Assembly: GCA_913056175.1 (NCBI GenBank)
Contig: CAJXLM010000009.1
Coordinates: forward strand, 1 to 64,000
DNA from: an uncultured Opitutia bacterium
GTDB lineage: Bacteria > Verrucomicrobiota > Verrucomicrobiia > Opitutales > Puniceicoccaceae
DNA: 64,000 nt
Direction of reading: 5' to 3'
The notes under the pieces are model-generated. The model searched no databases. It was given only the letters and a program-made list of their open reading frames with translations, and was not told where the DNA came from. Below are positions 1-64,000 of this stretch, in pieces (the stretch's first letter is position 1; every line of letters starts with the position of its first letter). The translations under genes and the position numbers were made by a program.

Positions 1-2
1 AG

Positions 3-248
3 CACTGGGATCACCTGCGAACCAGCAACCCGATCGAGAGCGTCTTCGCAGTCGTCCGCCACCGCACCGTGCGTACCCAAGGCGCGCTGTCGCAGACAAC
101 GGCCCAGCGGAGGGTCTTCAAGCTCGTTCAGGCCGCCGCAAAAAAAGGGCGCCGCCTGAAAAACGCCCCACCGTTGTCTTGGGTCATCCAAGGGGTCGTC
201 TTCTCCGACGGGGCTCCTGAAAATGACCAGGAAAACCGCGCCGCCTGA
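3..248 (+). pseudogene. IS256/Mutator-family transposase, C-terminal fragment (cut by window edge)
   Basis: An open frame enters from the left edge and stops at a TGA at 246-248, giving 81 residues. It begins with HWDHLRTSNPIESVFAVVRH, the block around the C-terminal part of the IS256 catalytic domain, followed by a basic stretch and the usual VIQGVVFSDG tail. IS256 enzymes are about 400 residues, so only the last fifth is in view. Whether the rest is intact lies outside the window. The sequence ending near position 280 could be the right inverted repeat, but the left partner is not available for comparison. Confidence 0.8.
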
Positions 249-333
249 TTTGCTTTCGTCACCCAAATTACGGCATAGCTCGGGAAGCGGGCGGGGTCCG
301 TGGATTGGGTGGGTTCGGGTTTTGCTGGGGAAT

Positions 334-873
334 TCAACCGGGCGGTGGTGGCGGCTCGTCCTTTGGGCGGAAGGACTTTGGCGACGCCCATGCCTCGATG
401 AGGGTGCCGTCCACACGGAAGTGCTTGTCGCTGATCCAGCCTCGCCTCCTCGCCAGCTCCGCCACTTCAGCGAAAAACAACTCAGAGACATGATTCTTTT
501 CAAAGCGCTCCATGTTCTGGCCGAAGTTGGAGGATTCAAAGACCGTCTCGTCCGGAGTCATGTCCAGAAACCACAGGTCGAGAAGATTGTAGCGGAGGTG
601 CGCCGCGAAATGGCGGCAGGTGCGCGACGCATACAGGCGCATTAGAACCCACGCCATCAACAGCCGTTCCGGAAAAACGCTCGGGCGCCCCTTCTGCGCG
701 TACATCTGCGCAAGTTCCCCCTCAAGACGGTCCAGCACCTCCCGGCACATCCGTTTCACCTCGCGCAGCGGGTGATCCCGCTCCACGAGCTCCTCAAGGT
801 TCACCAGAAACGCCCTGTCCGTTTGCGGTCTCGCTTTGCCTCGCATGGCCCGATTCCACCGACGCGCGCCCAC
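334..873 (-). pseudogene. IS1182/IS5-type transposase, N-terminal fragment
   Basis: This 179-residue frame has the DUF772-type helical N-terminus of IS1182/IS5 transposases: an ERDHPLRE stretch, GRPSVFPERLLMAWVLMRLY and RYNLLDLWFLDM. It reaches the first DDE aspartate region (DKHFRVDGTLIEAWAS) and then stops after a proline run. Family members are roughly 350-450 residues and carry two further acidic residues that are absent here. The missing 3' half falls where the IS256-like fragment on the other strand begins, so one element probably inserted into or deleted the other. It is unlikely to be active. Confidence 0.75.
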
Positions 874-1572
874 TTGGCCAGACGGATTACTTCACCGGCC
901 TGCTAGGGGGTCACGGGGGGTTCTGGACGTCTCGGGGGATCGGGGCGCTACAGGCTCGCGGGCACGGGAGCGCCTATGGCGCGGTGGGGGAGTGGACGGA
1001 GCCCGCGGCAGGGGATGGGTTCGGGTTTTTCCGGGGAGGTGAGTCCATGCCGCGTCTTTCAGCGCTTCCCTGCTGTGCTCCCGGCACATTCATGCCACGC
1101 CGTCGGCGCTTCCTTGCCTTTCGGCTCGGGGCGAGGACGGGGGTGGGTTGAGCGCAGTAGCCGTCGGGCAGGGGGGTTAGGCGGGTTTTGGGAAGTGGGG
1201 AGGCGGATTGCTCGTCAGGGCGGAGGGATTGACCCATGGCAGGAGAGATGGGGCCGGGTCCCCGTGAGCATTCGCGCCGGCGGTGAAGATTTCATTGGTC
1301 CGACGTCGTCCGGCAACCGACGCAATTGATTTCGTGGCGCACAGCGGAAGGTCCGGCTCTCCGCCGAAAGTTCTTGTTCCCATCACCACCTTGGACCCAC
1401 AACCTCCGACGCGCTTCTCGGGGCGTAATAATGAGTGGCCGGGAATCGTCACGGGGACCAGTTGACGGCTTCGCCTCCCCGGCGGCTTTCCCGCCATGCC
1501 AACCCGGCACCCCAAACAATGGCCACCGGCGGCCGCCTGCCGCCCCGCGGCACGGTCCTCGCGTCCTCGGCG
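874..1572. other. Noncoding stretch between transposase debris and SDR gene
   Basis: No frame here looks like a protein on either strand; the open frames are short and rich in Arg, Pro and Gly. The block gatgggttcgggtttttcc near 1014 resembles one near 310 (ggtgggttcgggttttgct), so part of it may be transposon-end or decayed repeat DNA. I see no RNA gene. Confidence 0.4.
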
Positions 1573-2343
1573 CTACTGGGCTCCCATTCCACCGTCCACG
1601 CGGTAGTGGACCCCGGTGATGTAGGAGGACTCGTCGGAGGCGAGGAACAGCACCAAGTTGGCGACATCGAGCGGCTCCCCGTAGCGGTGGAAGGGGACAA
1701 TCTGCTCAAAGTTTTTCCGGGCCTCGGTCGCTTCGCCCGGCTGGATCTCTTCCTCGATCCTGTCCATCATCTCCGTCTCGATCGGCGAGGGGTGGACCGA
1801 GTTCACCCGCACCCCGCTCTCTGCCATCTCGAGGGCAGCCGAACGGGTCATCCCGACAACCGCGTGCTTCGAGGTGACGTAGGGGGAGAGTCCGGCAAAG
1901 CCCTGCAGACCGGCCACCGAGGACATCGTGATCACAGAACCACTCCCCTGCTCTTGCATACTCGGAAGCACCTTTTGCAGGCCGAGGTAGACGCCGCGCA
2001 CATTCACCGCGATGACCTTGTCAAAGTCCTCCAGTCTCTGGTCGACCAGCGGAGCTACATGGCCCTCGATGCCCGCGTTCGCGAAGAAAACATCGATCCG
2101 GCCAAAGCGCTCCCGCGCCTCCCGCACGAAGCGCTCGGTATCCGGCTCCTCCGAGACATCGGCTGTGACCGTGAGCACGTCCCCGAGAGAGCCCAGCTCT
2201 TCCGCTGCGGTCGCCAGTCCCCCGGCGTCCCGGTCCACGAGTACGACCCGCGCTCCCTCCTCGAGGAAACGGCGGGCGGTTGCCTTGCCGATGCCACCGC
2301 TGCCCCCGGTGATTACAGCTACCTTATCGACCAATCGTTGCAT
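1573..2343 (-). CDS. Short-chain dehydrogenase/reductase (SDR), classical type
   Basis: The 256-residue protein is a cytosolic NAD(P)-dependent oxidoreductase of the classical SDR family. It has the cofactor motif TGGSGGIG near residue 13, NAG in the FFANAGIEG block, catalytic Ser in the ITMSSVAG segment and the YVTSK active-site pair. The C-terminus VDGGMGAQ is typical of FabG-like members. The ATG at 2343 was chosen because AGGAGG lies about 6 nt upstream and the Rossmann fold starts directly after it; a longer in-frame extension upstream is low-complexity Arg/Ser. An acidic residue after beta-2 (VLVDRDAGG) suggests NAD preference. The substrate cannot be told from sequence. Confidence 0.9.
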   Translation of the reverse strand: MQRLVDKVAVITGGSGGIGKATARRFLEEGARVVLVDRDAGGLATAAEELGSLGDVLTVTADVSEEPDTERFVREARERFGRIDVFFANAGIEGHVAPLVDQRLEDFDKVIAVNVRGVYLGLQKVLPSMQEQGSGSVITMSSVAGLQGFAGLSPYVTSKHAVVGMTRSAALEMAESGVRVNSVHPSPIETEMMDRIEEEIQPGEATEARKNFEQIVPFHRYGEPLDVANLVLFLASDESSYITGVHYRVDGGMGAQ

Positions 2344-2533
2344 GGGTTCCTCCTGTTCCTGACGTGACCAATGACTCTGTACCATCGGAACTCTTACCGT
2401 TCCGGGACGCCTTCCCGCAAGCATGACCGGGGCATCCCACCCCTTCCAACCTGCGCGCCCCCGTTCCCTCCCCGTCCTTTGCCATGGCCACTCGGAGAAG
2501 CCAAGGCTAGGCTTTCCACCCTTCCTGAATTTC

Positions 2534-3607
2534 ATGGACTCCCTCCGTCGTCGTCTCCCCCTCCTCTTGCTCGCGCTTCTTGGGATCGTGGCCCTCGGCT
2601 TTCTCGTGTGGCGAGCGCTCCCCGAGGAACAGCTCCCCGCCGGCTTTGCCTCCGGCAATGGCCGGATCGAGGCCACCGAGATTGACCTCGCCAGCCGCAC
2701 CGCCGGCCGTCTCGAGGAGCTTCTCGTCCGGGAGGGAGACCTTGTGGAAAGGGGGGACCTCCTCGCGCGAATGGATACCCGCTCCCTCCGGGCGGCCCTG
2801 CACGAGGCAGAGGCCCGGGCGCGACAGGCGCGTGTCGGTGTGGACACCGCCCTGCGCGGGATTGAGCAAGCCCGGGCCGAGCAGGAGGCCGCGAGGGCCG
2901 TGGTGGCCCAGCGGGAAGCCGAGCTGGAGGCGGCCCGCAAGCAACTGGCCCGGACTGAGGAACTCGCCGGAAGGGACGCCGTGCCCGCCTCCCAAGTGGA
3001 CAACGATCGGGCGGGGTTCGAGGCCGCCCGGGCCGCGGTGGCCGCCGCCCGGGCCCAGGTGGAGGCCGCCGGGGCCGCCCTCGGGCGGGCAGAGGCCGAC
3101 GCGATTGCCGCGGAAGCGGCCGTCGAGGCGGCCGAAGCGACCGTGGAGCGGCTCACCGCCGATCTCGAGGACGGGGTCCTGCGGGCCCCCCGCGACGGCC
3201 GCGTCCAGTACCGGGTCGCCCAGCCCGGCGAAGTCCTCTCCGCCGGGGGAGTGGTCCTCAACATGGTCGACCTCACCGATGTCTACATGACGATCTTCCT
3301 CCCCACGGCCGAGGCCGGCCGGGTGGCCCTCGGTGCCGAGGCCCGCATCGTCCTCGACGCGGCTCCCGACCTCGTCTTCCCCGCTGAGGTCACCTTCGTC
3401 GCGTCCGTGGCCCAGTTCACCCCGAAGACCGTCGAAACCGAGGAGGAGCGAGCCAAGCTCATGTTCCGGGTGCGGGCCAGCCTCGACCCCGACCTGCTCC
3501 GGCAGTACCTCCGGCAAGTGAAGACAGGGCTCCCCGGCCTCACCTACGTCCGCCTCGATCCCGACCTGCCCTGGCCGGAGGAGCTCCGCGTACAGCTCCC
3601 GGAATGA
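2534..3607 (+). CDS. HlyD-family periplasmic adaptor of an ABC exporter (YhiI/YbhG type)
   Basis: This 357-residue membrane-fusion protein has one N-terminal membrane anchor (residues 5-27). A first biotinyl-lipoyl half follows (GRIEATEIDLASRTAGRLEE), then a long Ala/Glu/Arg coiled-coil hairpin (about 85-210), the second lipoyl half (LRAPRDGRVQYRVAQPGE) and a beta-barrel region. Such adaptors bridge an inner-membrane transporter to an outer-membrane channel. The stop overlaps the next start (ATGA), so it is translationally coupled to the fused ATPase/permease. The ATG at 2534 was preferred over an upstream in-frame codon because it begins directly at the anchor. No Shine-Dalgarno is visible. 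The cargo is unknown. Confidence 0.9.
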   Translation: MDSLRRRLPLLLLALLGIVALGFLVWRALPEEQLPAGFASGNGRIEATEIDLASRTAGRLEELLVREGDLVERGDLLARMDTRSLRAALHEAEARARQARVGVDTALRGIEQARAEQEAARAVVAQREAELEAARKQLARTEELAGRDAVPASQVDNDRAGFEAARAAVAAARAQVEAAGAALGRAEADAIAAEAAVEAAEATVERLTADLEDGVLRAPRDGRVQYRVAQPGEVLSAGGVVLNMVDLTDVYMTIFLPTAEAGRVALGAEARIVLDAAPDLVFPAEVTFVASVAQFTPKTVETEEERAKLMFRVRASLDPDLLRQYLRQVKTGLPGLTYVRLDPDLPWPEELRVQLPE

Positions 3608-6519
3608 GCCTGCCCGGTCCCAGCGAGTCGGCTGCGGACCGCTCCGGCCGCTCCCCTCCGGCCAATCCCTCCCCCTCCCCCGCATCCCCGGTGATCCGCG
3701 TCGCCGGGGCCCGGCTCCGCTACGGCCGGCACACCGCACTCGCCGGCATCGATCTCACCGTGCGGGCCGGGGAACAAGTCGCCGTGATCGGGCCCGACGG
3801 TGTCGGGAAGTCCAGCCTCCTCGCCCTCATCGCCGGGGCCCGCCGCCTCCAGGAGGGGGAAGTCGAAGTCCTCGGGGGGTCCATGCGGTCTGCCCGCCAC
3901 CGCCACCGCATCTGCCAACGGATCGCCTACCTCCCCCAGGGACTTGGCCGTAACCTCTACGACTCCCTGAGCGTGCGGGAGAACATCGACTTCTTTGCCC
4001 GCCTTTTCGGGGGAAAAGCCGCCGACCGCGGAGAACGCATCGACGCGCTCACCGAGGCTACCGGGCTGGCCGCCTTCCGCGAGCGGGCTGCCGCCCACCT
4101 CAGCGGAGGCATGCGGCAGAAGCTGGGTCTCTGCTGCGCCCTCGTCCACGAACCCGACCTTCTTCTCCTCGACGAGCCGACCACCGGCATTGACCCCCTC
4201 TCCCGACGCCAGTTCTGGGAACTCATCGCCGACCTCCGCGCGGCCCGTCCCCGGCTCGCCCTTCTCCTCGCCACCTCCTACCTCTCGGAGGCCCGGGAAT
4301 TCGACGCGATTCTCGCATTGCAGGAGGGCCGGACCCTCGCCCGCGGCACCCCGCAGGACCTCCTCCAGCGGACCGACCGCACCTCCCTCGAGCAGGCCTT
4401 TCTCGCCCTGCTCGAGGATCGGGAAGGAGCACCCGCCCAGGGGGCGGACCAAGCGGGAGCCAACGGCGACCCGGTCGACAATGCGCAGCCTTCGCATTCC
4501 CGCCCCTCCAGGTCCGCGGATCCTCTCCCCTCCCCCGACCGAGGGGACCGCGACAAACCCATCGCCCTCGAGGCCGACCATCTCACCCTCCGCTTCGGGA
4601 ACTTCACGGCAGTCGACTCCGCCCGCTTCCGCGTCCACCAGGGCGAGATCTTCGGCTTCGTCGGCTCGAACGGCTCCGGGAAGACCACCACCATGAAGAT
4701 GCTCGCCGGCCTGCTCACCCCCAGCGAGGGGCGGGCTTTCCTTTTCGGGCAACCCGTCGATCCCCGCCGACTCGGCGATCGCCGCCGGATCGGCTACCTC
4801 GCCCAGACCTTCTCCCTCTACCGGAAGCTCACCGTCCGGCAAAACCTCCGTCTCCACGGCCGCCTCTACCGGATCCCCCCCGCGGACCTCGGCTCCCGCA
4901 TGCAGGAAGCGGCCGGACGATTCGGTTTGGAGGAGGTGCTCGACCGCCTCCCCGATGAGCTGCCTCTCGGCCTCCAGCAAAGGCTCTCCCTCGCCGTCGC
5001 GGTGATCCACCGACCCGACGTCCTCATCCTCGACGAGCCCACCAGCGGGGTCGACCCTCTCGCCCGGGAGGACTTCTGGCAACAGCTGCAGGAACTCTCC
5101 CGCCGCGACGGGGTCACGATCTTCCTCTCCACCCATCTCATGCCCGAGGCGCAGCGCTGCGACCGGGTCGCGCTCATGCACGAGGGCCGGGTCCTCGCCA
5201 CCGACACGCCCGCCGCCCTTTGCGACCAGCAGGACGAGGAGGACCTCGAGGAAGCGTTTGTCGCCTTCCTCCGTGCGGAGAGCGAGGGCAACCACGGGGA
5301 CCGTGCCCTTGCCGGAAGGACCCTCCACCAGCCCCCCTCGGCTCCGGTCCCCTCCTCTCCGCCACCCGCGGCGGACACCGCCCCCGCCGGTCTCTTCCGT
5401 CTCCACCGCGCCCTCGCCTACGCCCGGCGGGAAACCCTCGAGCTTTGCCGTGACCCCGTCCGGCTCACCCTCGCCTTCCTCGGCAGCCTCCTCCTCATGT
5501 TCGTGATGGGGCACGGGATCAGCCTCGACGTGGAGGACCTCGATTTCGCCGTGCTCGATCGCGACGACACCGCCGCCAGCCGCGACTACGCGGAGAGTCT
5601 GGCCGGTTCCCGCTACTTCCACGCGCAAGCGCCCCTCCGAGGCTACGCCGACCTCGACGAGCGCCTCCGCAGGGGCGAGCTGAGCCTCGCCGTGGAGATC
5701 CCCCCCGGCTTTGGGCGGGCCCTCGCCCGTGGGGAACCGGTCGCGATCGGGGCCTGGCTGGACGGCTCCATGCCCTCGCGGGCGGAGACCGCCCGCGGCT
5801 ACGTGCAGGGACTCCACCAGTCCTGGCTGGCCCGGCGCGCCCGCGCGGCCGGTCTCGAGCCCGAGGCGGTTCTCCCCGCGCGGATCGAGACCCGCTTCCG
5901 GTACAACCCGCAGCTGGAGAGCCTCGTGGCCATGGTGCCGGCCATGATCCCGCTCCTCCTCCTCATGATCCCGGCCATGCTCGCCTCGCTCAGCGTCGTC
6001 CGGGAAAAGGAGCTGGGATCGATCGTCAACTTCTACGTGACCCCCACCCGTCGGCTCGAGTTCCTCCTCGGCAAGCAGGCCCCCTACCTCATCCTCTCCT
6101 TCCTCAGCTTCCTCCTCCTCGTCCTCTTCGCCGTCGGGGGCTTCCAGGTACCCCTGAAGGGCAGCCTCCTCCTGCTCAGTGGGGCGGCCCTCCTCTACCT
6201 CGCCGCCGCCACCGCCCTCGGCATGTTCCTCTCCAGTTTCCTGCGCAGCCAGATCGCCGCGATCTTTGGCACCGCTGTGCTCACCATCCTGCCGGCGGTG
6301 AACTTCTCCGGACTGCTCAACCCGGTCTCCTCCCTGCAGGGATTCGGCCGAGTAGTCGGCGAACTCTACCCGACCACCCACTTCCTCCTCCTCGTCCGCG
6401 GCACCTTCTCCAAGGCGCTCGGACCCGCCGACCTGCAGGCCTCGCTCTGGCCGCTCGCCGCCTCCGTGCCCGTCCTCGTCCTCCTCGCCGCCCTCGCCCT
6501 TCGCAAGCAGGAGAAATGA
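3604..6519 (+). CDS. Tandem ABC ATPase fused to ABC-2 permease (RbbA/YhiH type)
   Basis: This 971-residue fusion carries two nucleotide-binding domains and a membrane domain. ATPase 1 has Walker A GPDGVGKS (63-70), signature LSGGMRQK and LLLLDEPTTG. A low-complexity linker (about 280-320) precedes ATPase 2, with Walker A GSNGSGKT (about 354-361) and LILDEPTSG. The second signature is degenerate (LGLQQRLSL instead of LSGGQ). From about residue 600 an ABC-2 permease follows, with one TM helix, a large external domain and five or six TM helices. The layout matches RbbA/YhiH, which in E. coli neighbours the same HlyD and YhhJ partners. It overlaps both neighbours by 4 nt. It probably powers export; the ribosome-associated role proposed for E. 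coli RbbA cannot be assumed. Confidence 0.9.
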   Translation: MSLPGPSESAADRSGRSPPANPSPSPASPVIRVAGARLRYGRHTALAGIDLTVRAGEQVAVIGPDGVGKSSLLALIAGARRLQEGEVEVLGGSMRSARHRHRICQRIAYLPQGLGRNLYDSLSVRENIDFFARLFGGKAADRGERIDALTEATGLAAFRERAAAHLSGGMRQKLGLCCALVHEPDLLLLDEPTTGIDPLSRRQFWELIADLRAARPRLALLLATSYLSEAREFDAILALQEGRTLARGTPQDLLQRTDRTSLEQAFLALLEDREGAPAQGADQAGANGDPVDNAQPSHSRPSRSADPLPSPDRGDRDKPIALEADHLTLRFGNFTAVDSARFRVHQGEIFGFVGSNGSGKTTTMKMLAGLLTPSEGRAFLFGQPVDPRRLGDRRRIGYLAQTFSLYRKLTVRQNLRLHGRLYRIPPADLGSRMQEAAGRFGLEEVLDRLPDELPLGLQQRLSLAVAVIHRPDVLILDEPTSGVDPLAREDFWQQLQELSRRDGVTIFLSTHLMPEAQRCDRVALMHEGRVLATDTPAALCDQQDEEDLEEAFVAFLRAESEGNHGDRALAGRTLHQPPSAPVPSSPPPAADTAPAGLFRLHRALAYARRETLELCRDPVRLTLAFLGSLLLMFVMGHGISLDVEDLDFAVLDRDDTAASRDYAESLAGSRYFHAQAPLRGYADLDERLRRGELSLAVEIPPGFGRALARGEPVAIGAWLDGSMPSRAETARGYVQGLHQSWLARRARAAGLEPEAVLPARIETRFRYNPQLESLVAMVPAMIPLLLLMIPAMLASLSVVREKELGSIVNFYVTPTRRLEFLLGKQAPYLILSFLSFLLLVLFAVGGFQVPLKGSLLLLSGAALLYLAAATALGMFLSSFLRSQIAAIFGTAVLTILPAVNFSGLLNPVSSLQGFGRVVGELYPTTHFLLLVRGTFSKALGPADLQASLWPLAASVPVLVLLAALALRKQEK

Positions 6520-7649
6520 ATCGCTTCCCCCGGCCCTCGACCCTCCTCCGCCTCGGGCAGAAGGAGTTGCTCCAACTCGCCCGCGATCCGCTCCTGCTCG
6601 TGCTGGTGATCTACACCTTCACCTTCGCGATCTACTCCGCCGCCACCGCCCTCCCGGAGACCCTCCACCGTGCCACCGTCTCCATTGTGGACGAGGACCA
6701 TTCCCCGCTGTCCCGCCGGATCGCCGACGCCCTCCAGGCACCCTACTTCAGCGAGCCGGACCTCGTCAGCCACCGCCAAATGGACGCCCGGCTCGACGCC
6801 GGCCTCGACATCTTCGCGCTGAACATCCCACCCGACTTCCAGGCGGACGTGCTCGCCGGGGAACAGCCTGCCCTCCAGCTCAATGTCGACGCCACCCGCA
6901 TGAGCCAGGCCTTCGCCGGGAGCGGCTACCTCCAGCAGATCGTGCGCGACGAGATCGCCGCGTTCGTCAAGGGCTACCGGGCCGGGGAGGCCCCCGCCGT
7001 CGACCTCGCCCTGCGCGCCCGCTTCAACCCGCAATTGGATCCCGGCTGGTTCGGCGGGATCATCGAAACCATCTCGAACGTCACCCTCCTCGCCCTCGTG
7101 CTCGGGGGTGCCTCCCTCATCCGCGAAAAGGAACACGGCACCCTCGAACACCTGCTCTCCCTGCCGGTCCGGCCCTCAGAGATCCTACTCTCCAAGATCC
7201 TCTCGATGGGCCTCATCGTCCTGGCGGCCGCCCTCTTCGCCCTCGAAGTCATCGTGGAGGGAGTGCTCGCCGTGCCCGTGCGCGGCTCCCTGCTCCTCTT
7301 CGGCACCGGGACGGTCCTGCACCTGCTCGCGACCACCTCGCTCGGCATCCTCCTCGGCCTGCTGGCCCCCTCCATGCCCCGCTTCGGGCTCCTCACCATC
7401 CTCGTGCTCCTTCCCCTGCAGATGCTCTCCGGCGGGATGACCCCGCGCGAGAGCATGCCCGAGTGGATCCAGATGGTCATGCTCGCCGCCCCCAACACCC
7501 ACTATGTCGCCCTTGCCGAAGCCGTCCTCTTCCGGGGAGCTGGCTGGGAATTGGTGGCACCCCAGCTGCTCGCCCTCCTCGCGATCGGCAGTGCCCTTTT
7601 CGCCCTTGCCCTTGTCCGGTTCCGCTCCTCCCTCGGCCACGCCGCCTGA
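6516..7649 (+). CDS. ABC-2 type permease subunit (YhhJ-like)
   Basis: This 377-residue inner-membrane protein has one N-terminal TM helix (about 23-43), a large non-cytoplasmic domain and then five to six C-terminal TM helices (about 180-370). It includes the ABC-2 coupling block REKEHGTLEHLLSLPVRP and LSGGMTPRESMPEWIQ. It belongs to the same family as the C-terminal half of the upstream fusion, so the two would form the transmembrane dimer. Its ATG overlaps the upstream stop (ATGA), completing a three-gene coupled export operon. No outer-membrane channel gene lies beside it. Confidence 0.9.
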   Translation: MNRFPRPSTLLRLGQKELLQLARDPLLLVLVIYTFTFAIYSAATALPETLHRATVSIVDEDHSPLSRRIADALQAPYFSEPDLVSHRQMDARLDAGLDIFALNIPPDFQADVLAGEQPALQLNVDATRMSQAFAGSGYLQQIVRDEIAAFVKGYRAGEAPAVDLALRARFNPQLDPGWFGGIIETISNVTLLALVLGGASLIREKEHGTLEHLLSLPVRPSEILLSKILSMGLIVLAAALFALEVIVEGVLAVPVRGSLLLFGTGTVLHLLATTSLGILLGLLAPSMPRFGLLTILVLLPLQMLSGGMTPRESMPEWIQMVMLAAPNTHYVALAEAVLFRGAGWELVAPQLLALLAIGSALFALALVRFRSSLGHAA

Positions 7650-8017
7650 ATCACGGAGGGCGGGACGGCAGCGCGCTTGTGCCCAGCACCCGCTCTTTTC
7701 TGAAAATCCGCGGCCCGCGGAGCTGGGTTCTTGACAAGGCGATGCCTACAAACCTTTTTAATCGCACCCCGAAGCATTGCTTTACCCCCCGGACCCCATT
7801 CCCTTAGTCGAACCCCATTACTACGATCCCGTTGCCTCCCCGCCCCGGAAGCACGGGTCCAAGAACGGCACAACGGAGGGCGTTTCCTTCTCCACCGCAC
7901 CTACCCGGTAGCGATCGGCACCGTAAATGCTCCCCCTCCCCGTACTCGCACCGCCCGAAACCGTGCCCCCTTTCTTCCGGTTCCCCTTGGATCCGGCAAC
8001 GAGAACCCAACCGATCC
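7650..8017. other. Intergenic region with probable proX promoter
   Basis: This 368-nt gap separates the export operon from proX. No convincing frame is present. It holds the only good sigma-70-like box pair I noticed here (7731-7760). The 120 nt before the start codon are C-rich and lack a ribosome-binding site. Confidence 0.5.
7731..7760 (+). promoter_or_regulatory. Candidate sigma-70 promoter of the proXWV operon
   Basis: A consensus -35 hexamer ttgaca (7731-7736) is followed after 18 nt by ttttta (7755-7760), an acceptable -10 in an otherwise GC-rich region. It points toward proX, about 260 nt upstream of its ATG, leaving a long 5' leader. This is inferred from sequence only. Confidence 0.4.
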
Positions 8018-9037
8018 ATGCATAAGATCCAACGATCCCCCGCCCTTCTGGGCGCCGCGCTGCTTTCCGCAGCCGCGTTCGGCCTTTCCCCACAGGCGAA
8101 GGCCGCCGAGTGCGATTACGATGACACCATCACGATCGCGGAAATGACCTGGCTCTCCGCCGGCACCTTTGCCTACGTGGCCGAGAAGATCCTCGCCGAT
8201 GGCTACGGCTGCGACGTGGACATCGTCCCGGGCGACACCGTGCCGACCGCCACGAGCATGCTCACCAAGAGCGAGCCGACGATTGCCCCGGAACTGTGGG
8301 TGAGCACCGCCCAGAGCATCTGGGACGAGGCCCAGGAGAAGGGCAACATCTACAAGGCCACCGACATCTTCGCCGACGGCGGCAAGGAGGGCTGGTGGAT
8401 TCCCGACTATGTGGCCGAGGCCAACCCCGGCCTGAAGTCTGTCGAGGACCTCAAGGATTACTCCGAGCTCTTCGTGGAAGTCGCCAGCAACGGCCAGGGC
8501 CGATTCTACGGCTGCCCTCCCGGCTGGGGTTGTGAGATCATCACCAACAACCTCTTCCGCGCCCTCAACCTCGAGGACCACAACTGGGAGCTCTTCTCGC
8601 CGGGCTCCGGTGCCAACCTGAAAGCCTCCTACGCCCGGAAGGTGACCCGCGGCCAGCCGATCGTCGGCTACTACTGGGGCCCCACCGCGGTGATCGGGAA
8701 GTACAACCTCGTGCGCCTGGAGATGCCGCCCTACAACGCGGAGGACTTCACGGAGTTGACCGTCCCGGACGCCCCGGATCCGCAGGTAACCGGCTGGAAG
8801 AAGGGCGACGTCGCCGTGGCCGTGGTCACCGAAGTCCGGGAAAGCGCGCCGCACGTGGCCGACTTCCTCGCCAAGATGAGCTACCCGAACGCCCTCGTGA
8901 ACCAGCTGCTCGCCTGGGGCGACGACAACTCGGCCAGTCCCGAGGAAGTCGCCGAGCGCTTCCTCGAGAACCACGAGGACGTCTGGACCCAGTGGGTCCC
9001 CTCCGACGTGGCGGACAACGTCCGGGCCTCCCTCTAG
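8018..9037 (+). CDS. proX: Glycine betaine/proline-type ABC transporter substrate-binding protein
   Basis: This 339-residue secreted protein has a Sec signal peptide (cleavage likely after AKA, about residue 29) and an OpuAC/ProX-type type II periplasmic binding fold. The ITIAEMTWLSAGTFAYVAEK start, the GGKEGWWIPDYVAE block and several Trp/Tyr residues are what the cation-pi cage for quaternary amines needs. The ATG at 8018 starts the signal peptide; upstream in-frame codons are low-complexity. It should deliver betaine-like solutes to the ProWV proteins encoded downstream. A strong hairpin follows the gene by 22 nt. The exact ligand (betaine, proline betaine, choline) is not determinable. 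Confidence 0.9.
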   Translation: MHKIQRSPALLGAALLSAAAFGLSPQAKAAECDYDDTITIAEMTWLSAGTFAYVAEKILADGYGCDVDIVPGDTVPTATSMLTKSEPTIAPELWVSTAQSIWDEAQEKGNIYKATDIFADGGKEGWWIPDYVAEANPGLKSVEDLKDYSELFVEVASNGQGRFYGCPPGWGCEIITNNLFRALNLEDHNWELFSPGSGANLKASYARKVTRGQPIVGYYWGPTAVIGKYNLVRLEMPPYNAEDFTELTVPDAPDPQVTGWKKGDVAVAVVTEVRESAPHVADFLAKMSYPNALVNQLLAWGDDNSASPEEVAERFLENHEDVWTQWVPSDVADNVRASL

Positions 9038-9059
9038 GGTCCCTGCCCCGTTTGCCCGG

Positions 9060-9092
9060 GAAGACGCCCCTCCGCGTGCGGGGGGCGTCTTC
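9060..9092 (+). terminator. Strong hairpin between proX and proW
   Basis: gaagacgcccc (9060-9070) pairs with ggggcgtcttc (9082-9092), and the stem continues as ccgc/gcgg around a two-base loop with one bulged T, for 15 pairs in total. No T-run follows, so it is more likely a partial terminator or 3' stabiliser of proX mRNA than a full stop. The operon continues into proW 82 nt later. Confidence 0.6.
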
Positions 9093-9173
9093 CTCCCCTC
9101 CCCTCCGCACCGGTCTTCGGGTCGCTGGTTGTCACGGTACCCGTTCCTCCCCCTCCCTTGAATCCTCCCTCCC

Positions 9174-10046
9174 ATGGACTCTAACTTTCCCGAGCTGATC
9201 GAATCCCGCGAGATCCGCGGCACCATCGACGACGGCTTCAACTGGGTTGTCATTGAATTCGGGGAAGCCCTCGAGATCGCCTTCCTGCCGGTCCTCCGCT
9301 TCCTCAACTCGATCGAGAACGCCCTTCTCTGGCTGCCCTGGTACCTCGTCGTGCTCCTGCTCGCGCTCTTCGCCTACCAGGCGACCCGCAGTGCCAAGTT
9401 TGCCGGGGGCACGATCGTCATGCTCTTCCTCACCGGACTCTTCGGGATGTGGGAGCCGGCCATGGCCACCATCGCCCTCATGCTGGTGGCCACCCTCCTC
9501 GCGGTGATCGTCGGGATCCCCCTCGGGATCGCCATGTCCCGCTCGAATGTCTTCCAAGGCATCCTCACGCCGGTCCTCGACATCATGCAGACCCTGCCGA
9601 TCTTCGTGTACCTCATCCCCTTCGTCATGCTCTTCGGGCCCGGCAAGATCCCCGCCCTCCTCGCCACCATCGTCTTCGCGGTGCCCCCGGTGATCCGGCT
9701 GACGAACCTCGGCATCCGCCAGGTCGACCGGGAGGTCATGGAAGCAGTCGTCGCCTTTGGGGCGACCCCGCGACAGCGACTCTTCTCCGTGCAGATTCCC
9801 CTCGCGCTGCCCACCATCATGGCCGGGATCAACCAGACTACCATGATGTCCCTTTCCATGGTGGTGATCGCCTCCATGATCGGGGCGGGCGGTCTCGGCT
9901 ACCAAGTCCTCCAAGGCATCCAGCGCCTCGAGGTGAGCCGCGGTCTCCTCGCCGGGATCGCCATTGTCTTCCTCGCCGTCATCTTCGACCGGGTCGCCCA
10001 GGCCTACGGGCGCAAGATGCAGCAGCACCTCCACCTGCAGAAGTGA
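9174..10046 (+). CDS. proW: Betaine/proline-type ABC transporter permease
   Basis: This 290-residue polytopic inner-membrane protein belongs to the ProW/OpuAB family. About seven hydrophobic segments run from residue 58 onward, and the permease coupling loop EAVVAFGATPRQRLFSVQIP is followed by LALPTIMAGINQTTMMSLSMV, a hallmark of betaine permeases. The N-terminal 50 residues are amphipathic, as in OpuAB. It lies between proX and proV on the same strand, 49 nt before proV. The start follows a CT-rich leader with no Shine-Dalgarno. Confidence 0.92.
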   Translation: MDSNFPELIESREIRGTIDDGFNWVVIEFGEALEIAFLPVLRFLNSIENALLWLPWYLVVLLLALFAYQATRSAKFAGGTIVMLFLTGLFGMWEPAMATIALMLVATLLAVIVGIPLGIAMSRSNVFQGILTPVLDIMQTLPIFVYLIPFVMLFGPGKIPALLATIVFAVPPVIRLTNLGIRQVDREVMEAVVAFGATPRQRLFSVQIPLALPTIMAGINQTTMMSLSMVVIASMIGAGGLGYQVLQGIQRLEVSRGLLAGIAIVFLAVIFDRVAQAYGRKMQQHLHLQK

Positions 10047-10095
10047 GCCCGGTACGCGCGACCGCCCTCCGTCCCCTGCCCGATCCCCTCCCCCT

Positions 10096-11331
10096 ATGAG
10101 CGAGACTCCCTCCAAGATTTCCGTGAAGGAAATCTACAAGATCTTCGGCCCGGACCCGGCGAGCGTGCTCGAGCGCGTGCGGGCCGGTGCCAGCAAATCG
10201 GAAATCCTCAACGAGACCGGCCACACCGTCGGCCTGCGCGATGTCAGCCTGGAGATCCGGCCGGGCGAGACCTTCGTCATCATGGGCCTGTCCGGCTCCG
10301 GCAAGTCCACCCTCATCCGCCACTTCAACCTGCTCATCGAACCCACCGCCGGCCACATCCTCGTGGACGGGCACGACGTCGTCGATATGGGCACGGAGGA
10401 ACTACGCGATCTGCGCCGCCACCGCATGAGCATGGTGTTCCAGCGCTTCGCCCTCCTCCCCCACAAGACCGTCCTGGAGAACGCGGTCTACGGCCTGAAG
10501 GTGGCCGGCATCGACAAGAGCGAGGCCGAGCAACGCGCCCGCGAGCAGATCGAGTTGGTCGGGCTGGGCGGCTTCGAGAACCAGTACCCCAGCCAGCTCT
10601 CCGGAGGCATGCAGCAACGGGTCGGGCTGGCCCGCGCCCTCGCCACCCAGTCGGAGATCCTCCTCATGGACGAAGCCTTCTCCGCGCTCGACCCCCTCAT
10701 CCGCAACGACATGCAGGGCCAGCTCCTCGAGCTGCAGCAGACCCTCCACAAGACCATCGTCTTCATCACCCATGACCTCGACGAGGCCCTCCGGCTCGGC
10801 GACCACATCGCCATCCTCAAGGACGGCGCCCTCAGCCAGGTGGGCACCGCCGAGGAGATTCTCATGGACCCGGCGGACGATTACGTGGCCCGCTTCGTGC
10901 GGGATGTGAACCGCAGCCGGGTGATCACCGTGGGCAGCATCGTCAGCGAGTCCCGCGCCCTCCGCCTCTCCGAGGTGAACCCGCAATCGGTGGCCGCCGG
11001 CATGGAGGAAACCGGCCAGCGGGCGATCTACGTGGTCGACGAGGACAACCGCCCGATCGGGGCCGCCGACGAGCAGGTGTTCACACGGGTGGATGGCTCA
11101 TCGCCGGTCCGGCCGGAGCACCTCCACGAGCCGGCCACCGTGACCACCGACATGGTCATCGAGGAGATGCTGCCGACCATGGCTACCCGCGACTACCCGC
11201 TGGCCGTGGTGGACCACGACGGCCGCTTCCTCGGCACGGTCTCCCGCCGCGACACCGTCTCCGAGCTGGTCCCCCGCGCCACCGAGCCGGAAGCCGCGAT
11301 GGCGGAAGCGGGCGCTCCCGGCGGACGGTAG
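10096..11331 (+). CDS. proV: Betaine/proline-type ABC transporter ATP-binding protein with C-terminal CBS pair
   Basis: This 411-residue ATPase has Walker A GLSGSGKST (64-72), signature LSGGMQQR, Walker B ILLMDEAFSALD and the switch His in IVFITHD. The N-terminus KISVKEIYKIFGPDP is typical of ProV/OpuAA. Residues from about 275 form a CBS module that in OpuA senses ionic strength or c-di-AMP. The ATG at 10096 is preferred because the upstream frame extension overlaps proW. It is the last gene of the proXWV unit; a GC hairpin follows 35 nt after the stop. Confidence 0.92.
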   Translation: MSETPSKISVKEIYKIFGPDPASVLERVRAGASKSEILNETGHTVGLRDVSLEIRPGETFVIMGLSGSGKSTLIRHFNLLIEPTAGHILVDGHDVVDMGTEELRDLRRHRMSMVFQRFALLPHKTVLENAVYGLKVAGIDKSEAEQRAREQIELVGLGGFENQYPSQLSGGMQQRVGLARALATQSEILLMDEAFSALDPLIRNDMQGQLLELQQTLHKTIVFITHDLDEALRLGDHIAILKDGALSQVGTAEEILMDPADDYVARFVRDVNRSRVITVGSIVSESRALRLSEVNPQSVAAGMEETGQRAIYVVDEDNRPIGAADEQVFTRVDGSSPVRPEHLHEPATVTTDMVIEEMLPTMATRDYPLAVVDHDGRFLGTVSRRDTVSELVPRATEPEAAMAEAGAPGGR

Positions 11332-11365
11332 GGCCGGCGCAGCGCTCCCCGCAGGGGGGCCCGAC

Positions 11366-11390
11366 CCGCCCCGATCGGGGGGAGGGGCGG
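11366..11390 (+). terminator. GC-rich hairpin downstream of proV
   Basis: ccgcccc (11366-11372) pairs with ggggcgg (11384-11390), with an alternative inner palindrome ccccgatcgggg. No T-run follows. It lies in the 141-nt gap before the ATP-grasp gene and may separate that pair from proXWV. Confidence 0.4.
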
Positions 11391-11472
11391 ATGCCGCTCT
11401 CCCGGGGCACACGGAACCAGTTTGCTTGTTCCGGAACCGTGGGAATGATTGGCTCTTGCCCGGAGCCTGCCG

Positions 11473-12858
11473 ATGCCATCCCCCCAAGCCCCTTACCCTT
11501 CCCCTGATTCAGCGGAGCCGGAGCCCGCGGGCTCGCCGCGGCCGGCGGCCACCGGGCCGGGACCCGATATCTTCGTCTTCGGGCTCGACTCCTTCCACTA
11601 CGACCAGCTCCGCACCATTCGCGAGCCGGCGGGTGCCCGCTTTCACGAGCTGCTCTCCTACGAGGAGTCCGTCCACACCGAGCGGTTCCCCGTACCGGAA
11701 ATGCTCGCCCGCAGTGAGCAGGTGCTTCGCCACTTCGCGGGGACCGTCGACGGGATCATCACCTACTGGGACTTCCCCACGAGCACCTTCGTCCCGATCC
11801 TCCGCGAGCGTCTCGGCCAGCCGGGTCCCAGCCTCGAGGCAGTCCTCAAGCTGGAGCACAAGTACTGGGCCCGCTGCGAGCAGAGGGCGGTCGTCCCGGA
11901 GCTGATTCCCCCCTTCGCCGCCGTCGATCCCTTCGCCGCGGATCCCGCCGCCGACCTCACCGTGCCGTACCCCTTCTGGATCAAGCCGATCAAGGCCCAC
12001 TCCTCCCACCTCGGCTTTCTCGTGCGCAACGAGACCGAGCTCGACCATGCCCTCGAGAAGATCCGGGCGGGTCTTCACCGCTTTGCCCAGCCCTTCAACG
12101 AAATCCTCGCACACGCCGACCTCCCCCCCCACATCGCCCCGATCGACGGTGACCATTGCATCGTGGAGGGGCTGATCAGCCAGGGCCACCAGTGTACTCT
12201 CGAGGGCTATGTCCACGGCGGACGCACGGTGGTTTACGGGGTGGTCGACTCCTTCCGGCAGCGTCGGCACCGCAGTTCCTTCCAGCGCTACCAGTATCCC
12301 TCCCGGCTGCCCCGTCGCGTGCAGGCGCGCATGATCCGGGCGGCCCGCAAGGTCATGGAGCGGACCGGTTACGACGAGGGACCCTTCAACATGGAATTTT
12401 ACTGGAGCCGCGCGCACGACCGGCTCCGCCTCCTCGAGGTGAATGCCCGCTGCTCCAAGTCCCACTCCCCCCTCTTCCACTTCGTGGACGGAGCCTCGCA
12501 CTTCCAGGTGCCGGTGTGCCTCTCCCTCGGGAGGGATCCGGCCTTCCCCCACCGCGAGGGAGGGCACCGGCTGGCCGCCAAGTTCATGCCCCGGCTCTTC
12601 ACCGACGGCACGGTCACCCGGGTGCCCGGACCCGCGGAAAGGGCCGCCCTCCGGGCCCGCTTCCCGGAGGCCCTCCTCCGCGTCCACGTAGAGGAGGGCC
12701 AGCGCCTCTCCCACCTGCGCTTTCAAGACAGCTACAGCTACGAGATCGCCGACCTGTTCCTCGGGGCGGACCACCAGAAAGCCCTCCTCGCCCGCTACCA
12801 CGAGGCGATGGACTTGCTCGGCTTTCGCATCGATCACCGCGCGCCCGTGTTCGCATGA
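11473..12858 (+). CDS. ATP-grasp carboxylate-amine ligase-like protein of unknown substrate
   Basis: This 461-residue protein has an ATP-grasp fold. PYPFWIKPIKAHSS supplies the nucleotide-binding Lys, DGDHCIVEGLISQGHQCTLEG resembles the hinge/acidic strand, and FNMEFYW plus LRLLEVNARCSKSHSP supply the Glu and Asn metal ligands. The first 35 residues are Pro/Ala-rich and disordered. A domain starting PDIFVFGLDSFHYDQL precedes the grasp fold. ATP-grasp enzymes join a carboxylate to an amine or thiol through an acyl-phosphate. The substrate is not recognisable. Its stop overlaps the start of a CocE/NonD hydrolase (ATGA), so the two act together; the proXWV operon is just upstream. An in-frame TTG at 11449 is an alternative start. 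Confidence 0.8.
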   Translation: MPSPQAPYPSPDSAEPEPAGSPRPAATGPGPDIFVFGLDSFHYDQLRTIREPAGARFHELLSYEESVHTERFPVPEMLARSEQVLRHFAGTVDGIITYWDFPTSTFVPILRERLGQPGPSLEAVLKLEHKYWARCEQRAVVPELIPPFAAVDPFAADPAADLTVPYPFWIKPIKAHSSHLGFLVRNETELDHALEKIRAGLHRFAQPFNEILAHADLPPHIAPIDGDHCIVEGLISQGHQCTLEGYVHGGRTVVYGVVDSFRQRRHRSSFQRYQYPSRLPRRVQARMIRAARKVMERTGYDEGPFNMEFYWSRAHDRLRLLEVNARCSKSHSPLFHFVDGASHFQVPVCLSLGRDPAFPHREGGHRLAAKFMPRLFTDGTVTRVPGPAERAALRARFPEALLRVHVEEGQRLSHLRFQDSYSYEIADLFLGADHQKALLARYHEAMDLLGFRIDHRAPVFA

Positions 12859-14891
12859 ACCACCGCACCGCCTTCCCCCGTTCCGTAGCCGCACCCGTCA
12901 CGACCCGCATTCCCATGGCCGACGGGGTCGAGTTAGCCGCCCGGATCTGGAGGCCGGTCGACGCGGAAGAACACCCCGTACCGGCCATTCTCGAGTACTT
13001 GCCCTACCGTCTCCGCGACGGCACCGCCGTGCGCGACTCCATCACCCACCCCTGGTTCGCGGGGCACGGCTACGCCTCCGTCCGGGTCGACCTGCGGGGA
13101 AGCGGGGATTCCGGGGGCGTCCTCGCCGACGAGTACCTGCAGCGGGAGCTCGACGATGGCATCGCCGTGCTTCGCTGGCTGGCAGCACAGCCGTGGTGCA
13201 CGGGCCGGATCGGCATGTACGGGATCTCCTGGGGCGGCTTCAACGGGCTGCAGATCGCGGCTCTCCAGCCTCCGCAACTGCAGGCCGTGATCACCCTGTG
13301 CTCGACCGACGACCGCTACGCCGACGATGTCCACCACATGGGCGGTTGCCTGCTCGGGGACAATCTCTCATGGGCCTCCACGATGTTCGCCTACAACTCC
13401 CTGCCGCCCCATCCGGACGCGGTCGGGGAAGACTGGCGCGCGATGTGGCAGGAGCGGCTGGAGCGATGCGAGCCGTGGATCGGGCTCTGGCTCGAACACC
13501 AGCGGCGGGACGCCTACTGGGAGCACGGCTCCATCTGTGAGGACTTCTCCGCGGTGCGCGCGCCCGTGCTCGCGGTGAGCGGTTGGGCGGACGGCTACTC
13601 GAACGCGGTCTTCCGCCTGCTCGCCGGCCTGGAGGTGCCGCGCCGGGGGCTCATCGGCCCGTGGAGCCACACCTTCCCCCACCTCGGCAGGCCCGGCCCG
13701 GCCATCGGCTTCCTCCAGGAATGCCTGCGCTGGTGGGACCGCTGGCTGAAGGACACGCCCAACGGAGTGGAGGACGAGCCAATGCTGCGGGTCTGGATGC
13801 AGGACAGCGTGCCCCCGACGCCCGCCTACGAAGAAAGACCGGGGCGCTGGGTCGCCGAACCGGCCTGGCCCTCCCCCCACACCGACTGGCGGGCCCTCGG
13901 GCTCGGGGAGCGCCGCTTGCTGGCCCCGGGACACGAGGCCGGCCGGGAGGAACTGAGCTTCCAGTCGCCGCTGGTCACCGGACTCTTCGCCGGCAAGTGG
14001 TGCTCCTACGCCGCCGGGCCGGACCTCGCCCACGACCAGCGACAGGAGGACGGCGGAGCTCTCGTCTTCGACAGCCAGCCCCTCACCGAACCGCTGGAGA
14101 TCCTCGGTGCCCCCGTGCTCGAACTCACCCTTGCCAGCGACCAGCCCCAGGCGATGGTCGCCGCCCGCCTCTCCGATGTCGCCCAGGACGGCGCGGCCAC
14201 CCGCATCACCTACGGGCTGCTCAACCTTTCCCACCGCGCGGGCAGCGCCAACCCCGAGCCCCTCGTGCCCGGTGCCTTTGTCACCGTTCGCCTCCAGCTC
14301 AACGACATCGCCCAGCACTTTCCGGCCGGGCACCGCATCCGGCTCGCCCTTTCCACTTCCTACTGGCCGCTCGCCTGGCCGGCGCCCCGTCCGTTCTGCC
14401 TGACGGTGCGGCCGCGCGGGAGCACACTCCACCTCCCGGTGCGTTCGCCCCGTCCGGCCGAGGACGCCGTCCTGCGGCCCTACGAGCCGCCCGAGGGCGC
14501 CCCGCCCCTACCGACTACCCCCTTGGCCGAACCGCACCACGACTGGCGGGTCGTCCGCGAACTGGCCGCGGATACCTCCACGCTCGAGGTCACCAACGAC
14601 GCCGGCCGGGTACGGCTGGGCGCAGCGGAGGATGCCGGCGCCACCGTGGTCGGACGCCACGCCACCGAGTGGTACCGCTCCCGGGCGAACGACTACGACT
14701 CCGTCTCGGGCGAGACCCGCTGGGTCCGCTCCCTCGGCCGAGGGGACTGGCAGGTGCACACGGTCACCACCACCCGGCTGACCTCCGATCCCACCCACTT
14801 CCACCTCCACGCCGACCTCGACGCCTACGAGGGCGAGGCGCGGGTGTTCTGCCGCACCTTTCGGCGTTCCTACCCGCGCGACTGCGTGTGA
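12855..14891 (+). CDS. CocE/NonD-family (peptidase S15) serine hydrolase
   Basis: This 678-residue cytosolic hydrolase has an alpha/beta-hydrolase domain with oxyanion segment YLPYRLRDGT, nucleophile elbow GISWGG (Ser125) and SGWADGYSNAV and IGPWSHTFPH carrying the expected Asp/His. The jelly-roll C-terminal domain of the S15 family follows (FAGKWCSYAAG to about 560). A further 100-residue tail with YDSVSGETRWVRSLGRGDWQ is longer than in cocaine esterase. These enzymes cleave esters or amides, including X-Pro dipeptides and acyl-amino acids. Translational coupling to the ATP-grasp ligase suggests one product is made and unmade, or a two-step modification. No signal peptide is present. Confidence 0.85.
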   Translation: MNHRTAFPRSVAAPVTTRIPMADGVELAARIWRPVDAEEHPVPAILEYLPYRLRDGTAVRDSITHPWFAGHGYASVRVDLRGSGDSGGVLADEYLQRELDDGIAVLRWLAAQPWCTGRIGMYGISWGGFNGLQIAALQPPQLQAVITLCSTDDRYADDVHHMGGCLLGDNLSWASTMFAYNSLPPHPDAVGEDWRAMWQERLERCEPWIGLWLEHQRRDAYWEHGSICEDFSAVRAPVLAVSGWADGYSNAVFRLLAGLEVPRRGLIGPWSHTFPHLGRPGPAIGFLQECLRWWDRWLKDTPNGVEDEPMLRVWMQDSVPPTPAYEERPGRWVAEPAWPSPHTDWRALGLGERRLLAPGHEAGREELSFQSPLVTGLFAGKWCSYAAGPDLAHDQRQEDGGALVFDSQPLTEPLEILGAPVLELTLASDQPQAMVAARLSDVAQDGAATRITYGLLNLSHRAGSANPEPLVPGAFVTVRLQLNDIAQHFPAGHRIRLALSTSYWPLAWPAPRPFCLTVRPRGSTLHLPVRSPRPAEDAVLRPYEPPEGAPPLPTTPLAEPHHDWRVVRELAADTSTLEVTNDAGRVRLGAAEDAGATVVGRHATEWYRSRANDYDSVSGETRWVRSLGRGDWQVHTVTTTRLTSDPTHFHLHADLDAYEGEARVFCRTFRRSYPRDCV

Positions 14892-15259
14892 GCGGGGCGG
14901 CGGTGGGCCGCTCCCGCCTCACCCTCGCCCACCTCCGCCAACCAGGTCGGCCCCCGGTCCCAACGTTCCCCCATCCTCCCCCGAGGACTCGGATGGAAAA
15001 GGCTCAACGCTGGGGCCCGCGGGACAAACCTGCCCTGGGCAAGGGGAATCCCACCCTTAAGTGCACGGTACACTGGATCGACCACTGCAACGGTCCAGCG
15101 GATCGCCCCCAACGACCCACTCGAGTGCACCCGCGACCACGAGTTTCTCGCGGCCGAGCGGAAACGGCTGGACGAGATGAGCCGACATCGGTGCGGGAGG
15201 GGGAGAGAATGCAAATAGGTGTCCCGTGCATGCCGGAACCGGAGACCTTTGCCCGTCGG

Positions 15260-15634
15260 CCGGTTCCGTGAGGATTGCTGGCGGTGGGTGGGGCACCGCC
15301 GGTCGGGGAAGGTCAGGGAGGAAAGGCCTGCCCTGCCCACGCGCGCCCAGAGCCCGCTCCCCCTCCCGCCAATCCCCGCCAGGCCGATTCTCGGGGGAAA
15401 CGGCCCGCAAAGGAAGGTCGGCCCTCGGCTCCCGCCACCCGTCAACCGTCGGCACCCCCCTCCCCACCGCCACCCGCACCCACGCCCACCCGCTCCTCCC
15501 GAGAAACCAAGCAAGGTTTTTTGGACTCCCAAAGCCCCCTCGTATCCCACCCACAACCCCACGCCCCTTCCGCACAAAAGTCGGAGTCGATCCCCTTCAG
15601 CAGCGGGTTTATGACGGTCTGTCCCCCGCAATCC
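15260..15634 (+). repeat. ~400-bp tandem repeat, copy 1
   Basis: It begins ccggttccgtgaggattgct and ends gacggtctgtcccccgcaat. Shared landmarks with copy 2 are cccgctcc, gaaggtcggccctcggctcc, cctcccgagaaaccaa, aaggttttttg, ccccacgccccttc and tttatgacggtctgtccc. It is not protein-coding on either strand. Confidence 0.75.
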
Positions 15635-15660
15635 TCTCAACTGTGGCCCCTACGCGCCCG

Positions 15661-16107
15661 CCGGTTCCGCGAGGAGTGCTGGCAGTGAGACGGCACCGTC
15701 AGTCGGGGGGAGGTCCGATAGAAAAGGCTGGTCCTGCCCCCGCGCGCCCAAAGCCCGCTCCGCCTTCCCGCTAATCCCCGCCCGGCCAATTCTCGGGGGA
15801 AAAGGCCCGCAAACGAAGGTCGGCCCTCGGCTCCCGCCACCCGTCGGCCACTTGCACGTCCCCTCCCAACTCGGACGTGCGCAGTCCTGCAAAGGCCCTC
15901 GGCTCCCGCCACCCGTCGGCCACTTGCACCCCCCTCCCCACCGCCACACCTGGCCCCCCCACCCGCTCCTCCCGAGAAACCAATCAAGGTTTTTTGTACT
16001 CCCAGAAGGCCCCCGCATCTCACCCACCACCCCACGCCCCTTCTGCACAAAAGACGGAGTCAATCCCCCTCGTCAGGGGATTTATGACGGTCTGTCCCCC
16101 GCAATCC
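15661..16107 (+). repeat. ~400-bp tandem repeat, copy 2, with internal 71-bp duplication
   Basis: It follows copy 1 at a period of 401 bp and keeps the same landmarks in the same order. It is longer because a segment around ggccctcggctcccgccacc (15822-15857) is repeated at 15893-15928. The end motif tttatgacggtctgtccccc recurs exactly at 16081-16100. Confidence 0.75.
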
Positions 16108-16198
16108 CGAAAGCGGCGGGATTTGCGCGGCGGCCTCCACCTCTTGCTTTTGTCCTGCCGTCGCTGGAGGGCGGCGGTCGGTTCGGGTGGGCTGGGGT

Positions 16199-16465
16199 TT
16201 AGGGGTGGTGCCGGCGCAGGTAGGCGGCGGTGTAGCGGCACTCGGGGACCACCTCGTAGTGGCGGGCCCGGGCGAACCGGAGGGCGGCCTCCGTGAGGCG
16301 AGCGGCAAGGGAGCGTCCGCGCAGGGCTTCCGGAACGAAGGTCCGGGCGAAGACCATGCGGTGCTCCTCGAGGCGGTACTCGAGGACGGCTCCGCCGGGC
16401 CCCACGAAGCGCTGTTCGGCGGGCTGGTGTTCGATCGGGAGGGGCGTGGGATCGGAGGAATTCAT
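16199..16465 (-). CDS. Small GNAT-type N-acetyltransferase (COG2388/YidJ-like)
   Basis: This 88-residue protein matches the minimal GNAT family. It has EYRLEEHRMVFARTFVPEALRGRSLAARLTEAAL, where the RGRSLA stretch stands in for the acetyl-CoA pyrophosphate loop, then RARHYEVVPECRYTAAYLRRH with the conserved P-C-Y pattern. Such proteins probably acetylate a small amine; no substrate is known. The ATG at 16465 is chosen over an upstream in-frame ATG because the domain begins close to it and the longer version runs into azlD. It is read in the same direction as azlCD. Confidence 0.8.
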   Translation of the reverse strand: MNSSDPTPLPIEHQPAEQRFVGPGGAVLEYRLEEHRMVFARTFVPEALRGRSLAARLTEAALRFARARHYEVVPECRYTAAYLRRHHP

Positions 16466-16487
16466 GACGGGGCCGCGAAGAAAGAGG

Positions 16488-16814
16488 TCACCAAAGCTGT
16501 CCAGCGAGGGCAAACACGACTACGCCGGCAATCACGCTGTAGCCGAGGCTGCGGGTGAAGACCGCGACGCCGAGGGCAACCACTCCGGCGACGAGCCGTT
16601 GTGGATCGAGGAGAAAGCCATCGGCGGGCCCGGTGAGGAGAACCTGGTCGACGAGGAGAGCGCCGATCACAGCGACCGGCACATAGCCCAGCCAGGTCTC
16701 GAACCACGGGGGCAGAGAAAACCTGCGGGCGAGCAACAGCGGGAGGATCCGCGGGACCAGGGTGACGGCCGCGCAGGCGAGGATCAGTCCGAGGACTTCC
16801 GGACGTACACTCAC
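16488..16814 (-). CDS. azlD: Branched-chain amino acid export small subunit AzlD
   Basis: This 108-residue membrane protein of the AzlD family has four hydrophobic helices and the family motif VTLVPRILPLLL near the N-terminus. It pairs with AzlC to export branched-chain amino acids or analogues. It starts at GTG (16814), which overlaps the azlC stop as GTGA, so the two are translationally coupled. Confidence 0.85.
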   Translation of the reverse strand: MSVRPEVLGLILACAAVTLVPRILPLLLARRFSLPPWFETWLGYVPVAVIGALLVDQVLLTGPADGFLLDPQRLVAGVVALGVAVFTRSLGYSVIAGVVVFALAGQLW

Positions 16815-17548
16815 GCAGCGGATCCCCCGCCTTCCCGTCGACGACGGGCCTCGAGCCTTTCGGCGGCCAGTCCGAGGGTGGCGGCCGCCACCGAGACATA
16901 GATCAGGTTGAGGGGGTCGGGCCGTGCCTCGGTGAGGGCCACCAGAAAGAGGGCAGCCGCCACGGCCACCCCGACCCGCCGCTGCTTTTCCCGGCGGGGA
17001 CCGTTGATCTGGAGGACCAACAAGCCGGCGAAGAGGGCTCCGAGGGCAAATTCCAGCCCGAAGCCATCCACCTCCCCCGCCCAAGTCCCCAGCCCCGCAC
17101 CGGCGAGGTTGCCGGCGATCCAGGAAAGGTAAGTGGCCCCCTGCAAGGCAATGAACCACGACGCCCGCTCCAGCCGGGAACCGATGAGCGTGCTGGCGAG
17201 GGCAAAGGAAGCGTCGGTGAGCTGGGCGCCCATCCAGAAGCGGGCGCCCAAGCTGTGCGGGCGAAGGCGCGAGGTCAGGGCAGTCGCGTAGAGGAGCATC
17301 CGCAAATTGATCAGGAAGATCGCGCTCACGGTGGTCACCACGGCTCCACCGTAGAGATCCGCGAAGGCGAACTGGGAGGAACCGGCAAAGACCAGCAGGG
17401 AGAGCAAGCCGACCTCCGCGGTGCTCATGCCCGCCTCCGCCCCGACCAGACCGGCGGCGAAACCAATCCCGCTGTAGGCGACCGAGACCGGGAGGGAGGC
17501 GCGGGCACCGGCCAGAATGCTCTCACGGGTGCGCTCCACCGACTCCAT
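16811..17548 (-). CDS. azlC: Branched-chain amino acid export large subunit AzlC
   Basis: This 245-residue inner-membrane protein of the AzlC/YgaZ family has about six to seven TM helices. Conserved blocks are LPVSVAYSGIGFAAGLVG, FAGSSQFAFADLYGGA, NLRMLLYATAL and the acidic-containing GAQLTDASFALA. With AzlD it forms an exporter of branched-chain or related amino acids. ATG 17548 is used; a GTG one codon upstream is possible. No regulator of the Lrp type is encoded next to it. Confidence 0.9.
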   Translation of the reverse strand: MESVERTRESILAGARASLPVSVAYSGIGFAAGLVGAEAGMSTAEVGLLSLLVFAGSSQFAFADLYGGAVVTTVSAIFLINLRMLLYATALTSRLRPHSLGARFWMGAQLTDASFALASTLIGSRLERASWFIALQGATYLSWIAGNLAGAGLGTWAGEVDGFGLEFALGALFAGLLVLQINGPRREKQRRVGVAVAAALFLVALTEARPDPLNLIYVSVAAATLGLAAERLEARRRREGGGSAA

Positions 17549-17710
17549 CACGGGGGAGGCTCACAGCGATAGGGTTCCCGAGCAACCCTGCCGTCCTTTG
17601 GCTCGAAACAACGCCCCCCCTCCTCGCCCCGCTCCCTTCCTTTTCCCTTGCGGGAGGAGGCTCCGGGAGGTCTGCTTCCGCAACGTTGCCCCCCCCGGGC
17701 CCCCACGATC

Positions 17711-19000
17711 ATGTCCCCACCACTTGGTCCTTCCCCGAAGCCGGTCCCCCTCCGCACCCAACTCGCCGGGGCCTTCGGGAACATCCTCGAGTGGTACGAC
17801 TTTGCGGTGTTCGGCTTCCTCGCCCCGGTGATGAGCCCCCTCTTCTTCCCGGCCTCCGATCCGGTGGCGGGGCTCCTCAAGACTTACGGGATCTTTGCGG
17901 CCGGATATTTCATGCGTCCCCTCGGCGGAGTCGTCCTCGGCTGGATCGGGGATCGGCTCGGGCGGAGACGCTCCCTGCAGATCTCGATCTTTCTCATGGC
18001 CGTACCCACGGTCCTCGTGGGGATCCTCCCCACCCACGCCACCCTAGGAGCAGGCGCTGCGCTCCTCCTTATCCTGCTTCGCCTTGTCCAGGGAGTCTCC
18101 GTGGGCGGGGAGCTCATCGGGTCAGCGGCCTACCTCGTCGAAACCGCACCGCCCGAAAGGCGGGGCCTCACCGGCAGCCTTTCCGTTTCCGGAGCCGTCG
18201 GCGGGATCCTGCTCGGCTCGCTCGTGGTCACCGTCCTGACCGCGCTCCTGCCGGAGACCGCCCTGAGCGCATGGGGCTGGCGCGTACCCTTCCTCTGCGG
18301 GGCGATCATTTTTGGGGCAGGCTTCTGGTTACGCCGGCATATGCCGGAGACCGAAGCCTTTGAGTCGACGCGGAAGGAGGGCGGCATCCGGTACAACCCC
18401 GTGGCCGATGTCCTCCGCCACCACCTCCCACAGGTCCTCCACCTGGTCCTCATCCTCCTCCTCTTCGCCTCCAGTTTCTACACCCTCTTCGTCTGGATGC
18501 CGGCCTACCTCGAGGACTTCGTCGAGCCGCCGGTCGACCGCGCCCTCCTCGTCAACACCGTCGCCATGGTCGTGCTGGTGCTGGCCATCCCACTCATGGG
18601 CTGGCTCTCCGACCGGATCGGCCGCCGGCTCGTGCTCACCCTTGCGACCGCCGGCTTCCTCCTCCTCGCTTATCCCCTCTTCCAGTGGATCGACACCGGA
18701 AGCCTGGGCCTGGTCCTCGCCGCCCAGCTCATTTTCGCGATCATCCTCGCCGGCATTCAGGGCCCGATGCCCGCCACCATGATCGCGATGTTCCCGCCGG
18801 AAAACCGGCTCAGCGGGGTCGGTCTCGCCTACAACCTCGCCCTCGCCCTCTTCGGGGGCACCTCCCCCATGGTCTGCACCTGGCTCATCGCGGTGACCGG
18901 CCTGAAGACCGCGCCCGCCCTCTACCTGATCACTCTCGGCCTCATTACCTTTTTCGCCCTCGTGCTGGCCTCCCCGCGAGAGGAACGGGCCCAAGCCTAA
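17711..19000 (+). CDS. MFS transporter, metabolite:H+ symporter (MHS) family
   Basis: This 429-residue protein has 12 predicted TM helices and both MFS loop motifs (GWIGDRLGRRRS after helix 2, GWLSDRIGRR after helix 8). The start GNILEWYDFAVFGFLAP and RLVQGVSVGGELIGSAAYLVE are diagnostic of MHS members such as ProP, ShiA and KgtP. Substrates in this family are osmolytes, dicarboxylates or aromatic acids. It lacks the C-terminal coiled coil of osmosensing E. coli ProP, so an osmolyte role is possible but unproven. The start follows a C-rich leader without a Shine-Dalgarno. Confidence 0.88.
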   Translation: MSPPLGPSPKPVPLRTQLAGAFGNILEWYDFAVFGFLAPVMSPLFFPASDPVAGLLKTYGIFAAGYFMRPLGGVVLGWIGDRLGRRRSLQISIFLMAVPTVLVGILPTHATLGAGAALLLILLRLVQGVSVGGELIGSAAYLVETAPPERRGLTGSLSVSGAVGGILLGSLVVTVLTALLPETALSAWGWRVPFLCGAIIFGAGFWLRRHMPETEAFESTRKEGGIRYNPVADVLRHHLPQVLHLVLILLLFASSFYTLFVWMPAYLEDFVEPPVDRALLVNTVAMVVLVLAIPLMGWLSDRIGRRLVLTLATAGFLLLAYPLFQWIDTGSLGLVLAAQLIFAIILAGIQGPMPATMIAMFPPENRLSGVGLAYNLALALFGGTSPMVCTWLIAVTGLKTAPALYLITLGLITFFALVLASPREERAQA

Positions 19001-20079
19001 GGATCCCCGAGGAAGGGGAAGGGAAAGAAGCTCCCCGCCCGGCGCTGCTCCCTCCCAGCGCTCACCCTTTTCGCCCGGATTCCCGGGCGGGAGTCGCACC
19101 CCCGGGTCAAGAGCGGCCCGGACCCGGAAGCGGCCCCGGGCCGCGGTGAGGATGCGGACTTGCCGCGCCCCCCGCGCCAACCCTCCGGTATCTCCGCCTC
19201 AAGGAAGCCTGGCCGGTCTTCCTCCGGCAGGGTGCGCCGCCTCCGATCCGGCCCATTCCGCAAGCGCCTCGCCACCCGGCAGCGCGATCTCCGGATCGGG
19301 GCGCAGCTCCCCTCGCCACGCTGCCGCGGGCACCGAAGTTTTCCGGGAAGCTCCAAGCCGAATTTCCGGCCCCCGAATTGCGCGGGGAGATCGGGAAACT
19401 CCCGGAGCAACGCACCCTGCTGCCCACCACCCTCGGCCTTCTCCAGCCTGCGGACCACTGCCCGTCCCTTGCGGGGTGGAGTGACCGCACCATCCTTCCT
19501 TTCCTCCCCGCCATCGGTTCCCCGGTCCGGGGATTCCTGAGCACGACGACCAAGGCTCGCCCCGAACCCGTCCGACGGTTCCATCGGTTGCGGCTGGCAG
19601 GGATGCGGACGCACTGCCCGCGAACGGCATCGCGGGGTCGCAGGCCACGGTTCCCCTCCGCGATTCCCCTAGGAGGTCACGAAGCATCGCGGACTCGTCC
19701 ACCGTTCCGCCCCATAACCGCGCACCCGATCCATTCGGTCGGCCTGCCTGAATGTCGTTGCGGTGATGAGGAGGCGCATGAAACCAACCTCCACCGCTCC
19801 CATCCTCCCGATCTCCGGGCTCTCTTGCCGACAGACCCACCGGGCAGAGATCCTCTCTCTTCCCTCCAGGCCATCCCGGTCTGGCCCATCCGGGAGAATC
19901 CCGGTTCTTTCCCCAAAACCGCGCGCCCTCCGCCTCGGACGGGTCGGCCCGCTCCCCCCTTACGTTCGCCGTCGTGGATCGGGCTGCCTCCCCCGGGAAA
20001 AAGAGCCCGGCTGCTCTCCTCGGCCCATCCCGCTGCCCCTCTCCCCTCCTCTCCGATTCGCAACAATCGTGGCGTCTTC
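19001..20079. other. 1.1-kb region without a supported gene
   Basis: The open frames here are antisense extensions or Arg/Pro/Ser-rich and show no family features. Two GC hairpins sit near the left end (19072-19089 and 19113-19144). The rest, between the MFS gene and the convergent efflux operon, has no visible RNA gene or repeat. Confidence 0.45.
19072..19089 (+). terminator. Hairpin downstream of MHS symporter
   Basis: cgcccgg (19072-19078), loop attc, ccgggcg (19083-19089): a perfect 7-bp stem with a tetraloop, 71 nt after the stop. A second perfect 9-bp inverted repeat, gcggcccgg/ccgggccgc, spans 19113-19144. Neither has a T-run. Confidence 0.35.
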
Positions 20080-22599
20080 TCAGCCCACCGAGTCCCCCAC
20101 CGCCAATCGCAACTCCGCATAGCTCGCGCGTACCGCGAGGCGGGCGCTCACGAGGGATTCGCGGGCGGTGGTCAGGTCGGCCTGGGCGGTCTGCACCTCG
20201 TTGAGAGTCGCCAAGCCGTTCTCGAAGGAGGCAAGGGTCGCCTCGTGGGAGGCCTCCGCCGCCGCGAGAAGGGCCGCCGCCGAGGTGACCTGCTCACGGG
20301 CATTCCGGAAATCGATGAAAGCCGTCCACACCTCGCGGACGGCTTGATTGCGGGCCTTGCGCAGCTCCGCCTGCACCTTGCGCTCCTCCGCGCGGGCCTC
20401 ACGGATCTCCGCCGCCCGTCGGTCCCCCTCAAACACGGTCCACTCGAACACGATGCCCGCGCCGTAGAGGGGCTCGGTCTTGGGATCGATCCACGAATCG
20501 TCCTCCACCCGGAAGGCATTGGTCACCCAGCCGGCATTCGCGTTCGCAGAGAGGACGGGCCACCAGCCGGCCTCCGCTTCCGCGATGCCGGCCTCCGCCG
20601 CCCGCAGGGCCGCTACCCGCGCGCGCAGGTCGGGCCGCTGGAGGAGGGCCCGGTCCACCAGCTGGCCTGCCCCGTTCTCGAGCACGGGCAACGCGCTCTC
20701 GTCCAAGTCGTCCGCGATCCGCGGGGGCTGGCTGGGATCGATCCCCACCGCCTCCGCGAGTCGCACCCGGGCGGACTGGAGATCCCCCCGCAACGCGGAG
20801 CGGTCGAAGCGGGTCTGGGCGACCGCCTGGCGGGCCCGGAGGAGTTCGGGCTCGGTAACGAGTCCCTGCCGGAAGCCGAGCGCGGCCGCCTCCTCGAGGA
20901 GGAGGGCGTCCTCGAGGGCAGCTTCGGCCACGCGCTCCTGCGCCCGGGTCTCCAGCACCGCGTAGTAGGCCTCCGTGACTTCGAAGACCACGGCCTGGTG
21001 CTCGGCGTTGAAGGCAAAGGTTTCCGCAAGAGCCATTTGGCGGGTCGCCTCCACGGCCGCCGCACTCTCCCCGAAATCGAGGAGCAGCCACTCCACGGAG
21101 ACCTGCGGGCGGAACTGGGCGGCGTCGACGCTGAACCTTCCCTTCGGAAAGAGATCCGTCGGCAGGGGAAAGTCCTGCCGCTCGTAGGCGCCGAGGAGGG
21201 CCAGGGAGACCTCCGGCGAGAAGGTACTCGCGGCCACGCCCACCCGGGCCGCCGCTGCCCGGGCTCGCTCCCACGCCAGCCGGGTCTCGGGACGGTTCCG
21301 CTGGGCCAGATCGATCAGGGCGGGCAAGCGGTAGACCTCCCCGGGATTGTAGGCAGCCACCCTCGCCTCGCGGAAAGCCGCGGGCATCCGGTAGTCGGCC
21401 GCGTCCGGCGGCTCCCACGAACGGTCCGGGATGGGTGGCGCCACGCCGCTGCCAATCTGGCAGCCGGGCAGGAAGAAGAGCGCCGCCATCAAGCCCACCG
21501 CAACGGTGGCGGGTCGCGCGGTCTTCTTCACGAGGCGCTTGGTCTCGTCCGGCCAGAGAACCGCGAACACGAGGGCCATCATGAGATTGCCGAGGAGGAT
21601 ACCGAGGAGGCGGTCGCGCAGGACGGTGAGATCGGTGCTCGGACCGAAACCGTGCGTCAACATCATGAACTGGGCGAGCCCGATCTGCCAGCCGGCGTAG
21701 GCGATCCGCTCGCTGCCGACCGCAACCCATGCGGCGATCGCCGAGCCGAATGCGAGGAAGAGCAGAAGGGCCCCGAACGCCTCGTCCGCCGGGATGATCG
21801 ATACGGTCGCCCAGAAGGCCAGAATCGCCCCGGTAGTGGCTCCCGTGATCCGCAACCAACTCTTGTGCACGATCGCCGCGGTCGTGGGCAGGGCGACGAT
21901 GAGGCAGGTAACAAGGGCGGTGTGGATGAGGGGGAGGTCGACGATGCTGTAGACGAAGTAGGTGGCCATGGAGGCAAGGGTGGCCTTGATTGCGTAGAAG
22001 GTGTATACCGGGTTCTTGGGCCAGTCCTTCGCCATGGTGATCTGCGGTAGGGGCTCAGGGGGGAGGCCTTCCGGGGTCGCCCGCTCGGGCGGAAAGAGGA
22101 AGGTGGCCAGCACGACGGAGCCAGTGCCCGCGAAAGTGATCGGGAGAATCCAGAGGGCCGCCCGCTCCCAGAGATGAGGATAGGGGAGCACATCCGGAAG
22201 GGTCAGGATGATCGCGAGGCAGATGGTGAAGTCCCGCATCAGGTCCCCGTCACTCATGCCCCGCGAGACGAAAAAGCCGATGTAGAGAATGAGGGTCAGC
22301 CAGAGGAGGCGGAGCCAGTCCGGATCGGAGGCGAACTTGAGGAGGAGAAGCCCGATGAAGACCGCCATGATGACCAAGAGGACCACCGCGACACAACTGA
22401 TGTAGGTCGAGGCGCTGCCATTCCGGGACGTGGCGATGCAGAAGTAGAGGGCGAGCCAACCGAGCACGGGCATACGGAAGGCCATCACCATGATCGTCGT
22501 GAACACTACCGCCACGACGATCCGGAGAGTGAGCAGGCCCCGGCCGGGAAAGGGCATGAGGTCGTCCACGACCTGCCCGAATTTGCGCAGAAAAGTCAC
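20080..22599 (-). CDS. FUSC inner-membrane protein fused to TolC-type outer-membrane lipoprotein (AaeB-OMF fusion)
   Basis: One uninterrupted 839-residue frame contains two transporter parts. Residues 1-355 are a FUSC/AaeB-like membrane domain with two sets of TM helices. Residue 357 onward reads VKKTARPATVAVGLMAAL then FFLPGC (Cys380), a complete lipoprotein signal peptide with lipobox. The remainder is an outer-membrane efflux (TolC/NodT) protein with two coiled-coil repeats (about 430-630 and 640-835). The gene starts at GTG (22599), overlapping the aaeA-like stop (GTGA). A codon at 21531 (GTG) could be an internal start giving a separate lipoprotein. Either product would complete an inner-periplasm-outer membrane pump. 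AaeB homologues export aromatic acids. Confidence 0.85.
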   Translation of the reverse strand: MTFLRKFGQVVDDLMPFPGRGLLTLRIVVAVVFTTIMVMAFRMPVLGWLALYFCIATSRNGSASTYISCVAVVLLVIMAVFIGLLLLKFASDPDWLRLLWLTLILYIGFFVSRGMSDGDLMRDFTICLAIILTLPDVLPYPHLWERAALWILPITFAGTGSVVLATFLFPPERATPEGLPPEPLPQITMAKDWPKNPVYTFYAIKATLASMATYFVYSIVDLPLIHTALVTCLIVALPTTAAIVHKSWLRITGATTGAILAFWATVSIIPADEAFGALLLFLAFGSAIAAWVAVGSERIAYAGWQIGLAQFMMLTHGFGPSTDLTVLRDRLLGILLGNLMMALVFAVLWPDETKRLVKKTARPATVAVGLMAALFFLPGCQIGSGVAPPIPDRSWEPPDAADYRMPAAFREARVAAYNPGEVYRLPALIDLAQRNRPETRLAWERARAAAARVGVAASTFSPEVSLALLGAYERQDFPLPTDLFPKGRFSVDAAQFRPQVSVEWLLLDFGESAAAVEATRQMALAETFAFNAEHQAVVFEVTEAYYAVLETRAQERVAEAALEDALLLEEAAALGFRQGLVTEPELLRARQAVAQTRFDRSALRGDLQSARVRLAEAVGIDPSQPPRIADDLDESALPVLENGAGQLVDRALLQRPDLRARVAALRAAEAGIAEAEAGWWPVLSANANAGWVTNAFRVEDDSWIDPKTEPLYGAGIVFEWTVFEGDRRAAEIREARAEERKVQAELRKARNQAVREVWTAFIDFRNAREQVTSAAALLAAAEASHEATLASFENGLATLNEVQTAQADLTTARESLVSARLAVRASYAELRLAVGDSVG

Positions 22600-23672
22600 G
22601 GCTGCTCCCGCAGGGTGGCCACCGCCGAGGCGCCCACCCGGAAGGTCTCGACGGGATCGGGCTGGTCCACGCGGATGCGCACGGGGAAGCGGCGGGCCAG
22701 CCGCACCCAGTCAAGCTCCGCCCGTACGAACGGTAGCTCCGTCGCGTCGAACTGGGCATCGGTCTGAATGCCCCAGCCGATGTTGACCACCGTGCCGGTG
22801 TAGGTGCGGTCGGGAGCGGTGAGCACCTCCACGTCGACCTTTTTTCCCACCGACATCCGCCGTAAGTCCCCCTCCCGGAACCGGGCCACCACGAACCACT
22901 CGCTGGTGTCCACGAGGGTAAAGAGGGGCTCACCGGGCAGGACCATCCGGCCGGGCGGGAAGTCGAGGTTGACCACCCGGCCGTCGTACGGGGCCACCAC
23001 GGTGCACCGGTCCAGCTCGATCGCGGCCTGCCGTTCATTGATCCGCGCCGCCCGCAACTGTTGCCGGATGGGCTCGAGCTCGGGCACGGCGAGGCGGGCC
23101 GCGGTGACTTGGCGCTCGGCCGCCACCACCGAGGCCTGGGCCTCCTGCAGGGACGCCCGCGCCTCATCGTAGGTCTCCGCGGTTACGAAAGAACGCTCCA
23201 CCATCGGCTCGAGCCGGGCCAAGGTCTCCGCAGCGAGCTGCTCGGAGGCGAGGGCCAGCTCGAGGTTCGCCTCCGCAACGCGGACCTCCGCGCGGGCGGC
23301 TTCCCGCATCCGCTCCGCTTCCGCCAGTTCCGCCTCGAGTACCGAGACCTGGGCGGCGGCCTCTTCCACGGCGAGCTGGTAGCTGGTCGGATCCAGCCGG
23401 ACGAGCAAGTCCCCCTTCTCCACGGCCTGCCCGTCCTCCACGGCGACCTCGACCACACGGCCGGGCACCTCGGTGGCCACCGCCGTGTAGCGGGCCAGGA
23501 CGCTGGCGTCATCCGTGCGCGGAAACTGCTCGCCCCGCACGAGGAGCCACGCCCCGAGGGCAATGGCGCCGAGGATCACCGCCAGGCTGAGCAGCCCGGC
23601 AATAATTCGCAGCATAGGATGCTTGCCGCTCTCCTTGGTCGGGGGAGCGGAAGACGCTTCGGTTTCACTCAT
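22596..23672 (-). CDS. HlyD-family efflux adaptor (AaeA/EmrA-like)
   Basis: This 358-residue membrane-fusion protein has one TM anchor (about residues 20-46), the lipoyl halves TAVATEVPGRVVEVAVEDGQ and CTVVAPYDGRVVNLDFPPG, an alpha-hairpin rich in Ala/Glu between them and a beta-barrel with TYTGTVVNIGWGIQ. It is the periplasmic link between the FUSC transporter and outer-membrane channel encoded by the next gene, whose start overlaps its stop. The order DUF1656, HlyD, FUSC matches E. coli aaeXAB. Confidence 0.9.
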   Translation of the reverse strand: MSETEASSAPPTKESGKHPMLRIIAGLLSLAVILGAIALGAWLLVRGEQFPRTDDASVLARYTAVATEVPGRVVEVAVEDGQAVEKGDLLVRLDPTSYQLAVEEAAAQVSVLEAELAEAERMREAARAEVRVAEANLELALASEQLAAETLARLEPMVERSFVTAETYDEARASLQEAQASVVAAERQVTAARLAVPELEPIRQQLRAARINERQAAIELDRCTVVAPYDGRVVNLDFPPGRMVLPGEPLFTLVDTSEWFVVARFREGDLRRMSVGKKVDVEVLTAPDRTYTGTVVNIGWGIQTDAQFDATELPFVRAELDWVRLARRFPVRIRVDQPDPVETFRVGASAVATLREQP

Positions 23673-23682
23673 GGCGGGTGGT

Positions 23683-23886
23683 CTACGAGGCGAAGAGAAG
23701 AATCCATAACCCGCCTGACCAGAGAAGGATCAGCCCGGGGTAGAAGAGGAGAGGAAGAAGGATGTAGCGGTCGAGACGGAGGAGATGCAGGACGGACTTG
23801 GTTACCGCGGTTAGCACGATACCGGCAAGGACCGCGAGGATCCAGCCGGGAAAATACGCTCCTAAAATCTGAATCTCCGTACTCAC
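23683..23886 (-). CDS. DUF1656/AaeX-like small inner-membrane protein
   Basis: This 67-residue protein has two TM helices. EIQILGAYFPGWILAVLAGI and the basic turn RLDRYILLPLLFYPGL match the AaeX pattern (an FPP-like entry, an R-x-x-R/F turn, then a second helix). Its function is unknown, but it nearly always precedes an HlyD/FUSC pair, as here with a 10-nt gap. It starts at GTG (23886); the longer frame upstream runs antisense through the alcohol dehydrogenase gene and is not credible. Confidence 0.8.
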   Translation of the reverse strand: MSTEIQILGAYFPGWILAVLAGIVLTAVTKSVLHLLRLDRYILLPLLFYPGLILLWSGGLWILLFAS

Positions 23887-24042
23887 TGCCCGTCTTTGTG
23901 CACGCGGAGGAGAGCAGGGCAAGAAAAGTCCCGCAAGTTCTGAAACGGGGAATTGCCGCAGAGCGTTCTTCCAGGCAGGCTCTTGCACCAACCCGACCGC
24001 ACGGGGCCTCCGCGGCCCCCACCCGATTGTCCCGCGAACCTG

Positions 24043-25170
24043 ATGAAAATCCACGCCGCCGTCCTTGAAGCCATGGGAGCCGAACCTCCCTACGCCCGCA
24101 GCCAGCCCCTCTCCTGGCAGGAACTCGACCTGCAGGAACCCGGGGAGGGAGAGGTCCTCGTGAAGATCCGTGCGGCCGGGCTCTGCCACTCCGACCTCTC
24201 CGTAATGAACGGGACCCGCCCCCGCCCCACTCCCATGGCCCTCGGCCACGAGGCCGCCGCCACGGTGGAGAAGCTGGGCCCGGGTGTGACCGACCTCGAG
24301 CCGGGCGATCACGTGGTGATGGTCTTCGTACCGAGCTGCGGCCACTGCCCGGCCTGCTCGGAGGGCCGCCCGGCTCTCTGCGAGCCGGGGAACGCCCACA
24401 ACAAGGAGGGCACCCTCCTCAGCGGCGCCCGCCGCCTCAGTCGTGACGGCGAACCGGTTCACCACCACCTCGGGGTCTCCTGCTTCGCGGAATACGCGGT
24501 CTGCTCCCGCTGGTCGCTGGTCAAGATCGACCGGGAGGTCCCCTTCGAGCATGCCGCTCTCTTCGGTTGCGCGGTCCTCACGGGAGTCGGGGCCGCAGTG
24601 AACACGGCCCAGGTCCGCCCGGGACAATCAGTCGCGGTCGTCGGGCTCGGGGGAGTCGGGCTCGCCGCCCTCCTCGGCGCACGCGCCGCCGGGGCCGAGC
24701 AGATCGTCGCGGTCGACCTGCTCCCGGAAAAACTGGAACTGGCCCGCCGGCTGGGGGCCACCGACACGGTCCTCGCCGGACGCGACGAGACCGCCGGGGA
24801 AGTCCGCGCGGCCACCCGCGGCGGAGTCCACGCGGCCATCGAGACCGCCGGCGTGGTGCGCGCGGTCGAGCTGGCGTTCGCCATCACTCGTATCGGGGGT
24901 ACCACCGTTACGGCTGGCCTCTCCCACCCGGATACCCGCATCTCCGTCCACCCGGTGACCCTCGTCGCCGAGGAACGCACGCTCAAGGGCTCCTACGTCG
25001 GCAGCTGCATCCCCGTCCGCGATGTGGACCGCTACGTCCGCCTCTACAAAGCCGGTCGCCTCCCGGTCGACCAGCTGCTCACCGATACGATCCGCCCCCG
25101 GGAACTCAACGCCGCCTTCGACAAGCTCGATGCCGGACAGGCGGTTCGCCAAGTTCTTCTCGTCGATTAG
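24043..25170 (+). CDS. Zinc-dependent alcohol dehydrogenase (MDR family)
   Basis: This 375-residue cytosolic medium-chain dehydrogenase has catalytic zinc ligands in GLCHSDL (Cys48) and GHE (His69-Glu70) and a structural zinc site of four Cys (99, 102, 105, 113). The Rossmann motif is GLGGVGLAALLGA, with an acidic residue in VAVDLLPEK indicating NAD. It resembles class III/benzyl alcohol dehydrogenases with the extra loop after the structural zinc. The substrate is undetermined. It is divergent from the efflux operon (156-nt shared upstream region), which could link it to detoxification of the same compounds. Confidence 0.9.
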   Translation: MKIHAAVLEAMGAEPPYARSQPLSWQELDLQEPGEGEVLVKIRAAGLCHSDLSVMNGTRPRPTPMALGHEAAATVEKLGPGVTDLEPGDHVVMVFVPSCGHCPACSEGRPALCEPGNAHNKEGTLLSGARRLSRDGEPVHHHLGVSCFAEYAVCSRWSLVKIDREVPFEHAALFGCAVLTGVGAAVNTAQVRPGQSVAVVGLGGVGLAALLGARAAGAEQIVAVDLLPEKLELARRLGATDTVLAGRDETAGEVRAATRGGVHAAIETAGVVRAVELAFAITRIGGTTVTAGLSHPDTRISVHPVTLVAEERTLKGSYVGSCIPVRDVDRYVRLYKAGRLPVDQLLTDTIRPRELNAAFDKLDAGQAVRQVLLVD

Positions 25171-25453
25171 CCACAAGGCCGATCCCCCTCCGCCCAGAAC
25201 ACGGCCCCGCCAGCCCCCTCCGCCACGTCCTCAAGGAACACTCCCGACCCAACGTCCCCTTCCTGCGCCCCCCCAGCCTTCCCAGCACCCACGCACCCCC
25301 GGCCGCGCCAGCACCCGCGCCCCCCGTCCGCGCCGGGAATCAGGAAAACACCCACGGGATACGCCCACCACCCTTCCCGTCCGCCCCCTCGCGCTCCGGA
25401 TCACCCTCACAACCCCACCCTCAACCGCCTCGCCCCGCGGTCCCCGCCTGTAT

Positions 25454-25470
25454 CCAACAACCCGACACGA
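25454..25470 (-). repeat. Dispersed motif copy (GTGTCGGGTTGTT type)
   Basis: ccaacaacccgacacga here is the reverse complement of the motif that borders the Y1-type gene at 31983-32000 and 33362-33379. It stands alone here, with no gene attached. Confidence 0.5.
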
Positions 25471-26052
25471 TTGATCCCACCCGTCTCTTCCACGGATTGG
25501 CTCCGGGATCCCCACCCCGGCGCCGATGGGCTCTTGAACCCGACCCCACTCCTCCCCAGCAGCCCCACCCTTCAGGATCTCACCCCACCCGACACCCACT
25601 CTCAACGGGGGAAATCTCTCGCCGAACCCCCGGGCGCAGGCCCTGCGCGACCGACTCCCCCAAGGCTACCCCCCCGGAATCCGGCCTCTTCCCTCTCCGG
25701 AGGCGCGGCAAGGCCTTTTCCAAAGCACCGTCCCCCACTCGAACCTCCACCCAACCCACCCAGCCCGCGAACCCAAGTCGGACCGCCCCGCCACCCTCCT
25801 TTCTCCTCTCCCTTTCGCAAGTTGCTCCTCCATGACCCGGCCCTCCCGGGTCCACCCGAGAGCCGGAGCCTCCCGCGCTCCGTTTCCGGATTCGCGGTAC
25901 GGGTAACGGAACGGAGGGCGCGCCCAACGGAGCCTGCCTGCTCGCTGCGGTCCCTTGGGCGCGCGGAAAAAGGAAAGTTCCGAGAGGGTAGGGCTACCGA
26001 TGTCCGACCCTCTCTGTAAAACTCGGAGACCACACTGGCACTCCCCCCCACA

Positions 26053-26070
26053 GATCGCCCCTGGGCGATC
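26053..26070. promoter_or_regulatory. Perfect 8-bp inverted repeat 20 nt before an orphan gene
   Basis: gatcgccc (26053-26060), ct, gggcgatc (26063-26070). It lies just upstream of the ATG at 26090, so it could be an operator or a 5'-UTR hairpin. No known regulator motif is recognised. Confidence 0.35.
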
Positions 26071-26089
26071 CCTGCTCCCGCTTTCCTCC

Positions 26090-26761
26090 ATGGATTCACG
26101 CACCCCCGACTCCGAATTTCCCCCCGACCCGTCCGTGGCTCCCTCGAAGCGCGGGGAGCCACGCTTTGTCCGCAAGACCTGGCGCTCCATGACGGCCCGC
26201 CCCCTCTGGATCGGTTCGGCGCTGCGCTCCCCGCAGGCCGACGCCTCCGAGCCGTTTACCCGGATTGTACGCACCGAGCGTCCCCTCGCCGAATTCCGGC
26301 TGGCCTGGCAGGATCCGGAGGGAGCCGGCTGGATCCATCCGGTCGGTGCCTTTCAGATCGACTTGACCCGCCACACCCTCCTCTCGGCCCATCGACTGGA
26401 GTTCCAACGGGCGGGCCCCCGCTTCCTCGGCCGGATCGGCGGGGAGGAGTGGGAAGAGCTGGTGCGTTGGCCCGAATCCACCCACCCCCAGGAGAAGTCG
26501 TGGCGGATTGACGCCTTCCTCGCCACCGAGGTGCTCGGCCGGCTGACCGCCGAGATCCTCGTCCGCTTCCTCCACCGGGATGCGGCCCGCCAATCCCTGC
26601 AGCGGAGGTTGGCCCTCACCAGCGGCCTCACCACCACCTCGGCCCCGCTCTCCACTGTCCGCGACGAACTCCTCCGCCACGCCTGGGACAACCACGAGGG
26701 GGATCCGCAGCGGTACTCCGGTCTCGGCGGCCAGTGGGGAATGTTCCTGCTGGCGCCCTAA
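26090..26761 (+). CDS. Hypothetical protein, no family recognised
   Basis: This 223-residue soluble protein has no signal peptide or TM segment. The first 35 residues are polar and Pro-rich. A beta-rich stretch follows (about 55-120), then mixed helices rich in Arg and Leu (RLTAEILVRFLHRDAARQ), ending in QRYSGLGGQWGMFLLAP. Composition and frame statistics look genuine (balanced Trp, Phe, His; no long Pro/Arg runs). ATG 26090 is the first in-frame Met after the hairpin. It stands alone between the ADH gene and convergent hpf. Possibly lineage-specific. Confidence 0.65.
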   Translation: MDSRTPDSEFPPDPSVAPSKRGEPRFVRKTWRSMTARPLWIGSALRSPQADASEPFTRIVRTERPLAEFRLAWQDPEGAGWIHPVGAFQIDLTRHTLLSAHRLEFQRAGPRFLGRIGGEEWEELVRWPESTHPQEKSWRIDAFLATEVLGRLTAEILVRFLHRDAARQSLQRRLALTSGLTTTSAPLSTVRDELLRHAWDNHEGDPQRYSGLGGQWGMFLLAP

Positions 26762-26819
26762 CCCGGTTCCCGCGGATCCGTCCGAGAAGACGGATCCGCA
26801 CCCGGGCCCCGGCGGCGGT

Positions 26820-27188
26820 TCAGGAGTGTTGGGTCTTTGGCAACTCCGCCGGCACGTCCACCTCGTGGACATCCTTGCGCTTCACCCGTTCCAGGCGGGA
26901 GCGCCGACGGAGCATCCGGTCGAGCTTGTCCACCATCCGGTCGATCGAGGTGTACATGTCGTTGGAGCTTTCCGTGAGGATGAGGGGCGGCCCGTTGATC
27001 TCGATATGGCCCTTGGCCATCTGCTCGTTCTGCCCGCTGGAATTCTTGCTGTACTCGAGCTCCACCCGCAGACGCATGATCCGTTCCTCGTGGGCAAAAA
27101 GCTTTTCCGCCTTACGGTACACGGTCTCCTTGAGAGCTTCCGTGAGATCGAGATTGCGGCCGGTCACGATGACATCATGTTCGTTCAT
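26820..27188 (-). CDS. hpf: Ribosome hibernation-promoting factor (HPF/RaiA family)
   Basis: This 122-residue S30AE-domain protein binds the small ribosomal subunit and silences ribosomes in stationary phase or stress. It shows MNEHDVIVTGRNLDLTEALK, the KAEKLFAHEERIMRLRVELEY strand and the MYTSIDRMVDKLDRMLRRR helix. It is longer than short HPF but lacks the dimerisation domain of long HPF, so it should behave like a short form. The start at 27188 has a clear AGAGGA upstream, one of few in this window. It is divergent from an SDR gene 74 nt away. Confidence 0.92.
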   Translation of the reverse strand: MNEHDVIVTGRNLDLTEALKETVYRKAEKLFAHEERIMRLRVELEYSKNSSGQNEQMAKGHIEINGPPLILTESSNDMYTSIDRMVDKLDRMLRRRSRLERVKRKDVHEVDVPAELPKTQHS

Positions 27189-27262
27189 GTGTGTTCCTCT
27201 GTCGGTGGTTCGTCTGCGGGTGGTGGATCCGTCGCGGCCACCACTCCCGGTGAAAATCCTCC

Positions 27263-28135
27263 ATGCCCGCCCGTCCCTCATCCCCCGTGAACCATCGCAT
27301 CGACCGCGTCGTTCTTACCGGCGGCTCCTCGGGGATCGGAAACGCGCTCCTGCATGCACTCCTTACGCTGCCCGAGCCCCCGGCGATCTGCAACCTTTCT
27401 CGCTCGGCTCCCACCGTGGAAGGTGCCGAGCCACCACGGGCGGTCCACCATCTCAGCTGCGACCTCGCCGACGAGGCCGCCCTCGCGAAGACCCTCCCCC
27501 GCCTGCGGGAGTGGACGCACTCGGCGGACGAGGGCGGGCGGCTGCTCCTGGTCAACAATAGCGGATTCGGCGGATTCGGCCCCTTTCCCGAGCCGGACGC
27601 CGCCCACAACCTGCGCATGATCGACCTGAACGTGCGCGCGCCGGTCGAGCTGACCGCCGCCCTCGCCGGGGATCTCGAGCAATCGGGAGGCACCGTCGTC
27701 CACATCGCGTCCACCGCCGCCTTCCAACCAACGCCCTACCTCGGTGTCTACGGCGCCAGCAAGGCCTTCCTCCTCCACTGGGGCCTCGCCCTCGCCGAAG
27801 AGTGGAAGGACCGCGGCGTTCGGGTGCTCACGGTCTGCCCGGGCCCGACGGGCACGCGCTTCTTCGAGGCCGCCGGCTTCCGCGAGGCGCCGCTGGGCAA
27901 GCGGGGGGGGATGACGGCGGAAAAGGTCGCCGCCCAGATCCTCCGCGCCCTCGACGGGCGGCAGCCCCTCCTCACCACGGGTGTCGGCAACCGGGTGCTC
28001 TCCATGATCTCCGGGAGGCTTCCCCGCGTCTGGGCTGCCCGCGCCTCCGCCTCCCTGCTGCGCAAGCTGCGGCTGGAGCGCTACCAGGAGGGGCGGGAGG
28101 AGTCGCGGGACGATGCGAACCACCCGTCCCCCTGA
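27263..28135 (+). CDS. SDR-family oxidoreductase
   Basis: This 290-residue short-chain dehydrogenase has the cofactor loop TGGSSGIG near residue 19, VNNSGFGGFG in place of the usual NNAG, Ser in VVHIASTAAF and the YGASK catalytic pair. Beta-2 ends CNLSRSAP, with Arg/Ser suggesting NADPH. The C-terminal half has TVCPGPTGTRFFEAAG and a basic tail, similar to SDRs acting on lipidic substrates (DltE/YqjQ group). Its 3' end overlaps miaA if that gene starts at 28113. Confidence 0.85.
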   Translation: MPARPSSPVNHRIDRVVLTGGSSGIGNALLHALLTLPEPPAICNLSRSAPTVEGAEPPRAVHHLSCDLADEAALAKTLPRLREWTHSADEGGRLLLVNNSGFGGFGPFPEPDAAHNLRMIDLNVRAPVELTAALAGDLEQSGGTVVHIASTAAFQPTPYLGVYGASKAFLLHWGLALAEEWKDRGVRVLTVCPGPTGTRFFEAAGFREAPLGKRGGMTAEKVAAQILRALDGRQPLLTTGVGNRVLSMISGRLPRVWAARASASLLRKLRLERYQEGREESRDDANHPSP

Positions 28136-29024
28136 GACCCCCGCCCGCCTCATGCCCCCTCCCCGCGTCACGGTGCTCATGGGCCCGACGGCCACGGGCA
28201 AAACGGAGCGCGCGCTCGAGTGGGCCCACCGCTCGGGGGCCTGGATCCTCTCCGCCGATGCCCTCCAGTTCTACCGGGGAGCGGACCTCGGCACCGCCAA
28301 GCCCAGTCGCGCGGAGCGGGCCGCCCTGCCCCACTACGGAATCGATGTAGCCGAACCGGACGAACCGTGGGATGTGCGGCGCTACGCGGACTACGCCCGC
28401 GCGGTGGTGGACGCGGCCGCACGCGCGGGGATGCCCGTGCTGGTCGTCGGGGGAAGCGGGCTCTACCTCTCGGTCTTCCACGCGCCCCCTCCCGACCCGG
28501 TGGACATTCCTCCGGCCGTCCGGGAAGAGGTCGCCGCCCTCGCCGCGGCAGGGGGCACCCGGGCCCTCCGCGAGCGCCTCCTCTCCCTCGATCCGGACCC
28601 GCCGGTCGACCTGCGCAATCCGCGCCGGCTGGCACCGGCGCTCGAGCGGGTCCTCGCCACAGGCTTGCCCGTCCGCGAGCTGCAACGCCGCCACGCGGAG
28701 CGGCCCTGCGCGTTCGCCGATTGCGAGCGCGAGTGGTTCCTCCTCGACCGCCCGGACGAGGAACTGGCCGACCGGATCGAGCGGCGCACGCGAGCCATGC
28801 TCGCCGGAGGACTGCTCGCGGAGGTGCGGGCACTCGCCGCGCGGGGGCTCCGCGCCAATCCGACCCTCGCCTCCGCCATCGGGTACCGGGAGGGGCTCGA
28901 GGTCCTCACTGGCGACCGCGGGGAGTCCACCCTCGCGACCGCCATCAATGCGGCCACCTTCCGGCTGGTCCGTCGCCAGCGGCGTTGGTTCGCCCGCCGG
29001 ATGCCGGACGCGGTCGCCCTCTGA
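28113..29024 (+). CDS. miaA: tRNA dimethylallyltransferase MiaA
   Basis: This 303-residue enzyme transfers a dimethylallyl group to A37 of tRNAs reading UNN codons. It has P-loop GPTATGKTE, the SADALQFYRGADLGTAKPS block (DSxQxYrgxdIGTAKp equivalent), VGGSGLYL and the C-terminal AIGYREGLEVLTG. The ATG at 28113 has GGAGGAG 10 nt upstream and overlaps the SDR gene by 23 nt. ATG 28152 would put the P-loop at the usual distance and is equally possible. It is followed by folD after 89 nt. Confidence 0.93.
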   Translation: MRTTRPPETPARLMPPPRVTVLMGPTATGKTERALEWAHRSGAWILSADALQFYRGADLGTAKPSRAERAALPHYGIDVAEPDEPWDVRRYADYARAVVDAAARAGMPVLVVGGSGLYLSVFHAPPPDPVDIPPAVREEVAALAAAGGTRALRERLLSLDPDPPVDLRNPRRLAPALERVLATGLPVRELQRRHAERPCAFADCEREWFLLDRPDEELADRIERRTRAMLAGGLLAEVRALAARGLRANPTLASAIGYREGLEVLTGDRGESTLATAINAATFRLVRRQRRWFARRMPDAVAL

Positions 29025-29113
29025 GCGGCTGGTCGCGACTCCCGGCCGTTCGTTTGCCGATCTCCATCGAATTTCCTTTTCCCGGCCGGAGGTCCCTCCT
29101 ACGGTCCGCGCCG

Positions 29114-30049
29114 ATGCAGCCACCAACGCGCGCGGTGATCATTGACGGACGCAAGATCGCGGCACGCATGCGCGCGGATACGGCCGAGGAAGCTCACGAA
29201 CTCGCCGCCAGTGGATGGTCCCCGAGTCTGGTCTCCCTCACGGTGGGCGACGCCTCCGCCGCGGAGGTCTACGTGCGCAACCAGCAGCGCACCGCCGAAA
29301 AGTGCGGGGTCGCCTTTGAGTCGCGCCAGTATCCGGAGGACCTCTCCCTCGAACAACTCAGTGGCGTCCTCCACGGGCTCAATGCCGACCCGCGGATCCA
29401 CGGGATTCTCATCCAGCGCCCGCTCCCCGCTCACCTGCCGGTGAAGACTGTGCAGAGCCTGGTCCACCCGCTCAAGGATGTGGAGGGGATGCACCCGGCC
29501 TCCATCGGCAACATCGTCTACAACGACCTGAAGCTGGGGCCCTGTACCGCGGTGGCCGCCGTCGAGATCCTCAAGCGCCTTCCCCTCTCCATCGAGGGCC
29601 TGGATGTGACCCTCATCGGCCACTCCGAGATCGTCGGCAAGCCGATTGCCTTCCTGCTCATGGGCCTCGGGGCCACCGTCACGGTCTGCCACCAGCATAC
29701 CCGGTCGGTCGCGATGCACGCCCGCGCGGCGGACGCCGTCTTCGTGGCGGTCGGGAAACCGGGACTGGTCACGGGCGAGATGATCAAGCCGGGCGCCGCC
29801 CTCATCGACATCGGCATCAACCGGGTGACCACCGAGGACGGCACCCGCACGGTGGGCGATGCCGATTTCGAGAGCTGCGCAGAGGTGGCCGGCTGGATCA
29901 CGCCGGTCCCGGGCGGGGTCGGCCCGGTCACCGTGGCCACGCTCTTCCAGAACGCCGTGCTCGCCACCCGCCTCCAGCGCGAGCACTACCGCTCGCTCTA
30001 CGCGGCGACGCCCACGACCCCGCTGGCGGTCGACGGAATGACCTCCTGA
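29114..30049 (+). CDS. folD: FolD-family methylenetetrahydrofolate dehydrogenase/cyclohydrolase with altered active site
   Basis: This 311-residue cytosolic enzyme of one-carbon metabolism has the PCTAVAAVEILK, IGHSEIVGKPIAFLLM, VAVGKPGLVTGEMIKPGAALIDIGIN and ITPVPGGVGPVTVATL signatures. Tyr53 is kept, but the residue four positions on, normally the catalytic Lys (E. coli K54), is Gln57. The Asp of the DVDG motif (E. coli D121) is Glu124. The Gln in GILIQRPLP (Gln101) is kept. In characterised FolDs the Lys is needed for cyclohydrolase activity, so this protein may be mainly a dehydrogenase or use another residue. The gene is about 20 residues longer than usual at the C-terminus. Confidence 0.92.
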   Translation: MQPPTRAVIIDGRKIAARMRADTAEEAHELAASGWSPSLVSLTVGDASAAEVYVRNQQRTAEKCGVAFESRQYPEDLSLEQLSGVLHGLNADPRIHGILIQRPLPAHLPVKTVQSLVHPLKDVEGMHPASIGNIVYNDLKLGPCTAVAAVEILKRLPLSIEGLDVTLIGHSEIVGKPIAFLLMGLGATVTVCHQHTRSVAMHARAADAVFVAVGKPGLVTGEMIKPGAALIDIGINRVTTEDGTRTVGDADFESCAEVAGWITPVPGGVGPVTVATLFQNAVLATRLQREHYRSLYAATPTTPLAVDGMTS

Positions 30050-30080
30050 GGGAGGACGGAGACCCGGTGCCGCGGAATCA

Positions 30081-30118
30081 CCCACCCGCGCCAATTGGCG
30101 GGGCGCCGGGCGGGTGGC
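30081..30118. terminator. Candidate bidirectional terminator between folD and hemN
   Basis: ccacccg (30082-30088) pairs with cgggtgg (30111-30117), enclosing the palindrome cgccaattggcg (30089-30100). It sits in the 133-nt gap between two convergent genes. There is no T-run. Confidence 0.4.
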
Positions 30119-30182
30119 CCAGTCGTGGATTTCCGGCCTCCACGGGCGGCCACCTCGCTCCGCCCTGGCGCCGAGAATCCCT

Positions 30183-31571
30183 CTACACGGTGCGAGAGTA
30201 GCGGCCGGCCCCCGCCGGGAGGTTCGGGTCGAGGGCCATGCCGATGTTCCGCAGGAAAAGGCGGCCGGCCGGCGTCACCCGCAGGAGTGCGCCCTCCTCC
30301 TCGAGGAGACCATCCTCCCGCAGCTCCTCGATCGGTTCGCGGGCGTGCGCAAAGAATTCCCCGAAATCAATGCCCCACTTTTCCCCGAAAGCCGCCCGGT
30401 CCAGCTCCAGGTCACAGAGGATGCGGTGGATCGCCTCGCGCCGGAGCCGATCCTCGCGGCTCACCAGCAAACCCCGCGCCACCGGCAGCCGACCAGCCCC
30501 GAGGGCGGCCCGGTAGGAGACGAGATCCTTGTGGTTCTGGCGGTAGGCCCGTGTGGTCTGCGAGATGCTGGAGACTCCAAAAGCCGCGATCTCCCGCCCA
30601 CCCCGGGTGCTGTAGCCCTGGAAGTTGCGCTGCAGGGTGCGCTCCTCCCGCGCCCGCACAAGCTCATCGCCGGGCCGCGCAAAATGATCGAGGCCGATCA
30701 TCACGAAGCCGTGACCGCTGAGGGACTCGAAGATGGAAGTGAGCAGACCGATCCGCGTCTCCGCGTCCGGCAGGCCTGAGCGCTCGAGGATCTTCTGCGC
30801 CGGACGAATCCAGGGGACATGCGCGTAGTTGAAGACGGCAATCCGGTCGGGCTCCAGCTCCATGACATCGTCCAGCGTCCGCCGGAAACTCTCCACCGTC
30901 TGACCGGGCAGGCCGTAGATGAGGTCAATGTTCACCGAAGCGAAACCGTGCTCCCGCAGCCACCCCATGGTCTCCCGGTTCTTCGCGTGAGGCTGGATCC
31001 GGTGAATGTTCTTCTGCACCTCCGGATTCGTGTCCTGGATCCCGAAGGACGCCCGGTTCATCCCGATCTCCGCGAAGGCCGCCACGTGCTCACGCTCAAG
31101 GGTCGACGGCGCCAGCTCCACCGAACACTCCGCGTCGTCCGCAAACCGGAAACGGCGGTGGAGGGCCGCACCAAGTTCCCGGATGCGGGCGGGTGGAAAG
31201 AAATTCGGCGTGCCCCCGCCGAAGTGCAACTGCTCCACAGGGCGACCCGCCGCGCTCCACTCCCCGTACAGGTCCATCTCCCGCTCGAGATGCCCAAGGT
31301 ATTCCCCCACTTGGTCGTAGTCCCGTGTGATGATCGTATTGCACCCGCAGAACCAGCAAAGCGTCTCGCAGAAGGGGAGGTGAAAGTACAACGAGAGCGG
31401 GCCGGTCTCCTCCTCCGTCGTCACCAGCAACTCTTCCGCCCCCACTTCCTCGGTGAAGGCGAGCGCTGTCGGGTAAGAGGTGTACCGCGGACCCGGACGG
31501 TTGTACTTCCGCACCAGTTCCACCAACTCCCCATGCCCCAAACCGATCCCGGACATTCCACCCATTTCCAT
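30183..31571 (-). CDS. hemN: Oxygen-independent coproporphyrinogen III oxidase (radical SAM)
   Basis: This 462-residue enzyme converts coproporphyrinogen III to protoporphyrinogen IX without oxygen. It has the radical-SAM CxxxCxxC in FCETLCWFCGCN (Cys68, 72, 75, plus the HemN-typical fourth Cys77), the YTSYPTA start, HFGGGTPNFF, NRASFGIQD, NIDLIYGLPGQT and the C-terminal HemN domain (LQRNFQGYSTRGG). The length equals true HemN rather than the shorter HemW. Other heme genes are not nearby. ATG 31571 is used, with alternatives at codons 3 and 6. Confidence 0.93.
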   Translation of the reverse strand: MEMGGMSGIGLGHGELVELVRKYNRPGPRYTSYPTALAFTEEVGAEELLVTTEEETGPLSLYFHLPFCETLCWFCGCNTIITRDYDQVGEYLGHLEREMDLYGEWSAAGRPVEQLHFGGGTPNFFPPARIRELGAALHRRFRFADDAECSVELAPSTLEREHVAAFAEIGMNRASFGIQDTNPEVQKNIHRIQPHAKNRETMGWLREHGFASVNIDLIYGLPGQTVESFRRTLDDVMELEPDRIAVFNYAHVPWIRPAQKILERSGLPDAETRIGLLTSIFESLSGHGFVMIGLDHFARPGDELVRAREERTLQRNFQGYSTRGGREIAAFGVSSISQTTRAYRQNHKDLVSYRAALGAGRLPVARGLLVSREDRLRREAIHRILCDLELDRAAFGEKWGIDFGEFFAHAREPIEELREDGLLEEEGALLRVTPAGRLFLRNIGMALDPNLPAGAGRYSRTV

Positions 31572-31638
31572 ACTCCCACCCTACCCCACACCCCCGCCAA
31601 CTGCCACCGAAACCGAATCGCCACGACTCGAAATTGGG

Positions 31639-31649
31639 GTCGGGTTGTT
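31639..31649 (+). repeat. Dispersed motif, partial copy
   Basis: gtcgggttgtt, identical to the core of the copy at 33362-33379, in the hemN upstream region. Confidence 0.4.
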
Positions 31650-31982
31650 GGTGAAGAGGCGCTTCTGGCCAACCCTTCGCCAGTGGCGGAAGGCGCGGAC
31701 CAAGGGTAACGCCCACGAAAACACGGGGAACAGGGGAAGAGTGCGGCACGACCGGGAGGGGCCGGGATCCCCGTTGCCCCGACCGGGCGAACCGGGAGGC
31801 GCCCCGAATGGGCCCACCGCAAGAAAAGGACGCAAGGGGCAAAGCCATGAAAGGACGGCAGACCACACCGGCCACCTCCCCTTCGCCCCTACACTCGTGA
31901 AACGAACGCCCGCCCCTCCACCCGCGAGCCAACCCCCTCCTCCAAAGAATCCAAATACAAAGCGGAAGGGCCGCCGGATTAT

Positions 31983-32000
31983 AGTGTCAGGTTGTTTAAC
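31983..32000 (+). repeat. Left direct repeat bordering the Y1-type gene
   Basis: agtgtcaggttgtttaac; it differs at two positions from the right copy (33362-33379), in the same orientation. A gcggaag block lies 13-25 nt before both copies. Confidence 0.6.
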
Positions 32001-32411
32001 CGACATGAGCCCTTTGGCCCGGAAACGATCCAGAGTTCGCGAAGGGCGAGAGGAACGGCTGAGCGGTGCTGGCATGGACGGGGCGCCGAAGTCCCGTGTA
32101 CGGAGCATACGAGGGACGGGCCGATCATTGGGTGCGGTCAGGACGGTCGCGGAATTTTCGTCGGAGCGTCCTTCCTACCGGGGGACCCAGCCGGCCTCTT
32201 GAGGAAAACTCCGGCCGACCCCCGTCCCCTACCCGCAAGCCCACCGCTGGAAGGAAGAACCTTGGGCTAGCCGCAGTCGCCGCCGCCGATCACCGGGTTG
32301 CGGCGGCGAGTGGCGGAAGGGAGCGCGGTTTGCGGAAAGCGATCGTCTTTCGCATGGCAGAAGGACCACCCGCCTCCCGGAAACCGTGGCGAGGGAGCCA
32401 GAAAAGGCCGA

Positions 32412-33314
32412 TCATCTTCGTCGGACGGAGCGACCTGCGCAGAGTTGGGCGTCCTCGGCTAGTTCCTTGAGCGAGATCGCGGTTGGGCGCCCCGTCCACT
32501 TCTCGGTGTGATAGCGAACAAAGGCTTCCTCTCCCATCACTCCACCCCGGCAAAAGAATTCGGGCCATCGGGACCAGAAGCCGGCAGGCTTCTCCTCGAG
32601 AATCTCTTTAGCGGCAGTATGGGGTCGCAGGAACACCCTTAGCAATTGCTGCGCCTTCTCATCGAGGTGGCCAAGAATCCTCACCTGCCGCGGCGACAGG
32701 ACTTCCCACCATCGATCTTCCTGCCATGCCGTCGACCATCGATATTCCTGGGGCTCCTCCGCCAGACCGGCACGAACGGGAGCTGTGCGCACGAAAGCCC
32801 GATAGTAACCGAAAATCCGAGATCCTGCCTGCACTAGCGAACTTTCGAACCGATCCCTCCAAAGGGTTCCCTTCCGCTCGTGCCGACGATTGTACCAGAC
32901 CGCAAAGCGTTGCTTGAGCGTCTTCATGAAGGGTGAAATGTCGTGCATACGCGCGAGGAGCCGCTCGCGGAGGGACTCCCGGACCGCCGTGTCATCGGAA
33001 AATCGTCCCTCCAATTCGTCCGCGGTCAGCCCGAGAAATCCTTCGCGGTCATCGTACAACCGACGATACCGCCGGACCAGTTCCCGGTCCTCGAGGGAGG
33101 CACCAGCGGCGGGATCCACCTCGACCAGCAGGCATACCTCCCGTTCGAGCACGGCTGCCTCCATCACCTCGATCCCGGAAAAATCCGCCACCCGCTCCAC
33201 CAACGACAAGAGGTAAGCCCTCTCCTCCTCCGTCCACCCCACCAATCCATCCGTCAGTCCCGTCCGCAGGAAATACACCCCCAAGTCGTTTCGCTTGTAC
33301 CGCAAGGCTCTCAT
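32412..33314 (-). CDS. Y1_Tnp-like (REP-associated transposase relative) lacking the HUH motif
   Basis: This 300-residue protein aligns by eye with Verrucomicrobial IS200/REP-type tyrosine transposases. It has the ADFSGIEV strand, ELVRRYRRLYDD, FMKTLKQRFAVWYNRRHE followed by KGTLWRDRFESSLV, and APVRAGLAEEPQEYRWS. In active relatives an SNHFHVL-like block supplies the two His of the HUH motif; here the same position reads EREVCLL (57-63). The Tyr of the Y-x-x-x-N-P-V-R-A-G-L block appears as Phe174. The frame is otherwise full-length. It is either a dying element or a domesticated nucleic-acid-binding protein. ATG 33314 is chosen over a TTG 36 nt upstream. It lies inside a 1.4-kb unit bounded by direct repeats. 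Confidence 0.75.
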   Translation of the reverse strand: MRALRYKRNDLGVYFLRTGLTDGLVGWTEEERAYLLSLVERVADFSGIEVMEAAVLEREVCLLVEVDPAAGASLEDRELVRRYRRLYDDREGFLGLTADELEGRFSDDTAVRESLRERLLARMHDISPFMKTLKQRFAVWYNRRHERKGTLWRDRFESSLVQAGSRIFGYYRAFVRTAPVRAGLAEEPQEYRWSTAWQEDRWWEVLSPRQVRILGHLDEKAQQLLRVFLRPHTAAKEILEEKPAGFWSRWPEFFCRGGVMGEEAFVRYHTEKWTGRPTAISLKELAEDAQLCAGRSVRRR

Positions 33315-33361
33315 GGAAACCAAGGAACAATTGAACCCCAAAAATTGCAAGGCGGAAGTTT

Positions 33362-33379
33362 AGTGTCGGGTTGTTTGAC
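33362..33379 (+). repeat. Right direct repeat bordering the Y1-type gene
   Basis: agtgtcgggttgtttgac, the best copy of the motif, 47 nt upstream of the Y1-type start codon and between it and divergent ogt. Confidence 0.6.
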
Positions 33380-33445
33380 AGGAGTTGATCGGAATGAGGG
33401 TAGTTGGGGCTTGTGGGGCTGGTGGGGGGTGATTGGGGTAAGGGG

Positions 33446-33949
33446 ATGGAGACGGTGGAGGGTGGGGTGCGGGTGGTGGTGGGGACGGGGCGTGGGGTGA
33501 GGGAAGGGGGTTGGGGGCGGTGGTGGGTGGTGGAGGGGGAGTACGGGCTCGTGGGGATTGGCTGGGCGGAGGGTGAGGATGCGGGGTCGACTTGGGTGCG
33601 GCCTGTGGGGGTGGCGCTGGACCGGATTGTGGAGGATCCGGCGGTGGGTTTCCCCTTTCCCGTGGAGTTTGGGGGAACGAGCTTTCAAAGGGAGGTATGG
33701 CAATCCCTGCGGGGCATTCCGTGCGGGGAGACGCGGACCTACGGGGAACTGGCGGCGCAGCTCGGGCGGCCGGGAAGCGCCCGGGCGGTGGCCGGCGCCG
33801 TGGCGGCCAACCGCCTCGCGCTGGTGATCCCGTGTCACCGCGTGATCCCGGCATCCGGGGGGACTGGCGGCTACCGGTGGGGAGGGGACCGCAAGCGGGA
33901 CCTCCTCGAGCGGGAACGGATGATCGTGGAGCGGAGCGGAAAGCCCTGA
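33446..33949 (+). CDS. ogt: Methylated-DNA-protein-cysteine S-methyltransferase
   Basis: This 167-residue DNA repair protein transfers the methyl group from O6-methylguanine to its own Cys130 in the PCHRVIP motif. The C-terminal domain is complete: TSFQREVWQSLRGIPCGETRTYGELA, the Arg finger in GSARAVAGAVAANRL and GGTGGYRWG with the binding pocket. The N-terminal domain is Gly/Val-rich because the DNA is a run of G tracts. ATG 33446 was chosen, with aagggg just upstream; a TTG at 33404 would extend it. It is divergent from the Y1-type gene. Confidence 0.9.
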   Translation: METVEGGVRVVVGTGRGVREGGWGRWWVVEGEYGLVGIGWAEGEDAGSTWVRPVGVALDRIVEDPAVGFPFPVEFGGTSFQREVWQSLRGIPCGETRTYGELAAQLGRPGSARAVAGAVAANRLALVIPCHRVIPASGGTGGYRWGGDRKRDLLERERMIVERSGKP

Positions 33950-34391
33950 GGCGGACCGTGGAGCGCATCCGCACTCGCGGATTCCCATGGCCCCTCCTTG
34001 CGGACACGTCTCCGGAATCCTTTCCTATCGCCGCCCGCTCTCCACCCAGCCCCCGGCCCCATCCCCCGGAAGCGGCAGTCCGCGCTCGGCGGGAAGTTCG
34101 GCGAGTCGGTTTTCGACTCCACCCGTCCCCTGGAGGCCGTCGCCCGGGAGGACCGCACCGCACGGACTGGACTTCCCCCAGCAATATTCGGGATCGACGA
34201 CGAGCCGCATCGGACTCCGCCGGCGGTGCCCGGGACCTGAGCCCAGGCAATTTTCGGGATCGACGATAACCCGCGTCCCGGGCATCCCTTGGTTCCGGAG
34301 ATTCCGAACCCTTCGCCTCCCCCGAACGGACCGCTGAGGGCCGAGGTGGAACCTACGATCAACCCGCACCCGCACCCGACCTTCGCCCACC
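33950..34391. other. Intergenic region with a short direct repeat
   Basis: This 442-nt stretch between ogt and the acyltransferase has no supported gene. It contains two copies of a ~26-bp sequence 66 bp apart (34182-34272) and little else recognisable. Confidence 0.45.
34182..34272 (+). repeat. Two ~26-bp direct repeats, 66-bp period
   Basis: caatattcgggatcgacgac (34182-34201) and caattttcgggatcgacgat (34248-34267) share 18 of 20 bases, with a weaker match beyond (gagccgc versus aacccgc). They might be operator half-sites for the downstream acyltransferase or remnants of a longer tandem duplication. Confidence 0.5.
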
Positions 34392-35540
34392 GTGGCCGTA
34401 GCCCTCCACGACCCCGCCACCCCAGCTCCCTCGCCTCCGCCCCGGCGGATTGCGTCGATCGACATTGCCCGCTTTTTTGGGATCTGCCTCGTCTTTTACG
34501 GCCACTTTGTGGAGCAGGTCATGTATCTTGGGAACGGGACCGCGGCCGAGCACTACAAGTGGGTGTACAGCTTCCACATGCCCCTCTTCTTCTTCCTCGC
34601 CGGGAGCGCCTACAACGAGGCGAAACTGCAGGAAAAGGTGCGGAGCTTCGTGGCCCGGACCGCGCGGTCACGCCTCGTCCCCTTCTTCGCCTTCTGCCTC
34701 CTCCTCGCCCTGCTCTCCCTCTTCCTGCCCGGCTGGTTTCCCCTGGCGGAACTCGACTCGGCTGAAGGCTATGCGACCAGCACCTGGAACACCCTGCGGG
34801 GCCTGCCCGCCTTCAACATCCCGCTCTGGTTCCTCGCCTGTCTCGTGGGTGTGGAGATCCTCCACTTCGCCCTCGGCCGTCTCTGGACCCGGACCCGCTG
34901 GATGGTGGTGGCGGCGCTCGGATTCTACCTCGGGGGTGTCTGGCTGAACCGCGCCTACGATTTTTTTGGGAGTCCCTATCAGTTCTGGTTCCTGCACATC
35001 GCGGTCGTCGGGTACGCCTTTTACCTCGCCGGGATCCTCACGCGGCGCAGCGCCCTGCTCTCGACTCCCCTCGCCACCGCGCTCGTGGCCGGGGCGGCCC
35101 TCCTCTGCCTCGCCGGGATCCACCTCACCTACGACCTCAACCAGGGACCCTTCAAGCCCCCCTTCGAGGCCGTCGTCCTCGTGACCGGCTCCTTCGGGAA
35201 TGTCTTCCTCTTCCCCCTGACCGCCTTCCTCGGGATCGGCCTGCTCCTCCTCCTCGGCCGCCTCCTCAGCGGCGTGCGGATCCTCGAGCGCCTCGGGCAG
35301 ATGGTCATCCTCCTCTACTGTCTCCACGGGATCTTCTACCACTTCGTGAACCCGCCCCTCGCCGCCTGGATGGCGGAACGGCTGCCCATGGAGAGCTGGT
35401 GGCTCCTCTTCTGGAGCGCGGTGGTCACGGCTGTGAGCGTAGCGATCACCCTCCCCATCGCCTTTCTCCTCGGCACCTACCTGCCCTGGCTGGCCGGCCG
35501 GCGCCGCCCGGATCCGACGGTCCAGCCGAAGGTGGCCTGA
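34392..35540 (+). CDS. Acyltransferase-3 family membrane protein
   Basis: This 382-residue inner-membrane protein has about ten TM helices. The N-terminal block IDIARFFGICLVFYGHF and the SFHMPLFFFLAGSAY loop carry the conserved Arg and His of the acyltransferase-3 (OafA/NolL/YrrL) family, which O-acylates sugars, lipids or exported glycans using cytosolic acyl-CoA. It starts at GTG (34392); no ATG is available before the first helix. It stands alone, so the acceptor is unknown. Confidence 0.85.
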   Translation: MAVALHDPATPAPSPPPRRIASIDIARFFGICLVFYGHFVEQVMYLGNGTAAEHYKWVYSFHMPLFFFLAGSAYNEAKLQEKVRSFVARTARSRLVPFFAFCLLLALLSLFLPGWFPLAELDSAEGYATSTWNTLRGLPAFNIPLWFLACLVGVEILHFALGRLWTRTRWMVVAALGFYLGGVWLNRAYDFFGSPYQFWFLHIAVVGYAFYLAGILTRRSALLSTPLATALVAGAALLCLAGIHLTYDLNQGPFKPPFEAVVLVTGSFGNVFLFPLTAFLGIGLLLLLGRLLSGVRILERLGQMVILLYCLHGIFYHFVNPPLAAWMAERLPMESWWLLFWSAVVTAVSVAITLPIAFLLGTYLPWLAGRRRPDPTVQPKVA

Positions 35541-35608
35541 GACCCCCGGACCCCGCCCGGCCTTCGCCCCGCGGGGCCGGGGCCCGGCCGACGACGATCC
35601 GCGCCGCC

Positions 35609-36400
35609 TCAGACCCCCTTCGGTCGCAGGTAGCGCTGGGCGAGGGCCCCGAGAATGTCGAAGGTGAGGGCCACCAGGGCGACCAGCACCGCTCCCACGA
35701 AAATCGCGGTGGGCCGGTTCAGTTTCAGGCCCGCGTTGATGGTCTCTCCCAGTCCCCCACCCCCGATGAGAAAGGCGAGCGCGGCCATGCCGACGTTGAT
35801 GACCGTGGCCGTGCGGATCCCGGCGAGGATGACCGGGACGGCAAGGGGCAGCTCCGTGCGGAGAAGGCTCTGCACCGGGGTCATCCCCATGCCGCGGCCC
35901 GCCTCGATGACCGCGCGGTCCACCTGTTCCAGACCGACGATCGTATTCCGGAGGACCGGCAACAGGGCGAAGGTGGCCAGCGCGACCACCACGGTAGTGG
36001 CTCCCTGACCCATGAAGATAAAGAAGACCACGATCAGCCCGTAGGCCGGGATGGCCTGGCCGAGGCCGAGGATGGTCACCAGGAAATTCTTGAGCATCGG
36101 TGCACCTTCCCGGGTCACAAGGATCCCGATGGGGACCGCGATGACCACGACCAGCAGAGTCGAGAAGAAGGCCACATAGAGCTGCTCGCCCAGCTGGACC
36201 AGCAACTGATCCGGCTCGAGGATGCGGAGGGTGGTCGGGTCGAAGTCCGCGTAAATCCAGACCCCGCCGAGCAGGAGCAACAGGATCCCCGCGATCACCG
36301 GGGTGACGATCAGGTCGAGGTTTCCCGTGAGCGAGGCGACCCGGCTGCGCATCCGCCCGGCGGCGGCGGGCAGGGTCGGCTGGCGGTCCGGTGGAGTCAT
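35609..36400 (-). CDS. OpuC/OsmY-type betaine ABC transporter permease (second permease)
   Basis: This 263-residue permease has about six TM helices and the coupling loop EAGRGMGMTPVQSLLRTELPLAVPVILAGI. The conserved FLIGGGGLGETINAG region follows. It is the second of two permease genes in this operon, as in opuCB/opuCD or osmW/osmY, and its ATG overlaps the ATPase stop by 4 nt. It imports quaternary amines with its partners. Confidence 0.9.
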   Translation of the reverse strand: MTPPDRQPTLPAAAGRMRSRVASLTGNLDLIVTPVIAGILLLLLGGVWIYADFDPTTLRILEPDQLLVQLGEQLYVAFFSTLLVVVIAVPIGILVTREGAPMLKNFLVTILGLGQAIPAYGLIVVFFIFMGQGATTVVVALATFALLPVLRNTIVGLEQVDRAVIEAGRGMGMTPVQSLLRTELPLAVPVILAGIRTATVINVGMAALAFLIGGGGLGETINAGLKLNRPTAIFVGAVLVALVALTFDILGALAQRYLRPKGV

Positions 36401-37539
36401 GCCCGGCTCGCCTCGGCTTCCCTGCCCGTGTCGATGAGCAGTTGGGCGAGGCTCTCAATCGTGCAGACGCCGAGGTACTTCCCGCCCCGGTCGGTGACCA
36501 CCGCGCATCCCATGGAATTCTGGAGCATCCCGGAGAGGGCGTCGTGGAGGGTATCCTCCGGCTGGACCAGCACCGAAACCGAAGGCCGGGCCGCGTCGAG
36601 ATTCCCGCGGAAACTGTTCAGCGCCCGCCGGTCCACCCAGCGGAGCGGGCGCTCCGCGCGGTCGAGGAGGAGGGCGTTCCGCTCGCCCGTTTCCTCCAGC
36701 AAGCGGAGGGCCTGTTCCCGGTCGACCGGCGGCCGGAGCAGGGGAACCGAGGAGAGCTCGATGTCGCCCACCCGACGGAGCGTGAGCGTCTTGAGAATGG
36801 CCCCCGAGCCGAGGAAATTGCCCACGAAGTCGTCGGCCGGGTTGGTGAGGATGCGCTCGGGAGTGTCCAGCTGGGCAATTTCGGAGCGCTCGCGGAGGAT
36901 GGCGATCCGGTCGCCCATCTTGACCGCCTCGTCGACGTCATGAGTGACGAAGACGATCGTCTTTTTCAGCTCTCCCTGCAGGCGGAGGAACTCATTCTGG
37001 AGGCGATCACGGGTGATCGGGTCGATCGCCCCGAAGGGCTCGTCCATGAGGAGGACATCCGGATCGGCACCGAGCGCCCGGGCCACCCCCACCCGCTGTG
37101 CCTGCCCGCCACTGAGCTCCCGCGGGTAACGGTCGCGGTAGGTGGCGGGATCCATGGAAACCAGCTCGAGCAACTCGTCGGCCCGGGCGCGGCACTTTTT
37201 GTCCGGCCACTTCAGGAGCCGGGGCACCGTGGCGATGTTCTCGGCAATTGTCCGGTGGGGAAAGAGGCCGACCTGTTGGATGACGTAGCCCATCCGGCGG
37301 CGAAGTTCATTGGGATCCCCGCGGGTGACATCCTCGCCCTCGTAAATGATTCGTCCGGAGGACGGCTCAATCATGCGGTTGATCAGGCGGAGGGTCGTGC
37401 TTTTCCCGCAGCCCGAGGGGCCGACGAGGACGAGGATCTCCCCCGGCTCGACCGCCAGGTTGAGGGTCTCCACGGCGGGGTCCTCCATGCCGGGGTAGAT
37501 CTTGGTGACCTCTTCGAGGCGAATGAGGGGCTCGGTCAT
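36397..37539 (-). CDS. opuCA: OpuC-type betaine ABC transporter ATP-binding protein
   Basis: This 380-residue ATPase has Walker A GPSGCGKST (40-48), signature LSGGQAQR, DVLLMDEPFGAIDP and IVFVTHDVDEA. The C-terminal 110 residues form a CBS pair (LHDALSGMLQNSMGCAVV), the usual osmosensing or c-di-AMP-sensing module of OpuCA. The N-terminus lacks the ProV helix, so this system is distinct from proXWV. It lies between the two permease genes and overlaps the second. Confidence 0.92.
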   Translation of the reverse strand: MTEPLIRLEEVTKIYPGMEDPAVETLNLAVEPGEILVLVGPSGCGKSTTLRLINRMIEPSSGRIIYEGEDVTRGDPNELRRRMGYVIQQVGLFPHRTIAENIATVPRLLKWPDKKCRARADELLELVSMDPATYRDRYPRELSGGQAQRVGVARALGADPDVLLMDEPFGAIDPITRDRLQNEFLRLQGELKKTIVFVTHDVDEAVKMGDRIAILRERSEIAQLDTPERILTNPADDFVGNFLGSGAILKTLTLRRVGDIELSSVPLLRPPVDREQALRLLEETGERNALLLDRAERPLRWVDRRALNSFRGNLDAARPSVSVLVQPEDTLHDALSGMLQNSMGCAVVTDRGGKYLGVCTIESLAQLLIDTGREAEASRA

Positions 37540-37598
37540 GGGCAGGTGCGGCGGGTTACCGAAAAAGGGGGAGGAGTAAGGAAAGGAACGCGACCGGC

Positions 37599-38255
37599 CT
37601 AACGGGCCCCGCGCGGGGTCGTCCAGCGCGCGACCAGGCGGAGGAGGATATCAATCCCGAGGGCCAGCAGCAGCGAGAAGACCACCCCGGTCCAGATTGC
37701 CTCGAAGGAATTGGGCAGGGGAATCCGGGCGAGGCCGCTCTTGATGAAGTCCCCGAGCCCCCCGCCGGCGACCAGCGTGGCAATGGCGGAGATGCTGACC
37801 GTGAGCAGGGCGGAAACCCGGACCCCGGCAAGAATTACGGGCCAGGCGAGCGGGAGCTGTACCTTGAGGAGAACTTGCCGATCGGTCATGCCCATCCCCT
37901 TGGCCGATTCAAGGACGCTGGCCTCGACCGCGTCCAACCCGGCGACCGAGTTTCGAAGGATGGGAAGGATCGCGTAGAGAAAGAGGGCCACGAAGGAAGG
38001 CGCGAACCCCAGCCCGAGAATCGGAATGAAAATGGTAAAGAGGGCCAGTGAGGGAATGGTGAGGAAGACCGAGGCGATCGCCAGGCAGAGTTCCTTGGCA
38101 AAGGGCCGGTGCCGCGTGAGGATCGCCACGGTGAGGGCGAGGAGTCCGGCACTACCGGTCACCGAGCCCACATAGAGCAGAGTCTCACCGATCGTCTCGG
38201 CGAGCATGTCACCGCGTACGGAGAGGTAGTCCCACCAGCTTTGGAGTCCGTTCAT
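37599..38255 (-). CDS. OpuC-type betaine ABC transporter permease (first permease)
   Basis: This 218-residue permease has five to six TM helices, the coupling loop ESAKGMGMTDRQVLLKVQLPLAWPVILAGV and TLVAGGGLGDFIKSG. It is shorter than the second permease, as in OpuCB. ATG 38255 starts MNGLQSWWDYLSVRG; an upstream extension of the frame is Arg/Pro-rich and crosses the intercistronic hairpin, so it was rejected. Confidence 0.9.
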   Translation of the reverse strand: MNGLQSWWDYLSVRGDMLAETIGETLLYVGSVTGSAGLLALTVAILTRHRPFAKELCLAIASVFLTIPSLALFTIFIPILGLGFAPSFVALFLYAILPILRNSVAGLDAVEASVLESAKGMGMTDRQVLLKVQLPLAWPVILAGVRVSALLTVSISAIATLVAGGGLGDFIKSGLARIPLPNSFEAIWTGVVFSLLLALGIDILLRLVARWTTPRGAR

Positions 38256-38274
38256 CGGAGAAAAGGCCCAGGCC

Positions 38275-38312
38275 GGGCGACCGACCCCACGCCATGCGCA
38301 GGTCGGCCGCCC
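38275..38312 (-). terminator. Strong hairpin between the OpuC-type binding-protein and permease genes
   Basis: 38275-38286 pairs with 38301-38312 over 12 bp, with a single mismatch that is a G-U wobble in the transcript, and a 14-nt loop. It begins 17 nt after the binding-protein stop. It mirrors the hairpin after proX and lacks a T-run. Confidence 0.55.
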
Positions 38313-38328
38313 CCGGGCGAAGACGGGA

Positions 38329-39303
38329 TCAGCCGTCGATGATGCCTTCGGACACCAGGTAGTCGCGGGCGACCGCGGTAGCGGGCTCACCCATGGCTGA
38401 GACCCGGGCGTTCAGGTCGGCCATTTGCTGATTGTCGAGGGGCGCGAGGATGGCGAGGACGATGCCCTCGAAGGAGTCCGGGGCTTCCTCGAACTTTTCC
38501 TCCCGCATCGTCGCGGAGACGTTGTAGACGATGTTCACGCCCGGATCCTCGACGAGGGCCAGGTTGAGGGCCGGGATCCGGCCGTCCGTCGTGAACACCT
38601 CGCCAAAGGTGCAGTTGTTGCGGGCCGTCTCCGTGTAGATGACCCCCGTGTCGAGGATGCGGGCCTGGTTGTTGGGCAACTCGATCCCCGTGTGGGTTTC
38701 CGTGAGGATGAGCCCATCCGGCCGTTCCGGGAACTCCGACTCCATGCAGACCACCGCATCCGGATTGTCCCGTACGTACTCCATCATGGTGGTGAGCGTG
38801 AAGGGCCCCCCGTTTTCTTCGGTCACCTCCGGGCTCGAGGCGAAACCGTAGGTGTTGTTGAAGGGGGAGCGGCCAATCCAGACGATCCCGTTCTGGGCGA
38901 GGTCCCGCTCGCGGACCCCCTCGGTCAGGGCCACGCTGTCAAAGCTGGGGTCCTCCAGACCGAGATGCACGGCCCAGCCGGTCCCGTTGTACTCCATGTA
39001 CACATCGATCTCGCCGGAGAGGAGAGCCGCCCGGGCCACATTCGTGCCGCCGAGGTTCACCCGGTCGCGTACATCCGCCCCGGCCGCTTCGAAGGCCTGG
39101 ACCAGCATCTGGCCGAGAATGAGCTGCTCGTCGAAGTCCTTCGAGCCCACCGAGACGTCAATGCCGTCCAGCGGGTAGTCGTCGACGATCGCCGCGCTGA
39201 GGGCGGTGCCCGTCGAGAGGAGGGCGGAGAGGCCGAGGAAGGCCAGTCCGCGGCGCAGGGATTGTCCCGCGCGGGAGATGGTTGCTTGCTTTCGGTTGGT
39301 CAT
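38329..39303 (-). CDS. opuCC: OpuC/OsmF-type betaine ABC transporter substrate-binding protein
   Basis: This 324-residue secreted protein has a Sec signal peptide with a twin-basic N-region and cleavage near residue 36 (ALSA). The mature part starts IDVSVGSKDFDEQLILGQML, has GGTNVARAALLSGEIDVYMEYNGTGW and ends LNARVSAMGEPATAVARDYL, the OsmF/OpuCC pattern for quaternary amines. It is first in a four-gene operon read leftward. ATG 39303 follows an A-rich leader; a TTG 30 nt upstream is less likely. Unlike its neighbours it has an AT-rich upstream region. Confidence 0.9.
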   Translation of the reverse strand: MTNRKQATISRAGQSLRRGLAFLGLSALLSTGTALSAAIVDDYPLDGIDVSVGSKDFDEQLILGQMLVQAFEAAGADVRDRVNLGGTNVARAALLSGEIDVYMEYNGTGWAVHLGLEDPSFDSVALTEGVRERDLAQNGIVWIGRSPFNNTYGFASSPEVTEENGGPFTLTTMMEYVRDNPDAVVCMESEFPERPDGLILTETHTGIELPNNQARILDTGVIYTETARNNCTFGEVFTTDGRIPALNLALVEDPGVNIVYNVSATMREEKFEEAPDSFEGIVLAILAPLDNQQMADLNARVSAMGEPATAVARDYLVSEGIIDG

Positions 39304-39385
39304 GGTCTTTCTTTTTTTATTATTTCGTTCCAAAAATATACGTTAACAAATCTTTCTACCCCTGTGAAGGGGAAAATTTTTCCTT
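39304..39385 (-). promoter_or_regulatory. AT-rich upstream region of the OpuC-type operon with an inverted repeat
   Basis: About 55 nt of unusually AT-rich DNA (39304-39358) directly precede the operon. On the minus strand it offers tatatt and aataat as -10 candidates and ttgtta as a weak -35. Just upstream lies aaggggaaaatttttcctt (39367-39385), an inverted repeat that could be an operator. Assignment is by composition and position only. Confidence 0.4.
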
Positions 39386-39545
39386 ACCCTTCCGTTCCCG
39401 GCCCTCCGCTGGCCGTCCGCCCGCCCCCGACCGCAGGCCGTACCCGCCCCACCGGAAGCAGCCCAGCATGGACCTGCCTGCCCAGGTCGGGACCTCCGGC
39501 CCATCGCCGCGGGCCCATTGCCGGCGGGCCAACCGCCCGGGCGGC

Positions 39546-40784
39546 CTACATCCAGATGGCACCCACCACCGCGCACCCGAGCACCACGCCCCATGGGGGA
39601 ACCCGAACAAAGCGCAGCAATGCGAAGGCGATCAGGGCGAGACCCGCCCGCTCCGGACCCGTCACCGCGGCCGTCCAGACCGGCTGGTAAAAGGCGGCGA
39701 GCAACAGGCCGACGACCGCCGCATTCGTCCCCGCGAGGGCCGCCTGGGCGGCCCGGTAAGTGCGCAGGCGGTCCCAGTAGGGAAGCAGCCCCAGCACCAG
39801 CAGGAGGGCCGGCAGGTAGGTGGCGAACAGGGCCAGCAGTCCGCCCGCCACGCCGCCCGGTCCCACCGTGAGCACCGTCCCAAGAAAAGCCGTGAAGGTG
39901 AACATCGGGCCCGGGATCGCCTGGGCGGCCCCGTAACCGGCCATAAAATTTTCCGGGCTCACCCATCCCGGCACCACCGTGAAGGCGTCCAGCAGGGGCA
40001 GGACCACATGGCCGCCCCCGAAGACAAGGGCCCCCGCCCGGTAGAAGGCCTCGATCGCCGCCCACGTCGAGTCGGGCCGCACCCCTGCGGCGAGAGGTAA
40101 CCCCACGAGGAGGAGGGCGAAGACCAGCAGGTAGGGCCAGCCTGCCGTACGCACCGCCGTGCGGTGGCTATCGGGGTCGGCCGCGGCCCTCACGCGGTCC
40201 CCGAAGAAGAGCCAACCAACTCCCGCCCCCGCCGCGATGACGGCCACCTGCAAGAGAGGCATTCCGGTGGCAAGAAGTACCGCGGCGGCACCGATCGCCA
40301 GCAGGGCCCGGCCGCGGTCCGGGCAGAGGCGGGTGCCGAGATTCCAGACCGCGTTCGCGACCACCGCGACCGCCGCCAGCTTCAATCCCACGATCCAGCC
40401 CGCCCCCGGCTCCGGCTCCAGCGCGGCCAGGCCGAGCCCGAATCCGATCATGACCACGGCGGCCGGCAGGGTGAAGCCGACCCAGGCGAGCACCGCCCCC
40501 GGGACCCCAGCCGCCTTCCGGCCAATGGCGAATCCCATCTGGCTGCTGGCCGGCCCCGGCAGGAACTGGCAGAGGGCGATGAGATCGGCGAATTCCTCCG
40601 CTCCCAGCCAGCGCCTCCTCCGCACAAACTCCTCCTCGAAGAAGCCGATGTGGGCGGCCGGACCGCCGAAGGCGATGCAACCCAGCTTGAGGAAGCGCAG
40701 GAAGACCTCGCCGAGGCCCGGGCGCGGCGGAGGGGACTCCGGCGGCGAGCCTTCACCCGAAGATCGGTCCGGAGAGAGGGTCAT
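39546..40784 (-). CDS. chrA: Chromate transporter, two-domain CHR family
   Basis: This 412-residue inner-membrane protein has two homologous halves. Half 1 carries FGGPAAHIGFFEEEFV and ALCQFLPGPASSQ; half 2 carries LVFGGGHVVLPLLDAF and AAQAIPGPMFTFTAFLG. This is the long-chain ChrA layout, which expels chromate. Many members in chromate-free settings have unknown anions as substrate. ATG 40784 is chosen; the upstream part of the frame is Arg/Gly-rich and overlaps nothing real. No chrB regulator is adjacent. Confidence 0.88.
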   Translation of the reverse strand: MTLSPDRSSGEGSPPESPPPRPGLGEVFLRFLKLGCIAFGGPAAHIGFFEEEFVRRRRWLGAEEFADLIALCQFLPGPASSQMGFAIGRKAAGVPGAVLAWVGFTLPAAVVMIGFGLGLAALEPEPGAGWIVGLKLAAVAVVANAVWNLGTRLCPDRGRALLAIGAAAVLLATGMPLLQVAVIAAGAGVGWLFFGDRVRAAADPDSHRTAVRTAGWPYLLVFALLLVGLPLAAGVRPDSTWAAIEAFYRAGALVFGGGHVVLPLLDAFTVVPGWVSPENFMAGYGAAQAIPGPMFTFTAFLGTVLTVGPGGVAGGLLALFATYLPALLLVLGLLPYWDRLRTYRAAQAALAGTNAAVVGLLLAAFYQPVWTAAVTGPERAGLALIAFALLRFVRVPPWGVVLGCAVVGAIWM

Positions 40785-40867
40785 GCGGAAAGCCCAGCGG
40801 GCAGAGAAAAAAAAGGCGCAGGCCCGGGCGGAGCCAATCGACCGCCTGCGGCGGGTGCGACCCCAAT

Positions 40868-41059
40868 CTAGGCGCGCTTCGAGGCGTCCACCACCAGACA
40901 GATTCCCGCGTTCACCGAGGTGAGAGCGAGGGTGCCCCCGAGCACCCACCACCACGCCGGGCTCGCCGGATCCCCCTTCCAGAGCACGCTCTGTCCGAGG
41001 AGGCTGAGGCCGAAGCCGTTGAGGAGCAGTCCACCGATCGCGAGGGCGAGGAATTTCAT
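40868..41059 (-). CDS. Small two-helix membrane protein, function unknown
   Basis: This 63-residue protein has two predicted TM helices (about 4-24 and 36-56) joined by a short loop with WKGDPASPAWWW. The frame has normal codon bias and a clean ATG (41059). No family is recognised. It precedes chrA in the same direction with an 83-nt gap, so co-transcription is possible. Confidence 0.6.
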   Translation of the reverse strand: MKFLALAIGGLLLNGFGLSLLGQSVLWKGDPASPAWWWVLGGTLALTSVNAGICLVVDASKRA

Positions 41060-41233
41060 GCCCGCGATCGTGGCAGAGCCGGGCGGTCCCCGCCAGCCGG
41101 GAGCCCTCCCCCGGGCCGGGTTGTCCGCGCGGAGCGGCGAAAGTCGCCCTGACCTTCCTGACCGGCCCACGCCCCGACCGGACTTGCCGTCCTCTCCGCC
41201 TGCCGTCTTGCTGTGGGGTTTCCCGTTCCCCCC

Positions 41234-41569
41234 ATGTGGCAAGGCTATCTCCTCCTCCTCGGCGCCATTGTCTTCGAGGTCGTCGGCACCAGCGCGCTCA
41301 AGGCCAGTGAGCAATTCACCCGGCTGGGCCCCTCTGCCCTCGTCATCGTCTGCTACGCCGCCGCCTTCTACCTCCTCGCCCGCGTCCTCGCCTTCCTCCC
41401 CGTGGGCATCGCCTATGCCCTCTGGGCCGGACTCGGCATCGTCCTCATCACCCTCGTCGGCTGGGCCGTCTTCGGCCAGAAGCTGGATCTCGCCGGGATC
41501 GTCGGGATCGGGTTGATCCTCGCCGGGGTCGTGGTCCTCAATCTCCTCTCCAAGACCGTTCCCCACTAG
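41234..41569 (+). CDS. SMR-family multidrug/osmolyte transporter, EmrE-like
   Basis: This 111-residue protein has four TM helices and the essential Glu15 in [14 protein letters not shown]. The loop and C-terminus ([25 protein letters not shown]) are close to EmrE/Qac rather than to the guanidinium exporter Gdx, and no guanidine riboswitch is visible upstream. EmrE-like proteins export quaternary cations, including betaine and choline, which is notable between osmolyte importers. ATG 41234 was chosen because the helix begins immediately. Confidence 0.9.
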
Positions 41570-41634
41570 CCAACAACCCGGAACTCCCGCACCTTCGTTC
41601 CTACCTCCCCCGCCTCGCATCGGCCTCCGACCTT

Positions 41635-43122
41635 ATGAGCGCAAACCCTCCCCCACCCGCGGCCCCCGCCGGTACCGGCCCCCTCCGGACCGCCCTCATC
41701 GTCCTCGCGCTCGCCGCACTGGCCAACGCACTCTACCTCGCCTACCTCGGTCTGAACACGAGCGCGGAGTGCGTGGCCGGGGCGGATTGCGACGCCATTG
41801 TCGGCAGTGAGTACGGGAAATTCCTCGGGATTCCCGTCTCCGTCTACGCTGTCGGCTTCTACCTGCTGATCCTCGGGCTCGCCTTCTGGCGGTCGGCCCT
41901 CGTGCCGCGCACCCGCTGGATTCTCGGGCTGGCCTGGTTGGGGGTAATCGCCTCGGCCGTCTTCACCTTCATCCAGTTGGTCCTCCTGCCGGGCTTCTGC
42001 GCGTTCTGCTTCCTCAATTTCCTGCTGGTTGTGGCCATCGCCGCGGTCGCCGGCCGCCTCTGGCGGCAAGTGCGCGGGGATGCGTCTTTCTGGAGCGCCG
42101 AGGAACTGGTCACCCTCGCCGTGCCCGCTGCCCTCGTCTCCTTCCTCCTTCCCCTCGCCGGTTACGGACTCTTCGCCTACGGGCAGAGCCTCGCCGAGCC
42201 CGTCCCGGAAGACCCGGTGGTCGCCTTCGTCGACGGCCGCGAAGTCCGGCTCTCCACCCTCGACGACCGCATCCAGGGCCAGCTCCGCGATCTGCACGAA
42301 CAGCGCAACGAGGCGCGGATGAGGGCACTCGAGAACCTCGTGATCGAGGAAGTCGCCGACCGCCGGGGGATGGCCCCGGAACGGCTGGTCCAGCAGGGGC
42401 TGTCCACCGTCAACACCGTGACCGAAGGGCAAATCACCCAGTTCTACGAGGCCAACCGGGACCGGCTGCCACCCGGGCTCAGTGAAAGCCAGGCCCGCTC
42501 CCAGATCCGCAACTTTCTCCAGCAACAACAGCAACAGCAGGCCTACCGGATCTTCGTGCGCGACCTCCTCGCCCGGGAGGGCGTCCGCCCGGATCTGCCG
42601 GAGCCGCCCGGTGTGGAAATCCCCCCGGCCGGTCCCGAGACCATCACCGTGGGCAATCCCGAGGCACCGGTACGCATCGTCGAGTTCTCCGACCTCCAGT
42701 GCCCCGCCTGCGCCAACGCCCACGAACAGGTGAAGGCGCTCCTCGCGGGCCCCCTCGGCGAGGAGATCTTCCTCGAGTTCCGGCACTTTCCGCTCGGCCA
42801 GCACGAGGAGGCGGAGCCCGCCGCCCGCGCCCTCACCTGCGCGGACCGGCAGGGGCGCTTCGCGGAGGCGGCCGATCTGCTCTTCCGCAACCAGGGTGCC
42901 TGGGGAGGCCGAGACCCAGTGGCCTATGTTGCCAACCGGGTCGACCTCGATGAGGAAGCCTTTAACAACTGTGTCCGCGAGAGTGCGGTGGCCGCCAGCG
43001 TCGAGGGCGACCGCGATCTGGGGATCGAGCTGGGAATCAACAGCACCCCCTCCTTCTTCGTGAACGGCCGCGCCGTGCGCGGAGTACCGACGGAGGAACA
43101 GGTCCGCCGGCTCGTCCGCTGA
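41635..43122 (+). CDS. VKOR - SurA-like - DsbA triple-domain fusion (disulfide-bond formation)
   Basis: This 495-residue inner-membrane protein has three parts. Residues 20-185 are a vitamin K epoxide reductase domain with loop cysteines Cys46 and Cys52 and the active CAFC pair (Cys122, Cys125). Residues about 195-318 resemble the helical SurA/PpiC-type chaperone segment (VDGREVRLSTLDDRIQGQLR, ENLVIEEVADRRGM), with a run of Gln near 296-302. Residues 330-495 are a DsbA-like thioredoxin domain with CPAC (Cys356, Cys359) and cis-Pro in NSTPSFFVNG. Together they would oxidise substrate thiols outside the membrane and pass electrons to quinone. The next gene encodes a secreted thioredoxin-like protein. 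Confidence 0.88.
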   Translation: MSANPPPPAAPAGTGPLRTALIVLALAALANALYLAYLGLNTSAECVAGADCDAIVGSEYGKFLGIPVSVYAVGFYLLILGLAFWRSALVPRTRWILGLAWLGVIASAVFTFIQLVLLPGFCAFCFLNFLLVVAIAAVAGRLWRQVRGDASFWSAEELVTLAVPAALVSFLLPLAGYGLFAYGQSLAEPVPEDPVVAFVDGREVRLSTLDDRIQGQLRDLHEQRNEARMRALENLVIEEVADRRGMAPERLVQQGLSTVNTVTEGQITQFYEANRDRLPPGLSESQARSQIRNFLQQQQQQQAYRIFVRDLLAREGVRPDLPEPPGVEIPPAGPETITVGNPEAPVRIVEFSDLQCPACANAHEQVKALLAGPLGEEIFLEFRHFPLGQHEEAEPAARALTCADRQGRFAEAADLLFRNQGAWGGRDPVAYVANRVDLDEEAFNNCVRESAVAASVEGDRDLGIELGINSTPSFFVNGRAVRGVPTEEQVRRLVR

Positions 43123-43183
43123 GGCCCGCTGCCCCCTCGCGAAGATGGACTTCCTTTTGCACGAACCCCGGCAAGTCCCTACC

Positions 43184-43909
43184 ATGACCTCCATGAAGTT
43201 TGTGCCCTCTTCCCTTCGTTGCCTCCGTCGAGCGCTGGGAGCTGCCGCCGGCCTCCTCCTCGCCGTCGCCGCCAAGGCCGCGCCCGAAGTGGCCGTGGAA
43301 GGAGCCGAGGTTGGCGAGTGGACCCAGGACTACGAAGCCGCCCTCGCGCTCTCCGCGGAGGAGCAGCTCCCGGTGTTCCTGAACTTCACCGGCTCCGACT
43401 GGTGCCGCTGGTGCATGCTCATGGACGAACAGGTCTTCTCCGAGCCGGAATGGGAGCGCTTCGCCCGGGAGAACCTCGTCCTCGTCACCCTCGACTACCC
43501 GAACGACCCCACCATCGTCCCCGAGGAGTACAAGGACCGGAACCAGGAGCTGCAGAGCGCCTACGGGGTGCGGGCCCTGCCCACCTATGTGCTCCTCGAG
43601 CCGGGCGAGGAAGCCGAACTGACCCGGCTCGGGGCCAGCGACGACGCCACCCCGGACAGCTTCACCGACAAGATCAACGTCGCCCTGCGGACCCACCCGC
43701 TCTGGATCGAACGCTTCGTGGAGGAGCATCCGGAGCGGGCGGAAGAGTTCCTCGCCGCGGTCGAGGAACGCGAGGGCAAGCTCGACGAGCTCGAGGAATG
43801 GCTGCGCACCCAGCCGGAGCGCACCCGCGCCAACGAGCGGAAGTTCGAGAACCTCCAGTACGAGATCGAGCAGACCGGCGAGCGCATCAACGAGATCTGG
43901 GAGGGCTGA
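43184..43909 (+). CDS. Secreted thioredoxin-like protein
   Basis: This 241-residue protein has an N-terminal signal peptide (about residues 1-33) and a thioredoxin fold with active site SDWCRWC (Cys74, Cys77) in FLNFTGSDWCRWCMLMDE. The cis-Pro segment YGVRALPTYVLL follows. The GSDWCxWC form is common in Verrucomicrobia and Planctomycetes. A charged helical C-terminal tail (about 165-241, Glu/Arg-rich) is extra. It probably reduces or isomerises disulfides outside the cytosol alongside the VKOR-DsbA fusion, 61 nt upstream. ATG 43193 is an alternative start. Confidence 0.85.
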   Translation: MTSMKFVPSSLRCLRRALGAAAGLLLAVAAKAAPEVAVEGAEVGEWTQDYEAALALSAEEQLPVFLNFTGSDWCRWCMLMDEQVFSEPEWERFARENLVLVTLDYPNDPTIVPEEYKDRNQELQSAYGVRALPTYVLLEPGEEAELTRLGASDDATPDSFTDKINVALRTHPLWIERFVEEHPERAEEFLAAVEEREGKLDELEEWLRTQPERTRANERKFENLQYEIEQTGERINEIWEG

Positions 43910-44053
43910 GCTGCCGGGCGCGGTCTGCGGGCGGGGGCGGAGCTCCGGAACCACCGGCCCCGGCCAATCCGGCGAGCGCCGGACCACCTCCCGCCGACCG
44001 CGCACCCGTTTTTTCGTGGCCACCGGTCCCGCCTTCCCCTCTGCTCAGCGCCC

Positions 44054-44560
44054 ATGAGTACGACCGCCCTCCTCGAGACCTCCGCCGGAACCATGGAACT
44101 CCGTTTCTGGGACGACCTCACCCCCGCCACGGTCGAGAATTTCCTCCAGCTCGCCCGCGACCAGTTCTACGACGGGACCGCCTTCCACCGGATCGTGGAG
44201 GGCTTCATGATCCAGGGCGGGGACCCGCTCACCAAGGATCCCGCCCAAAAGGCCCGCTGGGGAACCGGGGGGCCCGGGCACACCCTCAAGGCCGAGTTCC
44301 ACGACCGCCCCCACCGCAAGGGAGTGATCTCCATGGCCCGGACCGCCGATCCGGACTCCGCCGGGTCCCAGTTCTTCCTCTGCCTCGATGACTGCCCCTT
44401 CCTCGACGGTCAGTACACGGCCTTTGGCGAGCTCGTGGCCGGCGAGGAGGTGCTTGAGAGCCTCGGCCGGACCGAATGCGGCTGGTCGGCCAGCGGCGAG
44501 AAGAGCGCCCCGAAGGAACGGGTCGACCTGCACCGCGTGGTCGTGCGGGAAAACGGCTGA
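44054..44560 (+). CDS. Peptidyl-prolyl cis-trans isomerase, cyclophilin type
   Basis: This 168-residue cytosolic cyclophilin lacks a signal peptide. Catalytic Arg and Phe lie in FHRIVEGFMIQGGD, and GVISMARTADPDSAGSQFFLCL and FGELVAGEEVLESL complete the fold. Length matches bacterial PpiB. It catalyses proline isomerisation during folding. It is in line with the two envelope thiol genes but 144 nt downstream, and convergent with mutY. Confidence 0.92.
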   Translation: MSTTALLETSAGTMELRFWDDLTPATVENFLQLARDQFYDGTAFHRIVEGFMIQGGDPLTKDPAQKARWGTGGPGHTLKAEFHDRPHRKGVISMARTADPDSAGSQFFLCLDDCPFLDGQYTAFGELVAGEEVLESLGRTECGWSASGEKSAPKERVDLHRVVVRENG

Positions 44561-44702
44561 CAGCTTCCCACCGGAGCCGTCCGGAGGGAGCGGGCAGCCC
44601 CGAAGAAACCCTACCGAGAGCCGACGGCTTCGGGAAGAGACTCCCGATCCAGCGAGTCCGTGCAGGAGGGCGGGCGTCCCGGGCTGCGGCCCGCGCCGAC
44701 CC

Positions 44703-45725
44703 TCAGCCCCGCTCCATCCCGAGAATCTCCCGGATCCAGCGCCGGTGCGGACCGGACAGAGCCACCTCGTCGAGTTCATGCAGCGGCACCCACCGCAGAC
44801 CCTTGCAGAGGCGGCCCTTGGCGGGCTCCACGGTCACGATCCATTCCGTGATACGCTCCCGCCCGATCCCCCGCACCCGTTTCGCGAAGGGCTCCGGGTG
44901 GACCTTCCAGTTCCGCGGAAGCCCATCCACCGTCGGCAGCTCCAGCAATCCCTCCAGCCGACCCTCCCCGGATCCGCCCTCCGCCAGCAGCAATTCCCCG
45001 TGGCGAAACGCCCAGGCCCGGTAGAGCTCACGCTCCACCGTCTTTGCCCGCCCGATCCGGGGAATCGATCCCGGGTCGCCCTCGGCGGCGCCGCGGCAAT
45101 GGTCCACCAGCGGGCACACCGTGCAGAGCGGGTTGCCCGGCAGGCAGACCGTCGCGCCCAGCTCCATAAGCGCCTCGTTGTGGCGCCCGGGGTGCTCCCG
45201 GTCGAGAAACTGGTCGGCCACCGCCCGGTAGTCGGCCACCGCCGCGCCGCTGTTTTTCCAGTGGCGGCGATCCCCGCACAGGCGCGCCAGCACCCGTACG
45301 ACATTGCCGTCCACCACCGCCACCGGCTCCCCCTGGGCCAGGCTGGCCACCGCCGCCGCCGTGTAGGGACCGATCCCCGGCAGCTCCAGCCACTCGGCCT
45401 CCGATGCCGGCTCCCCACCGCGGTCGCGGACCGCACGCGCCAGGGAGTGCAGGCGGCGGACCCGTGCATAGTACCCCAACCCCTGCCACAGCTGGAGGAC
45501 CTCCTCCTCCGTCGCCGCCGCGAGGGTTTCCCAGTCCGGGAACCGCTCCATCCACCGCTCGAAGTACGGTACCACCGTGGCCACCCGGGTCTGCTGCAGC
45601 ATGAACTCCGAAACCACCGTCCGGTAGACACTCCGCTCCCGCCGCCACGGCAAGTCCCGAGCCTCCCGGTCAAACCACGCCCGCAGCGCCGCCCGCACCT
45701 CCTCCACCGACTCGATCCCTTCCAT
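44703..45725 (-). CDS. mutY: A/G-specific adenine DNA glycosylase MutY
   Basis: This 340-residue repair enzyme removes adenine opposite 8-oxoguanine. It has catalytic Glu40 in VVSEFMLQQTRV, the helix-hairpin-helix LPGIGPYTAAAV, catalytic Asp139 in VVDGNVVRVLAR and a C-x6-C-x2-C-x5-C 4Fe-4S cluster (Cys194, 201, 204, 210). The C-terminal NUDIX-like domain (from about 235) recognises 8-oxoG. ATG 45725 begins MEGIESVEEV; the upstream extension is low-complexity. Confidence 0.93.
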   Translation of the reverse strand: MEGIESVEEVRAALRAWFDREARDLPWRRERSVYRTVVSEFMLQQTRVATVVPYFERWMERFPDWETLAAATEEEVLQLWQGLGYYARVRRLHSLARAVRDRGGEPASEAEWLELPGIGPYTAAAVASLAQGEPVAVVDGNVVRVLARLCGDRRHWKNSGAAVADYRAVADQFLDREHPGRHNEALMELGATVCLPGNPLCTVCPLVDHCRGAAEGDPGSIPRIGRAKTVERELYRAWAFRHGELLLAEGGSGEGRLEGLLELPTVDGLPRNWKVHPEPFAKRVRGIGRERITEWIVTVEPAKGRLCKGLRWVPLHELDEVALSGPHRRWIREILGMERG

Positions 45726-46008
45726 GACCCCGTTCTGTCCCTTTCCCTCGACCGCTTCAACCCCAGAGCCAGCCCTCCCGCCTTCCCGCAGCGTGCGGCC
45801 TGCCCGGACGAGGCATCGGATCGTTGTTGCTCCCGGCCGGCAGGTCCAAGCACGCCGGCGACCTGCGGGGACGAGGTCACCCGAAATCCGGGACCGGTGA
45901 TCCTGCGGGAGCTGCGCAACCATGAACCGCCTTCCGGGGAACCGCGCGGGAGACGCGGGACCCGCTTCGGCCGATCGCCGGGATCCCGCAGGGCACGGAG
46001 AGCCCCCG

Positions 46009-47295
46009 CTAGTCCCAGAAGAAGAGCCGGCGGCGAAGGGCCAAGCCGGTAGCAACACCGAGGGTCATGGAGGCGGCGAAGATCCAGCCCGAGAGGGCAA
46101 AGGCGGAGATACCGGAGAGGAGGGTGCCCACCGTGCACCCCAGCGAGAGCATGGCCCCGAGGCCGAGGAGGACGCCCCCGAGGAGGGCGGCGGCGAAGGC
46201 GAGCGGGTGTTTGCGCTCGGGTTGGAACTGGCCCGCGAGCAGGCTGGCCACGAAGGCACCGCCGACCAGCCCGACCACCAGCAAGCCATTGGCGCGGAGC
46301 AAACTCTCCCCCACCGCGGTCGCGCAGCCCGGGAAACCGTCGAGCCCGTTGAGACGCTCCGGGAGAAGACCGGCGGCGTCGGTGGCCCGCCGGGCGAGGC
46401 TGCCGACCTGGGCGGTGACCCCGAGCGGTTCCACGCGGAGGTAGAGCATCGTCCCGAGCCAACCCACCGCGATCCCGCCCACCCACGCGCTCCAGCGGCG
46501 GAGGAACACCCGGTGGAAGAGGGAATCACCCGCGGGGCTGGTCCCGGGCTCCACGGTCGCTTCCGGACCCGGTCGGCGTCGGCGTACGAGAAAAAAGAGC
46601 CCGGCGAGGACGAGGAACTGGAGGCCAAGGCTGCCCCCGTAGCCAAGGTGATCCGGCAGCCAGACGGTGGGAGCATCGTGGAGGGCCAGCAGGTAGAGCC
46701 GGTTCCAGAGCAGGAAGCCCAGCCCAAAGCCGGCCACCGTGCCCAGCAAGGCCACCGGGGCGAGGACCGAGCCTTCCCCGAGGCGGTAGAGGTGGGCGCT
46801 GATGCAGGAACCGGAGAGGGCCATGCCCCAGCCGAAGAGGAGCCCGCCCGCGGCCAGCACCCAGGAAACCGGACCGATGTGGGCCCCGGCCGGCAGGTAG
46901 CGACCCGAGGGATCGGGCAGCCAGGCTCCGAAGATCACCAGGTAACCCAGGCTGCCCACGGCGAGAGCAGCGAGGATCCCGAGGAGCCCGCGCCCGTCCC
47001 GCTCCTCGAAGTAGTCGCGGAGCATGCAGAAGAAGCAAAAGCGCGAGCGCTGCAGCACCACCCCGAGCGCCGTTCCCATGGCGAGGACAAAGAGCGCGTC
47101 CGGAATCGCCGGGGCGGATGGGCCGGACAGCCAGAGCGCGCCCGCGGCGAGGGCCGCCACCGGGAGAAGGGCCGCCCAGCGCTGGCGGGAGGAGGAACTG
47201 CGGGGAGTCACGGGAAGGAAAACAGGGCGGCGGAGAGCCGAAACCACAGGAACGGGTCCCCGGCACCCGCCGGGTGACCCGCCCCCTTGGATCAT
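46009..47295 (-). CDS. YeeE/YedE-family sulfur (thiosulfate) transport permease
   Basis: This 428-residue inner-membrane protein has about nine TM helices in a two-repeat layout. The conserved cysteine sites of TsuA-type thiosulfate importers are present: RSRFCFFCMLRDYFEERD, ALSGSCISAHLYRLGEG and LSLGCTVGTLLSGISAFALSG. A cytosolic linker (about 235-262) joins the halves. The neighbouring upstream gene is a secreted thiosulfate sulfurtransferase 37 nt away, which supports a thiosulfate or sulfane-sulfur role. The N-terminal ~35 residues are hydrophilic, so a later start is possible. Confidence 0.88.
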   Translation of the reverse strand: MIQGGGSPGGCRGPVPVVSALRRPVFLPVTPRSSSSRQRWAALLPVAALAAGALWLSGPSAPAIPDALFVLAMGTALGVVLQRSRFCFFCMLRDYFEERDGRGLLGILAALAVGSLGYLVIFGAWLPDPSGRYLPAGAHIGPVSWVLAAGGLLFGWGMALSGSCISAHLYRLGEGSVLAPVALLGTVAGFGLGFLLWNRLYLLALHDAPTVWLPDHLGYGGSLGLQFLVLAGLFFLVRRRRPGPEATVEPGTSPAGDSLFHRVFLRRWSAWVGGIAVGWLGTMLYLRVEPLGVTAQVGSLARRATDAAGLLPERLNGLDGFPGCATAVGESLLRANGLLVVGLVGGAFVASLLAGQFQPERKHPLAFAAALLGGVLLGLGAMLSLGCTVGTLLSGISAFALSGWIFAASMTLGVATGLALRRRLFFWD

Positions 47296-47332
47296 GGGAA
47301 GAGAAGCAACAACGCGGGAATCCGGGCCGCGC

Positions 47333-48244
47333 CTACTGCCCCGTCCAGACCGAGCCGGACGGATTCTCGATGGGCACGCCCACGGAGTTGCCGTATTCGG
47401 TCCAGGAGCCGTCGTAGTTGGCCACGTCGTACCCGAGGAGGTGATGGAGGGCGAACCAGGTATGGCTGGAGCGCTCCCCGATCCGGCAGTAGGTGATCAC
47501 CGGTTCGGAGCCGTCGATCCCCTCGGCGGCGTAGAGGGCGCGGAGCTCTTCCTCCGGGAGGAAGGTGCCCGTCTCCGGGTCGACCGCCCGGCCCCAGGGC
47601 ACATTCACCGCGCCGGGCACATGCCCCGCGCGGACGGCCAGCTCGGCGACGCCCGCTGGAGCGATGATTCGCCCGGAGTACTCGTCGGACGAACGGATGT
47701 CGACGAGCTGCCCCTCGCGATCGCCCTCGGCCACCGCGACGACCTCGGGCAGCGCCGCGCGCAACTCCTCGCGCACTTCGGTGACCTCGTACTCCGTGGG
47801 CCGGGCCCGGAAGGGACGCTGGCTGAGCGGGCGGCCCTCTGCCTCCCACTTGCCACGGCCACCGTCGATCAGGCGAACGTCGTCGTGCCCGTAGAGGGTG
47901 AAGACCCAGGCCGCCCAGGCGGCGAACCAGTTGTTCTTGTCCCCGTAGAGGAGGACCGTGGTCTCCGGAGTGATCCCGAGGCGGGAGGCGAGCGCCTCGA
48001 ACTCCTCACGGGAAACGATGTCGCGGCGCACGGTGTCCACGAGGTCGGTGTGCCAGCGCACATGGGCCGCGCCGGGGATGTGCCCGCGCTCGTACACGCC
48101 GGGCTCGACACTCACCTCGACCACGCGGACGTCGTCGTTGTTCAGGTTCTCCTCGGTCCACGCGGTGGTCACGAGGGCGTCCTCCGCCGCGAGGGCACGA
48201 CTCGCGAGCAGGGCGCAGGCAGCGAGAGGAAGGAATGATTTCAT
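47333..48244 (-). CDS. Periplasmic thiosulfate sulfurtransferase (two-domain rhodanese)
   Basis: This 303-residue protein has a signal peptide (about residues 1-20, ALAAED) and tandem rhodanese domains. The first is inactive (no Cys at the loop); the second carries Cys253 in CRIGERSSHTW, the loop type of thiosulfate sulfurtransferases. It moves a sulfane sulfur from thiosulfate to an acceptor outside the cytosol. Downstream lies a TsuA-like permease, so substrate handling and uptake are probably linked. ATG 48244 was chosen at the signal peptide; ATG 48253 is an alternative. Confidence 0.88.
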   Translation of the reverse strand: MKSFLPLAACALLASRALAAEDALVTTAWTEENLNNDDVRVVEVSVEPGVYERGHIPGAAHVRWHTDLVDTVRRDIVSREEFEALASRLGITPETTVLLYGDKNNWFAAWAAWVFTLYGHDDVRLIDGGRGKWEAEGRPLSQRPFRARPTEYEVTEVREELRAALPEVVAVAEGDREGQLVDIRSSDEYSGRIIAPAGVAELAVRAGHVPGAVNVPWGRAVDPETGTFLPEEELRALYAAEGIDGSEPVITYCRIGERSSHTWFALHHLLGYDVANYDGSWTEYGNSVGVPIENPSGSVWTGQ

Positions 48245-49032
48245 TGGGATCATCGGTTTCTTGGATGGTTTGAGAAGGGATGGGACAGGACGGTGGACTC
48301 GGCGGCTTGCGAGGCGGACCTTCCGGCTCGGGCCGAATCCCACCAAGGAGAGGATGGCGATGCGGGCATTGGCCCGGGGAAGCGGTGAGAGCGTTCCTCC
48401 TTCCCTTCCCCCGCCCACCCCTTCATCGACGCGAGGGGACCATGAGTCGTCCCCCACGCGAGAAGGAGGCGGGGCCAATGCCCCACCTACACGGTCCCGA
48501 ACATCGAGGCAGCGCCGGAAGGAGATGGGCCTGCCGTTCCCCCCGGCGACCGGGAAGCCTCGAGCGGAGGCGCGCAGGATCCACCGGGCGATCGGCCCGC
48601 GGATTCCAGTCGACTGTGAGCGGCGGTAGCATGGTTCGTTCCGAGGAAGCCCGAGCCAACCGCCCGCCCGTTCCCCGGACAAGCCTCCCGCGTGTCATAG
48701 GGCCCGGACCCGGCGCAGCCTTCTTCCCACCCGCCGACCGGCCCCCTCGCACCGTCTTCCGCGCTCCCGCAGACCGGGCGGCGCCCGACGCGCAGGAAAG
48801 GTGCGCCCGGGCGGTCGGAGGCGAACGGGGAGGAAAAAATTCCGCTCCCGGACCCGGGCCCACCCCTTTGTGGGCCGGGGGAACCTGAGTCGGCCGCGAG
48901 AATCCGGCCTCCTTCCCGCGGCAGTGCCGGGACCGGGGGAGGCCCGGGCGCGGCACCGGCGGACGGCCCACAGGCGGTCGGGACCGGCGCGGGGGAACCG
49001 ACGGGCGTTCCGCCCCGAGGGACCGCATTGGG
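48245..49032. other. 0.8-kb region without a supported gene
   Basis: It lies between the rhodanese start and the valS stop. The frames are Arg/Pro-rich shadows. The only structured element I see is a hairpin at 48857-48876. Promoter signals for the rhodanese gene are not recognisable. Confidence 0.45.
48857..48876 (-). terminator. Hairpin downstream of valS
   Basis: ggcccac (48857-48863) pairs with gtgggcc (48870-48876) around a six-base loop. On the minus strand a run of six T follows about 16-20 nt later. It lies 157 nt beyond the valS stop. Confidence 0.4.
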
Positions 49033-51759
49033 TCAGCCCAGACTCTGCAGGAGGCGTTCGAGCTCGGCGCGCTTCTGTTCGTTTTCCTCGAGCTGGCGGC
49101 GGGCGCCCTCGACGACGGGCCCGGGGGCCCGGGTGAGGAACTTCTCATCGGCGAGCTTGCGGCGTCCGCCCTCGATGAGGCGATCGAGTTTCTCCACCTC
49201 CCGCCCGAGCCGCTCGCGCTCCGCCTCCACATCGACGGAGGCGGAGACATCGAGGTAGAAGGTTCCCAGCGGGGTCACCGCGGCCGGGCAACCGTCGGGG
49301 GATTCGGCGACCGTTTCCAGAGGGGCCAGACCCGCCTGGGATTCGAGGACCGGGAAGACTTCGCCGCTGTTCCCGTCGACGGTGAGCGTGCTCTCCTCCA
49401 CCACGAAGCGGACCGCACGGTCCTGGCTGAGCTGGTAGTCGGCCTTCAGGGAGCGGAGGCGGGAGACCGTCTCGCGCATCTCGTCGACCGCGGCGACCGC
49501 ACCCCGGTCGAGGTGGATGCCCCCGTCGGCGAGGACCTCCAGCAATTCGTCGGCCGCGTGGGGGCGCTCGCCGTCGAGGACCGTGCCAGGCCGGCCAAAG
49601 CCGAGCCGGTGCCAGAGTTCCTCGGTGATGAAGGGACAGAACGGGTGGAGGAGCAGGAGAAGCTGGCGGAGGACCACATCCTGGACGGCAAGGACCGTCG
49701 ATCCCGCTTGCGGATCCCGCACGCGGGCCTTGGCGACCTCGACGTACCAGTCGCAGAAATCGGTCCAGAAAAAACCGTAGATGTGCTGGGTGATCCCGGC
49801 AAAGGCGAAGGCCTCGTAGGCCGTATCGACCTGGCGGATCGTCTCGACCAATCGGCTGAGGATGGAGTGGTCCTGCTCGTTCATGGTCTCCGGGTCGATC
49901 CTCCCGACCAGCGAGGCGAGCGTGGCCTCCGGGTCGACCGGGCCACTCAGCTGGCGAAAGCGGCAGGCGTTCCACAGCTTGTTGCAGAAGTAGCGACCCT
50001 GGGCGACCCGCTCCTCGGAAAAGCGGATGTCCTGGCCCTGCGGGGCGATCCCCATGATGCCGAAGCGGAGCCCGTCCGCCCCGAAGCGTTCGATCAGGTC
50101 GAGCGGATCCGGGGAATTGCCGAGCGACTTGGACATCTTGCGACCGTCGATGTCGCGGATAATCCCGGTGAAGTAGACGTCGCGGAAGGGGATGCGGGCG
50201 GCGATCTCCTCCGCGGAGAGCTCCTTTTTCTCCCCCCCGTGGAACTCCAGCCCGGCGATGATCATGCGGGCCACCCAGAAGAAGATGATGTCCGGTCCGG
50301 TCACCAGCGCATCCGTCGGGTAGAAGTAGTCGTAGCCCCGCTCGCGCATGGCCTGCTCGTCCGGCCACCCGAGCACTCCCATCGGCCACATCCAGGAAGA
50401 GGCCCAGGTATCGAGGACATCCTCGTCCTGCTCCCAGTTCTCCGGATCATCGGGCCCGTCCACGCTGACGTGCCAATGCGCCGGATCCGTCCGGTCCGCG
50501 CCCTTGCGGTACCAGACCGGGATGCGGTGGCCCCACCAGAGCTGGCGGCTGATGCACCAGTCCTGGATGTGGTCGAGCCAGTGCAGGTAGGTCTTCTCCC
50601 AACGGGCCGGGTGGAAGCGGATAGGACCCTCGCGGACGGCCGCCTTGGCCTCCTCCACCTTCGGGTAACGGAGAAACCACTGCTCCGAGAGCCGCGGCTC
50701 GATGGGAACATCCGCCCGTTCGGAGTAACCGACATTGTTCTCGTACTCCCGGACCTCCCCGAGGAGTCCCAGCTCCCCGAGTCGGGCCGCCGTTGCCCGG
50801 CGAGCCTCGAGACGGTCGAGGCCGGCGAACTCCCCGCCCAGGTCGTTGACCGTGCCATCCGCGTGGAGCACATCGAGGATCGGCAGGTCGTGCCGCTGGC
50901 CGATCTCGAAGTCGAGGGCATCATGGGCCGGGGTCACCTTGAGGACGCCCGTGCCGAAGTCCGGGTCGAGGGCCTCGTCCGCGATCACCGGGATCTCCGC
51001 GCGGGGGAACGGGCGCCACACCTTCCCGCCGATCCAGTCGCGGTAGCGCTCGTCGCCCGGGTGCACCGCGAGAGCCGTGTCGCCCATGATGGTTTCCGGT
51101 CGGGTGGTGGCGACCGTGAGGAACTCCCCCGGCCGGTCCACGCTCTCGTAGCGGACCTCGTAGAGCCGGTTCCGCTCCGTCTTCATGGTAACTTCCTCAT
51201 CGGAGAGGGCCGTCAGGCTGACCGGGCACCAGTTGACCATGCGCTTGCCCCGGTAGACGTAGCCCCGCTCGTAGAGGAGGACAAAGGCCTGGAGGACCGC
51301 GCGGGAGTAGTCCGCATCGAGCGTGTGGACCGTCCGGTCCCAATCGCAGGAGGCCCCCAGCCGTTTCAGCTGCTCGAGGATGATCCCGCCGTGGCGGTCC
51401 CGCCACTCCACCGCGCGCTCGACGAAGCGTTCCCGCCCGAGCTCGTGCCGGTTGGTCCCCTCCGCACGCAGCTCCTTCTCCACCCGGGTCTGGGTCGCGA
51501 TGCCCGCGTGGTCGGTGCCCGGAATCCAGCAGGCGGACCGTCCCTGCTGGCGGTGCCGGCGGACGAGGATGTCCTGGATCGTGTTATTGAGGACATGGCC
51601 CATGGTGAGCACCCCGGTGACATTCGGGGGCGGGATGGTGATGCAGTAAGGGCGGCGGCCGGGGTCGACTTCCCCGGCGAAGCGCCCGGCCTCCAGCCAC
51701 TCGGCGTACCAGCGTTTCTCCACTTCCTGCGGTTCGTAGGCCTTCGGTATGTCCGTCAT
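49033..51759 (-). CDS. valS: Valyl-tRNA synthetase
   Basis: This 908-residue class I synthetase charges tRNA-Val. The HIGH-equivalent is in PPPNVTGVLTMGHVLNNT (about 44-60), the editing domain has TTRPETIMGDTALAVHP and KVTPAHDALDFEIG, and KMSKS is in DGRKMSKSLGNSPDPL (about 538). The anticodon-binding domain and the Val-specific C-terminal coiled coil (about 845-908) are complete. ATG 51759 begins MTDIPKAYEPQEVEKRW; the upstream extension is not conserved. It is divergent from the Hsp15 gene. Confidence 0.96.
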   Translation of the reverse strand: MTDIPKAYEPQEVEKRWYAEWLEAGRFAGEVDPGRRPYCITIPPPNVTGVLTMGHVLNNTIQDILVRRHRQQGRSACWIPGTDHAGIATQTRVEKELRAEGTNRHELGRERFVERAVEWRDRHGGIILEQLKRLGASCDWDRTVHTLDADYSRAVLQAFVLLYERGYVYRGKRMVNWCPVSLTALSDEEVTMKTERNRLYEVRYESVDRPGEFLTVATTRPETIMGDTALAVHPGDERYRDWIGGKVWRPFPRAEIPVIADEALDPDFGTGVLKVTPAHDALDFEIGQRHDLPILDVLHADGTVNDLGGEFAGLDRLEARRATAARLGELGLLGEVREYENNVGYSERADVPIEPRLSEQWFLRYPKVEEAKAAVREGPIRFHPARWEKTYLHWLDHIQDWCISRQLWWGHRIPVWYRKGADRTDPAHWHVSVDGPDDPENWEQDEDVLDTWASSWMWPMGVLGWPDEQAMRERGYDYFYPTDALVTGPDIIFFWVARMIIAGLEFHGGEKKELSAEEIAARIPFRDVYFTGIIRDIDGRKMSKSLGNSPDPLDLIERFGADGLRFGIMGIAPQGQDIRFSEERVAQGRYFCNKLWNACRFRQLSGPVDPEATLASLVGRIDPETMNEQDHSILSRLVETIRQVDTAYEAFAFAGITQHIYGFFWTDFCDWYVEVAKARVRDPQAGSTVLAVQDVVLRQLLLLLHPFCPFITEELWHRLGFGRPGTVLDGERPHAADELLEVLADGGIHLDRGAVAAVDEMRETVSRLRSLKADYQLSQDRAVRFVVEESTLTVDGNSGEVFPVLESQAGLAPLETVAESPDGCPAAVTPLGTFYLDVSASVDVEAERERLGREVEKLDRLIEGGRRKLADEKFLTRAPGPVVEGARRQLEENEQKRAELERLLQSLG

Positions 51760-51887
51760 CGTGAAAACCGGGAACCATGGCGAGGGCCCTCCCGGAAGTC
51801 GATGCCCCAGTTGACGGGACGCGGGAGGAAGGCCCACCCGGCGCTCTCCTCTTGCGCTCGTCGGCCGCCCCCGCTGGACTCCCGGGA

Positions 51888-52271
51888 ATGGAAGAAGGCA
51901 TGCGCCTCGACCGCTGGCTCTGGGCCGTCCGGGTCTACAAGACCCGCTCCCTCGCCACCACCGCCTGTCGCGGCTCCGCCGTGCGGCTGAACGAAGCCGT
52001 GGCGAAACCCTCCCAGCGGGTGCGCCCCGGCGATCGGGTGGAGGCGCGCATCGGCGACCTCACCCGCAGCCTGCGGGTGGTCGGGCTGACCGAGCAGCGG
52101 GTCGGTGCGGCCCGGCTCCCGGAATTTCTCGTCGAGGAGACCCCGGAGGAGGCCTTCGCGGAGGCCCGCGAGAAGCGCGCCCGGGCCCGCGAGGCTGGCG
52201 TGCGCGGCGAGGGTCGGCCCACCAAGAAACACCGGCGCGATCTCGAGCGATTCTTCGGATGGAAAAAGTAG
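51888..52271 (+). CDS. hslR: S4-domain heat-shock RNA-binding protein (Hsp15 family)
   Basis: This 127-residue basic protein begins with an S4 RNA-binding domain (MRLDRWLWAVRVYKTRSLAT, then CRGSAVRLNEAVAKPSQRVRPGD) and ends in a Lys/Arg-rich tail. Hsp15 recycles 50S subunits carrying nascent chains. Two in-frame ATGs, 51888 and 51900, are both plausible. The 3' end overlaps the sulfotransferase gene by 13 nt. Confidence 0.85.
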   Translation: MEEGMRLDRWLWAVRVYKTRSLATTACRGSAVRLNEAVAKPSQRVRPGDRVEARIGDLTRSLRVVGLTEQRVGAARLPEFLVEETPEEAFAEAREKRARAREAGVRGEGRPTKKHRRDLERFFGWKK

Positions 52272-53017
52272 CCAGCCCCCCGTCCGCGGCGGAGGAAGCG
52301 GCCGCCCGGCCGGAAGCCGTCCGCTCCTACGCCGCCCTCCTCTCCACCATGCGGAGCGGATCCACCCTCGTGAAGGCTCTCCTCGGCAGTGCCCCGGACA
52401 TCGCGCACCTGCCGGAAACCAACTTTCGTGCCGTCCTCCGCTCCCCGGCCCGCCAGGCCGCCCTCGAGCGCGCCCACCCGAAGGGCATCCTCCTCCTCAA
52501 GCGACCCGCCTGGTTCAATGAGGCCTGGACCTACCCGCGGGTACCCCGGGAGCGGTCCGTGCGCTGCGTCGTCCTCCTCCGCGACGCCTTCCCCACCGTG
52601 CGCTCCGTCGCCCGGATGCTGGGGGGCAAGCGGGGGGAACAGTGGAGCGGTCTCGCCGGCCTCCGCCTGCTCACCCGCCTGTACTGGGCCCCCGTCACCC
52701 GGCGGCTCCTCGCCTTTGCCGAGGCCGGGGAACACCCCGTGGCGGTGGTGCGCTACGAGGACATTCTCGAGCGTCCCGAGGAGGAGACCCTCCGGCTCTT
52801 CCACTTCCTCGGGTCGGCCCAGGCCGAGGGAGTCCGCCGCTACGGGGAGCCCGAGAACGCCCGGTGGAAATGGGGGCGCGACGACGGCAGCCCGCGCATC
52901 CGCACCCGGGAGGTGCAGCCGCCCCGACCGCTCGGCGAGGCGGACCTTCGGCGGAAGGCGGCCGTCGACCGCCTGCCCGGAGTCGCCGAGCTCCGCCGGC
53001 GGGCCGGCTTTGCTTGA
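52259..53017 (+). CDS. PAPS-dependent sulfotransferase family protein
   Basis: This 252-residue cytosolic protein has the 5'-phosphosulfate loop in STMRSGSTLVKALL (about 29-42) and the 3'-phosphate motif in VVLLRDAFPTVRSVARML (about 105-122). VAVVRYEDILERPEEETLRLFHFLG is typical of carbohydrate sulfotransferases. It would transfer sulfate from PAPS to a glycan or lipid. The family also includes non-sulfating relatives. It begins inside the Hsp15 gene, so translation is coupled, and is convergent with a glycosyltransferase gene. Confidence 0.82.
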   Translation: MEKVASPPSAAEEAAARPEAVRSYAALLSTMRSGSTLVKALLGSAPDIAHLPETNFRAVLRSPARQAALERAHPKGILLLKRPAWFNEAWTYPRVPRERSVRCVVLLRDAFPTVRSVARMLGGKRGEQWSGLAGLRLLTRLYWAPVTRRLLAFAEAGEHPVAVVRYEDILERPEEETLRLFHFLGSAQAEGVRRYGEPENARWKWGRDDGSPRIRTREVQPPRPLGEADLRRKAAVDRLPGVAELRRRAGFA

Positions 53018-53044
53018 GGCCCCGGAGCGCGGGGACAGCTTCCC

Positions 53045-54241
53045 CTAACGGGGCACCGCCCGGCTCTGCACCGCCTCCTCGTAGAGCCCCTCGAGGGTCG
53101 CCGCGACCCGGCCGAGGTCGTGGTCGGCGGCGAGCCGGCGGGCCCCGGCGGCAAGGTGGTCGCGGTAATCTGGCTCGGCCAACACCCGCTGCATCGCCTC
53201 GGCGAGGCTCGCCTCATCCTTCGGCTCCACCAGTGCCCCGTTTTCCCCGTCGAGGATCAATTCCGGGATGCCCTTGGCACGCGGCCCGATCAGCGGCAAG
53301 CCGAAGGCCATGGCCTCAAGGAGGCTGATCGGCTGGTTCTCGGTGGTGCTGGCGGTCACGAACACATCCCCCAGCCGGTGGTAGTTCCGGCTGAGCAGCT
53401 CGTGATTCGGGACGGCCCCGGCCAGCTGGATCCGGTCCCCGTGGGGCAGCTCCGCGGCGAGCTCGCGGAGCTCCTCCTCCTGCGGACCCGAGCCGATCAC
53501 CAGCAACCGGGCGTCCGGGGACGCGTCCGCCACCCGGGAGAACGCTTGGAGGACCAGCTCCAGGGATTTCTCCTGCGACACGCGGCCGACGTAGAGGAAG
53601 GTCGGACCCTCCAGACCGAGCTCCCGCCGCCAGGCCCGCACCTCCTCCTCCGGCCGGAGGACCGGCGTGCGGATCCCGTTGCTCACGTTGACCAGCTTGC
53701 ACTTCGCACCGCGCTCCTCCAGGGAGCGATAGACCGCCTGGGAGGGAGTGACCACCGTCTGGCAGCGGTTGTAGAAGCCCACCGAGTAGCGCCAGAGGAG
53801 GTTGCGGGTCCATCGGGTGTTCGGCACCGGGAAGTGCTGGAGGTACTCGGGTTCGGCAAAGAAGGTATGGAAGGTTCCCACCAGGGGCACCCGGCGGATC
53901 CGGGCGAGGGCCAAGCCCTCCCAGCCCGTGCCGAACTCCGTGTGTACATGGATCAGGTCGGGCTCGATCCCCCGAATCTTGCGCCAGGTGGAGAAGAAGG
54001 TCGGAAAGGTCAGGCGGAGCCGGGCGAAGGCGCGGTGGGGGATGGTGATCGGCGTGTCAAAGACCCGGATCTCCGGGTGCAGGTCGGGCACGGGCCCATC
54101 CTTGTCCTTCCGGGAGGGGCGCGGCCGGACGATCGAGACCTCGTGCCCCCGATCCACCAGGGCGTTGGCCTGCTGGAGGATGGCGATCGAGACCCCGGAA
54201 ATGTAGGGATGGAAGCTATCCGAGAAGATACTGATCCGCAT
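53045..54241 (-). CDS. GT4-family glycosyltransferase
   Basis: This 398-residue GT-B enzyme has the N-terminal fold MRISIFSDSFHPYISGVSIA, a GTFHTFF loop, ATP/UDP-type C-domain FLYVGRVSQEKSLELVLQAF and the EX7E motif in ENQPISLLEAMAFGLPLI. It resembles the MgtA/PimB group, which glycosylates diacylglycerol or inositol phospholipids. The donor and acceptor are not certain. ATG 54241 is chosen over a TTG 18 nt upstream. It is divergent from the TPR gene and convergent with the sulfotransferase gene. Confidence 0.88.
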   Translation of the reverse strand: MRISIFSDSFHPYISGVSIAILQQANALVDRGHEVSIVRPRPSRKDKDGPVPDLHPEIRVFDTPITIPHRAFARLRLTFPTFFSTWRKIRGIEPDLIHVHTEFGTGWEGLALARIRRVPLVGTFHTFFAEPEYLQHFPVPNTRWTRNLLWRYSVGFYNRCQTVVTPSQAVYRSLEERGAKCKLVNVSNGIRTPVLRPEEEVRAWRRELGLEGPTFLYVGRVSQEKSLELVLQAFSRVADASPDARLLVIGSGPQEEELRELAAELPHGDRIQLAGAVPNHELLSRNYHRLGDVFVTASTTENQPISLLEAMAFGLPLIGPRAKGIPELILDGENGALVEPKDEASLAEAMQRVLAEPDYRDHLAAGARRLAADHDLGRVAATLEGLYEEAVQSRAVPR

Positions 54242-54410
54242 ACCGCTGCCTGTTCCCAAGGATGAGGCTGTCCTCCGGAGGGTCGATGCAAATCGGGGAG
54301 GCCGCCCCGCCCTTCTCCAGTCTTGCCCGAACCCCTGTGGGTAAGAGAAACTCTAAGGTCCATTTCTCACCCCCCCTCCCCCTTTCTCCCTTTGCCGGTC
54401 CCCGCGACCC

Positions 54411-55814
54411 ATGTCCGACGAGCCCCTCGCCTCCCTCGATCCCCGGTTCCGGCGCCAGCTGGAGAAGGCCCGGCACGCTCTCGCTTCGGGGGAGGCGGAC
54501 ATTGCCGTGGAGATCACCGCGCCTATCCTCCGCCGGCATCCCGGGTGCGTGGAAGCCCGGCGTCTCCACTGGCAGGCTCTCGGCGAGCGGGAGTCGGGCG
54601 GCGGGAAATCCTTCCTCGCCGGCCTCTCCTCCCGACCGTGGCGGCGGCTCGGGCCCGGCCCCCTCCGCCGCGACCCGCGCAAGCTCCTTCGCCAGGCCGA
54701 GGAGTGCATCGCCTCGCAACCGCGGGCACCTCAGGGCCACCGCATGCTGGCCGCGGCGGCGGAAGCGCTGGGCCTGAACCATACCGCTCTCTTCGCCCTC
54801 GAGATCCTTGGCGACCTCCGTCCCGACGACCGGAAAGCCCTGCACCGGCGGGCCTCCCTGCACCTGTCCCTCCAGCAGGCGGAAGCCGCCATCGAGGTAG
54901 CCGAGGCCGCCCTGCGGCAATTCCCCGGCGGGCGCGAGTTCGAGGACGTCCTCCAGGCGGCCTCCGTGGCCGTCTCCCTCGGGGAGGGCCGCCGGTCGGG
55001 GGGCGGCCAACCCGGTGAGCGGTACCCGGCCGCCGCCGGAGCCTCCCCGGAAGACCGGGGCCCCAGTGCCTCCGGCGAGGAGGCGAAGACCGACTCCCCC
55101 GTGGAACGGTTGCGCCGCCGGATCGCCGAGGACCCCGGAGATCCCGAGCCCTATGAACAGCTCGCGGAAGCCCTCGCGGCCCGGGGAAAGTACGGGGAAG
55201 CGCGCGAGAGCCTTGCCCTCGTGCGGGAGTCGACCGGGGGCGCGGCCGACCCCTCCCTCCGGGCCCTCGAACTCACCTACCGGCGCCGCCATCTCGACCG
55301 CCTCGTGGCGGACCGGAGGGCGGAGATGGAAGCGCATCCGGGGGATCCCGTTCGACGGGAGGCATGGGAGAAACAGGTCGCGGAGCGTCGGAAGATCCTC
55401 CTCAAAGAGAGCGGGCACTACCTGCAGGCCCATCCCCACGACCTCGCGGCCCGCGCCGGGTACGGCCACCTGCTTCTCGAGGACGGCCGTTTCGATGAAG
55501 CCATCGAACAGTTCCAGCGGGCCCTGCACCACCCTCCCGTCCGGGTGGACAGCCGCCACGGCCTCGGCCGCGCCTACGCCGGGAAAGGTTTCCACGACCT
55601 GGCGGCGGAGCAGCTCCGGGCCGCCGCGGCCGAGAGCCCCGCACCCACCGAGCAGCGCAAGGCCATCCTCTACGATCTCGCCGACGTGCTCGAGGCCATG
55701 GGCCGCCCGGAGGAGGCAATCGGGCCCCTCAAGGAAATCCACGCCGCGGACATCGGCTACCGCGAAGTGGCCCGCCGGGTGGAGGCCTACTACCGGACCG
55801 GGCCCGAGCGCTAA
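54411..55814 (+). CDS. Tetratricopeptide-repeat protein, function unknown
   Basis: This 467-residue soluble protein lacks a signal peptide. TPR-like helical pairs occur at about 15-60, 100-185, 240-290 and 340-430 (AIEQFQRALHHPPVRVDSRHGLGRAY is one clear unit, cited in part). A disordered Gly/Ser/Pro linker (about 190-225) separates two repeat blocks. It is probably a scaffold. Its stop at 55814 directly abuts the recN stop, so the two convergent genes have no intergenic space. Confidence 0.8.
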   Translation: MSDEPLASLDPRFRRQLEKARHALASGEADIAVEITAPILRRHPGCVEARRLHWQALGERESGGGKSFLAGLSSRPWRRLGPGPLRRDPRKLLRQAEECIASQPRAPQGHRMLAAAAEALGLNHTALFALEILGDLRPDDRKALHRRASLHLSLQQAEAAIEVAEAALRQFPGGREFEDVLQAASVAVSLGEGRRSGGGQPGERYPAAAGASPEDRGPSASGEEAKTDSPVERLRRRIAEDPGDPEPYEQLAEALAARGKYGEARESLALVRESTGGAADPSLRALELTYRRRHLDRLVADRRAEMEAHPGDPVRREAWEKQVAERRKILLKESGHYLQAHPHDLAARAGYGHLLLEDGRFDEAIEQFQRALHHPPVRVDSRHGLGRAYAGKGFHDLAAEQLRAAAAESPAPTEQRKAILYDLADVLEAMGRPEEAIGPLKEIHAADIGYREVARRVEAYYRTGPER

Positions 55815-57506
55815 TCAGGAACCGGATCCGGCGGCCGCGGGCGCTTCCCGCAGCAGCTCTTCCGCATGCTGCCGGGCCGCCGTGGAGGAGCGGTCCCCGA
55901 GCATGCGGGTGATCTCCTCGACGCGCTCCCCACCCCCCGCGGCCAACGGGCGCAGGCGCACCCGGGCCTCGTCGTCCGTGGACTCCTTCTCCACCACGTA
56001 GTGGGCGCGGGCCAGCGAGGCGACCTGGGGCAGGTGGGTAATGGCAAAGACCTGGTTCCCCTCGGCGAGGCGGGACAACTCCCGCCCGATCTCCCGCCCG
56101 ATCTCTCCCCCCACGTTGGCATCGATCTCGTCGAAGACCAGCACCGCCGTCCGGTCGACCTCGGCCAGCACCGTCTTCACCGCGAGGGTCACCCGGGCAA
56201 TCTCCCCGGAGGAAGCCACCTTGGCGAGGGGCAGCGGCACCTGGCCCGCCGTGCCCGAGAAGCGGTACTCGCAGCTCGTGGTGCCCCGGTCGTTCCACGG
56301 CTCCACCGGCTCGACCTCGATGGCGAAACGGGCCTTGCGGAAACCCAGCCGGGCGAGCAACTCCTCCACCCGGCCGGCCAGTTCGCCGGCCGCCGCGCGG
56401 CGGGTCTTCCCGAGGGTTTCCCCCGCCGCCCGCACCGCCACCTCCGCCTCCGCTTCGGCCTTGCCGAGCTCGGCCAGCCGGACCTCCCGATTTCCCTGCG
56501 AGGCAATGCGCTCCTCCATGGCCGCCGCCTTCTCGAGAACCGCCTCCACCGAGCTGCCGTGCTTGCGCCGGAGGGAAAGCCAACCCTGCATCTGGGTTTC
56601 CGTCTCCTCGATCTCGGCCGGATCCGCCTCCAGCAAGCGGCGCAGCCCCTCGAATTCCCCGACCAGGTCGTTCAGCTCGATGAGGAGGGAGTCCAGCCGG
56701 TCGACCAGCGGGCCCGTCTCTCCCGGGGTGATCTCGCGGAGCTTGCCGGCCACCCGGTAGACCTCGGTGAGGCGCTCGGTGGCGCTGGCCGGGCCGGAGA
56801 GATTCTCCTCGAGCACCCGGAGGTAATCGGCGATCTCCCGGACGTGGCGGATCCGCTGGTAGCGCTGTTCGAGATCGGCCAGCCAGTCGGCGGAGAGCGG
56901 CAGCGCCCGGATCTCGTCGATCTGGCCCTGCAGGAAGGCGCGCTCGTCCTCGCCGAGGATGGACTCCCCCTCCAGTTTCTCCCGTTGCCGGCGCAGGTCC
57001 TGCCAGTGGTGGAAGGCCTTCCGGTAGGCGGCGAGTTCCTCCCCGTTGCCGGCGAAGGCATCGAGGAGGTCGACCTGCGCCGCGCGCTGGAAGAGGGCGC
57101 GGGGAGCGTCGCTGCCGTGCAACTCGAGCCAGACCCCGCCGAGGGCGGCGAGCTGGCCGAGCGTGGCCACCTCCCCGTTCACCTGGATTCGCTGGCCCCC
57201 GGCGGCCTGGATCCGACGGCGAAGGACGAGGTTGCCCTCCTCCGTCGCCGGCAGGCCCGCCGCCGCGAGCACTTCATCGAGCCGCTCCGGGTGGGCGAAC
57301 CAGAGGTGCGCCTGCACCTCGCAGGCCTCCGCCCCGTCCCGGATGGCCGAGCGGTCCGCCCGGGCTCCGGCGAGCAGGGAAAGGGCGCCCATGAGGACGC
57401 TCTTGCCCGCCCCGGTTTCCCCGGTGACCGCGGTGAATCCCGGGCCGGCCTCAAGGACCGCCCGGTCAATCAGGGCAAGATTCTCCACCTTCAGGTACTG
57501 CAACAT
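55815..57506 (-). CDS. recN: DNA repair protein RecN
   Basis: This 563-residue SMC-like ATPase of double-strand-break repair has Walker A GETGAGKS (29-36) in FTAVTGETGAGKSVLMGA. Two coiled-coil arms follow (about 150-380), then signature ASSGEIARVTLAVK, Walker B VLVFDEIDANVGG and ITHLPQVAS. Length fits the family. ATG 57506 begins MLQYLKVENLALID; an upstream extension of the frame overlaps the alaS upstream region and is Arg/Gly-rich. Confidence 0.94.
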   Translation of the reverse strand: MLQYLKVENLALIDRAVLEAGPGFTAVTGETGAGKSVLMGALSLLAGARADRSAIRDGAEACEVQAHLWFAHPERLDEVLAAAGLPATEEGNLVLRRRIQAAGGQRIQVNGEVATLGQLAALGGVWLELHGSDAPRALFQRAAQVDLLDAFAGNGEELAAYRKAFHHWQDLRRQREKLEGESILGEDERAFLQGQIDEIRALPLSADWLADLEQRYQRIRHVREIADYLRVLEENLSGPASATERLTEVYRVAGKLREITPGETGPLVDRLDSLLIELNDLVGEFEGLRRLLEADPAEIEETETQMQGWLSLRRKHGSSVEAVLEKAAAMEERIASQGNREVRLAELGKAEAEAEVAVRAAGETLGKTRRAAAGELAGRVEELLARLGFRKARFAIEVEPVEPWNDRGTTSCEYRFSGTAGQVPLPLAKVASSGEIARVTLAVKTVLAEVDRTAVLVFDEIDANVGGEIGREIGRELSRLAEGNQVFAITHLPQVASLARAHYVVEKESTDDEARVRLRPLAAGGGERVEEITRMLGDRSSTAARQHAEELLREAPAAAGSGS

Positions 57507-57772
57507 GGCGGTGCCGCCATGATGGCCCCGCGCACGCTCCCGACCAGCGCAAACTCCCGGGATCCGCCGGTCTCCCCGTCCCGGCAAAGGAGCCGGGGCG
57601 GCTGCGCGCCCGACCCTCCGGCCCGCCTTTCCCGGGCGGCCCGGGCCTCCCGCTGCCCGTGTCGGGAATGGCCGGGCGGCGCCGGCCATCGCCCCGACCG
57701 CCCCGGGGCTGCTGGCGGCACCCCTTTCCCTCCGGGATTGAATCCCGGCCTCCGCTCGGGTTTTCTGGCCGG

Positions 57773-60463
<2,691 letters not shown>

Positions 60464-60481
60464 AACCACAGTATTCCCCTC

Positions 60482-60898
60482 ATGAAAGTGCGTCGCCTGA
60501 CCCTCCCGGCCCTCCTCGCCCTCGCCGTCCTCCTGCCGCTGGTGCCCGCCAGCGCCGACGACACGCCCCTTCCGAAGTTTGCCTTTCTCACCCACGAGGA
60601 CGGTCCCTTCCACTCCGCGATCCGTAGCGCTGAAGTCATGGAGGAGGAGTTCCCCTTCGCCGATTTTCGTCTCGTGGTCGCCGGCGAGGTCCTCCGCTAC
60701 CTCGCCTCCAGCGACCGGGCGGATGCCTGGACCCAGCGAGCGACCCAAGCCGGGATCACCATCGAGGCCTGCGGGCTCTCCCTCCGCGAGGAGCAGATTT
60801 CCGCGGAACAACTGCCGGAGGGCATCACCACGGTGCCGGAGGGCATCATGCGCATGTACCAGCTTGCCCTCCTCGATTACGTCACCCTGAGTCCCTGA
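60482..60898 (+). CDS. Secreted DsrE/DsrF-like protein
   Basis: This 138-residue protein has a signal peptide (about residues 1-25, PASADD) and a DsrE-like fold. VVAGEVLRYLASS and IEACGLSLREEQISAEQLPEGI match the strand-plus-Cys region where DsrE proteins carry a persulfide Cys, and VPEGIMRMYQLALLDYVTL matches the usual end. DsrE-like proteins handle sulfane sulfur. The gene is 18 nt after alaS and precedes accD. The secreted form fits with the thiosulfate genes elsewhere in the window. Confidence 0.75.
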   Translation: MKVRRLTLPALLALAVLLPLVPASADDTPLPKFAFLTHEDGPFHSAIRSAEVMEEEFPFADFRLVVAGEVLRYLASSDRADAWTQRATQAGITIEACGLSLREEQISAEQLPEGITTVPEGIMRMYQLALLDYVTLSP

Positions 60899-60967
60899 GG
60901 ACCCTGCCCCGCGGCGCCCGAAATTCCTCGCCGCCGGACGACCGGAAATCTAGGATCCTCCCCAAGA

Positions 60968-61879
60968 ATGGCGCTCTTCAGCAAACCGCAGTACTCCCGG
61001 GTCACCGTCAACCGGAAGGACATCCCCAAGGGACTCTGGACGAAGTGCCCGCAGTCCGGGGAGATCATCTACAACAAGGAACTCGAGCAGAACTGGATGG
61101 TGGTGCCGAAGAGCGGCTACCATTTCCCCCTCCCCGCCCCCGACCGGATCCGGATGCTCCTCGACGAGAACAGCTGGCGGGAGGAGGATGCCCAACTGCA
61201 GACCCGGGATCCCCTGCAATTCCGCGGGCCGAGCGGGGCCTACCTCGACAAGCTGGCCCAGTACCGGAAGAAGACCGGTCTTGAGGAGGCGGTCCTCACC
61301 GGGCACGGGACTCTCGGGGGCCTGCGCCTCCACCTCGCGGTCATGGATTTCCGCTTCCTCGGGGCCTCCATGGGCTCGGTGGTCGGGGAACGGATCACGC
61401 GGGCGATCGAGCGGGCCTGCGAGGAGGGTGCTCCCATGGTCATCGTGTCCACTTCCGGGGGCGCCCGTATGTACGAGGGTATTCTCTCCCTCATGCAAAT
61501 GGCCAAGACCAGCGCGGCCCTCGGCAAGCTGCGGGAGGCCGGCCAGCCCTACATCTCCGTGCTGACCAACCCGACCATGGCCGGGGTCATGGCCAGCTTT
61601 GCCTCCCTCGGCGACGTCATCCTCGCCGAGCCCGGGGCGCTCATCGGTTTTGCCGGGCCGCGGGTGATCAAGGAAACCACCCAGCAGGACCTCCCACCGG
61701 GTTTCCAGACTTCCGAGTTCCTCCTCGAGCACGGGCTCATCGACCAGATCGTGCACCGCGCGGAGATGCGGGACCGGTTGGAAAATCTCCTGCGCCTCCT
61801 CGGCGCCCGCCCGGCGCGCCCGCCCGCCGCACCGAAGCCGGAAGAAAAAACCTCCCCCACGGAAAGCACCCGCTCATGA
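60968..61879 (+). CDS. accD: Acetyl-CoA carboxylase carboxyltransferase beta subunit lacking an intact zinc ribbon
   Basis: This 303-residue subunit transfers carboxyl from biotin to acetyl-CoA with AccA. The crotonase-like core is complete: [44 protein letters not shown] and [12 protein letters not shown]. The N-terminal zinc ribbon, normally four Cys, reads Cys27, Ser30, Val46, Ser49, so it cannot bind zinc in the usual way, although the surrounding sequence ([20 protein letters not shown]) is conserved. The stop overlaps the FAH-family gene by 4 nt. Confidence 0.93.
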
Positions 61880-62700
61880 TTCTGGCCCGACTGCAGACCG
61901 ATACCGGAGAGATCCGCTGCGTGTACCGCGGTGAGGACGGGGCGTGGTACCGCCTGAGCGGGACCAGCCTCCTCGAGCCCGGCGAGCCCACCGGGGTCCG
62001 CCAGTACGAGGGTACCCTCCTCGCCCCGGTCGATCCGGTCTGCATCTACGGCATCGGTATGAACGACCGGGACCACGCCGCGGAGATCGGCCGGCCCGTC
62101 CCCGAGGAGCCGGTCGTCTTCATGAAGGCACCGAGCGCCCTCCAGCATCCGGAACAGCCCATCCGGCTCCCCCAGCCGGACCAGACGGAGGCGGTCGACT
62201 TCGAGGCGGAGCTGGCCGTCGTCATCGGGCGGCGGGCCCGCGACCTCACCCGGGAGGAAGCCCTCCTCCACGTGGCCGGGTTCACCTGCGCGAACGACGT
62301 AAGCGCCCGCAACTGGCAGGGACCGCGCGGGGGCGGACAGTTCTGCCGGGCCAAGACCTTCGACACCTTCTGTCCGCTCGGACCGGTTCTCGTGACCCCG
62401 GAGTCCCTGCGCGACCCCGGTGACCTCCCCGTGATCAGCCGGGTCAACGGCGAGACCATGCAGTCCGGTTCGACCCGCAACCAGATCTTCGACGTGCCCG
62501 AGCTGCTCCACCGGCTCAGCCAGGACACCACCCTCGAGCCGGGAACGGTCGTCCTCACCGGCACCCCTCCGGGCGTGGGCTGGGCCCGTTCGCCCGAGCG
62601 CTTCCTCCGGCCCGGCGACATTGTCGAGGTGGAAATTCCCCGCATCGGCATCCTCTCCAATCCCGTCCTCGGACCGGACGAGATCCCGGGGCAGGGCTAG
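61876..62700 (+). CDS. Fumarylacetoacetate hydrolase (FAH) family protein
   Basis: This 274-residue cytosolic protein has the FAH metal triad in [12 protein letters not shown] (Glu110, Glu112) and [11 protein letters not shown] (Asp141), with a Lys in [15 protein letters not shown] and the [18 protein letters not shown] oxyanion region. The family includes hydratases, decarboxylases and acylpyruvases. [14 protein letters not shown] is typical of the FAHD1/2 branch. Translational coupling to accD may be only an operon convenience. The substrate is unknown. Confidence 0.87.
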
Positions 62701-62788
62701 GGCGGGGACAACCGGGGCGACCGCGGAACGACTGCCCGTGTCGTCCGGGACAGCGGGCCGCCGGCGACCGCGTCCACCGGGCGCCGCC

Positions 62789-64000
62789 TCAGTGCCGGAA
62801 GTGGCGGGCCCCGGTGAAGATCATGGCCATGCCGGCTTCGTCCGCGGCCGCGATCACTTCCTCGTCGCGCCGCGATCCCCCCGGCTGGATGGCCGCGGTG
62901 GCCCCGGCGGCGGCCGCCGCCTGCAGGCCATCGGCAAAGGGGAAGAACGCATCGGAGGCGACCACTGATCCCTCGAGGGAGAGCCCGGCCTCCGCGGCCT
63001 TCCAGACCGCGATGCGCGAGCTGTCCACCCGCGACATCTGGCCGGCCCCGATCCCGAGGGTCCGCTCGCCGCGGCCGTAGACGATGGCGTTCGACTTGAC
63101 GTGCTTGACGACCTTCCAGGCAAAGCGGAGGCCGGTCCACTCCTCCTCGGTGGGTCCCCGACGGGTGACCACCTGGAACGATTCCGAGGGGGGGGTCCGC
63201 TGGTCGCGGTCCTGGACGAGCAGGCCTCCCGCCACGGAGCGGAGGTCGCGGAGGGCATCGGCCCGGAGGGCGCTGCGGGCGACCAGCAGGCGCAGGTTCT
63301 TCCTCTCCGCAAGGACCGCGCGGGCCTCCTCGTCGAAATCGGGGGCGAGAATGAGTTCGGCAAAAAGGCCATCCATCCGTCGCGCCAGCTCGCCGCTGAC
63401 GGTCTGGCTGACCGCGATGATTCCGCCGAAGGCGGACTGCCGGTCGGTGGCGAGGGCCGCCTCCCAGGCGTCCTCCACCCGGTCGGCGGACGCCACCCCG
63501 CACGGATTGGTGTGCTTGAGGATGGCCACCGAGGGCACCTCGAACTCCCCGATGAGAAAGGCCGCCGCGGAGAGGTCGAGGATGTTGTTGTAGCTGAGCT
63601 CCTTGCCCTGGAGCTGCTCGAAGAGATCGAAGAAGCCCGCCCCGTAGAGCGCGGCCTGTTGGTGCGGGTTTTCCCCGTAGCGGAGGGAGAGCGCCCGCGG
63701 CTCCTCGACCGTCAGCGTCCGTGGGAATCCGGAGAGGGAAAGGAGGTCGGGCTCGAGGGTGGACCCGGCCAGGTTTTCCTCGAGGTAATCCGCGACCGCC
63801 CGGTCGTAGCCCTGCGTGTGCCGGAAGACCTTGGCGGCGAGCCGGCGGCGCAATTGGCGCAGCTCTTCCTCCCCGCCCCGGGCAAGCGTGGCCAGAACCT
63901 CCTCGTAGTCGGTCGGCTCGCAGATCACGGTGACCGCGTCGGCGTTCTTGGCAGCACTGCGGAGAAGGGTCGGGCCACCGATGTCGATGTTCTCGATCGC
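62789..64000 (-). CDS. purH: Bifunctional AICAR formyltransferase/IMP cyclohydrolase PurH (N-terminus outside window)
   Basis: The last 403 residues of PurH are present and the frame runs off the right edge. It enters within the IMP cyclohydrolase domain ([19 protein letters not shown]) and continues through the complete AICAR transformylase domain, with catalytic Lys-His in [44 protein letters not shown] and the terminal [17 protein letters not shown]. It catalyses the last two steps of purine synthesis. It is convergent with the FAH-family gene. Confidence 0.95.

Follow-up and report, generated by a model that had tools for sequence, protein, structure and literature searches.

A single reading frame in the 64,000-nt stretch of Opitutia DNA analysed here (the window) encodes both a FUSC-type inner-membrane permease and a TolC-type outer-membrane lipoprotein, joined end to end. 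Is this frame a genuine gene, to which pump does it belong, and how could one chain supply both membrane layers of a pump? Judged from sequence comparisons, the fusion is a real, conserved and rare gene of the MdtNOP family, and its product is most likely a two-part precursor that is cut by lipoprotein signal peptidase (LspA).

The fused frame, its domains and its operon

The first-pass annotation had described one 839-codon frame containing a FUSC domain, a lipoprotein signal and an outer-membrane efflux protein (OEP), with a GTG at 21531 and an embedded lipobox cysteine. The description is borne out; the frame runs from 22599 to 20080 on the reverse strand without an internal stop, and its coordinates are correct, with the GTG at codon 357, the lipobox Cys at codon 380 and the sequence VKKTARPATVAVGLMAALFFLPGC in between (Table 1). 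The GTG start of the fusion shares the 4 nt GTGA with the end of mdtN.

Table 1. Coordinates of the fusion gene, its parts and the genes upstream of it.
Feature	Position	Strand	Description	Evidence
mdtO::mdtP fusion gene	20080..22599	(-)	839 codons, GTG start, TGA stop	Open frame, 3 full-length relatives, Pfam FUSC_2 and OEP
Compact FUSC permease	21544..22599	(-)	Codons 1-352	AlphaFold helices, NF008510 match, MdtO alignment
Internal lipoprotein signal	21460..21531	(-)	Codons 357-380 (VKK... to LPGC)	Codon listing, Gly-Cys conservation
Mature TolC-type outer-membrane channel	20083..21459	(-)	Codons 381-839	OEP profile, PDB fold matches
mdtN-like periplasmic adaptor	22596..23672	(-)	358 aa	MdtN profile (NF007785) scoring above AaeA (NF007850)
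ytcA-like small membrane protein	23683..23886	(-)	67 aa	Ytca profile (PF17090) scoring above DUF1656

The Pfam scan of the fusion protein finds two OEP repeats (188 bits) and FUSC_2 at residues 214-343, the latter with 24.5 bits against a cut-off of 25.6, and with 30.2 bits in the DNA scan. The AlphaFold model of the fusion (mean pLDDT 73.6, pTM 0.46, 14 aligned sequences), in which the relative placement of the permease and channel halves carries no weight, orders the chain as six helices, a short break, six further helices, a signal helix (350-381), a low-confidence stretch (375-409) and a complete TolC fold (425-834). A fold search of the PDB returns TolC, OprN, CusC and VceC, with TM-scores to the target of 0.70-0.77 and E-values of about 1e-14. 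With two OEP repeats and a TolC fold, the channel half is a TolC-type OEP.

In an alignment with MdtO of E. coli and other bacteria, the fused permease has retained the two membrane halves and is without the large central and C-terminal cytoplasmic regions. The twelfth helix closes with a conserved ..LWP; the junction falls directly behind it, at the point from which MdtO would run on into its C-terminal region. Basic residues at 354, 355, 358, 359 and 362 lie between helix 12 and the signal. Together, the model and these charges fit an arrangement in which the permease ends inside the cell and the signal crosses outward, and the lipobox would therefore face the periplasm, where lipobox cutting occurs. 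Two genomes of the same class carry unfused MdtO-like permeases (L071, 1125-2744; L072, 6722-8443) in which the central region is kept and the C-terminal region is absent; both adjoin a channel gene on the opposite strand.

The signal itself has a basic n-region, a hydrophobic stretch and an invariant Cys, and it is internal, occupying residues 357-380 of 839 and not the N-terminus of the chain. Across all four fused proteins known here, G379-C380 is invariant while most of the surrounding signal varies, and nearly all unfused channel relatives have a lipobox at the same place. The embedded lipoprotein signal of the first-pass annotation is thus present and its Gly-Cys is kept in four genomes, but its LPGC lipobox, with Pro at -2, departs from the usual Leu-Ala/Ser-Gly/Ala-Cys (PMC9360617), to which the FTGC, ATGC and MTGC of the relatives are nearer.

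The genes upstream had been annotated as aaeX- and aaeA-like, an assignment that the bit scores do not uphold. The small protein matches Ytca (PF17090) with 51.6 bits, above the cut-off of 28.8, versus 27.5 bits for DUF1656, the AaeX-type family. The adaptor's best match is MdtN (NF007785) at 306 bits, below the equivalog cut-off of 376, versus 120 bits for AaeA, and an AaeXAB identity was rejected on these two comparisons. Further, the permease half is closest to MdtO (NF008510), at 157.7 bits versus a cut-off of 821. In all four fused loci, a ytcA-type small gene and then mdtN precede the fusion, the small protein of the relatives being assigned by reading. Because of these best matches, the gene order of E. 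coli and the separate genes of unfused relatives, the sequences identify the operon as ytcA-mdtN-[mdtO::mdtP], an operon of the MdtNOP type whose last two genes are joined.

Relatives and history of the fusion

The first-pass annotation had asked for homologues with the same fusion, and had counted a stop at the junction in all close relatives as evidence against it. A search among 87 relatives found the full-length fusion in a single stop-free frame in three further genomes, at identities of 47% (L002, from G055), 44% (L003, from G001) and 42% (L004, from G082), so that no stop separates the halves in any of the four. The fused set (n = 4, including the window) lies entirely within Opitutia and spans two families. 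A scan of named genomes also returned a full-length fusion in Opitutia bacterium UBA4506 (L033); its DNA is 100% identical to L003 over the gene, and it was taken as the same genome, counted once and rejected as a fifth case. Long open frames at other channel genes, on contigs C43 and C23 of the window's own genome and in G042, G038, G070 and G051, turned out to encode ordinary single channels whose upstream sequence is also open.

The distribution of the fusion is rare and patchy. It occurs in 2/4 and 2/10 genomes of the two families concerned, and samples drawn from the order (373 genomes), the class (384) and the phylum (388), which overlap, contained no further fused copy. In a plasmid collection, no fused copy covered at least 80% of the query, and the matches examined were adjacent separate genes.

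Could a sequencing or assembly error have deleted a stop between two normal genes? The window does come from a draft assembly of 84 contigs, but the fusion is common to four independently assembled genomes with colinear trees, and this explanation, refuted by the relatives, is scarcely credible. When the permease and channel halves were placed in trees of their own, the four fused proteins formed one clade each time (support 100/99 and 98/98), and the inner branching is identical in both, as win,(L002,(L003,L004)). Because the two trees agree and each unites the fused forms, the simplest reading indicated by the trees is a single old fusion that was inherited as a unit. The branching disagrees with the families, the window and L003 belonging to one family, and transfer between lineages or loss of paralogues has therefore taken place.

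Fates of the fused chain

The favoured reading, with a probability of about 0.7, is that one chain is translated, lipidated and cut by LspA. Phrased as a sequence of events, the ribosome would translate mdtO::mdtP as a single chain, the twelve permease helices would enter the inner membrane with the C-terminus inside, and the embedded signal would cross outward as a thirteenth helix. Prolipoprotein processing would follow, in which Lgt is predicted to lipidate Cys380 and LspA to cleave before it, releasing a lipoprotein that would be carried to the outer membrane and trimerise there as the exit duct; the spent signal helix would stay on the permease and anchor its C-terminus. This reading is favoured because Gly-Cys is invariant, the unfused relatives are lipoproteins, the linker is no longer than theirs, start codons are missing from the junction in two of the four genes, and the genome encodes both Lgt (230.8 bits) and LspA (121.8 bits). 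The proposal of one chain cut by lipoprotein signal peptidase, already made in the first-pass annotation, is well supported by the conservation of frame and signal in four genomes; its main weakness is the off-consensus LPGC lipobox of the window, with Pro at -2.

Alternatively, two proteins could be made from the same gene, namely the full chain or its permease part, together with a lipoprotein started inside the frame. The candidate starts, which count against a single-chain-only reading, are the GTG of codon 357 in the window, the TTG of codon 357 in L003 and a pair of ATG codons near codon 340 (338-341) in all four fused genes. In particular, GTG AAG AAG in the window and TTG CAA AAA in L003 would each give a normal-looking signal peptide, and the ancestor probably had a start at the junction, since E. 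coli mdtP begins by a 4-nt overlap with mdtO. However, the signal n-region of L002 and L004 is devoid of ATG, GTG and TTG, and in the window GTG 357 is preceded by a weakly pairing ribosome site (-3.2 kcal/mol versus -6.6 kcal/mol at the gene's own start). The ATG pair, 36-40 codons before the Cys, encodes a conserved permease Met-Met that is also found in some unfused permeases, and initiation there would yield an odd 40-residue leader. Moreover, as there is no stop codon, the long chain would still be made. Because two of the four n-regions lack starts, the ribosome site is weak and the ATG pair is explained by Met-Met, a conserved internal start is unlikely, if less clearly so for the window, and the case for a second protein from GTG 21531, which had been offered as the other solution, is weakened. 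The two-protein outcome as a whole is accordingly given a low probability.

A different possibility is that LspA does not act at all. A single chain could stay uncut and reach from the inner membrane to the outer one, held in the former by the signal helix as a thirteenth anchor; there is no stop to prevent it, and the window protein might be cut less well because of its Pro at -2. Yet only about 45 mostly floppy residues lie between the helix and the channel, probably too few to bridge the periplasm as far as the equatorial region of a docked TolC-type channel, the length limit being an estimate from the known dimensions of tripartite pumps. Between the Cys and the first conserved helix motif of the channel, the fused proteins have 48-50 residues and unfused lipoproteins 48-79, and the former therefore carry no added tether. 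An uncut chain would also leave the invariant lipobox Cys without a reason. It is quite improbable, and the chance is likewise slim that the chain is never or not always cut, leaving one polypeptide to tie the permease to the channel across the periplasm. Cutting by signal peptidase I or an envelope protease, in place of LspA, is very unlikely: a Hymenobacter fusion of an RND permease to a TolC-type channel has an internal ARA-Q that resembles a signal peptidase I site, and such a sister design may use that enzyme, but Gly-Cys is kept in the four fused proteins and their unfused relatives are lipoproteins.

If cleavage by LspA is correct, then the cell obtains an outer-membrane lipoprotein by cutting the tail off an inner-membrane transporter with many membrane passes. 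Lgt and LspA would then tolerate a signal that lies inside the chain, behind twelve membrane helices, and a single start on the mRNA would supply the two membrane layers of the pump in equal amounts; a fixed ratio as the reason for the fusion is a guess. In the open-access papers searched, no report was found of LspA cleaving at an internal signal behind a many-pass membrane domain, nor of a published LspA-cut polyprotein or FUSC/TolC fusion. A comparable arrangement outside lipoproteins is the Bradyrhizobium fbcH precursor of cytochromes b and c1, in which a many-pass membrane protein and a secreted partner form one chain that is cleaved at an internal signal; it differs from the window protein in belonging to a respiratory complex, in its signal peptidase I site and in having no lipid.

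Comparison with other pumps and neighbouring genes

The E. coli ytcA-mdtN-mdtO-mdtP operon matches the window in gene order, which runs YtcA, adaptor, FUSC permease, outer-membrane lipoprotein, and in having them all on one strand. E. coli keeps mdtO (683 aa) apart from mdtP, the two genes having the 4-nt overlap mentioned above, whereas the window has one frame, conserved in four genomes. E. coli MdtO has central and C-terminal cytoplasmic regions, unlike the fused permease, and the channel half of the window is distant from E. coli MdtP in the tree. As for substrates, mdtOP confers resistance to pyrrolomycins and armeniaspirols in an E. coli tolC mutant (PMC8672772), and a review lists ACR and PUR, taken here as acriflavine and puromycin, for MdtNOP (PMC8277102).

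The closest unfused relatives of both halves are mdtNOP-like operons of Ensifer, Burkholderia, Cupriavidus, Roseibium and Deefgea, whose permeases are longer than the fused form. Several lipidated channels of these operons share a LAPxxxxRPW-like start after the Cys; the Deefgea channel has no lipobox, unlike the fused proteins. The permease and channel genes are separate in all of them, being adjacent on one strand in Roseibium, Ensifer, Burkholderia and Cupriavidus and on opposite strands in Deefgea, as they are in Paenalcaligenes, Aeromonadales and Oceanisphaera.

The design of an inner-membrane transporter fused to an outer-membrane channel is already known from Hymenobacter sp. YIM 151500-1, and the FUSC::lipobox::OEP form is new. 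The Hymenobacter CusA/CzcA::OEP protein (L082, 2501-6895; 1464 aa, ACR_tran and OEP), the one example on which the comparison with Bacteroidota rests, places transporter and channel in one chain, as the window does. Between its halves lies a signal-peptide-like stretch that ends in ..LTGSPARAQ, of the signal peptidase I type, in contrast to the lipobox of the window; a Gln after the signal peptidase I site is typical of Bacteroidetes (PMC5837995). Its permease is of the RND family, not FUSC, and the two fusions are of unrelated origin. Taken together, they suggest that permease and channel have been linked by way of an internal signal on more than one occasion.

Divergent from the pump operon of the window lies a zinc alcohol dehydrogenase gene (24040-25170, forward strand). 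Beside the pump genes of Deefgea (L034), an apparent class III alcohol dehydrogenase and an S-formylglutathione hydrolase were recognised by reading; these alcohol dehydrogenase neighbours may hint at the substrate of the pump or at a stress.

Elsewhere in the window, a 971-aa chain (3604-6519, forward strand) combines two ABC ATPase domains with an ABC2 permease domain. It is flanked by overlapping genes at 2423-3607 and 6516-7649, and the cluster (2423-7649) is probably another exporter operon. Further downstream, a natural fusion of VKOR with a DsbA/thioredoxin-type domain (495 aa) is encoded at 41635-43122 on the forward strand.
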